Shown here one piece after another: positions 1-64,000 of a DNA stretch of 64,000 nt; positions within the stretch are counted from its first letter, which is position 1, and each line of letters starts with the position of its first letter. Under the pieces are notes generated by a model. The model did not search any database. It was given only the letters and a program-made list of their open reading frames with translations, and was not told the origin of the DNA. The translations under genes were made by a program, and so were the position numbers. The stretch lies in NCBI GenBank assembly GCA_035079385.1, contig JAVHKY010000034.1, positions 4,898,001-4,962,000 on the forward strand, given 5' to 3'. Origin of the DNA: Aspidiotus rigidus (lineage: Eukaryota > Arthropoda > Insecta > Hemiptera > Diaspididae).

Positions 1-676
1 ATGCTCCTTATAAGGTCAAAGAATACGCAAAACTTTTCCAATCGCTCTCAGAATGTTGAAGACTAAAAGTGATGATCTAAGGTTTAGTTAAAGGTCGAAT
101 ATTCCGCAATTAGAAACACCTCTTAGAACTCTATCATAGAAAACTCCAACCATTTTGATAAATTAATGACAAGTTATAAAGTTCCATTGTCAATGGTTCA
201 ATTTCCTCATTCGCTGTGGAAGGTAACCCAGGTTTCCACGATGAAGTTTGCAGAGAACACATGGAAATGTCAAACTGAATGGAGCAAGATCAAACATCGA
301 GCATTCCCTAGATCAAATATATGTGTAGTCTAGCTTGACTAGATAGCCATTAGAATAAGTTCCTAGTACATCTCAGTCAAGTCGAGAATAGATACTAGTT
401 ATGCTAGAGCCCTATGAAAACGAGTAAAGACATGGGCCGCTATATAGATGTTACCACTTTGCCTCTTCAGTCGTTATGTCATCACGATTGAAAATAACGG
501 AACTATTGGACGGACGGGTTTTCCGATCCCAAGTTATTCGCTAGCAGACTGTTAGCTGCGTTGCCTCTATTGGAGCTAAAAATCTGTTAGTGGGATTGAA
601 AACCCCGCCTAAAAAAGCCACAGGAGAATGCAAAACTCAACGCTATCAAGGGATATACAATATAGCTTCACTAATT
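1..676. other. non-coding, nothing recognised
   Basis: No exon-like open frame or repeat that I recognise. The signal-peptide exon expected upstream of the gene at 888-1921 may lie here or outside the window; I could not find a convincing one. Confidence 0.4.
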
Positions 677-753
677 GAGGAGTTGTCTGTCAAAAGGGCA
701 CCCGTTCCATAAGAATTATACTGATCAGGTGCCCTTTTGACGGATAACTCCTC
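677..753 (+). other. 26-bp RNA-type hairpin
   Basis: Arms 677-702 and 728-753 are complementary over 26 bases with a 25-base loop. The only two deviations are G-U wobble pairs when read as plus-strand RNA, but would be A-C mismatches in minus-strand RNA. The core arm contains GTCAAAAGGGCACC. It could be a small-RNA precursor or the remains of an inverted-repeat transposon; the wobble asymmetry slightly favours an RNA hairpin. Confidence 0.5.
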
Positions 754-887
754 CATTGTACTTGAATAAGAAACTGTAAAGATGGATGATGACGTCACGA
801 CTGAATATGACGGACTATGTGACCACCTTTGGCTTTAGTCGAGCAGCAGAACAGCCCTGCTCATTAAAAACTTTCTTTTCTTGCCAG

Positions 888-1921
888 ATCGCAAGGTACC
901 AGCGAGTAATTCTATAGATATCGACACTAAACAATTCCTTTGCGCAAGATTGCTAGAAAACGTTTTCTTCAGAAAGCTGAACGAGGACTTTCCGTTTGAT
1001 CTAAAGTATAAAAGCAACCGCGATTATCTCATAGAAAAATATCCACAAATAGCAAAAGAAATCTACGCGGATACGCCAAGAAAAGGGTGTTTTATTTGCT
1101 GTCAGTCCCCAGAATATACCTATGTTAATAGAAATTCAGTTCATCAAATCAGAATGAATTCTGGTCCGGACAATGCGGAAGAAATGTTTCTGTGTCTCGC
1201 CAGAAATTGGCGTAGGAGGAATATCATCAAGTACTATATATCTACCTTCGAGTACAAGCTTGATAAATCGGACGCGAGCCTCACGGATGATTACATCGCC
1301 GGCAGATTTGTGTTTTCTTACAACAAGGATCAAGCCCTAGTTCTGACCGCCTTAGCTGAAGAAGCTGGTAAGAAATTATTCAGAGGCACTCTTGAAGAGC
1401 TAGAGAAGATTTTTGCCCTCAGAGACGACGATCTAAGAGCAAGTAAGTTATTCACAAAATGAAAACAAGTACCCTCTTCTATGATTTTATCCAATTCTTT
1501 TTGGTCTTTAGGTGAAACAGCCGAAGAAGATCCGATATGCGCGTTAAGCGACAGCGAAAAACTGAGACTTTGCGCAATCGTCCTGAACACTCCTCCGCAT
1601 CTATACATAAATACTGAACAGACGAAATTTGTACCGAGAGAAAATTCCGTGCATTACGCATGTTCGGAGATTCGCGTATCATTTCAAACTACTGAGGGGA
1701 TCTCGGCAGCGGCATCGAAAGTCAATAATTTCCGAGAATGGATGATCGGATGCGAAGTTGAGACAAACTCTAGAGAGCGTCGTACATTTAGGGTATCCAC
1801 TGGATATCACAATATGAGTGCTTTCGTTCACCAGGTTTACGATGAACGTACGTATTTGTATAATTTAGTGGGAAACATTAGTGTGTTGGACAACCGAAAT
1901 GGTGCTAGAAATGAAGTATGA
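888..1921 (+). CDS. unrecognised Cys-containing, probably secreted protein (family A, copy 1; 5' exon missing)
   Basis: I do not recognise the family. Two coding exons are visible. The first, 888 to about 1452, follows the acceptor TTGCCAG and begins in phase 1 with codons for DRKVPAS. It ends at the donor A|GTAAGT after LRDDDLRA. The second, about 1512-1921, begins after CTTTAG and ends with a TGA stop. The encoded part is about 325 residues. Visible landmarks are CFICC followed by PEYTYVN, MFLC about 30 residues on, AGRFVFSY, ALAEE, and in the second exon EDPICALSDSEKLRLC and EWMIGC. The same landmarks in the same order and intron phase occur in the minus-strand gene at 51690-53204, so this is a real gene family rather than a chance frame. 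A phase-1 intron before the conserved part implies an upstream exon, by analogy with the small secreted genes downstream probably a signal peptide. Function unknown. Confidence 0.75.
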
Positions 1922-4900
1922 AACTTGTAATTTATTAAATTTGGTCAATTTTATTTTTCTAATTTCATTCATAAACATGGTAATAGGTGACAGGATAACA
2001 AAACTCAATCACGGTACATAATAGAGGTATGGACAGTTGGACAGCACCAAAATCTTGACCGCAGCATTAAAATTTCGCTTTCCCCGCTCTCCACCAGCGC
2101 CATTACATTACCCTAGATACCCTAGTATGAGTAATTTTTTGAAAAATTGTGAAAAATTTAAAAATTTACTTGGAAGAGTGGTTCTTTCTGGAATGTATAG
2201 CTTGTGGTAAATTGTTTATTCGAGCCAAGTTCCAGCTTCTTCTTCTATGTTTTTTTGAAAATCGTTAATTTGCCATAAGACTCTGTGTTAAACCAAAGAC
2301 GAAGCACGCAACGCAATCTAGTGCCTTTTTACAAATCAACCACATATTGAGGGACAACAGTTTGTACATTAAGGATACTCTTGTATCCAACCTCTGTTAC
2401 ACACATGAACAAATTCAAACTTTCGGAATGAGGACAAACTAGAAGATATTTATTTGTAGAAGTAGGTATTTTCAACGCTGAGTACAATGGCATTTCCCGT
2501 TCTTTTGATATTACCTCTCATCATTTAGCAACACTCATGTTTAACTCCCGCGCTTCATCGCAACAGGCAAGTGTACCTTCTCGCGCGTTGAAATTTTGTA
2601 GCTCGATAAGATACGTTAAGCGTTGCAACAATCCGCGGCAAATAAACATATAAGTATTGCATAATAATGAGAAGTAATATCAGAAAACGGTAAATGACAT
2701 ATGGTACTCAGCGTCGAAAATACTTCTAAAAATACCTTCTTTAATTCATATTCATTCCCAAAGTTCGATATTTGTTCATGTGAGTTATGTACCGTCATAT
2801 TTTCAACAGTTCTCAATGTCAATTTGGGGACCGAGGCAAATACACCTTGCTTGAGGGGACTGCAGCTCTATTCAGAATATTTTCCATACGAGCAGAGCCT
2901 CAATCTTTACCAAATACGTAATTGTAACACAATCCATGAACCTGGGTTTTCAGTTTGAAGGTCTAGGGTCTTTTCAATCTTACAACATTTTGAAAATCTT
3001 TTGCCAAAGCACAAAAACTGAAGATAATTATTTCATATCTCATAACTTCTTTGGCTCAAAGTGATTAAGTCTCATTCTCCTCCTACCATACTAATTAATT
3101 TATTCACAATACGCGTATTCATCTACAAATGGTGCCGACAACAGTTCAATAATTCGCCTGAATAGGTTTGGTAAGTTTTGGTTATGCGGGAAATTGCATT
3201 TCAAACTAAAACCCAATGTACGTCGAGGTCATCCGAAATTAGAGTCATAACATCAGATGTCCTTTCAGTCAAGGCCATCACCTTTGGATATGTTTGACGA
3301 AGATTCCAACTGTTGACCCATTCGACGGAACGATCAGAAGACACAGAAATAATTTTGGCCCGATATAAAAACTGCGGGAAGTATGCGTAAAGTCAGATGC
3401 GTGACCGTAACTCCTAACAGACTTCTCGTCTGGTAATTAGTACGAGATTACAAACAATTGTGAAATATGTTGAAACTGAAAAATGATCGAACTAATATCG
3501 ACGATAAAATAAACACAGATGAGTGTGTTTTCTCTTTGGATAAAAATGAAACTTTGCGCTTATAATCCTAATTGTATTTCCAGACTGGCACTGCACTGAA
3601 TAATTAACAAAAAGTGAACTTACATGATTATGCAGTCATCCGCGAGAAAAGCGATTCAGAGTTGACGCCATCGCTTAGTGTCGTTTATTTGAAAGCGCAG
3701 TCAGACCCAAGCCACTACCGGTATCTGTAATAATTCAAGATAAATTTGATAGTCAATACAAAAAACAATAAAACCTGTCCATTATTTTTTTATTTATGTG
3801 CCATAGTTAGGCCAATCATTTAGTTGCATTCCACCAGAGTAATCCAACAATAATTTCACTCTATAATGGAATAAAGTCATCGCGCATTATAATTTCGATC
3901 TGTCTTCACGAAGGAAATAAAATGATTAGTTTATCTCGAAGTTTACAAGGCTTATTTGATAGGAAAAAACAATACCCAGAGATTTATGGCTCTACAATCA
4001 AGTGAGTTTTACGAATTGTTTTTTTCTCTTCACTTTGTTAGAACGTTTTTTGCTCCAGTGGTACCCCCCTAATTTTTGAAAGCATTTTAAATCTTTCTAA
4101 AGAATGCCAAGATGACCTTGTGATTCATTACTTTTAAAATCATTGGTGATAACCACTCAAGATTCTAAATGAAGCCATCGAGGCACATTATATCTTTCGA
4201 AATATTCAGAGTGACATATTTTTTCAAGTTAATGATAGGACGTTTTGTTTCACAAAAACCATAAAAGATTTCAGGGTCTTAAGTGAGTCTCTAGAATTTG
4301 TAGTCACTTTCATCAAGGACAATCTCCAATATATGCCTTGGAGTATTTCCTTGAAATATTCCTTGACAGATTCGCTTTTGTCGCATGTGCAGCGCCGCCT
4401 GTTCTTCATGGTGGAGCGGGTGCGGGTTGCGTATGCATCAATTTTGTTTTCTCCAACACCGGAACCGACCCTTTTGGGTATATCTTTAATGTTGGAAGAA
4501 TCTCCTCGGCGAACTCCCAGTCCTTCTTGGCAACCGCTGAGCTTCCTCAACAGACTACAGAATGATCCATGATAAAAATTATTTCTGACCCCTTGTCCAA
4601 GATTTTTAGGTCCATCGGTTCACACTTCCAGCACAGCGACACAAGCACTTCATATTAGCATCACATTTGAGGAACATTAGCGGAACAGCTGTTGGCCACG
4701 TCCACATTATTTGAGGGGCCTTTGTGGAGGTTTTGTCCCTCTACTGTAGCGGTTCACAAGGGAGTCACATCAGCGGAATAATGTGCTGGTGCACAGTGTT
4801 CTACGACTGTGACGCTGACGTGTCAGTCATAGAAAGATCACACTACTCGCAGACAATGTTTGGGGAGTCATTTATATGAGGCAAAATTTCACAATCTCAT

Positions 4901-5952
4901 TAGCGGAACATAATCCGTCACATCTCTTTCATAAAAGTTTTTTTGGTAGGAAGTTATTCGGACCACTTGGGCCATTGGCGTTAGTTAAGCGGCATACTGT
5001 TGTCACATCACCGTCACTGTCCCTGAATCCGACCTCACAACTGCTACGCTTTCAAACCTGGATATGCCGCGCGGCACGAATTCCGCTTATGTTCTACAAA
5101 TGTTTTTTACTTGTGAAGGTATTCTAACGCACATTTCCTTGACTGTGAACCAACCGGTACACGCGGCACAAGTGTCCTAGCACAGCGTTCTTTGCACAAC
5201 AGGCATGCCATTCCAGCGAACGCTCTTTAAAAATTCATATGTAATCATCTGAATGACTAGTTCTGATAGTAGTATGCAAACTTGCCCAATTAATATGTAA
5301 TATAAAGTGGCTGTCATTCGCCACTGTAAAACTAAATACAGCATACAAGCCCCTTATTCCTATCCACTCTTTTAGTATTCGACCATAAGGAAAAGTTAGC
5401 TCAAAAGGAATGTTCGGTACTATCTTTGAAAACACCATCCTAATCATCATAATGTTAATATGTTTTTTAGAACTCTGATAGATGAAGTTGTTGCATCTTA
5501 TTTGCTTCCTTTGTCAGCTCCACAATTCATTTAATAATGCCCCGTGAGTTGAAATTGTCCCAAGTCTTCTTCAGAACTCGAAATTAATAGTGGTCATTAA
5601 GCTTTGGTCAAAGCCTCTTCCACTTCGGGATACTACAATGACCTTCAAAAATTTTTCCGAGTTTTTCAAAGAGCATAAAGCCTTCAATCTTTTCGGGATC
5701 ACAATTTGCCGGACAGTTGGCGCATGTCTCCCTCAAAAGAGTTTCTCGGTACAAGCTGAGGAAATAAGAGGCTTCTTTATGCTTTCAAAGGGATGTGGCT
5801 AAACTCTTTAGAATGAATAACTTTTGTTTCATCAAACCATGTGACAGAATTCTAATGAAAATTGTCGAGACATTTACAGTTGAACAATTGAGGGAGAAAT
5901 TCCTTCACTGAACAAAACAATAATTTTATCATGTGTTACATGTTCAATTTAG
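1922..5952. other. 4 kb without a supported gene
   Basis: AT-rich DNA with only short open frames. The longest (about 2701-2958, and overlapping frames at 4224-4572) have no recognisable motif, and two different frames are equally open at 4333-4572. It presumably holds the promoter and, if one exists, a 5' exon of the ACE gene that starts near 5953. Confidence 0.5.
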
Positions 5953-8900
5953 GACAATTTATCTCATCATGCTTTGCTGCTCATGTAGCGCTGATATCGA
6001 ACAAGATGGGAGAAAATACATAGACGATTTAAACAAGCTCTACCAAGAAAAAGTGTACGACTTACAGGTGGCCGACTGGAACTACGTAACCAATATAAAT
6101 CAAGAAACACTCGCAAAGAAGGTGAGCATTTCTTGAAAATGAAAATATCTTATAATCTTACTGTCAACAGGTGGTTTCTTTGTCAACATTTTGAGTCATT
6201 TCAATATGGTGATGAACTCCCAAAACTAAAATTAGTGACTATGTGTGATTTCAAAAGCTTCATAATCAAAACTATGGACAATTTATTCCGTGCAGTTAGC
6301 TGAAGATGCAGAGTGGGCCAAGTTTGAGAAAGAGAAATGGCAAGAAACTATCAAATTTCCTTGGCAAACGTTTAAAGATGAAGATTTAAAGAGACAGTTC
6401 CAATTTTACGCTCTTTTAGGAGAATCTGCGTTGCCAGATGATAAAGTTCAAAAGGTATGACTTGAGTAATGATATACGTACTAATATAATTATTACCAGT
6501 TGTATACATATTATATCAAATTGAATACATCCTACAGTATTTTGGAGTAGCTCATTGTTTGAAAATACAGTAATAATTTTCAATATTTCTAGTTCAGAAA
6601 ATCGATCGCTGACATGACGGCTATTTTCAGCACAGCAAAAGTCTGCGACTTCCATAATAAAACCAAATGCGATCTCAGCTTAGATCCAGGTAAGTTGAAT
6701 TGAAAAGTCATCTTTCTTGTTCAGGGAAGACCAATATAGTCTGAGATTTTCAACATAGAATACAATTATTGAGAATTAATACTTTCAGATATTCAACAAA
6801 TATTTGCCACCAGTAGAGACGAGGCCGAACTCAAATATATATGGTTGGAGTGGAGAAAACAAACTGGTCCAAAAATACGCCCAATATACAAAGAATACGT
6901 TACGTTGTTCAATGAAGTCGCTACCCTCAATAGTGCGTGGCTGAAACTCTAAATAACCTAATCAAGGCGTCAATAACAAGTCGTTTCTTTCTGCGGTTAA
7001 TGCAGTCTTTCCAAAACCCGCAAATCGGAGTCCCGAATATGTATCAACCGAATGAGCAGACGGTAGTCGGGAAAATACAATGATGTGATTTACAGACTCC
7101 TAACCTGCTTATTGAAGGACCCTTGCTGAACTGTAAATTGCTAGAGATAGCTTGAGGGGAGATTGTTTAAGAATCTTCTCCATAGTATCTAGAGAATACC
7201 ATTGTGAACCTCAAAAAGTTGCCTTTATCCTTTCAAAAAAATCACATAGTACATCATCACAACAAGCTTCCTCACATTTTCCTGTCTACAAAAGGAAAGA
7301 AGAATACATATACTTCTTAACAATCTCCAAAATTGACTTTGTCTCTTTCAATCATTTGTTTTCTTGCATCAATTCTTGGATTGGAACCTCCAAGTTCCCA
7401 ACACAAATTCATTTCAAATCACGCAGACAAAACCTTTTTTTTTATGATTCTCTTTTCACAACACTGAAGTCGTTTAAACATTCTTCAGATTATACCAGCG
7501 GGGCCGAATATTGGCAGAGACAATACGAAACTCCAGATTTCGCCGATATGTTGAATAAATTATGGGAGCAGCTCAAGCCTCTTTACATGGAATTTCATGC
7601 GTACATGAGGCGGAAACTACGGGAGAAATATGGAGAAGCCATAGTTCCAAAAAGTGGACCTATTCCGGCACATTTATTTGGTGCGTTCATCGGAGAAAGT
7701 TGCTGTGATCGATCCCAGTCTGATCAATTCACCTCAAAACATTTTTGATTAGTTTTCATTTACCTACAATTCATAAAACTCAGCAATATATCGCCGTTTC
7801 CAGGTAATGTGTGGGCACAGGACTGGTCGAACACAGAAGATTTTGTCGAACCATTCAAAAATGCAGACTCTGAAGACGTTACCAAATACCTCACTGAACA
7901 GGTACAGATTGAATGAAAGTTGTGAATTTGAATACGTACTTCCGAGTTTAAATCGCTGTCTCAACTTAGGGTTATACGCCCTTGAAAATGTTCAAACTCG
8001 CCGAAGAATTCTACACATCAATCGACCTCAGCCCGATGACTGACGAATTTTGGAAAAATTCTCTCATCGAGAAGCCAACTGATCGAGAAGTAGATTGCGG
8101 ACCAGCCGCTTGGGACTTCACTCGTAAAAATGATTTCCGGTGAGAATAACAAGTATGATGTACCAAAAAATTCAGGCGTATGCAACAATATGGATGCGTC
8201 TGAAGGCTATAGGAGTAATTCTACAATTTGCGTTACAAGCTGATGACGTAATGAGCTAAAGAATAACCTTGACTTTTTCAGGGTATTGGACAAAAAGGTC
8301 TGAAGTTCCTTCCTTCAGCGCATAAGATTTAAGCCTAGGAGTCATTCTGCAATTTGCCTCCAAGCTAATGACATCATGACCGCGACTTATTTTAGGGTCT
8401 CGATAAAAAAAAGTCTGCAGTTCCTTCCCTAGCACATAAGGTTCAAGGCTAGGGGTCAGTTTGCAGTTTGCGCTTAAGATATTGATGTCATGACCAAAAG
8501 AATGACCTTGACCTATTTTAGAGTCTTGGAAACAAGTTTCAAGCTCCTTCCTCTCGCACGTAAGGTTCAAGGCTATTGGTCATTCTGTAATTTTTGTCAC
8601 AAACTGATGACGTCATGACCCAAAAAGTGACCTTTACCCATTTTAGAGTCTCGGAAACAAGTCTCAAGCTCCTTCCTCTTGCACGTAAGGTTCAAGACTG
8701 GCGGTCATTTATGATTTGCGTCACGAGCTGATGGCGTCATGACCTAAAGAGTAACCTTGACCTACTTCAAAGTCTTAGGAAAAAGAGTGCCTTCCTCTAA
8801 CACATAAGCCAGCTTATTATTAGATAGTTGAACGCTAGAAGTCAACCCCATACACGAGGCTCGATGGTACGCCCTTACTCAACTCCTTCCTTTATGGTAA

Positions 8901-11823
8901 TCTAGAGGATATATATCCCCCTCTATGGATAAATTAAAAAATAGATACAGCTAATGTTTCTCTCGGAAGAGAAAATCTCCAGGAAATTTTTCTAGCAGTC
9001 GATTACAAATAGAAATTAGTTTCAAGCCACTGATAGACACTAGAGGAACAAATTTCACCAATATACCATCAAGTTGGAATTCAAAGAAGGGAACTACCAT
9101 TAAACTAATTGATCAAGATAGGGCGGTTGGTACAAAATCCAATCACCAAAATGGCACCATTAAACTGAGATTCCGTTCAAGCTAGTTTGGAAACCCGGCT
9201 CTAAGTGGTAGACGGAAATACCAACTAATCTCTTAGTCTATTTTCATTGGAATAAAGTCGAAATTCTTTGACCAACCCAACATAAATTTTAATCTCTAAT
9301 AAAAGTCTCAAAGTGAAAAGATAGAAGGAGAATAAAACCTTAGACCATAAAACTCTTTTTGATCAGACCACGAGTATCTCCTAGTCAATTACTGTTCATA
9401 TTCGTTTGTTTTCATAGTATCAAACAATGTACTCAAGTCACCAAAGACGATTTGTTACAAGCTCACCACGAAATGGGTCATGTAGAGTACTACATGCAAT
9501 TCCAAGATTTGCCATATTGTTATAGATATCCAGCCAATGAAGGTAAGATTTTTGTAAGAATTAATGATACATAAGTATATAAGTATACAATGTAAGACTT
9601 TGCTTCACCCTCATTATTGCTTTCATTCACTCGTATGGTTGAACTCAGCTGTATATGTGATGACACAGTCGCTTTTACTAAAACAAACAAATAAATCAAC
9701 CAGAGGATCATATAAGGGCGCAGAGGTGCCACGAATAACGTGATTAACGAGAGTCCATTCACCACAAACTATGCAGACATATTTCTGTTTTATCGCGGAG
9801 ACATCCTACTTTAATGGAGATTATCGCAAACAGATTTCCTCCCAAAACACAACCATTAGTTTCCAAGCGTCATGCAATATCCTTCATTATACTACGGATA
9901 CATTCATTTTCTGTCATTTAATCTTAGCTTTTGACGAATCAATCGGAGATACAATCCTCTTATCGGTAAACCAAGCGCAACATTTCAATAAAATAAAACT
10001 ATTACCGAGCTTCGACACGAGCCAGGAGGCGGACCTCTACAACTTATTCAAATCTGGTTTAGTAAACATCGCTTTTATACCGTTCAGTCTATGGATAGAT
10101 CTATGGAGGTGGAACGTATTCAAAGGAATTTATAAAGAAGAAACCTGGAATACCGAATGGTGGAATTTATGGTTGGAAAATCGTATTGCAAACTTACTAC
10201 GCTACTTAAAAATTTCATTAAATTTTCATTTATATTGTTCGATTCTATCAGTTTGCAATACCAAGGAATGGTGCCGCCAGAGAAACGTTCGGAAAACGAT
10301 TTTGATCCAGCAGCCAAATATCATATTGCAGCGCATTATTCATACATCAGGTGAGCGCTATGACACCGAGCTCTCTCAAATAGACATCAAGACCTCATTC
10401 TCAACTCGTCAGCTTTACTCTGGTTGCAGATATTTCGTTGGTTTTGTAATACAATTCCAGTTTCACGAGGCGTTGTGCATTAGAGCGGGTCAATACGACC
10501 CAAAAAATCCGAATACAGCGCCTCTGCACAAATGCGACATCTATCAAAGCAAAGAAGCTGGAAACCTCTTTAAGTACGTAGGTCTAAAGAATTCCCGATT
10601 TGGGAGAAGGTCTTGAAAGAGGGAGTTGGTAGCTTTCATTGACGAAGTTTGACAAGTAAAACAGAGCATCAACCTAATGTCAAAGAGTAAGAATTGATTA
10701 TCAATTATTCGACCTCAATGACCACCCAGGCTTCCCATTTTCATTATAATCCCTATACTCCATATAAATTCCTATGGGTGTATTTACGGCCAAGACCTTT
10801 GGGAATCATTGATGGTCTTAGATTATCTGTAGTAGTAAAAAGAGTGGGTAGTAAGCTTGTCGATTCGGACCTACCTCAGGGACTACTTCAGCATGCGACT
10901 TGAATAAGGTAAGAGGAGAAGAGGTGAGTTCAACGATTTACTACCAAAAGACCTAGACTACGCGCTCCTAATCCTGATGATCTACGTATATATGGGAGAA
11001 GAGAGCTAGTGAAGATTACAACTTGAACTTACTGCGGAGGGCGGCTCGGAAGAAGCCTGGGCGTGTCTCTGATCCAAATTAACGTAGATGTAAAGTAAGG
11101 ACATAGCTATTGAGGATAACAGTTTTGATTTGGATGATCCTGACGTCGAACTACTGCCACTAAATGACTACCTAAATTAAGAATTTTGGAACAAACTTGA
11201 AAGCCTTAATACGTAAAATATTCCGGAGTGAACTTCCGATCAGAGTTTACTACGCTTCCTGAGACTAAATATTGGAAATTTACTTAGTCATATGCTTGAA
11301 TTAAAGAGTCAAAACTTTACTACATCCCTTCCCTCATAATCAGAAACGAGGAAGAAGTTTTAGAACTCACACTCGCGACAAGACCTGCCTCGTGATTACA
11401 CCCCTAATTATTATTGCAAGTAGAACCCAATATTGCTTCACTAACTGATGCGTAGTTAGAAGAATATATTCAGTAGACTATTCTTATTTCATCAGCAATA
11501 GGCTACAACGAAATATTTTTGTTCTATGAAAACTAAGATGATTACACGTGTGCGAGAAAGGTTCCGAGGAATCAATTATCTGTCCTCTATCCAAGCCACT
11601 TTCACCGAAATGATCCATGGTTCCATGTTTCTTTCCTTCTAGGGAGATGATGAAGCTTGGATCTTCAAAATCGTGGCGAGATGCTTTAGCAGTGATGACT
11701 GGGCAACCGAATATGGATGCTCAATCGGTATTAAGTTACTTCAATCCTCTCTACGAATGGCTAAAAGAGGATAATAAGAAAAACGGCGAACCAGTGGGTT
11801 GGGATGTACCAACCAAACGTTGA
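5953..11823 (+). CDS. secreted single-domain angiotensin-converting enzyme (peptidase family M2), 12 exons
   Basis: Zinc dipeptidyl carboxypeptidase of the ACE family, extracellular. Exons by splice signals and reading frame: 5953-6121, 6296-6454, 6593-6689, 6789-6932, 7489-7680, 7804-7901, 7970-8139, 9418-9542, 9928-10171, 10252-10350, 10430-10573, 11643-11823 (TGA). The product is about 600 residues, the size of insect soluble ACEs, with no C-terminal membrane anchor (ends VGWDVPTKR). The N-terminus [13 protein letters not shown] looks like a signal peptide. The only ATG in frame is at 5969, so either this is the start or a short 5' exon joins the acceptor at 5951-5952. Exon 8 carries HHEMGH and exon 9 FDESIGD, placing the third zinc ligand Glu exactly 24 residues after the second His. 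Exons 10-11 carry KYH and SYIRYF, matching Lys511, His513, Tyr520, Arg522 and Tyr523 of testis ACE. Odd point: the conserved CHASAWDF reads CGPAAWDF, so His353 is Gly and Ala354 is Pro. The other exons are intact. The donor of exon 9 (GTTGGA) is weak. Confidence 0.92.
8205..8830. repeat. about 120-bp tandem repeat inside ACE intron 7, about 5 units
   Basis: Successive diverged units begin near 8214, 8340, 8455, 8578 and 8704, each with GTCATTCTGCAATTTG, then TGACGTCATGACC-like sequence, a CCTTGACCTATTTTAG block and CACATAAGGTTCAAGGCTA. Period about 115-125 bp. Absent from ACE copies 2 and 3, whose intron 7 is deleted just after exon 7. Confidence 0.85.
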
Positions 11824-12137
11824 TGATCGTAGACAAGAAAAATATTCCAATATTCGAAGAAATTCCAGGAAACTAAAGCGAAAAAGAGAAAACAAATGGG
11901 AAAGATTCCCATCAGTTTTAGAACAAGCTTGAATGACGATGATACCTCTCTAGTCAATCAACAAATCTTGAAAAATTGCTCAAATTTCTAATCACAATTT
12001 TGATAATTAAAAGACTTCAATTTCTTTTTTTCTTTTTCCAATCAATGCACACAATATTTACCTAATAATAATAGCATATTTTCTAAATTGATGTACTATA
12101 GGTACATCGACAAGTTGCCGCTGGGTACTGTCCAGTC
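11824..12137. other. ACE / small-gene convergent spacer
   Basis: The ACE stop (11821-11823) and the stop of the small minus-strand gene (12138-12140) face each other across about 315 bp. The spacer is AT-rich, with TTTCTTTTTTTC and AATAAT runs, and probably contains both 3' UTRs. It is conserved in all three duplication units. Confidence 0.6.
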
Positions 12138-12818
12138 TCATGCTCCTGGTACATCTTTTTTATAATAGTAAATAAATTTTCCCTGCGATGGTTCGAATTC
12201 AATGTACACATCACCTTCCCCGATTGGACGAGCAGGACACCTTAGCAATGTTCTTTCAACTGCATTGCTATTTTCAGTTTTCTTCACTTTGAAGTGTGCA
12301 AAAGTTATAGCTTCATCTTCTAAAAATTGTCGACCAGCACGTTGACATGCTGTTGCGCAATAACCCATCCTGTGCTCGGTAGGAAACGTTCCACCAATGC
12401 CAAAATCTAGGAACAAGGCAAAAATTATAAAATAATATGCCCGGGCTCTTTATAGTTTTTCTTGCTAAGGAGATTTTGTGCGAACTAATAAAAATATCGG
12501 CCACGTTCCGTTTCATGGCGGATAATTTGGGAAACCATCAACTGCGACTAAGGCAAAATTTAAAAGAGATTATTCTACACATTTAAAGTTTAAAATGGGT
12601 TCTCCGTGTATTATTCATATATGCGTTGTTATGGAGTTACGGTATCCGTCAATTTTCAGTCTTTTGATAAAGCCGCGCTAAAATATTGTAAATTGGTAAT
12701 TAAAGAATATCGATTTACATATCCACTCAAACGAATAACTCGGCTGTAACGAATACAATTCGGCGTGAATGTCCGGACAGACCAACGCAATCATCAGTAT
12801 ACAGACGAAGGTATTCAT
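12138..12818 (-). CDS. small secreted protein, 122 aa, copy 1
   Basis: Two exons on the minus strand: 12818-12719 (100 nt) and 12406-12138 (269 nt), joined in phase 1 with donor GTAAAT and acceptor CCTAG; together exactly 123 codons. Exon 1 encodes the signal peptide MNTFVCILMIALVCPDIHA. The mature part has three Cys: GYCATAC, then LLRC 35 residues on, followed by GEGDVYIEFEPSQGKFIYYY and the end DVPGA. No known domain is recognised. The layout CxxxC, later C, and I-E-F-x-P-(x)-G-K-F-I-Y/F resembles the first conserved exon of family A (888-1921 and 51690-53204), which also starts after a phase-1 intron. I infer distant homology. It is convergent with the ACE gene and is present intact in each duplication unit. 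Likely an exported effector or regulator of unknown function. Confidence 0.85.
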
Positions 12819-12959
12819 ATTTTTTACTTCTTCAAATCTGCCATCAACCGAAAAAAAAAAAAGACAAGATGATCAGCATAGGTAGGTTTAAGTTATCTAA
12901 TAGGTAATATAACTGAGCTACATCTAGTTGGGCTCCGAAAAACAACGGCTTCCTTAACG

Positions 12960-14230
12960 ATATTGAAAGAGGAACGCAGGGAACTTGGGCTTAGCTCTTT
13001 CATTGAACCAGATAATTATGCAATTCTACAACACCATAAGTCCCACTTCTATCATATAATTATTACGACTCGTGAGTCGAAATTTTTAAAGTCTCCCTCC
13101 TATCATGCCTATCTCGAGAGTCTAAATTTTTTCAAGTTTTTGGCTAGACGGTTTTTCAAGTCCTCTTTAAACATATTATATGGCTCAGAGGTCGAAATTT
13201 TTGTAAATATCATTTTATCATATACAGCTCGAAAGTCGAAATTTTTCCAAGCTCAACTTTGAGCTATATATGAAAAGGGGAGAGGGACTTGGACCATTTT
13301 TTCAACCGATGTTAGAATTGAAACATTTTCATTTTGGGCGGATATCATACGGCGCACGGCAAATTTTCGGAATAACCTCCATAGAAAGGTTCCCTATATT
13401 AGAATATATGCGATAAAAGACGGACTTGTTGAAATTTCGACCCTCGAGCTCTAAATAATAGAAGTGAGACTTGGACAAATTTTGATATTGAACTATGGCT
13501 ATGATGGGAGAGGGACTTGAAAAAATTTCGACTTTCAAGAACTCGGAGTGGGACTTGGAAAAATCGATGGCTTCCTTAACGAACTTGAACGAGGTGACGT
13601 GGGGAACCGCTTTTTTGGTTCCAATCGGTTTTGGTCTTGAGAATTCGAAGTCCCTCTGCTGTCGTATATCAGGGACTTCGGTGTCGGAATTACTCCAAGC
13701 CCTTAATCATTATAATATATTACAGCTTGGAAGTCAAGATTTTTCTAAGTCCATTTCCTTTCATTATTATAAGTCCCCCTTTAATAATATTATATGGTTC
13801 TATGCAGTAAACTACTTGTGTACTATACTAGACCTAACCTTTCCCATGTTCAATGCACTATACTAATTTTATACTTTGCTTATACTGGCTTAAGCCTCCT
13901 TATTTACTAGGTTCAAAATCGAATTTTTTCATCCCAAATCCTTTACGTCGAAATTTTTACAAGTCTCCCTCTTATCATATATTGTGCGGCTTGGAAGTCG
14001 AAATATTTCTAAGTCCAAAACCCTAACTAGAGTAGGTCAGTTTTCGCCAGACATTGCACGGCGTCCGGCAAATTTTCCAAAAAAACCCTCGATAGAACAG
14101 GTTCCCTCAACTTCCGACCTAAATACAATTGATAAGAGAGAGTTTGCACAAATTTAAACATAGAGCTTTATAAAATAGGAGAGGGACTTGGAAAAATTTG
14201 ACCTCAACTCCCAAGATGGTGAGGAACTGA
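12960..14230. repeat. diverged minisatellite: GTCGAAATTTTTCCAAGTCC motif
   Basis: Roughly 50-70 bp units carrying AGCTCGAAAGTCGAAATTT, CCAAGTCC and CTATCATATA-type words recur about a dozen times, in degenerate form. Open frames over it (e.g. 12963-13262, 13495-13866) are by-products of the repeat. Related blocks occur at 23510-23740, 30480-31200, 40850-40930 and 54990-55670. Confidence 0.75.
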
Positions 14231-14432
14231 GTTTGATCTTTATTTAGAAGAAGTATAAACAAAGAGACCCCTAGAAAACAGGTTCTCTCTTTGCCTCGTT
14301 CAACACAATTAAATTAAGCTCGAACAGCAAACGAAGTAGGCTACGGGTTTTCTTCTGTTTTCCTTCGATAGTTCTTATAAGAGGCCTACAAATTTGATAT
14401 TTGAACAATACCACGAAGTTGTACCGCACGAA

Positions 14433-14441
14433 TTCATTTCG
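14433..14441. other. 9-bp target site duplication, left (TTCATTTCG)
   Basis: Identical to 16502-16510. The homologous empty sites in duplication units 2 (about 23984-23992) and 3 (about 31433-31442) have this 9-mer once (unit 2 with one substitution). Confidence 0.93.
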
Positions 14442-14858
14442 GCTGATAACGAATTGCGTCCCATGCAGATTTGGGATGTTCGGATTGCGGCCCGGATCAA
14501 AAATTACAATGCACGAATTGCGGCCCGCATCCAAAATTATGAGTCATTAAGAAATATTCTCCAGTTACGTGTACGACAGATACGTAAAAGCCGACGCAAA
14601 ATATCGGCTGCATCCAGATTGCGGCCCAAAACCTGAAAACCATCCACATTGCGGCCCGTGGGTGAACCAGATTGCGGCCGAAGAAAAATCTAAAGTCATC
14701 CAGATTGCGGCCCACTGTGGAACCAGTTTGCGGCCCCCAAGGCTACCATTTTGCGGCCAAAAAAATTTTCTTTTCTACACTTCTACTTTTATATAACTGT
14801 GTTAGACCGAGGCCTTGCATTTTTCTGAACCAAGCTTGACCGATATGAAAACGGCAAC

Positions 14859-15647
14859 CTAGTATAATCGTAGATAAGGCCACACTCTTCGAATAGCTTT
14901 ATGAATGCTTGTTTCGAAATCAACGTACTCTGATGATGGTGAATAAGAGGGAAGTAAAAATGTTTTCAATTTCTGCAGGGCTCCTCGATACAATGTCTCT
15001 TTCTTACCAGTAAGAAGGAAGTAGGCGAGAGGTACATGAGTGTTCTTTTTCTCGCCGTGTACAACAAACAACTGCGTGAAGAGAGATGGGGACGTAAAGA
15101 ATGTGCCATCCATTAATAAAAAATCACAGGTGACTAAAAAATCCAAATTTTTCCGCGTCGAAAACATTACGATGTTTTTTACATCATCATTTACTAGGAG
15201 AAAGTGCTCATTTAATTTTGTTTTTACATCGTACTGCTTGAGAACAACGTGAAGTTCCTCCAGCATTTTTGGGAGTGGAGGTCTTACTTTTCCTCTAGCG
15301 GTGTGGATTGATTTCCGAATCTGAGCACGATCCTGCTCCGTCAACACCTGCAATGCATCGGCAGACATTTCTCGGCGCATTACCTTACTAGGTCTCTCGA
15401 AGAGGTCCTCTGTGGCCTTCCTCTTACAGGCATTAGCCACCTTCTGCCTGAGTAGACGGCTGGAGGGATCGCGTGTATGGTTATGATCTAAGTTCGAGTC
15501 TACTTGCCTACCTGCTGAGAATTTGATAAAAGCAGTACAAGATTTATTCGTGCATACCCATCGCTCCACTTCGTGTTTCAAATTCTTGTGCCACCGAAAC
15601 TTGTACCCGTCGACTACACGCAGCTCCTCGCCACGTTTGCTGTACAT
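14859..15647 (-). pseudogene. MULE transposase fragment: FLYWCH zinc finger plus start of DDE domain
   Basis: 262 residues. N-terminal FLYWCH-type finger at about residues 8-60 (YKFRWHKN, then RWVCTNKSC, then DHNH). A linker rich in basic residues follows, then the start of the RNase-H-fold transposase domain with LLMDGTFFTSPSLFTQLFVVHG-like sequence at about residues 175-200 (first catalytic Asp in MDGTF) and PLAYFLLTGKKE. The frame stops soon after, before the second Asp and the Glu, so the catalytic triad is incomplete. The element's orientation switches to the right of its start. Confidence 0.88.
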
Positions 15648-15707
15648 AATGTATCACGAAAATATATGTTGAAAGCTTAGGCGTCTTAAATCACACTGAT
15701 CGTAATT

Positions 15708-15733
15708 CCATTCATTCATTCATTCATTCATTC
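15708..15733. repeat. (ATTC)n microsatellite
   Basis: About six copies of ATTC in the MULE, just upstream of the transposase start on the minus strand, near the point where internal orientation switches. Confidence 0.9.
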
Positions 15734-16011
15734 GTCACATTCAGTCCTGCAAGATCGATTACTTGATGCAGTAACCACGAGGTAAAGGATAATACGCTAA
15801 ATGAGATGTATTAAACGCATTTGCAGGGGTCGAAATTTTTCGTTTTCTTGGCCGCAATGTGGTCGCAAATAAAAATTTTCTGGCCGCAATGTGGGTCACT
15901 CGAAAAAATTTTTGGGCCGCAATATGCTTGCATTATTTTTTTTTTCAGCCGCAATCTGGATGCGAGGTCGAGCCGCAAACTGCTTTTCCCGAAAATATCC
16001 CCCTACAATGT

Positions 16012-16304
16012 GGGCTGCTTACGCGGCATATAAAATTCGAACAACAAATGCTTGTGAAGCATTTCACTCAAAACTAAATAAAATGTTCTATCATTGTCAT
16101 CCACATATTTTTCAGCTAATAGAAGCATTGTTGGAAGTGCAAGACATATCTTACATAAAAATGCGAAATACCTCGAATAATAAACTTTGTGAAAAAGAAA
16201 ATTTTATTGCCGAGAAGATGGCTCTGTTGGACGATAAGAAAATTACTCGGTTCGAATTTGTTCGCTTACTGTCCCGCAAATTTTTGCCTCCTAAACCTTT
16301 GTGA
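16012..16304 (+). pseudogene. MULE transposase C-terminal fragment, inverted relative to the N-terminal part
   Basis: An open frame encodes AAYKIRTTNACEAFHSKLNK, then CHPHIFQLIEALLEVQ and a basic end LLSRKFLPPKPL with a stop. The TTNxxExFHSKLN signature is the usual C-terminal motif of FLYWCH-associated MULE transposases. It lies on the plus strand while the N-terminal half is on the minus strand, with the central catalytic part missing. Confidence 0.8.
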
Positions 16305-16501
16305 ATTTAATTTTAGAGATCTAAAGTTTTGTAAATTCAATTTTAAAAATATACTTCAAAATGTAGAACATAATTATATGATTGGGCCGCAATTCATACA
16401 TCGTTTTTATTTCACCCGGCCGCAATTTGTGCATCGTTTTCATTTCACCGGGCCGCAATTCGTAGTAAAACACGATTTTGGGCCGCAATTCGTGATTTCC
16501 C

Positions 16502-16510
16502 TTCATTTCG
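16502..16510. other. 9-bp target site duplication, right (TTCATTTCG)
   Basis: Perfect partner of 14433-14441; marks the right end of the MULE. Confidence 0.93.
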
Positions 16511-16786
16511 ATATCTACATCAGAGATCAACGAGAGAAAAGAAGAAAAAAAAGTAATTGAAATTTTGATTACATGAAACAGCGAAGTCTTGATCCCAATG
16601 AAAGAAAATTAATAATGGAAAAAAAAGGTAAAGGCAGGAAGAATTAGTTGTTTCTCAATAAAATAACGACCGACGAATATACGTAGTGTTCGCACGTCGA
16701 GGAGTTTAATATAAAATTAACAACTAATTCGCTAAAAAAATATCGCTAAGACGTACGAAATGAGTGACAGCAAATGATTCAAGAAA

Positions 16787-17101
16787 ATGATATTCAACTT
16801 GGATATCAGGTATAAAATTCGGAAAACTGAAAGAAATCGAAGGAATTCCTCAAAAACGACTGATGTGAATTCTACGGAGTTATTCGAATCGATTTCAATA
16901 CTATTTGACAGCATATGTTTTTTCTTATTTGAAAATAATGCACACCTATACAAATTAAGCCCAATGCGATTCATTTCTAATGCGGTCACAGACGTACAGA
17001 AATTTTTTACGTCCAAAGTTTCGTTAGCGAAAGAGGAAAGGAGGGAGTTCAAGCCGGGATTTGTGCATCCAAAATCTAATTTTGAGCAAGTGCAAAAATA
17101 A
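16787..17101 (+). other. 104-codon open frame of doubtful coding status
   Basis: Encodes an unrecognised sequence containing TELFESISILFDS and SNAVTDVQKFF. The homologous stretches in unit 2 (24269-24562) and unit 3 (about 31660-31950) are frameshifted or broken, which argues against a conserved gene. Listed because it is one of the longer frames in the non-coding part of unit 1. Confidence 0.2.
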
Positions 17102-17413
17102 TATGTGGAACAAACTAATCCGGGTAATTCTGAAGAGCTTTAAAAGCACAGAAACTACGTATAGATGGAGGGGTGCAAATGCCTTACGTAGGAACAGGTT
17201 AAGAGAAGACTCTGACGGCCTGAGCAATCCACAAGCTGTCCTCAAAATCTATCGAGGAGTGTAGTGTCTACCTGACAACTCTTCGGGAGGGGGGAATTAC
17301 GCCCTTCTCTGTGAGTACAAAACTACAAAATGCTTGAGGCTCCAGAAACTTGAAAAAATTTTGACGTTGGAGCAATATATACGAGAGGAAGAACACGCAG
17401 ACTATAAATCTTG

Positions 17414-18040
17414 ACCTTCGGGCTTGTCGAAAATCTGCAATGCAATTTTCGACTTAAGTTTTATCGCTGCGGCAATAGCCGACTGATAAACAAATAACGA
17501 AATCCATAGCAATGAAAAATCAGCCCATTTTCAATATCTCTCTTCAAACTCTCTCATTAATCCTTTTCCACTGTCTACGAATTTCGATTACGAGTTACGT
17601 ATAAACAATGACAAACATTTGCGATACGATGTCGGATCAGCAGACGCCGACTCAGCAATTCATGATGGTTCCAATCGATGTAAGTACTTATTCTTAGACA
17701 ATTTGACTCTTCTTATTATTCTGGTTCAACCCGTTAAGGACTTGTACGATCCACGACCTCAATCTCCTTTTATTTCTAATCGACTTACTCTCGTTCGCGA
17801 GACTGACGGATAGATATTTTATTCTCTGTCCGTTAGATTCCCGATGATCAGTCGATGACGACCATGGTACCCACATTCAGACACGTTTCGGACTTATAAT
17901 TATTCGATTTATCCTCTTAATTAAATAAATATATTTTATATCTCTTGTACGTCTCGATATTTTCCTCAGATTGAGTTTTCAGCACGTCTTCCACTGCAAC
18001 AAAGCCACTCTAGCTATTCCCCCTTTCGCATTTCCCACAG
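17414..18040. other. about 620-bp insertion unique to unit 1, with exon-like segments
   Basis: The sequence runs continuously in units 2 (near 24915) and 3 (near 32283), but in unit 1 about 620 bp intervene. No terminal repeats or target duplication are clear. Near the left end is a palindrome, GTCGAAAAT with its complement 10 bases on (about 17428-17455). A plausible first coding exon, MSDQQTPTQQFMMVPID preceded by MTNICDT (about 17608-17679), ends at a good donor (GATGTAAGTA). Exon-like pieces IPDDQSMTTMVPTF (about 17837) and one after TTTTCCTCAG (about 17969) follow. It could be a captured host-gene fragment carried by a transposon such as a Helitron, or a segment lost from the other units. 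Confidence 0.4.
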
Positions 18041-19011
18041 AGCTCTAGATTTGAAGCTACAAAGGATGGAACTGGAATAATATTTGACGTCATCGGGTTA
18101 ATTTAGACATTTTCAAGATCTTAAATCTAGAGCTGAAGGCCCTTTTCTACCTTTGATTCGAAAATCGAACGTACTTTTCCCACACAGCTACCTATATTCA
18201 ATTTTTTCCTGCAAAATTAAGGACTACAAAACGTAGCACAAGATACGTCGTAGAAATTGCCCCCGCGGATTTAAACTCGGTATATTTTTCGAATTTTATC
18301 AAAACGTTCGAATGAAGCACGTTGATATTTATAAAATCTGCACTGTAGTAGTACATCAGCACAGACTGTTTACATAAAAAGTCACACAGGAAAACAGAGC
18401 GGTCTATTTTCTATATTTTTCATTTTTTCATGGATTTACGAAGAATGAAAAACAACTTCCATCGCGCGGCGAAACCAGCGATCGATCACTGGGTCCGAAA
18501 GAGTCAGGTATCATGGCATATGGTGTCATCAATGTCCTATTGTTCTCGGTTTCTCTCTCAGCAAACTAGTATCTACAGAATACGACTGTGAACCACAAAA
18601 AGTTGCCTTCACACTTCCTAAAAAGTCACATAGCACATCATCACAACACGCTTCATACTTTCCTATAATAACAGGACGAAAGGACGAAGACTAGGGTCAA
18701 GAGAACACAAGCCGCCAGAAGAAAATCGTGTGAATGATTTGAACTTGCCTGAGATGACGAATAAGCTTGTGGAGTACAAAAGCAAAGATTAAACAAAACA
18801 AATTACCCATAATTTATGGTGGTATTATCATCAACCTCATTCCTGTATAAGAGTGTAATAAAACTAGGGTCATTCAGTAACAAGAATTTTCGTTTTCTAT
18901 AATATTCAAGCTTATCGAGATTGTAATTCCGAATGACACGAAGTTTAATTTTTTTTATAATGGAAAATTTCGTCATTGTCTAATTTCTCAAATGTGTTCT
19001 TTTGCACTGAC

Positions 19012-19594
19012 AATTGAATCCGTTTTTGCAAAAAGGGCCCAAATGTGCTTTAGGCCCTTTTTGATTAAAACACGCTAATACGTAGGGCGTACTCTAGCAA
19101 ACATGTCACCAAACTTTCAAATCGTTCTAACGTGCCTTTGTTGATCATTCGTTGATGTTCGATGACTATACGACCCGTATTAACACGTACATACGTTGTA
19201 TCATCCTTATCAGTTTCCAAGTTCCCGGCAATCTGTTGCTAATAATATTTTTTAATTTTTTTTTCTTACATACTGTTCTTTCAAAAAAATTTTATATGCC
19301 TAAAAAATTCGATTATATTATTTCACGTGCCCCTTAACACGGTAAAAATTGCGTTTTTACAAAAAGGGCCTGAAAGGTAGTAACTTTTCCCGTGTTTTCA
19401 TCAGCACAATGATCTTCACAGATCTTCAATTCCTTCAAAATATTGTAGTCCGATAACTCTAATCTTCATTCCCAACTTGTCTTACAACATTTCGTTTACT
19501 CAGATTTTTAATTTTGAATGCTGAAATTTCAAACACGTTTTTCTAGAAACAAGATTTTCGCACTTGGGCCCTTTTTGCAAAAACGGATTCAATT
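19012..19594. mobile_element. 575-bp inverted-repeat element with AATT target duplication
   Basis: Element 19016-19590 begins GAATCCGTTTTTGCAAAAAG and ends with its exact complement; the terminal repeats extend about 25-28 bp to GGGCCCAA. AATT flanks both sides (19012-19015, 19591-19594), and unit 3 (about 25890) has a single AATT with no insert. Internal AAAAAGGGCC / GGCCCTTTTTG words repeat the terminal motif. No coding capacity. The 4-bp duplication is unlike Tc1/mariner (TA) or hAT (8 bp); superfamily undetermined. Confidence 0.88.
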
Positions 19595-20479
19595 TTCAAA
19601 CGGACAAATTTCGTCATTGCTTAATTTCTCAAGTTACTTTTTTCTGTCGGTCAATTTTCGCTCGGACGAATTTCCTAGGACCGAATATTGGCAGAGACAA
19701 TACGAAACTCCAGATTTTGCCGATATGTTGAATGAATTATGGGAGCAGCTCAAGCTTCTTTACACGGAATTTCATGCATACATAGGACGAAAACTACGGG
19801 AGAAATATGGAGAAGCGGACCTATTCTGGCACATTTATTTGGTGCGTTCATCGGAGAAAGTTGTTGTGATCGATCCCAGCCTGATAAATTCACCTCAAAA
19901 CGTTTTTAATAAGTTTTCATTCACCTACAAATCATAAAACTGAGCAATATATCACCATTTCCAGGTAATGTGTGGGGGCATACGACTGGTCGAACATAGA
20001 GGATTTTGGCGAACCATTCAAAAATGTAGGCTCTTAAGACCCCAATGAACAGGTACAGATTGAATTAAAGGTGTGAATTTGAAGACGTACTTCCAAATTT
20101 AAATCGCTGTCTCAACTCAGGGTTATACGCCTTTGGAAATGTTCAAACTTTCCGAAAAATTCTACACATTAATTGACCTCAGCCCGATGACTAACGAATT
20201 TTGGAAAAATTCTCTCATCGAGAAGCCAGTGATCAAGAAGTAGATTGTGGAGCGGCCGCTCGGGACTTCAGATGTAAAAATAATTTCCGGTGAGAATATG
20301 CTTCTCACACGAATTGAAGAATCAAAACTTTACCATATCCCTTCACTTATATTTTGAATTGGTGAATCAGTTTTAGAACTCACACTCGCGACAAGACCTG
20401 CCTCGTGATTACACCACCAGTTATTGATGCAAGTAGAACCTAATATTGTTTTACTATCATTCTGATGGATAGTTAGACG

Positions 20480-21620
20480 AAAATGCAACCAATTTTTGAC
20501 AAATAATGTTGTTCCGTATGAACCTCGAAGCGTAAAATTAATTTTAAACATGATTTTTGCGGAAACGATGATGTTTTTATAAAATTTTCTGGCGTAGCCA
20601 AATGAATAAAGATCATGTTTCATATGCCCCCCTTCTTATATTTTAGCAGTCATCTTGAAATATTCTAATCTAGGCTTCTACTAGGTCAAGCGCTTGTGAG
20701 ATATTACTTTACTTTTCCTCCTACTTTCAATGAACTACACGCCTTTCGTGACGCTCCTGAGAAAGCTTGTAGAGCAGTTGTCTACATTCGTGGGAAAAAT
20801 ATTTTGAGCTATTTTCGTGGGGCGAAAGTCTGATATGATATATTTTGGGCTATCACCTTTCACCTTTCGTGGGGCTCACTCGTTCGCCCCCTTCCTCGGT
20901 TTAGAATAAGTCTGGTACGAAATATTTGGGTAACAAGGATGGTACACAGGTTTGTCCAGTAATTTCCAGGAAAATTTTCCTAGTTCCTTTTTCTCTGCTT
21001 CATGCAGTATATTAAACTAGGCTTATGATAGAGCTAGTATGAACCACTAATACAGACCTCCTAATGTAATATAAAAGAAGCTGAAGGTTGTTCGAGGCTA
21101 GTATAAAGGAGGCTTAGACCTAGTATAAGCCCAGTATAAAATGCCAAATAGTATAGCTTATAGCTAATATACTAGGCTAGTATGATGTATATTAGGGGTA
21201 CTATAATGAAGCCTAGTATACTAAGCTAGTATACTGTATATTAGGTTTGATTTCGCAGCCCATTGGAATTAGGGTGGGGGTCAGATCAGCGCTAAGCCTA
21301 GTACAATAGAGACAGTATAAACTACTAATACAGACCTTTTAAGGAGCCTAAACCTAGTATGAAGCTAGTATAAAGGAAGCTTGGACCTAGTATAAGCCCA
21401 GTAGAGTACCTAGAATATACCTAATATAATAATACTGCATGATTATTAGTCCAGTATAATACCTAGTATATACCTAGTATAATATACTGAATGAAGCAGC
21501 ACAGCACCAGTAGGGAGGGAGCTAACCAGTATACTGTACAGACGCCCAGACGCAAATTCCAGAGTCAGGGCGAGAATTTTAAATTAGGGTAGGGGTAGAG
21601 AAAAGACATGAAACATGTCA
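20480..21620. repeat. CTAGTATA-rich degenerate repeat block
   Basis: Dozens of copies of CTAGTATA, TAAGCCTAGTATAA and CTAGTATGAACTACTAATACAG, spaced irregularly, with clusters at about 21000-21500. It is an insertion relative to ACE intron 11 in unit 1. A shorter related stretch is at about 27230-27406 in unit 3. Confidence 0.7.
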
Positions 21621-21923
21621 ATATTTTCAGTTGACTATCTTTATTTCATCAGCAATAGGCTACAACAAAATATTTTTGTTCTATGAAAACCAGGATGATT
21701 ACAAATTTTCATGAAAGGTTTCGTGGCTTCGGTTATCTGTCCTCTATCCAAGCCATTTTCACCGAAATGATCCATGGTTCTCATGTTTCTTTCATTTTAT
21801 AGGGAGACGATGAAGCTTAGATCTTCAAACCCATGGCGAGATGCTTTAGCAGTGATAACTGGGCAACCGAATATGGATGCTCAATCGGTATCAAGTTACT
21901 TCAATCCTCTCTACGAATGGCTG

Positions 21924-22237
21924 AAAGACAGGGTGTCTACCAGAATTGAAAAATGGAAATAGTTGACATTAGTTGACCTTTTTTCGATATTTTATTTGAC
22001 CCTAAAAAATATCACCCCCCTCCCCCCCCCCTCTGCAAACTAATATCGTAATTTCGGTATTTTTTTTATTCGTTTGCAAGAATTAATATTTAATTGAGAG
22101 AAGTGCCATTTTAAAAGTCAGAAGTTTATTGATTATACCTTGATATTCTGCATATAGGAAGACAGGTGAAAAACATTCTTTACATAAACTTTAATTGACT
22201 TAGCTGACCTAGTTGACCTGGTAGACACCCTGAAAGA
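21924..22237. mobile_element. 304-bp non-autonomous DNA transposon inserted in ACE copy-2 exon 12
   Basis: Element 21929-22232 starts CAGGGTGTCTACCAG and ends with the exact reverse complement CTGGTAGACACCCTG. AAAGA flanks both ends (21924-21928, 22233-22237), while intact exon 12 of the functional ACE has the site once (CTAAAAGAGGATAAT). Contains repeated AGTTGACC / GGTCAACT-type words and a C-tract. No coding capacity. A CAG start and 5-bp duplication would fit some hAT lineages, but the assignment is tentative. Confidence 0.88.
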
Positions 22238-22589
22238 GGATAATAATAAAAATGGCGAACCAGTGGGTTGGGTTGATGATCGTAGACAAGACAAATATTC
22301 CAATATCCGCAGAAATTCCAGGAAACTAAAGCGAAAATGAGAAGACAAATAGGAAAGATTCCCATCAGTTTTAGAACAAGCTTGTGTGACACTGATACCT
22401 CTCTAGTCAATCCACAAATCTTGAAAAATAGCTCAAATTTCTAATCACAATTTTGATAGTTAAAAGACATCACTTTTTTTTTTCTTTTTCCAATCAATGC
22501 ATACAATATTTACCTGATAATAATAACATATTTTCTAAATTGATGTACTATGGGTACGTCGGCAAGATTCCGCTGGGTACTGTCCAGTC

Positions 22590-23273
22590 TTATGCTCCTG
22601 GTACATCTTTTTTATAATAGTAAATAAATTTTCCCTGCGATGGTTCGAATTCAATGTACACATCACCTTCCCCGATTGGACGAGCAGGACACCTTAGCAA
22701 TGTTCTTTCAACTGCATTGCTATTTTCAGTTTTCTTCACTTTGAAGTCTGCAAAAGTTATGGCTTCATTTTCTAAAAATTGTCGACCAGCACGTTGACAC
22801 GCTGTTGCGCAATAACCTATCCTGTGCTCGCTAGGAAACGTTCCATCCAGGCTAAAATCTAGGAACAAGGCAAAAATTATAAAATGATATGCCCGGGCTC
22901 TTTATAGTTTTTCTTGTTAAAGAGATTTTGTGCCAACTAATAAAAATATCGACCACGTTCCATTTCATAGCGCATAATTTGAAAAACCATCAATTGCGAC
23001 TATCTAAGGCAAAATTTAAGAGAGATTATTCTACACATTTAAATTCAAAATGGGTTCTCCATGTATTATTCATATATGCGTTGTTATGGAGTTACGGTAT
23101 CCGACAATTTTCAGTCTTTTGATAAAGCCGCCCTAAAATATTGTAAATTAGTAATTAAAGAATATCGATTTACATATCCACTCAAACGAATAACTCGGCT
23201 CTAACGAATACAATTCGGCGTGAATGTCAGGACAGACCAACGCAATCATCAGTATACAGACGAAGGTATTCAT
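22590..23273 (-). CDS. small secreted protein, 122 aa, copy 2
   Basis: Same structure as the gene at 12138-12818: exon 1 23273-23174 (100 nt, signal peptide MNTFVCILMIALVCPDIHA), exon 2 22858-22590 (269 nt), same donor, acceptor and phase. All three Cys are kept. The mature protein differs from copy 1 at a handful of positions clustered at the start of exon 2 (FSLDGTFPSEHRI against FGIGGTFPTEHRM), plus LENE for LEDE and ADF for AHF. It is intact although its ACE neighbour is a pseudogene, so it is kept independently. Function unknown. Confidence 0.85.
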
Positions 23274-25440
23274 ATTTTTTACTTCTTGAAATCTGCCATC
23301 AACCGAAAGAAAAAAAAGACAAGATGATCAGCATAGGTTTAAGTTATCTAATAATATAATTGAGCTACATCTAGTCGGGCTCAGAAAAAGGACGGCTTCC
23401 TTAACGATATTAAAAGAGGAGCGCAGGGAACTTGGGCTTAGCCCTTTCATTGAACCAGGTATGCAATTCTTCAACACCATAAGTCCCACTTACATCATAT
23501 AATTATTACAACTCGTGAGTTGAAATTTTTCAAGTCCTCCTACTATCATACTTAGCTCGAGAGTCTAAATTTTTTCAAGTTTTTGGCTAGACGGCGCACC
23601 GCAAACTTTTTCAAGTCCCCTTTAATCATATTAGATGGCTCAGAGGTCGAAATTTTTCCAAGTACCCTTTTATCATGTACAGCTCGGAAGTCGAAATTTT
23701 GCCAAGTACAACTTTGAGCCATATATGAAAACAAAAGGGGGGCGGACATCATACGGCGCACCGCAAATTTTCGGAATGACCCCCATTGAACAGGTCCCCT
23801 GTTAGAATATATGTATCCCAAAAAACAGGTTCTCTCCTTGCCTCGTTTAACACAATTAATAAAGGCAACCCCAAGTAGCAAACGAAGTAGGCTACGGGTT
23901 TTCTTCTGTTTTTCTTCGAAAGTTCTTACAAGAGGCCTACAAATTTGATATTTGAACAATACCACGAAGTTGCACCGCACGAATTTATTTCGATATGTAC
24001 ATCAGAGATCAACGAGAGAAAAGAAGAAAAAAAAGTAATTGAAATTTTGATTACATGAAACAGCGAAGTCTTGATCCCAATGAAAGAAAATTAATAATGA
24101 AAAAAAAAGATATAGGCAGGAAAAATTAATTGCTTCTCAATAAAATAACGACCGACGAATATACGTAGTGTTCGCACGTCGAGGACTTGAATGTAAAATT
24201 AATAATTAATTCGCTAAAAAAATATCGCTCATACGTACGAAATGAGTGACAGCAAATGATTCAAGAAAATGATATTCAACTTGGATATCAGGTATAAAAT
24301 TCGGAAAACTGAGAGAAATCGAAAGAATTTCTCAAAAACGACTGATATGAATTCTACGGAGTTATTCGAATCGATTTCAATACTATTTGACAGCAGATGT
24401 TTTTTCTTATTTGAAAATAATGTACATCTATACAAATTGAGCCTAATACGATTCATTTCTAATGCGGTCACAGATGTAAAGATATTTTTTTACGTGCAAA
24501 GTTTCGTTAGCGAAAGAGGAAAGAAGGGAGTTCAAGCCGGGATTCGTGCATCCAAAATCTAATTTTGAGCAAGGGCAAAAATAATATGTGGAGCAAACTA
24601 GCCTAGTATGTGCATGTATCCAGTAAATCTGAAGAGCTCTCCAAGCACAGAAACTACGCATAGATCGTGGGGGCAAATGACTTACGTAGGAACAGGCTAA
24701 GATAAGACTCTGATGACCTGAACAATCCACAAGCTGTCCTCAAAATCTATCGAGGAGTGTAGTGTCTACCTGACAACTCTTCGGGAGGGGGGAATTACGC
24801 CCTTATCTGTGAGTACAAAAGTACAAAATGCTTGAGGCTCCAGAAAATTGAAAAAATTTTGACGTTGGAGCAATATATACGAGAGGAAGAACACGCAGAC
24901 TATAAATCTTGACCATTGAGCTCTAGATTTGAAGCTACAAAGGATGGAACTGGAATAATATTTGACGTCATCGGGTTAATTTAGACATTTTCAAGATCTT
25001 AAATCTAGAGCTGAAGGCCCTTTTCTACCTTTGATTCGAAAATCGAACGTACTTTTCCCACACAGCTACCTATATTCAATTTTTTCCTGCAAAATTAAGG
25101 ACTACAAAACGTAGCACAAGATACGTCGTAGAAATTGCCCCCGCGGATTCAAACTCGGTATATTTTTCGAATTTTATCAAAACGTTCGAATGAAGCACGT
25201 TGATATTCATAAAATCTGCACTGTAGTAGTACATCAGCACAGACTGTTTACATAAAAAGTCACACATGGAAACAGAGCGGTCCGTTTTCTATATTTTTCA
25301 TTTTTTCATGGATTTACGAAGAATGAAAAACAACTTCCATCGCGCGGCGAAACCAGCGATCGATCACTGGGTCCGAAAGAGTCAGGTATCATGGCATAGG
25401 GTGTCATCAATGTCCTATTGTTCTCGGTTTCTCTCTCAGC
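23274..25440. other. non-coding part of unit 2
   Basis: Contains the minisatellite words at 23510-23740, the empty MULE site at about 23984-23992, a frameshifted version of the open frame at 16787-17101 (24269-24562), and sequence matching 17300-18560. I see no supported gene. Confidence 0.7.
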
Positions 25441-25975
25441 AAACTAGTATCTACAGAATACGACTGTGAACCACAAAAAGTTGCCTTCACACTTCCTAAA
25501 AAGTCACATAGCACATCATCACAACACGCTTCATATTTTCCTATAATAACAGGACGAAAGGACGAAGACTAGGGTCAAGAGAACACAAGCCGCCAGAAGA
25601 AAATCGTGTGAATGATTTGAACTTGCCTGAGATGACGAATAAGCTTGTGGAGTATAAAAGCAAAGATTAAACAAAACAAATTACCCATAATTTATGGTGG
25701 TATTATCATCAACCTCATTCCTGTATAAGAGTGTAATAAAACTAGGGTCATTCAGTAACAAGAATTTTCGATTTCTATAATATTCAAGCTTATCGAGATT
25801 GTAATTCCGAATGACACGAAGTTTAATTGTTTTTATAATGGAAAATTTCGTCCTCGTCTACTTTCTCAAATGTGTTCTTTTGCACTGACAATTTTCAAAC
25901 GGACAAATTTCGTCATTGCTTAATTTCTCAAATTACTTTTTTCTGTCGGTCAATTTTCGCTGGGACAAATTTCCT

Positions 25976-26606
25976 GGGGTCGAATATTGGCAGAGACAAT
26001 ACGAAACTCCAGATTTTGCCGATATGTTGAATAAATTATGAGAGTAGCTCAAGCCTCTTTACATGGAATTTCATGCGTACATAAGACGAGAACTACGGGA
26101 GAAATATGGAGAAGCCATAGTACCAAAAAGTGGACCTATTCCGGCACATTTATTTAGTGCGTTCATCGGAGAAAGTTGTTGTGATCGATCATAGCCTGAT
26201 CAACTCACCTCAAAACATTTTTAATAAGTTTTCATTCACCTACAAATCATAAAACTGAGCAATACATCACCATTTCCAGGTAATGTCTGGGCATAGGCCT
26301 GGTCGAAAATAGAGGATTTTGTCGAACCATTCAAAAATGTAGGCTCTTAAGACCCCAATGAACAGGTACAGATTGAATGAAAGGTGTGAATTTGAAGACG
26401 TAGATACTTCCAAATTTAAATCGCTGTCTCAACTCAGGGTTATACGCCCTTGAAAATGTTCAAACTTGCCGAAAAATTCTACACATCAATTGACCTCAGC
26501 CCGATGACTAACGAATTTTGGAAAAATTCTCTCATCGAGAAGCCAGTGATCAAGAAGTAGATTGTGGAGCGGCCGCTTGGGACTTCAGATGTAAAAATAA
26601 TTTCCG
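25976..26606 (+). pseudogene. ACE pseudogene, copy 3 (exons 5-7)
   Basis: Exon 5-like 25976-26156 reads [16 protein letters not shown], then has two in-frame stops (TGA and TAG replacing Trp and Gln), and its donor position carries A instead of G. Exon 6-like 26280-26365 and exon 7-like 26438-26606 share the same indels as copy 2. Exons 8-12 are missing. The shared lesions with copy 2 show that the ACE decay began before units 2 and 3 separated. Confidence 0.9.
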
Positions 26607-27406
26607 GTGAGAATATGCTTCTCACACGAATTGAAGAATCAAAACTTTACCATATCCCTTCACTTATATTTTGAATTGGTGAATCAGTTTTAGAACTCAC
26701 ACTCGCGACAAGACCTGCCTCGTGATTACACCACCAGTTATTGATGCAAGTAAAACCTAATATTGTTTTACTATCATTCTGATGGATAGTTAGACGAAAA
26801 TGCAACCAATTTTTGACGAATAATGTTGTTCCGTATGAACCTCGAAGCGTAAAATTGATTTTAAACATGATTTTTGCGGAAACGATGATGTTTTTATAAA
26901 ATTTTCTGGCGTAGCCAAATGAATAAAGATCATGTCTCATGCTCCCCTTCTTATATTTTAGCAGTCATCTTGAAATATTCTAATCTAGGCTTCTACTGGG
27001 TCAAGCGCTTATGAGATATTACTTTACTTTTGCCCACTCGCTCCGCTCGTTCGCCCCTTTCCTGGTTTAGCGTAAGTCTAATACGAAATATTTTGGGCTA
27101 TAGGTTTTCGTGGGGTTCCTTGGTTTAGAATAAGTCCGGTATGAAATATTTGGGGAACAAGGGTGGTACACAGGTTTGTCCAGTAATTTTCAGGAAAATT
27201 TTCCGAGTTCCCTTTCTCTCTGCTTCATGCAGTATATTATACTAGGCTTATACTTGGCTTGAGCCTAGTATGATACAGCTAGTATGAACTACTAATACAG
27301 CCTCCTAAGCCTGTAGTATAAAAGGAGCATGAAGGTTGTTCGAAGCTAGTATAAAGGAGGCTTGGACCTAGTGTAAACCCAGTATAAAATGTCAAATAGT
27401 ATAGCT

Positions 27407-28006
27407 CAGTGTTTCTCAACCTTTCTTACATCGCGACACATTTCTCCATAAGACGATATTACTGCGGCACAGCATTTCCAGAACTCCAAATTGTATCGAA
27501 AATTTTTGTGCGTTTTGAAATTCTCGTGTCTCTTCCGATTTCCTCCTCCTAATTTCAGAATTTGTGGCCTACAAGATGGCTATATGAGGCCTCACCCGTC
27601 TTTCTCTATACTGCGGTTGCGGGAAACAAGAGCTTTGATCTTCTGCCGGGACTCAAGAAAATTTTGCTACCAATATACGCAAAAGTGTCTAGATGTTTTT
27701 TGCATTTACTGAAATCCCTCTGGGCTCTGCTAATTCCGACATTTATGAGAAAACATGACATATAACCTGTATTTTTGGCTAAGTCGCAGAAAGTTTTTGA
27801 TTTATTTGACATTGAGTGCAGGTCTGGACTTAAGTTTAAGTAATTGTAACTGGAACTGACATCATTCAAAAATTGGAACACATTGGTCAGATAGTGCTTA
27901 TGATTACTTTTTCAAGTAAATAAAAAAAATTGGCATTTTTTTTTTTAGTTCATGGTGATTTATGTTTTTGATTAGGATTTTGCGGCACACCGGTCGAGAA
28001 ACACTG
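27407..28006. mobile_element. 600-bp hAT-like non-autonomous element
   Basis: Terminal inverted repeats CAGTGTTTCTCAACC (left) and, as reverse complement of the right end, CAGTGTTTCTCGACCGG. Interior has CGCGACACATTTC and GCGGCACACCGG near the ends, typical of hAT-derived short elements. Flanks differ (CTAGTAT block left, Penelope-like 3' end right), so no clean 8-bp duplication is visible; it may have inserted at, or been rearranged with, that junction. No intact transposase. Confidence 0.75.
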
Positions 28007-28009
28007 TCA

Positions 28010-29400
28010 TAGACTAATGCAATCAATCCCTCCTCAGGAGTATACCGTTCAACACGGTGATGTCTTTAATATTTCGGTGACGATGAATTTCGATTTCTTC
28101 TAAAGCTAAGCGCCTGAAATATGATTTTTCCCTATGAAGGAGAACTTCAGATTCCTCTTTGGGACTATGACTATTTTCAATTAAATCGTCAGCAAACGCC
28201 GACTCAGCTACTTTCCTTTTTTCCCAGGATTTCCTGTGTTCATCAACTATAATTTGGAGTAAGGGCAATCACCACAGGCCACCCTATAAACACTCCCCCT
28301 CTCGGCCATCGGTATCGGATCTTTTAATTTGACCAGAAGGCTCTTAAGAGTATTGGTACTATAAAACGCTGGCCTAAAACCAAAGGGACGGGGGACACGG
28401 CTTAACTCCGAAGAAAACCCCCCAGAAACGGCAGCCTAATCCACCGTTTTCGCCTACCAAGGTGCAGTTCACGGGGGAAGGAGGTTGTAGAATCGAGACT
28501 TTTCTTGTAAGTCTCCTACGGACCATAAGATCGATGTCCACCTTGACCTGATTCACTCTAGCCAAGTGCTTTATCGTCACGAGTCCTTTTTTTGAAGGCA
28601 ACCTTACTCAGAGGGAGTTAAGTGAGGCGATAGATTAAGCTATTAAATGTAGCTAATTTACGGGCAAAGGGTACGAAAGACGACCCAAGGTTGGCAATAT
28701 CGGTCGAAGTACTTTTCCGGTAAATACCGAATTCATGGACACCGTCAATGACAGATATGGTTAAGTCCAGAAAATTTATTGATGAACCATCAACTTCCAG
28801 AGTAAATTTGATGGAAGGGTTAATGCTATTTAAATATAAGTGAGAAACTCAGTAAGGAGCTCCGCAGAACCGGTCCACACGCACAATATGTCATCCACGT
28901 AGAAAACGTGGTTCAAAAATTCCTGGCTCGAAGAAAACAGGTCAAGCTCAAATTTGGACATAAAAACCTCCGAGATGAGAGAACCCAAGGGAAAACCTAT
29001 GGGGATCCCTACCTCCTCAGGGAACTCAAAATATTTACCATCAAACTTGCAAAAATTAGGTGACCAACAAGCGTTCAACAGGTCGAAAAATTCGCTAAAT
29101 TCATTAGTGGTAGCCTTAGGGATATTGGGAAAAAGCCCAACGACATCAAACGAGCACAAAATTGAACCTCGAGGAAGGTATGTGTCCTTCAATTTTTCAG
29201 CTAGGGCGCTCGAATTCTTGACTGAATAGGGAGACTCCACCTCCACACGATCTTTGAATCATCTATCCAGGAACTTAACGATGGAGTAGGTGGGAGAGGA
29301 AACAAACGAGACAAACCGGCCGCATCGGCCGAGTATATTTCTTCATGATGGACGACCGTAAAATTAAAAAACGGATTGATTCTAGACATTACTTTCTTTT
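28010..29400 (-). pseudogene. Penelope-like element, broken partial copy
   Basis: Same sense as the long element at 33896-36307 and closely similar. 29246-28830 encodes RT segments including SFDVVGLFPNIP, EVGIPIGFPLGSLISEVF and YVDDILCVW; 28601-28023 covers the linker and part of the GIY-YIG region, with frameshifts and deletions. It sits between the hAT-like element and duplication-unit DNA and appears to have removed ACE exon 12 from unit 3. Confidence 0.88.
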
Positions 29401-29518
29401 TTTCTTTTTCCAATCAATGGACGTAATATTTACCTAATAATGATAATAATAATAACATATTTTCTAAATTGATGTACTATAGGTACATCGACAAGTTGCC
29501 GCTGGGTACTGTCCAGTC

Positions 29519-30295
29519 TTATGCTCCTGGTACACCTTTTTTGTAATAGTAAACAAATGTTTCTGGAGATGGTTTGTATTCAATGTACACATCACCTTCC
29601 CCGATTGGACGAGCAGGACACCTTAACAATGTTCTTTCTACTTCACTGCTATTTTTAGTTTTCTTCACTTTGAAGTCAGCAAAAGTTATGGCTTCATCTT
29701 CTAAAAATTGTCGACCAGCACGTTGACATGCTCTTGCGCAAAAACCTATTCTGTACTCGGAGGGAAATGTTCCAGCCAGGCTAAAATCTAGGAAAAAGGA
29801 AAAAATTATAAAATGATGTGCGCGGGTTCTTTATAGTTTTTTTCGTTAAAGAGATTTTGTGCCAACTAATAAAAATATCGGCCACGTTCCGTTTCATGGC
29901 ACATAATTTGGAAAACCATCAATTGCCACTAACTAGGGCAAAATTGAAGAGAGATCAAATTTATTAGGCAATCCAGTTTAAACGAATACGTTCCTCAAGG
30001 TTACGGCTATTTGTTTACTCTCCCTTCGGAGTATTCGTTTTTTGCAATCCAGGTTATTCTACATTTAAAGTTTAAAATGGGTTCTCCATGTATTATTCAA
30101 ATGCGTTACGGAATGACGGTATCCGACAATTTTCATTCTTGTTATGAAGCTGCGCCAAAATATTGTAAATTAGTAATTAAATAATATCGATTTACATATC
30201 CACTCAAACGAATAACTCGGCTCTAACGAATACAACTCGGCGTGAATATCAGGACAGACCAGCGCAATCATCAGTATACAGACGAAGGTATTCAT
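29519..30295 (-). CDS. small secreted protein, 122 aa, copy 3 (most diverged)
   Basis: Exon 1 30295-30196 (100 nt, signal peptide MNTFVCILMIALVCPDIHA) and exon 2 29787-29519 (269 nt, TAA stop) keep length, splice sites and phase of copies 1 and 2. Exon 2 has no ATG, so it is easy to miss. Cys pattern FCARAC ... LLRC kept. Differences include EYRIGFCARAC for EHRxGYCATAC, KNSSEV for ENSNAV, and IEYKPSPETFVYYYKKGVPGA-type changes near the end. The open frame over 369 nt despite this divergence indicates selection. The intron carries a roughly 95-bp insertion (about 29957-30053) with inverted ACGAATAC words. Confidence 0.82.
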
Positions 30296-32720
30296 ATTTT
30301 TTACTTCTTCAAATCTGCCATCAACCGAAAGAAAAAAAAGACAAGGTGATCATCATAGGTTTAAGTTATCTAATAATATAATTGAGCTACATCTAGTCGG
30401 GCTCAGGAATGCAGGGAACTTGGGCTTAGCCCTTTCATTGAACCAGATATGCAATTCTTCAACACCATAAGTCCCACTTCTATCATTATAATTATTACAA
30501 TTCGTGAGTCGAAATTTTTCAAGTCCTCCTCCTACCATATTTAGCTCGAGAATCTAAATTTTTCCAAGTTTTTGGCTAGACGGCGCATCGCAAATTTTTT
30601 CAAGTCCCCTTTAATCATATTATATGGCTCAGAGGTCGAAATTTGTCTAAGTACTATTTTATCATATACAGCTCGAAAGTCGAAATTTTTCCGAGCCCAA
30701 CTTTGAGCTATATATGACAAGTGGAGGGGGTGTTGGACCATTTTTTCAACCGATGTTCGACCTTTTTTCGGATCAAGTTGGTTTCAGTATTGAGAATTTG
30801 AGGGACTTGAAAGTGGGAATTTTTCCAAGCCCCTTGATCATTATATAATATTACAGCTTGGAAGTCATAATTTTTCTAAGTACATTTCCTTTCATTATAA
30901 GTACCCCTTCTACAATATAATTATCAAGTTTCAAAAATCGTGATTTCTTTCAGCCCAAATCCTTTACGCCGAAATTTTTAGAAGTCCCCCTCTTGTCATA
31001 TAATATTGTAGCGGTCAGTTTTCGCCGGACATTGCACGGCGTCCGGCAAATTTTCCAAAAAAAACCTCCATAGAATAGGTTCCCTCGACTTCCGACCTAA
31101 ATACAAACGATAAGAGAGAATTTGCACAAATTTTGAACATCGAGCCTCTATAAGATAGGAGAGGGACTTGGAAAAATATAATATGTATGATCGGAAAGGG
31201 ACTTGGAAAAATTTCACCTCAACTCCCGAGGTGGTGAGGAACAAAGTTTGATATTTATTTAGAAGGAGTATAAACAAAGAGACTCCCAAAAAACAGGTTC
31301 TCTCTTTGCCTCGTTTAACACAATTAATGAAGGTAACCCCGAGCAGCAAACGAAGTAGGTTACGGGTTTTCTTTCGTTTTTCTTTGAAAGTTCTTACGAG
31401 AGGCCTACAAATTTGACGAAGTTGTACCGCGTGAATTCATTTCGATGTGTACACCAGAGATCAACGAGAAAAAAAAAAGAAAGTAATTGAAATTTTAAAG
31501 AAAGAAAAAAAAAAGATGTAAGCAGGAAAAATAACGACCGAATTATATAGTGCTGGCACGTCGAGAACTTGAATGTAAAATTAACAATTAATTCGCTAAA
31601 AAAAATATTGCTGATACGTACGAAATGAGCGACAGTAAATGAACCAGAAGAATAATATTCGACTCGGATAGCAAGTATAAAATTCGGAAACTGAAAGAAA
31701 TCGAAGAGATTTTCCAAAAACGACTTATATGAATTCCACGGAGTTATCCGAACAGATTTTGTTAATATTATTCAACAGCAAATATTTTCTCAAAATAATA
31801 CAAATTCAACCCAATGTCATTCATTTGGAATAGGGTCATAGACGTAAAGAGATTTTTTACGTACAAATCTACGCCAGCGGGAGATGAAAGGAGGGAGTTC
31901 AAGCCGGTATTTGTGCATCCAAAATCTAATTCTGAGCAAGTGCAAAAATAATATTTAGAGCAAACTGGCAGCTCGTATGTATCCAGGTAAATCTGAAAAG
32001 CTCTACAAGCACAGAAAGTACGCATCGATTCTGTAGGCTTAAATGCCTTACATAGGAACAGGCTAAGATAAGACTCTGATGGCCTGAGCAATCCAGAAGC
32101 TGCCTTCGAAATCCGTAGTGTCTACCTGACGATGTGACGTCTTCGGGGGGGGGGAGGGGGACTTACGACACTTATCTGCGAGTAAAAGGCTACAAAACGC
32201 TCGAGGCTCTAGAAATTTGAAAAAATTTTGACGTTGCAGCAACATGTGCGAGAGGAAGAACACTCAGATAAATCCTAACTTTAGAGTTCTAGATTTAAGG
32301 CTACAAAGGAGAGAACTGGAGTAGGATTTGACGTCATCAGGTTAATTTAGACATTTTCAGGATCTTGAACCTAGGGTTGGAGGCCCTTCTCTACCTTCGA
32401 TTTGAAAATTAAACGTATTTTTCCCACACAGCTACCTACCTATATTCAATTTTATCTTGCAAAACTAAGGACTACAAAACGTCATAGAAATTGCCCCCGC
32501 GGATTCAAACTCAGTATATTTTTCGAATTTTACAAGACGTTCGGATGAAGCTCGTTGATATTCATAAAATCTGTACTGAAGTAGTACATCAACATACACT
32601 GTTTACATAAAAAGTCACACAGGAAAACAGAGCGATGTTTTTCATATTTTTTATTTCTTCACGAGTTTACGAAGAATGAAAAACAACTTTCATCGCGGCG
32701 AAACCAGCGATCGATCACTT
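30296..32720. other. non-coding part of unit 3
   Basis: Contains minisatellite words (30480-31200), the second empty MULE site (about 31433-31442) and degraded matches to 16560-18560 with a G-rich tract at about 32142-32162. No supported gene. Confidence 0.7.
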
Positions 32721-32913
32721 GAACAAATAAGCTAGGCACACGAAGAATAAAAGTTTCGTTCAGTTTCAAAAAAATTCGAATCTGCATATTAAACTAGTTG
32801 ACTGACTCACTCTCCACTCACTGCCTCATAGCCTACTATGAGCATAATATACTATATGTTGTGCATACTAGCTCATGTATTAATATCTCTCGACCAGTAT
32901 TTTCTTAGCCTAG

Positions 32914-33115
32914 AACAGTGTCCCTCAAAGTTTTAGAAACGCGATATCTACTTTTTAAAATCAGACATGTTTCGCGATCGACCGAAGTAATAATCAGTAT
33001 AGTAAGGCGATACCCGACGCAAGTGCATTCAATTCTTTGTCTCGCATTTTTATTTCTCCAACGGATGGCGGTCGACCAAAAATTGCCTTGGGGATCGACA
33101 ATTTGAGGAACAACT
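32914..33115. mobile_element. short hAT-like relic
   Basis: Left end CAGTGTCCCTCAAAG and right end CAATTTGAGGAACAACTA are imperfect inverted repeats, and the interior has GCGATCGACC and GGGGATCGACAA near the two ends, as in hAT-derived short elements. The open frame 32918-33106 inside it is not a gene. Confidence 0.5.
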
Positions 33116-33895
33116 ACCGTAGAATATGCCTAATGACCTGTATGTTAGACTGACCAGAGGATATTTAGCTCATTCGCCTCTCAGCCTCGAGTACATCCAG
33201 ACTATAGCATAGTATACTAGGGGCATCATATGCAGCATGTTGGGCTGACTAGCTTATCCGCCTTCTCGGTTTTTGACCAGTTCATGACACTCGCCTCCAA
33301 GCATAAAACAGACCTTCAATATTAACGCGACCTAATCCTCATCACAAGTCCAACTGTCTTATTTGCTTTACAGGAACCCGAAAGGAGAAAAAATTTGTCC
33401 ACCCCTCCCCGCTGATGATCGCTGTAAACGATCGATGAAACAAGATTATCTCATAAACTTATGAAAGCTGTCGAGCTTCTCAGTTCGACCTTGGCTAGTG
33501 ACCAACAAAAAAAAATATATATATCTTTTCGGGCAGAGCCAAATAAATAAAGATCATGTTTCATGTCTGCTGGAAAACGACCTTATTTATATTTTAAGGC
33601 TATGCCTGCTTATTTGCTAAAATCATGGGCCAGCTAGTGAATTTTTCTCACAGAGGCGTACGCCCCCGTTCTTGGACTAATATAGGTCTGATGTAATGAA
33701 AACCCTGGGCGCGTCACCAGTATTGACAAGAATCAAAAACTATAGAGAAATATACTCGAAGAGAGTAACGAAACAATACAAGAACCGCACAATATTATAA
33801 ACAGACCGAGCGCTTTCGACTAAACAGTCATTCTCACGGTATAGAAAGCGACTGAACCCAACACCAACGAGAACAAGAAACAACGAACGAGGAGG
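33116..33895. other. non-coding, 3' part of Penelope-like element at right side
   Basis: 33116-33680 holds nothing recognised. About 33690-33895 lies just downstream of the Penelope-like stop on its strand and is probably its 3' terminal sequence, including the hairpin motif at 33808-33829. Confidence 0.5.
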
Positions 33896-36307
33896 TCATG
33901 ACTGAACCAGCGAGTCATCGAAATGTGAATCATTCTCATAGACTAATTCAATCAATCCCTCCTCAGGAACGTACCTGTTCACCACGGTAATGTCTTTAAT
34001 ATTTCGGTGACGATGAATTTCAATTTCTTCCAAAGCCAAGCGCCTAAAATAAGATTTTTCCCTGTGGAGGAGAACTTCGGATCCCTCTTTGAGGCTATGA
34101 CCGCATTCGATTAAGTGGTCAGCAAACGCCGACTCCCCTACTTTTCTTTTTTCCCATGCTTTTCTATGTTCATCAACTCTAATTTTGAATTGACGGCTAG
34201 TCATCCCTATGTACACACTCGGGCAATCACCACAGGCCACCCTATAAACACCCTCCCTCTCGGCCATCGGAATCGGATCCTTTAACTTGACCAAGAGGCT
34301 CTTCACCGTATTGGTACTATAAAACGCCGGTCGGAAACCAAAGGGACGGAGGACACGGCTCGCCTCCGAAGAAAACTTCCCCAAAAACGGCATCCTAATC
34401 CACCGTTTACGCCTATCAAGATGCAACTGGCGGGGGAGGGAGGTAGTTGAGTCAAGACTTTTTCTTGTAAGTCTCCTACGGACCATGAGGTCAATGTCCA
34501 CTTTCACCTGATTCACTCTAGCCAAGTGCTTTATCGTCACGAGTTCCTTATTAAACGCTACCTCACTCAAGGGGATCTGAGTGAGGCGATGTATTAAACT
34601 ATTAAATGTGGCAACTTTATGGGCAAAAGGTACGAAAGACGACCCGTGGATAGTAATATCGGTCGAAGTACTTTTCCGGTAAATACCGAAATCATGGACA
34701 CCGTCAATGACGGATATGGTTATGTCCAAAAAATTTATTGATGAGCCGCCAACTTCAAGAGTGAACTTGATGGACGGATATAAACTATTTAAATATGCTA
34801 GAAACTCACTAAGGAGCTCCGCGGGACCGGTCCACGCACACAATATGTCATCTACGTACCTATGCCAATAGAAAACGTGATTCAAAAACACCTGGCCCGA
34901 GGAAAACAGGTCGGCCTCAAATTTAGACATAAAGACCTCCGAAATAAGAGAGCCTAAAGGGGAACCAATAGGGATCCCTACCTCCTCAGGGAACTCGAAA
35001 TATTTATCATCGAACTTACAAAAATTAGGTGACCAACAGGCGTTTAAGAGGTCAAAGAATTCACCAAATTCACTATGAGGAGTACCACAGTCTACGAGCA
35101 GTTTGCCTATTTGTTGCATAGTGGTAGCCTTTGGAATGTTAGGAAAAAGCCCAACGACATCAAACGAGCACAGAATTGAACCCGGAGGAAGGATAGTGTC
35201 CTTCAATTTTTCAGCCAGGGCGCTCGAATTCTTTACTGAATAGGGAGACTCAGCCTCCACACGAGCTTTGAACCAACCATCGAGGAACTTAGCGAGGGAG
35301 TATGTAGGGGAGGAAACGAAGGAAACAACCGGCCGCATCGGCACATTTTCTTTGTGTACCTTCGGCAGCCCGTAAAGGAGGGGAGGAGCGGGATTCGGCT
35401 CCAAGATAGCTTTCTTTAGAGATGGGCTCTTAATGATTACCTCACTACCATTAATAAGTTTTCTAGCCTCTTTAACGAATTTTGGAAAATCGAAGAGGGG
35501 GGCCTCCTTAGCCCCACATTGGCCAAGTACCTCGTAAACCTTAGAGACGTAGGAAGCCTTATTCATCACTACGACGGCATTCCCTTTGTCAGCCTTGGTA
35601 ATAACTAGCTTTTCCTCCTTAATCTTCCTCCTCAGACCCACTATCAATTCACTCCCAGCTTCACTTATGCGGGGGAGGGGGGTGTTACGAACAATTTCCG
35701 CACATTTTTTCTGGTTATTTACACCAGGGCCGATTTTTATAGCTAAATCAGCTACAACATTTGCCAACGTCTCCTGATTTTTTAGAGGGGGGAGCCCGAA
35801 CTTCAATCCCTTCTCTAGGAGTGTCATCTCATCACGGTTGAACTCAGTGTTACTGTGATTTATGACACGGGGCTGAAACTGTTGGATAATTCCATCGTCA
35901 CCTAGATCTAATTCGTCATCCCTCATCTTAGAACTTAGGAGGGAGGTAAGCTTCCGATTTTTCTTTTCTTTTAGTTTCAACTCAAATTCACGACAAACCT
36001 CATTTATGGAATGAATAAATGGATCGAACTCACCGTGGTGGAGTAGGCTAGACAGCCGCGAATGCACAAGGAGGTTGAGTCTGGTGGTAACGTTGAGTAA
36101 ACTATGCCACCTCCTCAACTCAGTACGAATCCATTTCTTTGTCATGAAGTTTTCCAATTTCTTGGTGGTTAAAGCACTATCGGAATAAAATTGAAATTTC
36201 ACAAAATTTGGCCTCAGATCGAGTTGGAGGCATTTACGAAGGAACCAAATATGAGACGAATAAGATACCCGTTGGGTTCTGACCGTAAAATTAAAAAACG
36301 TATTCAT
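33896..36307 (-). CDS. Penelope-like retroelement protein: reverse transcriptase plus GIY-YIG endonuclease
   Basis: One uninterrupted frame of 803 residues, the usual size for Penelope-like elements. Basic N-terminal part; RT begins near residue 230 (VITKADKGNAVVV); LPKVHKENVPMRPVVSF at about 314-330; SFDVVGLFPNIP at about 381-392; GIPIGSPLGSLIS at about 444-456; catalytic YVDD at about 485; INFLDI at about 524. A C-terminal GIY-YIG nuclease runs from about residue 687: EGVYRVAC, GDCPSVYIGMTSRQFKIR, then DEHRKAWE and the later His/Glu region. This CxxC next to the GIY-YIG strand is characteristic of the family. It copies its RNA by target-primed reverse transcription using this endonuclease. 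Intact frame suggests a recent insertion that may be active. Partial copies flank it. Confidence 0.96.
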   Translation of the reverse strand: MNTFFNFTVRTQRVSYSSHIWFLRKCLQLDLRPNFVKFQFYSDSALTTKKLENFMTKKWIRTELRRWHSLLNVTTRLNLLVHSRLSSLLHHGEFDPFIHSINEVCREFELKLKEKKNRKLTSLLSSKMRDDELDLGDDGIIQQFQPRVINHSNTEFNRDEMTLLEKGLKFGLPPLKNQETLANVVADLAIKIGPGVNNQKKCAEIVRNTPLPRISEAGSELIVGLRRKIKEEKLVITKADKGNAVVVMNKASYVSKVYEVLGQCGAKEAPLFDFPKFVKEARKLINGSEVIIKSPSLKKAILEPNPAPPLLYGLPKVHKENVPMRPVVSFVSSPTYSLAKFLDGWFKARVEAESPYSVKNSSALAEKLKDTILPPGSILCSFDVVGLFPNIPKATTMQQIGKLLVDCGTPHSEFGEFFDLLNACWSPNFCKFDDKYFEFPEEVGIPIGSPLGSLISEVFMSKFEADLFSSGQVFLNHVFYWHRYVDDILCAWTGPAELLSEFLAYLNSLYPSIKFTLEVGGSSINFLDITISVIDGVHDFGIYRKSTSTDITIHGSSFVPFAHKVATFNSLIHRLTQIPLSEVAFNKELVTIKHLARVNQVKVDIDLMVRRRLTRKSLDSTTSLPRQLHLDRRKRWIRMPFLGKFSSEASRVLRPFGFRPAFYSTNTVKSLLVKLKDPIPMAEREGVYRVACGDCPSVYIGMTSRQFKIRVDEHRKAWEKRKVGESAFADHLIECGHSLKEGSEVLLHREKSYFRRLALEEIEIHRHRNIKDITVVNRYVPEEGLIELVYENDSHFDDSLVQS

Positions 36308-36529
36308 TCAATCAAAAACTACCTGATGAAGTGGAGAACATGTAGAAAGAATACCTGATGATAGATCACCAAAAGCCGTCATCAGATACAAAAGGGAAAC
36401 GACCGCCTGGGAGACTGAGAAAAAGAATAACGGATACGTCTTGATCTTCGGACTCGGGAGGCTCGACTCCGCAGGCACGCCACTAAGCCTACCGCGCCAA
36501 AGGAAAGGACGACGACGAATTCGTCATCA

Positions 36530-38040
36530 AAACTCCCTCGTTAAAAAGAATGCTCTTCGAGCATCACCCGTACCCCCGCTCTTATACGGGCTGCCTGTGG
36601 CCCATAAAAACACAAAATTCACGTGAGCGAGCGCTTTCGGATAAACATCCATCATTGCCCGCTGATGGATATTTGAATTTTTTGATTTATGTGTCGTAAC
36701 ATGGAACGAAAAATGCTCGATGTCCCACAAAAAAGATACTCTGATGCGCATCATGTTGTTTCCTTTGTGTCTTCTCCCACGTACTCCCTCTCAAAATTCT
36801 TGGACCGTTAATTCAAATGTAGAATTTATTTTGAGTCACCCTACTATATAAAAAATTTGGCTTCCTTGGCTGATAAGCTATTCATTTTCTTCCTCCAGGA
36901 TTTACCTCATGTTCTTTCGATGCGGTCGGTTTATTTCCCAACATTACTGCCATCCAACATACGGACGACCTGTCAGTTTAATCAAGTATTTGAAATTTTT
37001 CAATTTGCCTAATATCTGTTGGTCACCCAATTTCTGTAAATTTAATGTGAAATTTTTCGAGTTCTCTGAAAAGGTTGGTATCCCCGTAGGTTCCCCTTTG
37101 GGTTCTCTCATCTCGGAGGTCTTTATATTATGCAAATTTAAGCTCGATATTTTCTCTTCTGGTCAGGTGTTTTTGAGTTTTGGCACAGGTACGTCGACTA
37201 CGTGTTATGTACGTGAATTGCTCCCCGAGATCTCCTATTGGAGTTTCTCAAGTATCTAAACGAGCGATACCCTTCCATGAAATTTACTCTGGGAGTTTGT
37301 GGCTCGTCTATCGACTACTTGGATTTTATTAATTTGCTATTTATAGGAAAGATACTTTGACCGATATTGTAATCTACGGCAAGTCTCCCGTTTGCTACAT
37401 TTAATAGCTTAATCCATCTGCTGACCGGCATCCCGTTGGGTCTGTCGACCTTCCACAAAGAGTTGTTGACTAGAAAGTACTTGGGCACAGTGAATTGAAA
37501 GGAAGATCACAAGGAATTGCCTTGGTTCTACCACCTCCCTTTCTCGCAATTTGAACCGAAAAGGTAGAAAGCGTTGGATCAGGCTCTCATTTTTGGGTAA
37601 ATTTTCGGTCGTGTCCTTCGCTCCTTCGGTTTTCGCTCCGTGTATTATAATCTCAGTACGGGTGAAAGTTTATTCGTTAAGCTTAAGAACCCTGTCCCAC
37701 CGATCGCGAGGAGTGGCCTTTATATGGTGAAATGTGGTGACTGTAAGAGAGTGACCGTCAGCTAAAAATAAGAGTGTCTGAGCATAGGAAAGGGTGGGAA
37801 CATAGAAAATAGGTGAATCAGCTTTTGTGGACCTCTAATTAGTAGTGGTTACAGCTTCAAAGAAGAATCCGAGGTCCTACTCCACGCTCATATTTTAACG
37901 CAATGCGTTAGAGAATATCGAAACTATCCGTCATCTGAATAGTGACTGACAGATCAACAGTTACATACCTGATGAGGGGTTGATTAAACTAATTTATGAG
38001 TATGATTCAAATTACGATGACTCGCTAGTTCAGCCCTGAT
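36530..38040 (+). pseudogene. Penelope-like element, degraded copy in opposite orientation
   Basis: Starts with an RT piece PPLLYGLPVAHKN (about 36565-36610), is interrupted at about 36621-36735, resumes with frameshifted equivalents of VVSFVSSPTYSL (about 36752), the GIPVGSPLGSLISEVF motif (37079-37130, in the 36909-37259 frame), and a diverged GIY-YIG and C-terminal end up to a match to the intact element's terminal DEGLIELVYE at about 37970-38005. Many stops and indels; not functional. Together with the intact copy it forms a head-to-head pair. Confidence 0.85.
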
Positions 38041-39500
38041 TTTTGCTTTCTCGTCTCACTAGATGAAAGCGACCCGATCTGTTCGTAAAGTCTGTGGCTC
38101 TTGTAAAACTCTTTTTATTTACTCGTTTTGAGTATTCCTTCCTTCAGTATAGTCCCAATCTGTTTAATCATATAAAATGCTAAGACTATCACGAAAAACC
38201 ATCACAATTTTTAGACGGCTTTGGACGGAGATTACTCCTGGTTAGTCCTGGAGAAACCATCACGATTTTTTGTCACGTCTGATGATGACGTTATCAGTAC
38301 ATTTGAACAACTGTAGAGGCTAGGAACAATTTTGACCTTAATCGCTACTTTCATGAAGCCCAACGATGGGTTGAGCTATTACTTGGCCAAAATGCCGTCA
38401 TCAGTAACATTGACCTACTGCAGCCATTCTGCCTAACGAATAACACACTGGATTTGTAATAGGCTAAGAAAGGGTAAGAATCATACAACCTAACATACAG
38501 GACACAGTACGTTTACCAAGAATGCGTGCCAATGAGTCCCTTGAGCGACCGTTCGATCTCATATTTATCGGAGTCGGTCATCTATGGCACTCGACCACTG
38601 AAGTAGGGAGTGACAATCATGTCGTATATTCGAGCCGAAAAGCACAGCCTTACTGTAAAGAAGCTACTGACAAAGTCAACTCGGTATAAAGGCATCACGG
38701 AATAAACTCTATTATATTGGACAAGGATGATGACGATGACTTCAGACGATGATATGGCAGTTGATGATGCAGATGACCATACAAATGATAGTCTGGAACG
38801 ACGAGATGAGACCACAGTCAGGGTGGAATACGCCCACCGGAACAACCGGATTTTCTCGGTGCGCCTTTCTGCTGTTGCCTTGTTTGCCGCCTTTTGGAAA
38901 AGACCTGAAAAACAGAAACCTACCACCCCCTTTTTCCAATCTTTCCTGGTAAAAAGAAGAAGAAAAAATGCTTACGCGGCTGCGTAAGCAATACACGACT
39001 TTTCACCTGTATCTACAATCAAGTTTTTTGCTTAAACTTTAACTCTAGTACTCCAATTTATTCAATGAATCGTTTTCTCAATAAGATACACACATCCTCA
39101 ACATCTCTTGCCACTCTAATTCATTCTTGATCATCTCCGATTCTCAAGCATCTTTTAATGTTGGTTTTTGTAGACTCACACATAACATTCATTCATGAGA
39201 AACTCAACACAAACGAGCAAATCTTTCACACATATAAAACTATTTCATCACTCAAAAAAATGACAAAATTATACGCAAAGGATTGTTGCACTAATACTAT
39301 ACTAACACAACATTCATTCATGACTGACTCAACACGAACGAACACATCTTTAGAAATTCATTCATAAAGAGCGTATCCTTACGTGTGTGAACAGGTAACC
39401 CAAAAAATGAATAAAACTAGCTACAACTACACTGACAATCTACGTAATCAAAGGTTACCCTTCGCTTTTGATGACGAAAGCGTCTACCTGAAGTTTAGTA
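38041..39500. other. no supported gene
   Basis: Probably starts with the 3' UTR of the degraded Penelope-like copy. Frames at 38582-38996 overlap on both strands across a GATGATGACGATG-rich stretch and look spurious. 39165-39365 has two copies of AACATTCATTCATGA with AACTCAACAC/GACTCAACACG words about 140 bp apart. Confidence 0.5.
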
Positions 39501-39639
39501 CTACAAAATATTAGTAGCTCGAATATTTGCAAATTTCATCAAATTAGTTCACGCTTCAATTTGAGATTTCTCACGAACCAAACATCGTATCAACACCTAA
39601 AGTTCACAATTACATTTTTAGACATGTAAATTACAATAT

Positions 39640-39872
39640 ATCAACATTTGAAAAAAATTGAACAAACCATATCAGAGTTATAGGAGTGGGGAATTTTTTT
39701 TTAAATTGGGTATATCTGGAGAACTACTGATCCGATCGTCAAAAAAAATGCAGGTGCACAACTTCAGATATAACACTACAACTTGACTAAGTTTCAAGAA
39801 AATCCATCCAGTAGTCTCGGAGGAGAAGTCCGGACAAATTTTGATCCATATATATATATATATATATATATA
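39640..39872 (+). mobile_element. probable LINE/SINE 3' tail ending in (TA)n
   Basis: A block reading ATCTGGAGAACTACTGATCC, CAAGTTTCAAGAAAATCCAT and CCAGTAGTCTCGGAGGAGAA, ending in GGACAAATTTTGATCC and a (TA)n tract (about 39846-39872). This arrangement, 'cagtagt...gacaaa' then a simple-repeat tail, resembles the 3' ends of several insect retroposons. No coding part present. Confidence 0.4.
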
Positions 39873-40097
39873 AACCTGAAATTTTTTTAATGACGTAGCG
39901 ATGATCTATGACCTCTAAAACGTCGAGAAAGTTCATTTCCCCCCCTTTCTGCCACAACTGTGACGGGTGTAATACTCGCTTTTCTACGAAAAGTCGGTAA
40001 AAAAAAACTCACGGGTTCTTTAACGGAGTTCAACGAGGGCTGGCAAGGAACCTCTTTTATAGGGCATGTAGAATCTGAAAAATGTTGACGTACCAGA

Positions 40098-40265
40098 TCT
40101 ATGACGTCATCAAATTGTGACGACATAGCCCGGACTTTGGAGCTATAATAATAGGAGGGGTGATTGAAGAAAACTGATCTACGACGACATGAGATTGTGA
40201 CGTCATAAGGCAGGCTATGACGTCATCAAATTGTCACGGCACAGACCCAGACTTTTGGAGCTATA
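40098..40265. repeat. direct repeat with TGACGTCA palindromes
   Basis: Two copies (about 40098-40147 and 40217-40265) of a roughly 50-bp unit starting TATGACGTCATCAAATTGT and ending GACTTTGGAGCTATA, with a third TGACGTCA-like word between them. TGACGTCA is the CRE palindrome, but in this repeat setting there is no evidence of regulation. Confidence 0.7.
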
Positions 40266-40842
40266 CTGGGTGGCCCAAAATGATGATAACACTTAAATGG
40301 GGAATTGAAAAAAATTTTTTGTAGAGCGAAAACGGGAAATGTTAAACGTGAACTTCAAATCTACGAAATTTTTATGTATCTGAATTTTATCTTCAATTTG
40401 CGCCCTTACACAACTTTCTACGGCTTTTATACGCCTAGTCATGGACCAAAATATGCTGAAAATTGACCAGTTTGCCAAATTTCTCAAAAATTAAAAATTA
40501 TTCAAACTTCCATATTATTTTACTTGATTTGAAAGTGAAATTCAACGCTGATTCCGAAAATAATACCTAAATAACCATAATATGAAGCTTGAAATTGGGG
40601 GAATTTTCAGTTTCTTAATATTTTGAAAATCTTGGCAAATTGGTCAATTTGGGCACATTTTGGTCCATAACTCGATTCAGAAAAGTCGCAGCAAGTTGGG
40701 TAGAGGTGCATATTGAAGATCAGATTGGGATACAAATTTTGTATATTTGAAGTTTACACCTAACATTTTGCATTTTTGCGCTACTACAAATTTAGTCCTA
40801 ATCTCATCTAACTGTTAACATCTTTTTGGACCAACCGGTATA
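40262..40842. mobile_element. fold-back mariner/Tc1-like element, 577 bp
   Basis: Element 40264-40840 flanked by TA. Ends TACTGGGTGGCCCAAAATGA and (reverse complement of the right end) TACCGGTTGGTCCAAAAAGA. Inverted similarity extends inward over nearly the whole element: for example CATGGACCAAAAT and TTGACCAGTTTGCCAA at 40439-40480 pair with the complement of 40630-40675. It is therefore one long imperfect hairpin. No transposase. Confidence 0.85.
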
Positions 40843-41760
40843 AGATAGGAGGGAGACTTGAAAATGTTGACTTCCAAGCTGTATATGATAGAGGGAGGGA
40901 CTTGGAAAAATGTTCGTCCTCCGAGATATGTGTATATACGATAGGAGGTCGACCTCTAAACGACCTTGAGGTTTCCAACTGGCTGAACGGCTTACATTCT
41001 TCCTTCTCCCCCCCCTCCCGATAAATCAGGTTCCCTGTTAAAAATTCCTATCCAACCCTGACCACAGCGAAAAAGTAAAATGGATAAGATACGTCCTAGA
41101 GGCCCCTGCTGAATTACACAGTGACTCACCTGACCTCTGACTGGGCCAACGAGAGGTGTCACTACGGAGAATCTGATAAGATACCAACCCTTGTGTGTAT
41201 TTGAAGAATGTGCACTAGAAAGAGGCGAAAATCCATCCAAATTGAAGGGACGAGAAGAAGAAACAAGGCAATACCTCCAGAATGTTAATACATACAAAAA
41301 TATAAGGGCCCTAACCGTAGAGAGACGTAAATTATCAGGTGGTCCACGTTTCGGCCGCATTGTGATTTCTTCCGGACATACTGTTTTTTTTATATAAAAT
41401 TCTGCGTCATATTTTTACGATAACAAAAGATCAACTTCTTATCATTATTACTACGAATAAATATGATGTCGAGAATCCATCTCTTTCTAAAATCTGACTC
41501 TCACTACACTAACAAACAGTTTTCCTTTATGAAGTATGAGCGTACAAAAAGCCGAACAAAAATAATGCTCAGTTCATTTCGATTCATTCGCCATTTAATA
41601 TAAAATCGTTTAATATTCGATGTACAGTCTGCCAGCTTGTTTTCTACGTATCTCATTGAGGATCACGTTTGACTTAGACTGTGTTATGCGTAATCAGGTT
41701 ACGAAACAATTTGTCTGCTTACCCGAGCATACCTTAAAAGCTCTTCATCGTAATTGAGTT
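40843..41760. other. no supported gene; minisatellite words at left
   Basis: 40850-40940 repeats the GACTTGGAAAAATG / CTATATACGATAGGAGG words of the dispersed minisatellite. The frame at 41191-41397 and its antisense are of similar length and lack motifs. Confidence 0.5.
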
Positions 41761-42500
41761 AGGATGGAAAGCTCGTTTAGCGGCACTTTTACCAATGTTT
41801 GCGCCCTCGCCTCGGCGCGCCTGTCTTCGCCGATCGGCTGTTATAAATCCACGCCGCCACGCTCGTTCTCGAGAACGTCACCGTGTTGTGCGTTACATCT
41901 CTCAAGTACCCGAGTCGAAATGATCCCGCGGCTTCCAATTCGTCTCCACTCGATCAGAACAATTTTATTATAAAAAGCGAGCGCGGAGCCGGCGAGATTT
42001 TCGTCCGCGCCTCGCCCCTCGAAATATTCATCAGTTAATGGAGCTCCACCGTCTACACGTTCTCTAACTTGCATTGTACGTACCGCAGATTAATTTTCTC
42101 AAAATGTGCTTACGCGCGTAGAGAAGCTTTGAAGTCGACGAGAGATTATATTATAATTCTAGAAATTACTTTCAAATTTGATTATCGATAAAGCGGTTTG
42201 TATACAAGATTTTTCAGATTTATAAGTTTTCTCGGCGTGTTTCTTTAGAATCGACGAAGTTATTCCGAAGACGAGAAAGACGATACAGTATATAATATGA
42301 ACAATGAAACTCTTTCTTTGTGTATAAGTATATACAAATAAATAAAATTTAAATAATAATAAACCGTCTGATACTGTATACCGTTATTGTGCTGCGAATC
42401 TAATACGACTTTGATACGTTCGTGATTAAGAGGCGCGTGTAGCGTATATCCGGAAACCGGAAGAAATGTTAAAAAGATTTCGCCGCGTATATCGAATTCG
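41760..42500. promoter_or_regulatory. CpG-rich block, possible host regulatory or 5' region
   Basis: Rich in CG dinucleotides (for example GCCTCGGCGCGCCTGTCTTC, GCGAGCGCGGAGCCGGCGAG) against a CpG-poor, AT-rich background, with no repeat match elsewhere in the window. Open frames on both strands (41764-41973, 41841-42074) have arginine/serine-rich GC-driven composition and no motif. It could be an unmethylated promoter or 5' UTR of a host gene; no initiator can be assigned. Confidence 0.3.
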
Positions 42501-43800
42501 CAACAATAGCGTCAAACTGGGTTCAGACTCGTGTGCTCCTAGAATCGTCATCTAACCCTTCTGACGCGAGTAGAAAAAAAAAAATAGTACAATTCTCCGC
42601 GAAATTCGCGAGTTATTTTGACGCGTACTTTGTCATATTTATGCTATTTTTTTGTATTCCACTGGAACTCCTTTTCTTCGCGTCTCCCTTTTTTACCCAA
42701 CTTTTTCCATCTTTTTTTTTCTATTAACCCTCGTTAGTATAGTTCTTCAGTCGTTATCGAATGAAAAATGAAATTTACGACTACTCGAGTGTTCACCGTA
42801 AATGAGCTGCTCGCTCGAAACATTTAATGATCTAAGTTTCTATTTCCTGCGGTAACACAAGAAGGAGGAAACGAGAGAGACATAAGAGGTGGTAATAAAA
42901 ATGAATTTGATACAAATAGCTCTCGATAGCTTGAACAAAAAGAATTAAGTTTAATTTGTTTGATAATTCTCAGAAGTTTTTGAAGCACACTTCTCAAATA
43001 CACCATGAAACTGCGAGAGAGAGAAATGGGTAACTGCGATGAAGTCCACTAAATTCGGAACGTGCCTCGATATTGAGTCCACTCATGAATGATTGATCTC
43101 TAAGAAGCTCCCCATATATGTTTTGTTAATTTTTCAGAAATTAGAACGCCTAAAACGATCGATTCATGAAATCGAAAACGATGACTCCAGGAGATCAATA
43201 CTCTGTGCTATTTTGGTTGGAAAAGTTGAGATTCTGTCAATGGACGCAAATAATGAAGCTCTTGTACGAGAAAACAAAAGTCACCTCCAGAACGTGAGGG
43301 GATTGCACGTTAATTTTGTGCCTTTTTTCAGCGGTATACTAATACTATAAGCTATACTCGGCTTGAATTAGGCTTAGCATGAGATGTACTACATCATACT
43401 CGCCCTCTGCCTTCCTACCGTTGATGGACTTGGAATCCTCGTCTCCGAATCCGAGAGAGTCAGAAAAAACAGTAAGTTACTAATTTGATGACGTTACAGG
43501 CAGGTCCAAGCTGATGACGTTACAACAAATAACATCATGGTTGTTGATGACACGTAACAAATAGGCTTAGGCTGGTTGATATCTTTACTGTGCCTTTACT
43601 CGCTATTGAAAATTATTTCGTCCTGTCTAGTAGGTCTATAATTTATTTAGCTCCGCCAGAACATTTTTATTATTATATGTGACGAGCTCAGACAAACCAT
43701 GCTCCAAGTCGACTTTGTATTGGGTACGCTTTAAATCGTCATCATCAACCTTTAGGATCCTTCATTTCAAACATTATAACCAACATCTTTTGCCTAAAAT
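42500..43800. other. no supported gene
   Basis: AT-rich, with a T/C-rich stretch at 42640-42725 and GACGTTAC words near 43490-43520. Frames up to 85 codons (43093-43350) have no recognised motif. Confidence 0.5.
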
Positions 43801-45035
43801 GGTCCATATATCGAAGCCGGTCCGTTCCGAGAAGAAACAATCCTGGAGCACATTCATAGCGGGTTTGAATTGACGCGTGTCTATCTCCACCATGTGGAGA
43901 GAGATATAAAAAAGCTATCGGGCAATGGTTCCTTCCACTACATCTCTCACCTGAAAACAAACGATTCAATCAACTCTGACCCATTTCAAATTTCTGAATT
44001 TCTAGCAAATCACTATACTTCAGCATCCTCCTACTCTAATTACGACTCCACCTTCCACTCTCCTTGGGGAGATCCTCTCCCCTACAACCAGTGAACTTGA
44101 AACTACAATCAATAAAAGTCTAAGAAACGCCTGTCCTGGACTAGACAACATTCACACAGCCAGGCTAAAAAACCTTCATCCTACCAACTTTCCTATCGCC
44201 TCTCCCTTTTCAACTCCATCTTTGCCCACAGCATCTACCCACATTTTTGGAAAACCGACATCATTCTTCCCATCCTGAAACGTGGCTCAGACCCTCTCCT
44301 CCTGGCATCGTACCGCCCTATAGCATTACCCAGTGTCCTGGGTAAACCATTTCAAAAAATAATCAATAAAAGACTACTTCGGTATCTAGAACCGAATGAC
44401 ATTCTCTCACTTTTTCAATATGGCTTTAGAAAAGGACGAAACACCACTCAATCTCTTGTCGATCTCCAATCGCAAATCAATAACTCTACGCTCAGGAAAT
44501 CCTTTCTTAAGAAGCCTTCCCCTGAATTTGGAAACACCTTATCGCAAACAAACTTTACGAAATTGGCCTTCGAGGCGATCTCCCTAATATTCTCCAGAGT
44601 TTCCTTCATGACAGAACATCAAAAGTACGAATTCAAAATACAACCTCTTCCCCTCTCCCTGTCGAAAACGGTGTGCCCCAGAGAGAAGTACGTAGTGTCT
44701 TCCTCTTCCTCGTAGCCATCAACGACATTACGAAACTTTTTAACCCTCCCATTACCCAACGTCTGTTCGTTGATGATTACAACATTACTATCTGCTCTTC
44801 CAACCCTCAAAGAGCCCACAGACTTCTCCAGGAAACTCTAAACTTAATTACTACCTGGACATCAAAAAACGGCTTCAAATTCTCCACTTCCAAATCACTC
44901 TATCGTCTATTTCCGCACGGAAACTTGGACAGGTCCAGAATTAGCTTCGGTACGAGAGTCCAGAGGTCAAACTTTCTCGAGGGCTCTTCAAGTACAAGAA
45001 AGAAGACCACAGGCTTTCAAGAAATCCAGCCCTGA
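43800..45035 (+). pseudogene. LINE copy 1: linker plus reverse transcriptase, frameshifted
   Basis: Starts within the region after an endonuclease domain (FELTRVYLHHVERDIKKLSG) and continues with FLANHYTSASSYS, then RT motifs across several frames: SYRPIALPSVLGKPFQKIIN (about 44310-44365), QYGFRKGRNTTQSLVDLQSQ (about 44417-44476), and FVDDYNITICSS (FVDD box about 44766-44800). Frameshifts separate the blocks. This is a non-LTR retrotransposon of the I/Jockey-type with C-terminal RNase H (seen downstream). Not functional. Confidence 0.88.
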
Positions 45036-45299
45036 ATTTAGATCCACGCAAATGTCTGTGTCGCTCCTTTGATGACGTCACACCTTCCTCGAGCAGTCTC
45101 TTATCAATAGCCCAGGGATCGGAGTTTGTCCAAGTCCTCTTCGTTTAGTAATAGACAATTTCAAAGCGAAGTTTGATCACAGAATACGAAACAGTAGAAA
45201 AACCAAATCGATTACACATTCGGTCAATCATCGAAAATATTACAACTGAGACTGCGATGAAAGAGACATGAAGAAATATTTAAAAATCAAGGTTGCAAC

Positions 45300-47150
45300 G
45301 TTATGATCAACTTCCAACCCTCAAAAAGCTCATAGACTTCTCCAGGAAACTCTGAACTTAATTACTACCTGGATATCAAAAAATGGCTTCAAATTCTCTA
45401 CCTTCAAAACCTATCTAGTTATCTTCAAATAAAGACGCCCTATCCCCACCCTCCAACCTCTCTTCCTACAAAATTTTGAAATTCCACTCCGAAATTCTGC
45501 TAAACTTCTCGGCCTCCACTTTGATCAAAAACTTACTTGGGAACCCTCATATTAAATTTCTGAAAGCAACATGCATACGAGCCTTAAGCATCATTAAATG
45601 CATCTCACACCCCTCTCAAAAATGCTCCAGAAAACTTCTATTACAACTCTATAAGAGTCTTATTCGATCTAAATTAGATTGTGGAGCGCCAGTACACAAT
45701 TTAGCCAACAAATCTGTCCTCTCATTACGCGACTTTATTTGAACTTCCTCTCTGAGAACGGCCCTAGGAGCCTATCGCACAAGCCCTAAACTCAGTTTAT
45801 GCGCTGAAGCCGCAGAACTTCCTTTCTCCTTTCGTAGACTCATACTAACTTCCAATTTCTTATCCTCTGTTTCTCAATTCCCTGAGCTCCCCATATATAA
45901 GACAATCTTTCTCCAAAACAATGAACCCTTTTTGGCTCACAATAAACATATCCGTCTTCAATTTTACCTCCCTCAATAAGCCTCACAAAGCAAATCCCTT
46001 GCACCCATCTATATTACCTCCCCCCCTTGGACGCTCCCTGAACTAGACATACGTCTTGACCTCACAGAAATCCCCAAATCAAACAACATCATTATCATCC
46101 AAAACATTCGACAGTTGATACAAGACAATCCTGGTTACACAATTTGCTTCTCAGACGGCTCTAAAAAAACGGATGAAACAACTCACACATATTCCATAAA
46201 TGGATGCCTAACTTCCCATCGTATATACGTAATATTGCATCCATATTCACAGCCGAATTGATGGCTATATTCTCCTGCCTTTCCCAACTCTCTCAACTCC
46301 TTCCAAACGGCAAATTTATTTTCCTTACTGACTCATTTTATTCTCTACACTCAATGATGGACATTTACACCACTCACCCCCTCATCCAACATATCCACCT
46401 TTCATCACTCAACCTTAACTCTATCAACATCCAAATCACGTTCATATGGATCCCTCGTCATATCGATCTAACTGATCATGCTGCAATTGATAGAGCCGCC
46501 AAGAACGCCACCTCCTTACCTAGAATAACTGACTACACCCGTCTACCTGTCTCCGATTACAAAAATCACTACCGTTCTCTCATCCTTCAAAAATGGGAAT
46601 CACTCTGGAGACAACAAACTTCTCAGAATTAAACAAACCCCCATACCCTGGTCCACCTCTATTAGAAGTCCTAGACGGGAAAAGTTGTGCTCACCCGTCT
46701 AAGAATTGGTCATACCCGAATCCCACGTTCCTACCTCGTCAACCCTGATCTTCTAGCTCCCCCATCCTGTCCTACTGCAAAGAAGAAACTTCAATAGTCG
46801 AACATTTCTTTCTTTTCCTACTCTCTAGTTGCACCTCTCCCCTCTTCCCTAAATGTTACTTCCTCCCACTCTCAAGCAATAATAAATAATTCGGATACGA
46901 TAACCCTCTCCCTCCAATACATACGCCTCACTCAATTTCATTCTTCCACATGAAAAATTAAAAAAAAAAATTGTAATAAGCTACCAACACACACCTTCTT
47001 CAGTCAGATATTATAAAACTATTCATTAAGATGTACCTACTCTCAATCTATTCTTCTCATCATTTCTAACATGTATATAATCTCGTCGAGCAAATAGCCC
47101 TCAGCGTAGCTAAACTGCTCGGAAAATAAAAATTAAAAAAAAAAAAAAAA
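45300..47150 (+). pseudogene. LINE copy 2: 5'-truncated, RT end plus RNase H and poly(A)
   Basis: 45305-45420 repeats 44798-44915 (TTCTCCAGGAAACTC, ATTACTACCTGGA, TCAAAAAATGGCTTC), then the sequence goes on with a diverged ENLLTWEPHIKFLK-type block and LLLQLYKSLIRSKLDCGAPV (about 45640-45700), and RNase H at 46204-46632 (AELMAIFSCLSQL, FLTDSFYSL, FIWIPRHIDLTDHAAIDRAA). The 3' UTR ends AGCTAAACTGCTCGGAAAAT and a poly(A) tract to about 47150. So two copies of one LINE lie head to tail. Several frameshifts; dead. Confidence 0.85.
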
Positions 47151-48690
47151 GTATCATTATGTGGCATTGAAAATAATGGATGTTTTCAATTCACCATCTC
47201 AAGGCTCTTGTTTTATACAAGAATAATAGCCGTAAAAAGACGAAAAACCTTCTGGTGTATTCTAGCCTCACTGAAAGCACGAGATCAAATTATCACAAGT
47301 ATTACATGTTGAAACATGGTTGAGCTTATTGTAAGAATGTACAAAGCGAAATAACTCGCAGGTAAAGTTTGTATCATGATTTATGAATACCTCGCTTGTT
47401 TCATCTGATCTTCAAAATAACCCATTGCGAAGCTCTTATCACCTCATATTCGTAAACGAACATGAGTAAGAATGGTAACAAAGCAGCCGCATATATTCAT
47501 TTATGAATAAATAGCAAGTGGAAATGAAATTTGAGAACACTTTCGTCCAGAAAATGCTGTCAAATTGTATTTCCACTAGTAACTCGTCGTCCAGTGAAGT
47601 TTCCCTTTTCCAATTAAATGGCAAGTTCGGGAACTCCTACAGGATAAATTTCTACTGCCCTCGCTTGCTGCCGAGAATAGCCTAAATTATCTCCCAAGAA
47701 ACTTAGTTCATCCTTCTCATTCGACTCGTATATAAAAATGCGGTCTGCCGACTTTTCCTGCGAGTCTGACAGCCTCACAATGGTACCTTACAGTAAGAAC
47801 TCGAGTTACATCACTTGTGTGATACTCGCATTCGCGACATATATAATAATGTAAGAACGCTTTACCGTTTCAACAAATTTTCATGTTGGTAGCGTTGCAT
47901 CGATACTCGCAGCCAGGTTTGGTAGTTGCATATTTATAAGATAGAAAATAGTAATAGATAATTGTCAATTGACATCACGTTTTGTGCGTGTATTGAGATA
48001 TCGGGAAAACGGAATGTCATGATAATTATGTGATGAAGGAAAGTCAACTCAAAAAAATTAATGAATTTTCGACATGCCCAGCTATTTATTAGATTTGTTC
48101 GTACTTCTTCCTATTTCAAAAGCTTATGCACACATAAATAGCTTAGAATTCAAAATTTTTTCAATTCCTGAAAGAACCTCGGAAGGACATACGATAGTAA
48201 TATTAATACACTGCTACCATGCTTTAGAGTAGCTTCGCATAATGTTACAACACCGCCCTACACCAACTAATTTCAGTAATATTATTGTGGGAAAAAATCT
48301 CGCAAGTACCAGTCTGAGAATGTTGAAAACGATAATTTATAAAATAAATTTAACACAACTCTCACTCATAAAAACCTATGACCAGTGTCCTCTTTGATTG
48401 TTTCACCCTATACAACTTCAATACTGGCTGTTAATAGAGCGTCCACATTAATTTACATAATACATACGAGGGGTAAACTAACAAAAATGATAATAACAAT
48501 GATTCGAAATTAATATCGCAAATAAGTATGCAAACAGCAGTGCTAAACACCAATGTCCAGAGCGGAGAAAAGGGTGTAAATATTAGTCGTCGTTTGACAA
48601 AAACATATTCGTGCTCGTACGACAACGGCTCTTCTGGGCTCTTCGACTCCGACTGATATCTTCATCAAACAGGGACGACTGTACGAGTAA
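47150..48690. other. no supported gene
   Basis: AT-rich. 47870-47930 (TTGGTAGCGTTGCA ... ACTCGCAG) resembles 61160-61205 in the same sense, so it is part of a dispersed repeat. No coding exon recognised. Confidence 0.5.
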
Positions 48691-49260
48691 TAATGTGCGA
48701 GTTAAAAAAGAAAAGTAGCCATCGTGTCACGCGATACCCATTGTTCGAGCGCCAACAGTGTGAAAACGAAAAAGAAAGGAAAAAAAAAAAAGTCCGATTA
48801 CGCGAGGACGCTCAACGTCGCGTCGTCGCCTTACGCGACTGGTTTTTTTTTTCGCGAGTCGCAATAAAAAAAGAAAGACGTTAACGGGCAGGAGGGGGCG
48901 ACTTCTATTTCACATCAAATTAACTTATCACTTTATTTTCGGCTGGCGTTCGCGTCGTACGGGAGTGCGCGGCACGCGTGTAAACGACGTGGCCGCGTGC
49001 CGCGTACAATTGTAACGATTTCGTCTATATCAGTTACGATTGTAACCTACTGTTGCGTTTCTGTTGGTTTTTCCTTTGGCCGGTCGAGTGTGAAGAGAGA
49101 GCTGCAAAAAATGAGATTCGATCAACGCGTCGATTATTAAACGCGTATATATACGTCGACCTTTATGCTCCTGAATTACGGAAATTACACGCGAAACGAG
49201 CCGAGTCGAGATTTCGCGCCGTATTTGCATGGGAACTTTGTATTTATGAGGTCTTCGGAA
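48690..49260. promoter_or_regulatory. CpG-rich block with an 11-bp hairpin
   Basis: Dense CG dinucleotides (ACGCGATACCC, GACGCTCAACGTCGCGTCGT). CGCGGCACGCG (48968-48978) and CGCGTGCCGCG (48994-49004) form perfect 11-bp arms around a 15-base loop. ACGATTGTAAC-type words follow at 49010-49045. No convincing open frame. As at 41.8-42.5 kb, this may be an unmethylated host regulatory or 5' region trapped among LINEs. Confidence 0.3.
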
Positions 49261-49359
49261 AACAAATTCGTATTCCTGAACAAAAACTCTAACACCGTTT
49301 TTATTACTGATTTGAGCGCTATTCGCTCCCGTCTTTCAACTCTTACTTAGCATTCTACC

Positions 49360-49885
49360 GGACGCAACTATATCCTACTATCTCATCTGACTCACTTTCC
49401 TTCTTTACAAGATCTTTATTCAAATAACCCCATCACTCAACGCATTCGCGTCATTCCTCATACACAGTCGCCTTCATCTGAATTCCAGGACACATCGATC
49501 ACCCTCAATATGAAAACGTTGATCGTGCAGCCAAGAACTCAACCCTCTCACCGAAAATTACTGACCCAGCTCATTTACCAGTATACGACCCTTAAAAATA
49601 CTACCGTTCCAAAATCCTAGGTTCTTGGCATAATCTTTGCAAAGAACAGCACCACAAAAAACTAAGATCAATCGAAAGCCTCCCTATTCCTTGACCCTCC
49701 TCAAATAGAAATTTCTGGCAAAAGAAGTCATTTACTGCTATCTTAGGATTGACCATCCACTCTCACCTCCTCCTAGGTCTTCACGCCCTCCCTCATATAA
49801 CTACTGCCATTCAGATAACCTCACAGTTCAACATCTCCTCTCACACCCCGTCCTCCAACGTTCCCCCATCTATAACTTCCGCACT
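49360..49885 (+). pseudogene. LINE fragment (RNase H and 3' part), same family as 45.3-47.1 kb
   Basis: Reading across frames: SDSLSFF, then FIWIPGHIDHPQYENVDRAAKN (about 49478-49540, compare FIWIPRHIDLTDHAAIDRAAKN at 46441-46506) and KYYRSKILGSWHNL (about 49598-49640). Many stops. It ends where the antisense RTE-like element begins. Confidence 0.8.
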
Positions 49886-51430
49886 ATCTCATCATCATCA
49901 TCGGTCCTTGTGCTTCATGTTTGAAGCCTCGGCGATCCATCAACCAATTTCCTCCACCACTAGTTCCCAGTCTGTCCGATCCTCCGCCGTTCCAGGGGCT
50001 GGTCCGAAATCTTCTAGACCTGGTCTATCCATCTCTTTGGAGAGCGACCTTTTAGTCTTTTACCCTCGACTTTTCCCTGGACCACCAGTTTCTTCAGGTT
50101 GCTCGAGAGTCTACGGATGATGTGGCTAAAAAATTTGAAAATTCGTTGGTCGCAAATAGTGGACAGTCTAGTGTGTATATTCAGTTCATGTTTGTCCGTC
50201 TCGTTATCTATGGGATTCTCAAAAGACGTCGGTAGACCCGCATCTTAAAGGCATCAATGCTTCGCCTGTCGGCCATTTCTATTGTCCACGTCTCAGCTCC
50301 ATATAACAACACCGGAAACACGAGCGTGCGCAGCCTTTTGTTGAGCCTCTATCTTTGTCTATAAGAGATCCCGAATATATAAATGTGTCTACTCTCTCGT
50401 ACTCTGGCAACAGGGTGCTTTAAGGCAGCACACACGTTCTATCAACGATCATTATTTTTGTTTTGCCTTTATTTATCGTTAGTCCAAACTTGGAGCTTCG
50501 TCTTCCACATGTTTTGCCAGCTCCGCCATTTCCTCCATGAATTTCGCACATTACGTTGTATCATCCACAAATTGGAGGTTACTGATCTGCTGGCCGCCTA
50601 TGTTGACTCCGCCATTCCAGCCTTTGAGACATTTCTGGACAATGCACTGACTGTAGATATTGAACAGCGTCGGCGAGAGGATGCATCTTTGATGGTTCAA
50701 ACAGAACAGATTCGTAGTCCGGGAGTCTTACTAGAGCCAAACTATCCGTATACAGATTCCTCATGATTGCTGATAGGTGAGGGGGAACACCCATCGAGTC
50801 TAGGGCTATCCATAATTCTTCCTATTTAACGCAATCGAAAGCCTTGTTGTAGTCGATAAAACAGATTATCACTGGACTACCAATTTCGCGGTTCTTCTAA
50901 ATGAGTTGGAGTACGTTTAAAATCTGCTCTCTTGTATCTTTGCCACACAAAAAATCGGTCTGCTCCTAACGTAACCTCTCATGTAACACATTTAGCATAA
51001 CTTTATTGCCGTGTGGTATAAGCGAAATAGTTTGGTGGTTTCCACAACACTTCTCTTCTTGTGCAGAGGGGATTTCCTCCAGTCTTTCAACCAGGTGCCC
51101 TTATTCCAGATATCACTGCATATTTTATATAGAATATCACGCCCTTCTCACCACTAGCCTTCAACATTTCAGCAGTTCTATCGTCAGCTCCCGGTGCTAT
51201 GTTTTCCAGCCTTCCGCTATTTCATTTTTATCTGTCAAAATATTTCCGTTCTCACCTTTAATGGCCCAGCTTCTAGTCTTGAATGAAGGCGTTAACGTTT
51301 TGATTTCTTCAAACATTTCAGACGTTTCGTTTCGTTCATGTAGCTGCTCAATTTTATCGCATATTTCGTGAATATATTTATTTTTATCCTGCCGACATCC
51401 TCTGTGAACTTTAGCTGTCAACAAGTTCTA
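49885..51430 (-). pseudogene. RTE-like LINE, degraded, antisense
   Basis: On the minus strand a linker region (51424-51197: HRGCRQDKNKYIHEICDKIE, then KTRSWAIKGENGNILTDKNE) is followed by RT pieces, e.g. 50794-50579 GVPPHLSAIMRNLYTDSLAL with VRLPD and later a HPLADAVQYLQS-type degenerate stretch, and a C-terminal PAPGTAEDRTDWE-like end near 50000. It ends in GATGATGATGATG (49886-49900 on the plus strand CATCATCATCATC), the kind of simple tail RTE elements have. Frameshifts throughout; not functional. Confidence 0.82.
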
Positions 51431-51612
51431 AATCATCTCCAATTCCCTCAACTACTATCGTTCTACCTATTTCTTTCAATTAACTTCTCTAATAACAAAA
51501 TGTAATAATATTAAGTACAATTAAATTTACGCGAGCTGATGACCCGTTTTCAGTAGTTGCATAGCTCGTAAATAAAAAGACAAAATAAAAAATAATAATA
51601 ATAATAATAAGA
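51430..51612 (+). mobile_element. LINE 3' tail ending in (AAT)n
   Basis: GAGCTGATGACCCG and GTAGTTGCATAGCTCGTAAA followed by AAATAAAAAATAATAATAAT. Similar to the 3' ends at about 47080-47150 and 52400-52460, all ending AGCTxxxxGCTCGxxAAATAAA-like. A 5'-truncated insertion, just past the 3' end of the family A gene on the minus strand. Confidence 0.6.
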
Positions 51613-51689
51613 GAGCGGATACTGACAATTTCCAGCGATAAGTTGTGCACTTGTCCTCAATAAATTTCGATATTTTTCTTAATATTTTA

Positions 51690-53204
<1,515 letters not shown>

Positions 53205-54262
53205 CTAACAAAACGAAGAAATTAATCGAGTAAAGTACAAGTAATTGTGATCTGATGTACTAGACTATACTGTGACCTCTATTCCGACTCAAATATTGCG
53301 GAACGCTTCTACTTAGGAAGGAAAGCCTCGAGGAAGATAAGGGAAGCAGAATGTGAGCTGATACTAGACTAGACTATTGTACCCCAATTCAAAATGATAT
53401 GACGGAATCCCTCTGTTGAGAAATGAGAGCCTCAATGGAGGTAAGTAAGGCACAAGTAAAAAATACTCAATAATTATCGACTGAGAATTTACTTCTTTCA
53501 AAGTCTCGACCCCACTTCGATTCTTCGACTCGATGACCTCAAATCCAGGCCAATCAATAATCGATTTCCATTAAACATCTTCGCTTTTTTCATCGACCAA
53601 AAATCGACTGCTCCGCCGGGTTGATTCCAAATCAATTTGTAATTCTCTGGAAATACATACTAGTCGACTTTAAATCGACGTCGACGCACAGTCACCTTTT
53701 CGCAGCATTCTGTCTGTTTGGTGATTTTACTACTCGCAGACGGAATGTGTAGTCATGATTGTATGATGAGGCCTATCGAGTATCTTTCAGGTAATAGTGG
53801 TCGGATCTACGCAATTTCGAAGTCGATTTTTGATCAAAATAAAAACAAGTGCTAGGAGTCGACTCATTTTTGACCTCAATTCTGAGATCTTATCAGATTG
53901 TGCCCTTGACAATGTCGTCGTCCATTGCAAGGAATGACGTATAATCGACCCAACATCGACGTTGATTATGGGTCGACATCAATCTATAATACCGGCAATC
54001 GACTCAATATGTTGAAGTAGATTTTGGGTAAATTAGCGAGCGAAATTGGGCGGAAGTAAATCGACTCGACGATGATTTCAAGTCAACTTTTGATCACAAC
54101 GGCGAGTCGATTTGGAGTCGATATGTTGCTTGGATAAATTACACTGTAACATTCCTTCCTTTATGTAACTATTGTCAATTTTCTCAACATCACGCCTTGA
54201 TTTTTGTGAGTCCCTCTTCTGTAGGGATTTGAACACAAAATTGTCCTCTGATAACGTCACAC
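53205..54262. repeat. TCGA-rich degenerate repeat
   Basis: Between about 53500 and 54125 the words AAATCGACT, GTCGACTT and TCGACTCG recur about 25 times, mostly at 20-40 bp spacing and on both strands. 53205-53500 has nothing recognised; the expected 5' exon of the family A copy 2 gene may lie here or further right. Confidence 0.6.
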
Positions 54263-54696
54263 TCTCCTGCCAGGCCCGTGGAGAGCCGAGTCGGGCCCGG
54301 GGACAAGAAATTTGGCGGGCCCCTAAATTTTCTTCAAAAAAAGGGTAAAAAATTATTGAACCAACAACAAGTTGAAAAAAATATATTTGGCGGGCCCCTA
54401 AATTTTCTCCAAAAAAAGGGTAAAAAATTATTGAACCAACAACGAGTTGAAAAAAAAATAGTACAAGATCAGTACGGTATTGTTCTTGCCTTATTGACAA
54501 TACCAGACAAGAAAAGTTATGAACAAGTAAGTTCTTTCTTTCTTTGTAACAACGAGTCACTGACGCTATAGTCGCTACGAAAGTAATTGCCGTACACTCA
54601 TTGAAGATTTATGGGGGCCCTGCGGGCCCCCATTTTGCCCGGGCCCTAGGACAACTGTCCCCACTGCCCCGCCCTCTCGTCAGGCCTGTCTCCTGC
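54263..54696. mobile_element. 418-bp non-autonomous hAT element with perfect 8-bp target duplication
   Basis: Element 54271-54688 begins CAGGCCCGTGGAGAG and ends, in reverse complement, CAGGCCTGACGAGAG. TCTCCTGC flanks both ends (54263-54270 and 54689-54696). Subterminal GGGCCCGGGGACA / TGTCC-type and GGGCCC words are inverted. Interior has a 79-bp direct duplication (about 54311-54389 and 54390-54468: GGCGGGCCCCTAAATTTTCT units). No coding capacity. Confidence 0.93.
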
Positions 54697-56152
54697 TTTG
54701 GTACTTCCTTGTATTCAAGGAATTCAAATGATGTTAAGTCTTGATGATGTCATGCTCTGATGCTTGTAATTTCGCAAGTCCTCCTCCATCTCCATTTAAC
54801 TCCTCGAGAGTGATGAGATCATCGCGATTTCTGATACTAGCGAAGATATTCATAAATGACGAGGGAAACAAGATATTAAGGGTCGGGAAGTTCAGAAACT
54901 CGATCAAACAATGGACCAGATACGCATATGATATCTTAATAGTGTAACCAGGCACACTAATTGACGCTGAACCAATTAGCTCGAGAGATCCATTAGTCAA
55001 GACGTCTCCAAGCCCTCCCCTTCCCCTTCATGAAGGATTGGAACTCCAAATTTTTCCAAGTCCCAATCTTTTTCTGAGCCTAGTTCCACAGCGATCTGTT
55101 ATTCAAGATTTTTTCAAGCCCTCCCCTTTCACCTTCATAAAGGGTTGTAACTCAAAATTTCCCCAAGCCCCAACCTTTTTCTGAGCCCAGCTCTTCAAAG
55201 ATCATTCAAGGTCCTTTTCCTAAAGGATTGGAACTCGACATTTTCGAACTCTCAATCTCTTTTTGAGCCCAGCTCTACAGAGATCCGTTATTCCAGAATT
55301 TTGCAAGCCCTTTCCCGTCATAGAGGATTGGAACTCGAAATTTCTCCAAGTCCCTAACACATTGATGAGATCACAAAGGTCTAACGCGGATATTTTTTCC
55401 AGATATCTCAAAATTAGTCTGAACGTAAGGAGTTTTAGCCTAAATGCTTTCCCGATCTAGCTTATGTTTATTCTGAGGGTCCATCGTAACCCAAGACTTC
55501 CTAATTTCAGCCTACCTTCCAGGTTTATCGAGCTCGAAATTTTAACACCCCTACAGAGGTTGGGAGCTCAAGATGTTTCTAATCTCTTCCTCTTTAGGAA
55601 TTATAGCTCGAACTTTTTAAAATTTCCTCTATAAAGAATCGGAGATCGAAATTTTCCCAAGTCTTAGCACAAAGTCAGGGTTATTGATAAAGTTACCAAG
55701 GTCAAACGTGGACGTTCCCTGGAAGCTCCCCCTCCCCTCTCTTCTCTCTTTCAACAAAACAGGTAGTGAGTACCTGCTCTCATTTTCACCTCGTGAAAGT
55801 GTCTTCATCGTTCTTCCTCAGATTACGCACTCATTGATTCTCATCCAGAGGCGTCCGGAAACCGTGGAGGTAGACTGAGGTTCTAGGCTGGTACAATGAT
55901 AGCAAAAATGATCGAGAAGCACTTTGAGAGTAGTCTTATGTGAGGGGTTACGGTCACCCTCTCCCTCCCAAATTTTGCGCCTTGAACCCAATACTCTGAT
56001 GCTGTAGCACTCTACCCTAGCCCGTCTTTATATCAAGCCAATTCCTCCATCAATATTACACCTCAACCAGCCTGGACCTCGACAACTCCAAGAGTTCTGT
56101 AAAAGGTTAGCCCGAGTTGTCCCATCAACAATAAGACAAACCCTCTTTACAC
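54697..56152. other. no supported gene; minisatellite at 54990-55670
   Basis: 54990-55670 repeats GGAACTCGAAATTTTTCCAA-type words with AAGTCCC and TTTTTGAGCCCAGCTC about eight times, part of the dispersed family at 12.96-14.2 kb. Frames such as 54734-55000 and 55684-55878 show no motif. Confidence 0.6.
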
Positions 56153-57147
56153 GTGGGTAATTTCGCCGACGTTGGGAGTATTAAGTCTTCAGCAAATTGA
56201 CAGTCTAAATCATGATATTTTATAAGTTTCAAATCTCTCTCGCTAAACAACATTAAATGTAGGACAAAACCATTCATTTTCGAAATCAAGTACTAGCCCC
56301 CTTCCCCCCCAAAAATTAATCCGAAAGTCCGTTTTCTCATTACCGTGGCATGTCTTCAATACGATCTTTTTTTATTGTTGGCTCATGGCGACGATAGGCA
56401 TAATACTGATGAGCTAATAACGTGTGAGTTTGAAAGATACCGCTTTCCTGGAAAAAGAACACTGAGAAACTACTACAAAAAAACACACCGTAGGAAGCGA
56501 GAGCACATCTTCTGTTCAAAATCGTATGTCCCCACTTTTTTTCTCATTACCGTGTGTGTATGAAAATCCAGCAACACCAAGTGATAAGGTTGGGTTAATA
56601 TAATTCTAAGAAGTTGGTTCAGCTGTTGCATCATTATTGCATCACGCTAGTGCGATTTGGATCTGATGGTACAAGTCAGTACAAGTCGAGACTCCTTCGA
56701 GTAATGACGGATCGGCTTGTCCATTTTCAGTTTTCATTACCGTGTCGATGAATTAATCCTCTGGAGGTAAGTTGGAGAAATATTTTTTTCCCTTAGCGTA
56801 TTCCATCTGTAAGCGTCTATCATTTCCAACTGAAGTGTTGATGCTAGCTACACTGTAGCTTGTGACCGAACTGATTTTCTTCGGAAATCTCATTACCGTG
56901 TTTCTCATTACCGTGTCCTCAGTCATTTTTTGCTTCCACGGTAATGATAATCTCGACCAATAATGATATGTACATATGGACCAATTTCACGTTTTCATTT
57001 GAGAGAAAAAAATGTAGACCTGAATACGGATATGTGATCTGGAGGGGTTAACTAATTAATTTATATAAAAAAAAAGGTAAAAAAACAGCAATCAAAAACT
57101 CGAAAAATTAGATACCCAATATTCCCACTTTTGGCGAAATTACCCAC
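56153..57147. mobile_element. about 1-kb inverted-repeat element (outer)
   Basis: GTGGGTAATTTCGCC at 56153 continues as a roughly 30-bp repeat whose inverted partner is 57118-57147 (ending GGCGAAATTACCCAC). Interior non-coding and carrying a second inverted-repeat element. No target duplication is clear. It ends about 240 bp before the AAA-like gene. Confidence 0.65.
56337..56947. mobile_element. nested 611-bp element with TCATTACCGTGG ends
   Basis: Starts TCATTACCGTGG (56337-56348) and ends with its exact complement (56936-56947). Further direct copies of TCATTACCGTG sit at about 56544, 56734, 56890 and 56905, so the terminal word is repeated internally. Non-coding. Confidence 0.7.
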
Positions 57148-57387
57148 ATGCATTTTGAAGACCTCTACAATAACCATACCTATAAATTTCAAAAATTTAC
57201 GAAGTTGATTAAAATAGAAGAAACATTGTAGCAATTGATTCATGATAGCGCTATCACGATTGATCAGAATGCGCCATATAAGAAAAGGAATTCACGTTCG
57301 ATAAGTACTATCAAGGATTCATTTCACAGTTCATGTGCCTCGAGTCCCGGCCAGATGGTAGTCAGTATTTCAAATCTCCGCGTAGAG

Positions 57388-59604
57388 ATGAAGATTTGGC
57401 GATGCATTTTCTACGTGATCTTCTACTATTCTAGCAATTGTACCGGTCAGTGCACAAAAGAGGAACTATCAACTCTGTTCACAGACGATGTACGCTCTCT
57501 GCTCAAGAATAGATCCACCTACTTCGTAGACAAAACCAAGTACGCGTTGAAGATTCTCAGAATGGCAGACAAGAACTTTCTTCTGACTCGACCAAGAAAA
57601 TTTGGTAAAACGACTTTTCTAAAAACTCTCGCACTAATCTGCGAAGGCGAAAAATCTAGAGAATATTTTGAGAATACACAAATTTACGAAGATCGAAATT
57701 ACGACTGGAAGCAATACGAGGTGGCTTACTTCGATTTTTCCGACATAGGATCCGGAGAAATGGGTGAGTTTGAGAAGAATTTAAAATCTATATTGAAGAG
57801 TATGGGAGCGGATGTCCCACCAAGTACCGACATCGAACGTCAAACTTCCACCTTGATACAAAAGCTGAACAAAGACACAACCGCGGAAAATATTGTCGTA
57901 CTCGTCGACGGATACGACTTTCCAGTTACAAACGTTCTCTACGATTACACCTTACCTGAACAAGTTCGTTACGATATTTCCAACACTAATCGGATGGTCC
58001 TTAAACGATTCTTTAATGCTTTACAGGAGGAGAAAAGTAAACTCAGACTAGTTCTAGTGGCTGGAGTTGTGAAGCTAGCTCAGAACAGTATCTTTCCACA
58101 AGAATTTCACGATATCTCCATGAATCCGGAATTCAATGCGATCGCTGGTTTCACGAGGCACGAACTACACTCGTATTACGACGACTGCTTTGAGGAAATC
58201 GCGAAGGATCAATTCGTTGAGAAAAAAGAGATTGAAAAAGAAGTAGTAGACTACTACGAAGGGTATAAATTTTCGCATGAAACGAATGAAAACGTATACA
58301 ATCCTTATGCCATCCTTAATTGTTTCCGCAAGAAAGGCGACACGCGAGATTACTGGTACGAATCGGGCTCACTAAAATACTTACACAAAGAAATGCAGAA
58401 ACCTGAAAGACTGAATGGACCTGTCTTTGCGGAGACGAAAATCCACCACACGGAACTTCACAGAACGGACGTGATAAATGGTACTTCCATGCATGCCTTG
58501 ATGTATCAGGAAGGGTACTACACTATCCAAAAATATGACAACAGTAGTGGAATGTATTTTCTTAAAGTACCCAACGAAGGTATCCAGACTTCCTTAATCG
58601 AAGACTTGGGCAACAAGAACATAAGTTTCAAATCTCATGTGCCGATATACAAACGCGCTTGGGACTTCCTCGATGAACTCTCTCAAGAAAATGTGGAGGA
58701 GAATGTACGAAATTTCGTCGAGGTAATAGACAGGCATTGTATGAACGAGTTGGGTTTCCAAGCCATGAGGAGAACAGACTTTTGCGAGATGATGGAATGT
58801 ATCCTGCACGAGGCAGGTCTGTTCAATATACACACAACTGCCCGTCAATGGCAAACGAACAACGATGCTTGGGTAGACCTGAGAGTAGAAACTTACAACA
58901 CTGTAATGCAGATACAAGTTGATAAAAATCAATCAAACTGGGACACGGTGAAACAATCGAAAATATGCCGAGAACCGGGTACTTCTAACACGAGAAGGTG
59001 TTCTCTTTTTTTAGCGCTGAATTTCTCTCCTGCGAATCAAACCTTCCTTCCCGTAAAAGATTATCACTGGATATTATACGATCGATTTGCAAAAAACTCG
59101 ACATTACTTCCTGAATTTAGCGTGAGTAATCGTACGAGGAAACTTAAAAAACCGCCGAAATTGCCAAGGACTAACCGTACGATGAATCTGAGGAAGGGGG
59201 AGGAAAGAATGAATGATCGAACAAATAAATTCAACAGATGGCACCGATCGAAAGATAATAGCACGACAAATTCTGGAAAGATACACCAAAGAAAAAGAGT
59301 TAGTCAAACAAAAAATTTCAGAGGAGCACAACAAGGAAACGTTAATCGCACAATGAAGCCCAAGACTGATAATCGCAGGATGAATTCTGGAAAAACGCAA
59401 CAAAAAAAGGAAGTTAGTCGAGCAACGAATTTCAAAGAAGCACAAAAAGGAAATATTAATCGTACAATGAAACACAAGACTGATAATCGGAGGATGAATT
59501 ATGGAAAGACGCAACAGAGAAAAAAAGTTGGCCAAGCAACGAATTTCAGAGGAGCACGAAAAGGGAACGATAGTCCTAAGAGGAAATCAGATAAGCCCAA
59601 GTAA
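57388..59604 (+). CDS. secreted AAA-ATPase-like protein with PD-(D/E)XK-like domain and basic repeat tail
   Basis: Intronless, 738 residues. ATG at 57388 chosen because it begins a signal peptide (MKIWRCIFYVIFYY, then Cys/Thr-rich cleavage region); the frame is open further upstream but without a better ATG context. Residues about 25-330 match the AAA-ATPase-like domain (Pfam PF09820 type): RSTYFVDKT, Walker A RPRKFGKTT (68-76), AYFDFS, Walker B VVLVDGYD (171-178), AGFTRHEL, YYEGYKF and VYNPYAIL. Usual Walker B is (I/V)DEYD, so the catalytic Glu is Gly175 here. Residues about 460-530 sit where the family has its PD-(D/E)XK nuclease (PF08011 type); AWVDLRVE keeps an Asp but ExK is replaced by QIQ. 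Residues about 628-738 are three 38-residue Lys/Arg/Asn/Gln-rich repeats (NSGKTQQKKEVSRATNF). The domain is known mainly from bacteria, fungi and some metazoans; probably gained by transfer, then converted to an exported, possibly non-catalytic protein. Confidence 0.85.
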   Translation: MKIWRCIFYVIFYYSSNCTGQCTKEELSTLFTDDVRSLLKNRSTYFVDKTKYALKILRMADKNFLLTRPRKFGKTTFLKTLALICEGEKSREYFENTQIYEDRNYDWKQYEVAYFDFSDIGSGEMGEFEKNLKSILKSMGADVPPSTDIERQTSTLIQKLNKDTTAENIVVLVDGYDFPVTNVLYDYTLPEQVRYDISNTNRMVLKRFFNALQEEKSKLRLVLVAGVVKLAQNSIFPQEFHDISMNPEFNAIAGFTRHELHSYYDDCFEEIAKDQFVEKKEIEKEVVDYYEGYKFSHETNENVYNPYAILNCFRKKGDTRDYWYESGSLKYLHKEMQKPERLNGPVFAETKIHHTELHRTDVINGTSMHALMYQEGYYTIQKYDNSSGMYFLKVPNEGIQTSLIEDLGNKNISFKSHVPIYKRAWDFLDELSQENVEENVRNFVEVIDRHCMNELGFQAMRRTDFCEMMECILHEAGLFNIHTTARQWQTNNDAWVDLRVETYNTVMQIQVDKNQSNWDTVKQSKICREPGTSNTRRCSLFLALNFSPANQTFLPVKDYHWILYDRFAKNSTLLPEFSVSNRTRKLKKPPKLPRTNRTMNLRKGEERMNDRTNKFNRWHRSKDNSTTNSGKIHQRKRVSQTKNFRGAQQGNVNRTMKPKTDNRRMNSGKTQQKKEVSRATNFKEAQKGNINRTMKHKTDNRRMNYGKTQQRKKVGQATNFRGARKGNDSPKRKSDKPK
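59269..59604 (+). repeat. 114-bp coding tandem repeat, about 3 units
   Basis: Encodes the 38-residue basic repeats of the AAA-like protein (residues about 628-665, 666-703, 704-738). Units share GGAAA(G/A)A(C/T)(G/A)CAACA, ACGAATTTC and ACTGATAATCG words; the last is truncated and followed by PKRKSDKPK. Confidence 0.9.
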
Positions 59605-62600
59605 AACGATTTGAAGAAGGGATTCTCAGCTTCTCCAGGGGATATAAAATTTGCAACTTGAGGATGAAGTACTTGTTTGATAAGGAGTTATCTGGGGGAA
59701 TAACATCCAATGTCGGCCGTCCAGTTGTGGTTTAAGGGTCTCTCATTTATTTTGGATCCTGGAACCAATTCCGAATTTTTTTTTGAGTTGTGTATATTAT
59801 TATTATCACAAGAGGTGGACTGCAAGGATTTGATCATTGAGTGATATAGATTTGAAGAAAGTTCTGCCTTCTAAGCTATACATAGGGGAGGAGGGACTAG
59901 AAACATTCTGACCATCGAGTAAAAGAATGGTTCAACAACGAGAATTTTTGAAGATGACCATAAATGTGCACCAGAGATTCAGGAAGAGTTTCAATTACTC
60001 AACGATGTACGACAAGAATGGGAATTCTTGATAAAGTTTTGCTAATAAGCTAAATAGATATAATAAGGCCCGCAAAGAACAAAATGTTTAACTTCGAAGC
60101 AATAAAGTCAGCAACACTTTGAGGAATTCTAATTTTTTCCAAATTATCGATCTCAACTAATGAAAACCAATCCTTATCGATCATTGAAATCGACAAATTC
60201 TACAAAGAATCATCATTTTTTCAAGCTTCCATCAATTGATGTAGGTAAGTTACCTAATAAAAAAAAGGCCGAGCTCGATGAAATTTCTACAAAATTTATT
60301 AATTGGTGTCTTTTTGATACTGCTCAAATTTAGTCATTTAAAAAAAAAAAAAAAACCATACTAATTAGATCAGCCAACGATAAAATTTTGCCAATTCTAC
60401 CAACTCCAGCATCAAACCTTCTTCTGGATACAGGAAACCCTTTTTCCTCCAGCTCTTGATTTACTTTATCTTTCTTGAAACGCATACTTAGCCTAAAAAA
60501 ATATTGCAAGACGAGAAATAGGTCCCATGCTTCAGCAAGCTCAAGTTTTCTCATAATTTAGCCTAGACAAATTTCTTTGTACTCCAGATCTAACCTGAAG
60601 CAATTCCTATAATCTAACTTGAACAACTTCTTTCATCAGTGGTGGATTTATGCATGGCCCAAGGCGGCAAAATTTCTGAAGTGTGAAAGCGCGGCAATTT
60701 TGCAGTTCAATCTGCCCTTTCACACTAGGAAATGTAAAAAGTATTTTCTCCGAATGAATGAAGGAATAAATAAATTGGAAAATTGAACTCGTAATAGATA
60801 AACCTCATCATTGCAAGATTTAACGTGAACCCCTATTTTATGCAACTTAATGTGACCTAACGTAGCTTAATGACGTCATCAAAGTCGGACACGAACCTTT
60901 CTTGAGGATGCCCTCTTTCTGTGCAATATAACCCAACCTAACTAAGGTTAAGACGTCATTTAAGTCGGGCGCGGGAGCGAACGTTTTCTGAGGATGTGCC
61001 CCTCCCTCCCAAAACACAGATAGCGGGTTTCCCGCTAAAAAAAGTGAGAAAATACGAGTAAAGGAAATAAAAAGAAAGGCAAATTTAATTTCATCATACT
61101 TCAAGTACGTCCCAAAAGTTCCAGATCTCTTACACTAATATACGTTGAAACGCACGCGTTCACACGACCATTTTATGTCGGTAGCGTTGCACTAAACTCG
61201 CAGATAGAATTACAAGTTGTGAGAATCTCAAGTAGCTAAGCGTGATAGGGCCGATGCTTACTGATTTGCCCAGTGACCAAGTTGCAGTTCGGCGTTCCAG
61301 TCATCTGTGGGTCACCATGTAGCAGCGTGAGAAAGGGTTCGCATGACAAACGTGTGGGTCCTACAGAAATACTCATATTTGCCTAGGCTATAACGCTATC
61401 ACAGTAGTCGATTATGGTCAACCAGGATCAGGAGATCACAGGCAGAATTGCCTTTTTAGCGTAATCAACGCTAGGTTCGTATAATTTTGCCCTGTGTAGC
61501 ATGGAAAAAATGCGTGCTGCATAGTTAGCATTATTTAGTAATTCTAGCATCAGTGCAACATAATTTTAGAATGATTTTTTTGATTTATTTGCTCCTTACC
61601 GCTTCAAAGCCACTCCACTCTATTCTCGGGTCCCGAAAAATACTCATGGAGTAAAGAAAAGAATTGCAAAGGCCGCCCTTTTCTTCACTCTCTGAGTATA
61701 TTTATCGGTATGTCGGGTCGTAACCTACAGAATCGCATCCACTCGATTTACTCCCGGGTTGTTTCATACGACTCCGGAGCGATTCTCTCAGTACAAGTTT
61801 GTTAGAACTGAAGCAGATTGCAGACGTTGCTACACTAATTATTGAGCTCCTGGGGAGGAAGGACATTTGAAGAGTATGCCTCCTTTGAGGTGAGTTTGAT
61901 CAATACGCTACAATGTTATATGCACTAAGGCTCAGAAATAAACATTTTTCCAAGTCACGCCTACAGACCCGAACGTAAATCTACAAGATTAGAGGAAAGT
62001 CAACAAGGGTTTAATTTCTTCTTAATCCCTGGTTTGCGGTCGTATGGACGACCGGACACTCAAACACCAGGCCTCAAATCCAGAAAATACGACAGGGGTC
62101 AAGAAAGGAACAATCGTAGTCGCAGCCTGAAGTTTAAAGTAGGCTCATGTATTGCATCAACGTCACTGATTATTATTTTCGCATACGATTTTCAGACTCC
62201 AAATAATATCAAAGAATAATTTCTAGTCTCTGATTACTGCAGACACACAAGATGACTAGAGACCGCCAAAACAGGAGCGTTGAATATGATTTTTGAAGAC
62301 TAGAGGACTTTTTATAAGACAAAGTATTTCAAGAGACCTTCATCTCCGCGACTGGCGGTTATTTGTGCTTTGGAATCTTTTGAACTGATGTATAATAAAA
62401 ACAATTAGAATATTTTCCACCCCAAAATCAAAATTAGACAAGCAACAGCTCGAAAATAATAATGTTTATCTCTCGTATGGATCAATCCTACTTTCTGGAC
62501 ATTTTTCTTCAAGAAACATCTGTGTATATTCTAAATCTGTATCAATTGATGAAGTCACCTCAGGAAGGCTTCCAACATTTTCAGACGTCCTCAGCTTAGC

Positions 62601-62880
62601 TGTAAGGAGCTATCAACGACTTCAAAAAATATCGCACGTAGTGGAAAGAGAGTCGATGGATTCCCAAAATAGGGATCTAAAAAGTTCCAGCTACTTCAAA
62701 AGGAAGTGTTGAACAGTGCAGTAAAGCGCTCGGAAATTTCGATCAGAGGCAAATATGTAGCATACTTCGCATCAAGTGGTAGCACCTGCTCGAAATAGCG
62801 AATCGTGACCCGTAGAGCAGCTGACAGCAAGAAACCAGTTGAGGTGGATTGACACAGCTGTGAAGGTAATTCCGGAGGAA
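59605..62880. other. 3.3 kb without a supported gene
   Basis: Starts with the probable 3' UTR of the AAA-like gene (AATAAA at about 60100). Minisatellite words at 59860-59910. 60850-61010 has two related TGACGTCAT(C/T)xAAGTCGG units. 61150-61210 resembles 47870-47930. Short frames lack motifs. Confidence 0.55.
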
Positions 62881-63220
62881 AGACTCATCGTACGGTGGAA
62901 TCGTGCAAGGATGGAAAACTCAAGGCGGACAAACAAAGCGATTTAAGGACGTGCTACGAAAAAAGTTAAGGGTCAGCAACAACTGGGATGAACTCTGCAG
63001 AGGTAGGAACACCTGGAGATCAGTGATTGAGCAGAGCGACGGAATCCTCAGCGGTCAACAAAATCTAAGCTACGAGACCCAGTTGAGCACCCATATCCTC
63101 CGCCCTGACCGCGACCGATTCATCGAATCAACAATTGGACTGAACAGCCACACAGAATCTTACAAAGAGCGAAGGGATCTTCGCAAACGACGCTTGACAA
63201 CGACGCCTTGGGAAGGGTGA
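62880..63220 (+). pseudogene. LINE C-terminal fragment
   Basis: A 105-codon frame: GWKTQGGQTKRFKDVLRKKL, NNWDELCRGRNTWRSVI, then YKERRDLRKRR. The GGQxxRFKDxL...W...A/C.xRxxWR pattern is the usual tail end of many LINE polyproteins (after the RT). No RT motif is left upstream, so this is a dead 5'-truncated or fragmented copy. Confidence 0.65.
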
Positions 63221-63761
63221 CAATTTGGGTCCAGAAATAAGAGTCAAAAATAGTTGATGGTGAGCGAGAAGGATAACAGCCCAGCGCAGGACAGTCTTAT
63301 CCTCGCTGAGACTCTCCATTAGGAACTTCTAGTTCCAGAGACGCAACACTAAACCTCCCCTAGAGAACAAAATATTTCTCCGGAAACGTTAACCTCGGTA
63401 TGAAACAGAAAAAATGACATTTCTACAAAACTAAAGCCACAAATAATGATATAGTATCGAAAGTCATTTTGAGAAATCAGTAGATCCCAAGTGTTATGAT
63501 AGAACAATCTTGAATGTTAGACTGCGTCTGGACGTAGTTTCATAATCAAAATAATATTTCAGTATAACCACCTCGTATTGAGATATTGGTAGAAATCCCA
63601 ATATCAATCTGTGCCACTCGATGAATTCGAAACTCAGTTGAAGCTTACTGCCGGTGAACCAAAAGACATACAATAATCAAGATCAGTAAAGTAATCTCAA
63701 CTTCAAATTTATCAGCAATTTACCAACAAGGTTTCAATTTGAAATTAAATGCAACACTCAC
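63221..63761. other. no firm gene; probable intron and further exon(s) of the right-edge gene
   Basis: If the exon at 63762-63918 is real, the gene runs leftwards into this stretch. A possible next exon begins near 63640 (minus strand, after an AG) and is open for about 37 codons, but I have no homology to support it. Confidence 0.25.
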
Positions 63762-63918
63762 TAGTTTCCTTTTTCATAGCTACGTAATAGTCCTCTAAAC
63801 CATCAAAACTGGTGATTGCCCGCAGGCGGTAAGCCTCGTCCACATTAATGAAAGCGAACAAAATGACAAAACTAAATAAACATATCAAGTGAGAACACTT
63901 CCGGTTCAAGATTATCAT
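63762..63918 (-). CDS. signal-peptide exon of an unrecognised secreted protein
   Basis: On the minus strand ATG at 63918 opens a frame with a strong hydrophobic core (HLICLFSFVILFAFINVDEA) and then the mature start YRLRAITSFDGLEDYYVAMK. It ends at a consensus donor (ACTA|GTGAGT, donor at 63761) in phase 1, as in the small secreted genes. A longer frame from an ATG at 63942 is possible. The downstream exons are not identified and the protein family is unknown. Confidence 0.5.
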
Positions 63919-64000
63919 ACTGAGGAACAAATCCACATTCATACCAGCAAAAAGATCATGATGATACCATAAATCTGTAGTAGGAGTCTTCACAAGAACT

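Follow-up and report, generated by a model that had tools for sequence, protein, structure and literature searches.

An unusual, nuclease-dead form of a known kind of transferred gene, probably encoding an exported protein, within a very large insect family

Based on the sequence comparisons and structure predictions, it was concluded that the gene at 57388..59604 (+) of the window, the stretch of 64,000 nucleotides that was analysed, represents a kind of transferred gene already known, here with an unusual, nuclease-dead form, that its product is probably exported and that it belonged to a very large family. We proposed that a horizontally acquired DUF1703 (Crinkler/Medea1-type) protein had turned into an exported, nuclease-dead switch protein, a reading to which a probability of about 0.5 was assigned. 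The architecture, motif states, chromosomal setting, bacterial kin, family size and recurrent active-site losses were observed directly.

The whole coding sequence was found as a single exon encoding 738 aa by ORF calling, the PF09820 profile and a self match. It lies in a single frame (57235-59604, +), starting at the ATG at 57388 and ending with the stop at 59604; an alternative in-frame ATG 11 codons upstream (57355..57357, +), read from the sequence, would add 11 residues. We infer that 738 stop-free codons at 39% GC are far beyond chance. The intronless body described by the sequence-only reading was recovered as one frame running from a signal-like start to a basic tail.

The window covers 4.898-4.962 Mb of contig C34 (7.38 Mb) in a 441-Mb genome of 102 contigs, and the gene sits at 4.955 Mb. 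Four other long ORFs of the window were compared with Pfam: an ACE, a FLYWCH/MULE, a reverse transcriptase and one without a match. A search of the genome's contigs revealed a dispersed repeat 0.8 kb downstream of the gene. Owing to the mid-contig position, the eukaryotic-type neighbour ORFs and this repeat, contamination, which had been left open as an alternative, was judged very unlikely, and no sign of it was seen. The repeat (60416-60576, ~160 bp) was about 67-84% alike at many genome places. When the 1.2 kb downstream was searched, recurrence elsewhere began only from 60416, as short dispersed repeats, and 59700-60415 had no second copy in the genome in a search that skips very common words; on that single-copy result, the window gene as mobile-element cargo was considered unsupported. 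Elsewhere in the window, an 803-aa ORF (33896-36307) gave sub-threshold Pfam matches to RVT_1 and GIY-YIG, a combination that we take to be that of Penelope-like elements, and a 231-aa ORF (52516-53211, -) was without any Pfam match. A strong GC skew, down to -0.43, was observed at 43000-48000; tandem repeats sought at 42.5-50 kb were not found.

The AAA-ATPase_like domain (PF09820, Pfam) was matched at residues 39-236 (57502..58095, +; E 7.9e-32) with a score of 111.1 bits against a curated cut-off of 26.1, placing the protein in the family. Alignment to paralogs and bacterial kin showed an intact Walker A motif, RPRKFGKTT (57589..57615, +), that is, a P-loop with its Lys. In the Walker B motif, VLVDGYD (57898..57918, +), the Asp was retained, and Gly stood in place of the catalytic Glu of active PF09820 members (DGYD). 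The alignment thus confirmed the Glu to Gly change (VDGYD) reported earlier; in a tally of 51 rows this position held Glu in 40, Asn in 6, Asp in 4 and Gly in 1.

Residues 26-417 (57463..58638, +) were predicted to form a STAND-type ATPase with a helical and winged-helix region, and the model, with its nucleotide-binding/helical/winged-helix arrangement, resembled the NLR/CED-4-type STAND switch ATPases. Foldseek alone put AAA+/ORC first for the ATPase part, and BFVD structure matches were mostly generic ATPases. Searching the PDB by sequence gave no match in one search and three weak ones (E 0.24-0.75) in another. An NCBIfam search returned nothing useful for the window protein, PADLOC gave no match for it and weak ones for three kin, and a search of the genome's contigs with query A2 gave no match. 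Judging by the predicted fold, the ATPase part would be STAND/NLR-switch-like rather than generic AAA+, a correction to the sequence-only reading. With a STAND-like fold, a protein that has no Walker B Glu would not have to be inert, and this one may be a nucleotide-bound or slow switch.

A putative, degenerate PD-(D/E)XK-like core was placed at residues 462-546 (58771..59025, +) by alignment to kin and in the model, where the alpha-beta-beta-beta-alpha-beta order was seen at low confidence (pLDDT about 45). The same core was well modelled in a Cardinium relative, and the C-terminal domain of that relative matched the Wolbachia CinB nuclease in a structure comparison. No PD-(D/E)XK Pfam domain (PF08011/PDDEXK_9) was found in the window protein at E-values up to 1; the nuclease domain proposed by the sequence-only reading is thus backed by the alignment and the predicted order of elements, and not by Pfam. 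By alignment and tally, the nuclease Asp was retained in VDLR as D497 (58876..58878, +), or as D493 under an alternative alignment, and ExK was replaced by QIQ at residues 508-510 (58909..58917, +), leaving the D + (D/E)xK triad incomplete. The QIQ replacement was borne out by the kin, the triad being intact in 30/51 family rows when L030, which has no such region, was counted as not intact. With both ExK residues changed to Gln, the usual metal site of the PD-(D/E)XK superfamily is broken. By its residues, the window protein would be nuclease-dead, having lost the active-site Glu and Lys. Matches to PF08011 were found at just 14 genome places (22 candidates); the nuclease part of most members therefore lies beyond that profile, and the nuclease tallies rest on one alignment. 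Compared individually, L005, L084 and L072 matched PF08011 over the cut-off and L009 below it. In L005:1267-3426, a member with intact motifs, C2H2-like cysteines and histidines were noticed by eye in the C-terminal region.

The protein ends in a basic tail (59158..59601, +) of 148 aa and pI 11.9, whose last residues, PKRKSDKPK, we take to be NLS-like. Repeat analysis resolved three in-frame 114-nt (38-aa) tandem repeats within it (59254..59595, +), so that the triplicated basic tail noted before was reproduced. Units 2 and 3 were 79% and 71% like unit 1, and dN/dS among the units was 0.42-0.52 on about 22 synonymous sites. The tail may bind nucleic acid, a guess from its charge.

A signal-peptide-like N-terminus of about 21 residues (57388..57450, +) was evaluated by a rule requiring nine residues without polar ones, a mean hydrophobicity of >=1.0 and a Met lying 45 or more residues ahead of the P-loop. 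The window protein passed with 1.42 and failed a Kyte-Doolittle rule (cut 2.0) because of its tyrosines. It also carried 14 N-glycosylation sequons, the shuffle mean being 7.3 and 18/2000 shuffles as high. A signal peptide of middling strength is thus likely, not certain, by these sequence rules. Among the insect family rows, 26/51 passed, the window gene included. A Met at the required distance was present in 39/51, and the shuffled upstream stretches of these rows passed in 314/1950 cases. The rule also overlooks plainly hydrophobic N-termini, e.g., those of L040 and L067. Twelve of the 51 rows had no upstream Met; an acceptor-like site before the domain was seen in 5/11 inspected rows (10 of those twelve and L002), and some members therefore probably have a split first exon. 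No bacterial control row passed (0/15, a sixteenth having been dropped for want of a P-loop match), a control that is partly built in, since 11/15 rows begin just 41-44 residues before the P-loop and cannot pass. In a passage on Cardinium cCpun, 10/25 DUF1703 paralogs are given predicted signal peptides (PMC6387759), and the signal may therefore predate the transfer. The eukaryotic signal peptide proposed earlier is thus likely present and need not be a eukaryotic invention; the idea of an insect invention was weakened by the cCpun passage and by the construction of the control.

The top match in a large protein database was a Prevotellaceae MAG protein, 25% identical over 68%. Among plasmid records, the closest matches of the window protein were in Cardinium (33.3% over 50%) and in Simkania (28.5% over 72%), and its paralog L041 was nearest to Simkania. 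Two trees, with 69 and 64 rows, placed the window gene with Cardinium (SH-aLRT 90 and 81), near Simkania and apart from free-living bacteria. Its branch was long (1.65 and 1.75) and no starred set contained it, which makes the Cardinium placement a lead. The horizontal gain suggested by the sequence-only reading was supported by the kin in Cardinium and Simkania. Cardinium relatives occur in named genomes, including cBtQ1 of Bemisia tabaci. A single insect clade was not rejected (p-AU 0.212); in the 64-row tree the starred branches force at least two changes and the long branches meet the outgroup. By these trees, several transfers into the insect genome are possible alongside the single-transfer reading. 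The Prevotellaceae protein also has Glu to Gly changes at Walker B (VDGYD) and at ExK (FGFK), so it appears from its sequence that a bacterial member can lose both motifs as well; it grouped with Parabacteroides in both trees, and the VDGYD Gly in common with the window protein was therefore read as convergence.

Rather than an isolated conversion, the window gene represents a family with at least 156 places in the genome, many of which have signal-like N-termini. The PF09820 profile matched every one of the 150 candidates that were scored, out of 385 seen; all these matches exceeded the cut-off and were free of stops, and they lay on 46/102 contigs. A search with the window protein, in which 61 of 354 candidates were scored, added six places new to that list and brought the total to at least 156 in the 441-Mb genome. 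No close paralog of the window gene was among them, the other 60 scored matches being 26-34% identical (best about 30%). For the tallies, 68 family loci (L001-L068) were fetched and 18 were dropped: L010-L022, which are 13 copies from a single subclade, and five other rows that were truncated or close; together with the window gene this gave the 51 rows, in which a few close pairs remain. Both motifs were intact in 25/51 rows and both were altered in six (L004, L036, L037, L055, L062 and the window gene). On the 64-row tree, where five bacterial rows whose motifs were inspected were set as intact, the nuclease triad requires at least 10 changes and the Walker B Glu at least 6, counted in either direction. 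Going by the aligned motifs, active-site losses recur within the family.

Selection was estimated for 48 paralog pairs by simple pairwise counts of dN/dS, the pairs having been pre-filtered by shared 5-mers and eight close copies left out. Every pair with dS >=0.1 had dN/dS <1 (0.20-0.84), and pairs with dS <0.1 reached up to 1.74. The family looks to be under maintenance by these counts, a pairwise method that cannot be applied to the window gene. The window protein did keep the invariant family positions D48, K49, R68, P69, F72, G73, K74, Y176, D177 and G254.

Several side observations were made in the same genome. The 15 dispersed places of the subclade L009-L023 are closely alike over several kb (L009 vs. 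L010, 99.6% over 8.8 kb; L009 vs. L023, 91.7% over 4.9 kb). In some of them, the piece that was read has 483-bp tandem repeats at either end, pointing to a mobile or segmentally duplicated unit. Beside it, an ORF at L014:526-813 (-) was endonuclease VII-like (PHROGs E 2.7e-5), and another at L014:8624-8956 (+), without a Pfam match, is reminiscent of the end of a Polinton-type polymerase. On a 28-Mb contig, a sole bioB (404 bits against a cut-off of 225) occupies one open frame of 325 aa at G000:C3:2601486-2602400. Sap-feeding Hemiptera have acquired bioB, and animals, to our knowledge, mostly lack it; this bioB is likely another transferred gene. Contigs C70, C87, C89 and C97 carry tandem mitochondrial units of about 13.38 kb; the mitochondrial stretches read had about 12.7% GC, and mtDNA of such low GC suits scale insects. 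Most of the 65 COX1 matches in the genome were broken nuclear pieces.

In the mechanism that we favour, a chromosomal DUF1703 gene (STAND-type ATPase and PD-(D/E)XK nuclease) would have been acquired horizontally, its nearest known kin being those of Cardinium/Simkania-type intracellular bacteria. The family would then have multiplied to more than 150 places, many members having signal peptides gained in the insect or already in the donor. With Walker A, the window protein would still be able to bind nucleotide, but the Glu of Walker B and both the Glu and the Lys of the nuclease site are gone. As an exported switch, it would hold nucleotide and not turn it over in the normal way, and it would use the degenerate nuclease fold and the basic tail to contact nucleic acid or a partner protein. 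We infer the export, the binding without catalysis and the target. The protein might act outside the cell or in a symbiont-bearing compartment, where it would restrain or regulate symbionts or other intruders, and its function would be nucleic-acid or partner binding in symbiont control, in saliva or in a toxin-antidote system. The bacteriome argument is an analogy drawn from another insect group and from other genes. The exported pseudo-enzyme of the sequence-only reading thus holds as to the lost nuclease residues and the likely signal peptide; inertness of the ATPase does not follow from the Walker B change.

A smaller share of probability was given to a salivary effector, released into the plant and acting in plant cells, whose basic tail would target the nucleus or nucleic acid as is thought for Crinkler-type effectors. 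The signal-like N-terminus, the sequon excess, the large and quickly diverging family and a host that looks like a sap feeder (judged from bioB) agree with this unlikely but tenable role; in a passage on psyllids, however, relatives are bacteriome-enriched (PMC10558732). It is distinctly unlikely that the insect made a selfish symbiont-borne STAND-nuclease of the Medea1/Crinkler class into an exported arsenal, well over 150 genes strong, whose nuclease-live members hit symbionts, plant cells or rival alleles and whose repeatedly evolved nuclease-dead members, the window protein among them, serve as decoys, antidotes or binding-only regulators. A selfish toxin-antidote family like Tribolium Medea1, with nuclease-intact members as toxins and nuclease-dead ones, such as the window protein, as antidote, decoy or suppressor, was held to be quite improbable. 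The Medea1 architecture class is the same in printed passages (PMC6387759, PMC11342252), the Cardinium relative has a CinB-like C-terminal fold, nuclease loss is recurrent and one subfamily occurs in closely similar dispersed copies; yet the 61 scored matches included no close partner of the window gene with an intact nuclease, and the flank downstream of the gene is not a repeated element.

The loss of both motifs could instead reflect decay, the gene being an unmaintained relic with both active sites changed. The absence of a close paralog, the long branch and the several changed motifs fit such a relic, but 738 codons have stayed intact despite deep divergence, the family-invariant positions (D48 to G254) are kept and the tail units show dN/dS of 0.42-0.52 (about 22 synonymous sites), so that decay was regarded as very improbable. 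There is likewise little chance that the protein is still an enzyme that turns over ATP or cuts DNA via other residues: it retains Walker A and the Asp residues of both Walker B and the nuclease site, and motif-variant members are common in the family, but with Gln at both ExK residues the usual metal site is broken.

Comparison with known systems began with the DUF1703 proteins (PF09820 + PF08011) of Cardinium and Simkania, which have the domain order of the window protein and are its nearest named sequences. They are bacterial; the 15 bacterial rows examined were without a signal-like extension, 11 of them starting too near the P-loop. Unlike the window protein, the four Cardinium/Simkania proteins examined had intact motifs, and no basic repeat tail was seen in those aligned. 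A passage on Cardinium cCpun describes DUF1703 as expanded there, with putative secretion (PMC6387759). The STAND/NLR switch ATPases (2qen, CED-4, plant NLRs) are like residues 26-417 in predicted fold; in contrast to them, the window protein carries a degenerate nuclease, and no repeat sensor region was seen. According to a further passage, phage-defence ATPases such as RdrA contain PF09820 (PMC10952713).

Transferred genes of this name are described in parts of several insect papers. Transferred AAA-ATPase-like genes are described in whiteflies, with cases in Psylloidea and Coccoidea cited (PMC11800479); the name appears in whitefly gene lists (PMC6582559), and one such gene is up in virus-carrying whiteflies (PMC6457337). 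Bacteriome up-regulation of transferred AAA-ATPase-like genes is reported for two psyllids (PMC10558732), and psyllid assemblies contain genes so named (PMC12203342). These whitefly, psyllid and coccoid genes have a bacterial origin and the family name in common with the window gene, being matched by name and not by sequence. The passages concerned (PMC11800479, PMC10558732, PMC12203342) deal with 17 new whitefly candidates and a handful of psyllid genes and are silent on export and active-site loss, and those on transferred DUF1703 genes of sap-feeding insects give no tested function. As far as these passages go, genes of this kind were already known in whiteflies, psyllids and a coccoid, and what is new is the family scale and the recurrent losses; open-licence titles and abstract beginnings contained no mention of an exported insect family this large or of its active-site losses. 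With more than 150 places, signal-like N-termini in half of the sample and a series from intact to changed active sites, function becomes testable: each member could be assigned to bacteriome, saliva or germline, and dead members could be examined for an action against live ones.

The CifB proteins include the CinB nuclease and the CidB pseudonuclease; CinB matches the C-terminal fold modelled for the Cardinium relative. CifB is characterized by a CifA partner and dual nuclease domains; one nuclease-like region was seen in the window protein. Compared by architecture, Crinkler (CR) effectors, which are marked by a CRN header motif, are secreted and pair a P-loop with an REase, as the window protein probably does. 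A passage on CidB indicates that dead PD-(D/E)XK folds can matter (PMC7465683). The AAA domain of DUF1703 is said in one excerpt to be absent from CI-like toxins (PMC6387759), contrary to another, which reports an AAA-ATPase-like domain in them (PMC12445526). Passages on Tribolium Medea1 call it an insect-genome homolog of DUF1703 (PMC6387759) with the architecture CR-NTPase8 + CR-REase7 (PMC11342252). It shares its architecture class with the window protein by that printed description, not by sequence, and differs in being tied to maternal-effect killing. The Crinkler likeness, offered earlier as an analogy only, is more than an analogy in the printed CR-NTPase8 + CR-REase7 description (PMC11342252): one architecture joins symbiont reproductive toxins, the Medea selfish element and Crinkler-type effectors.
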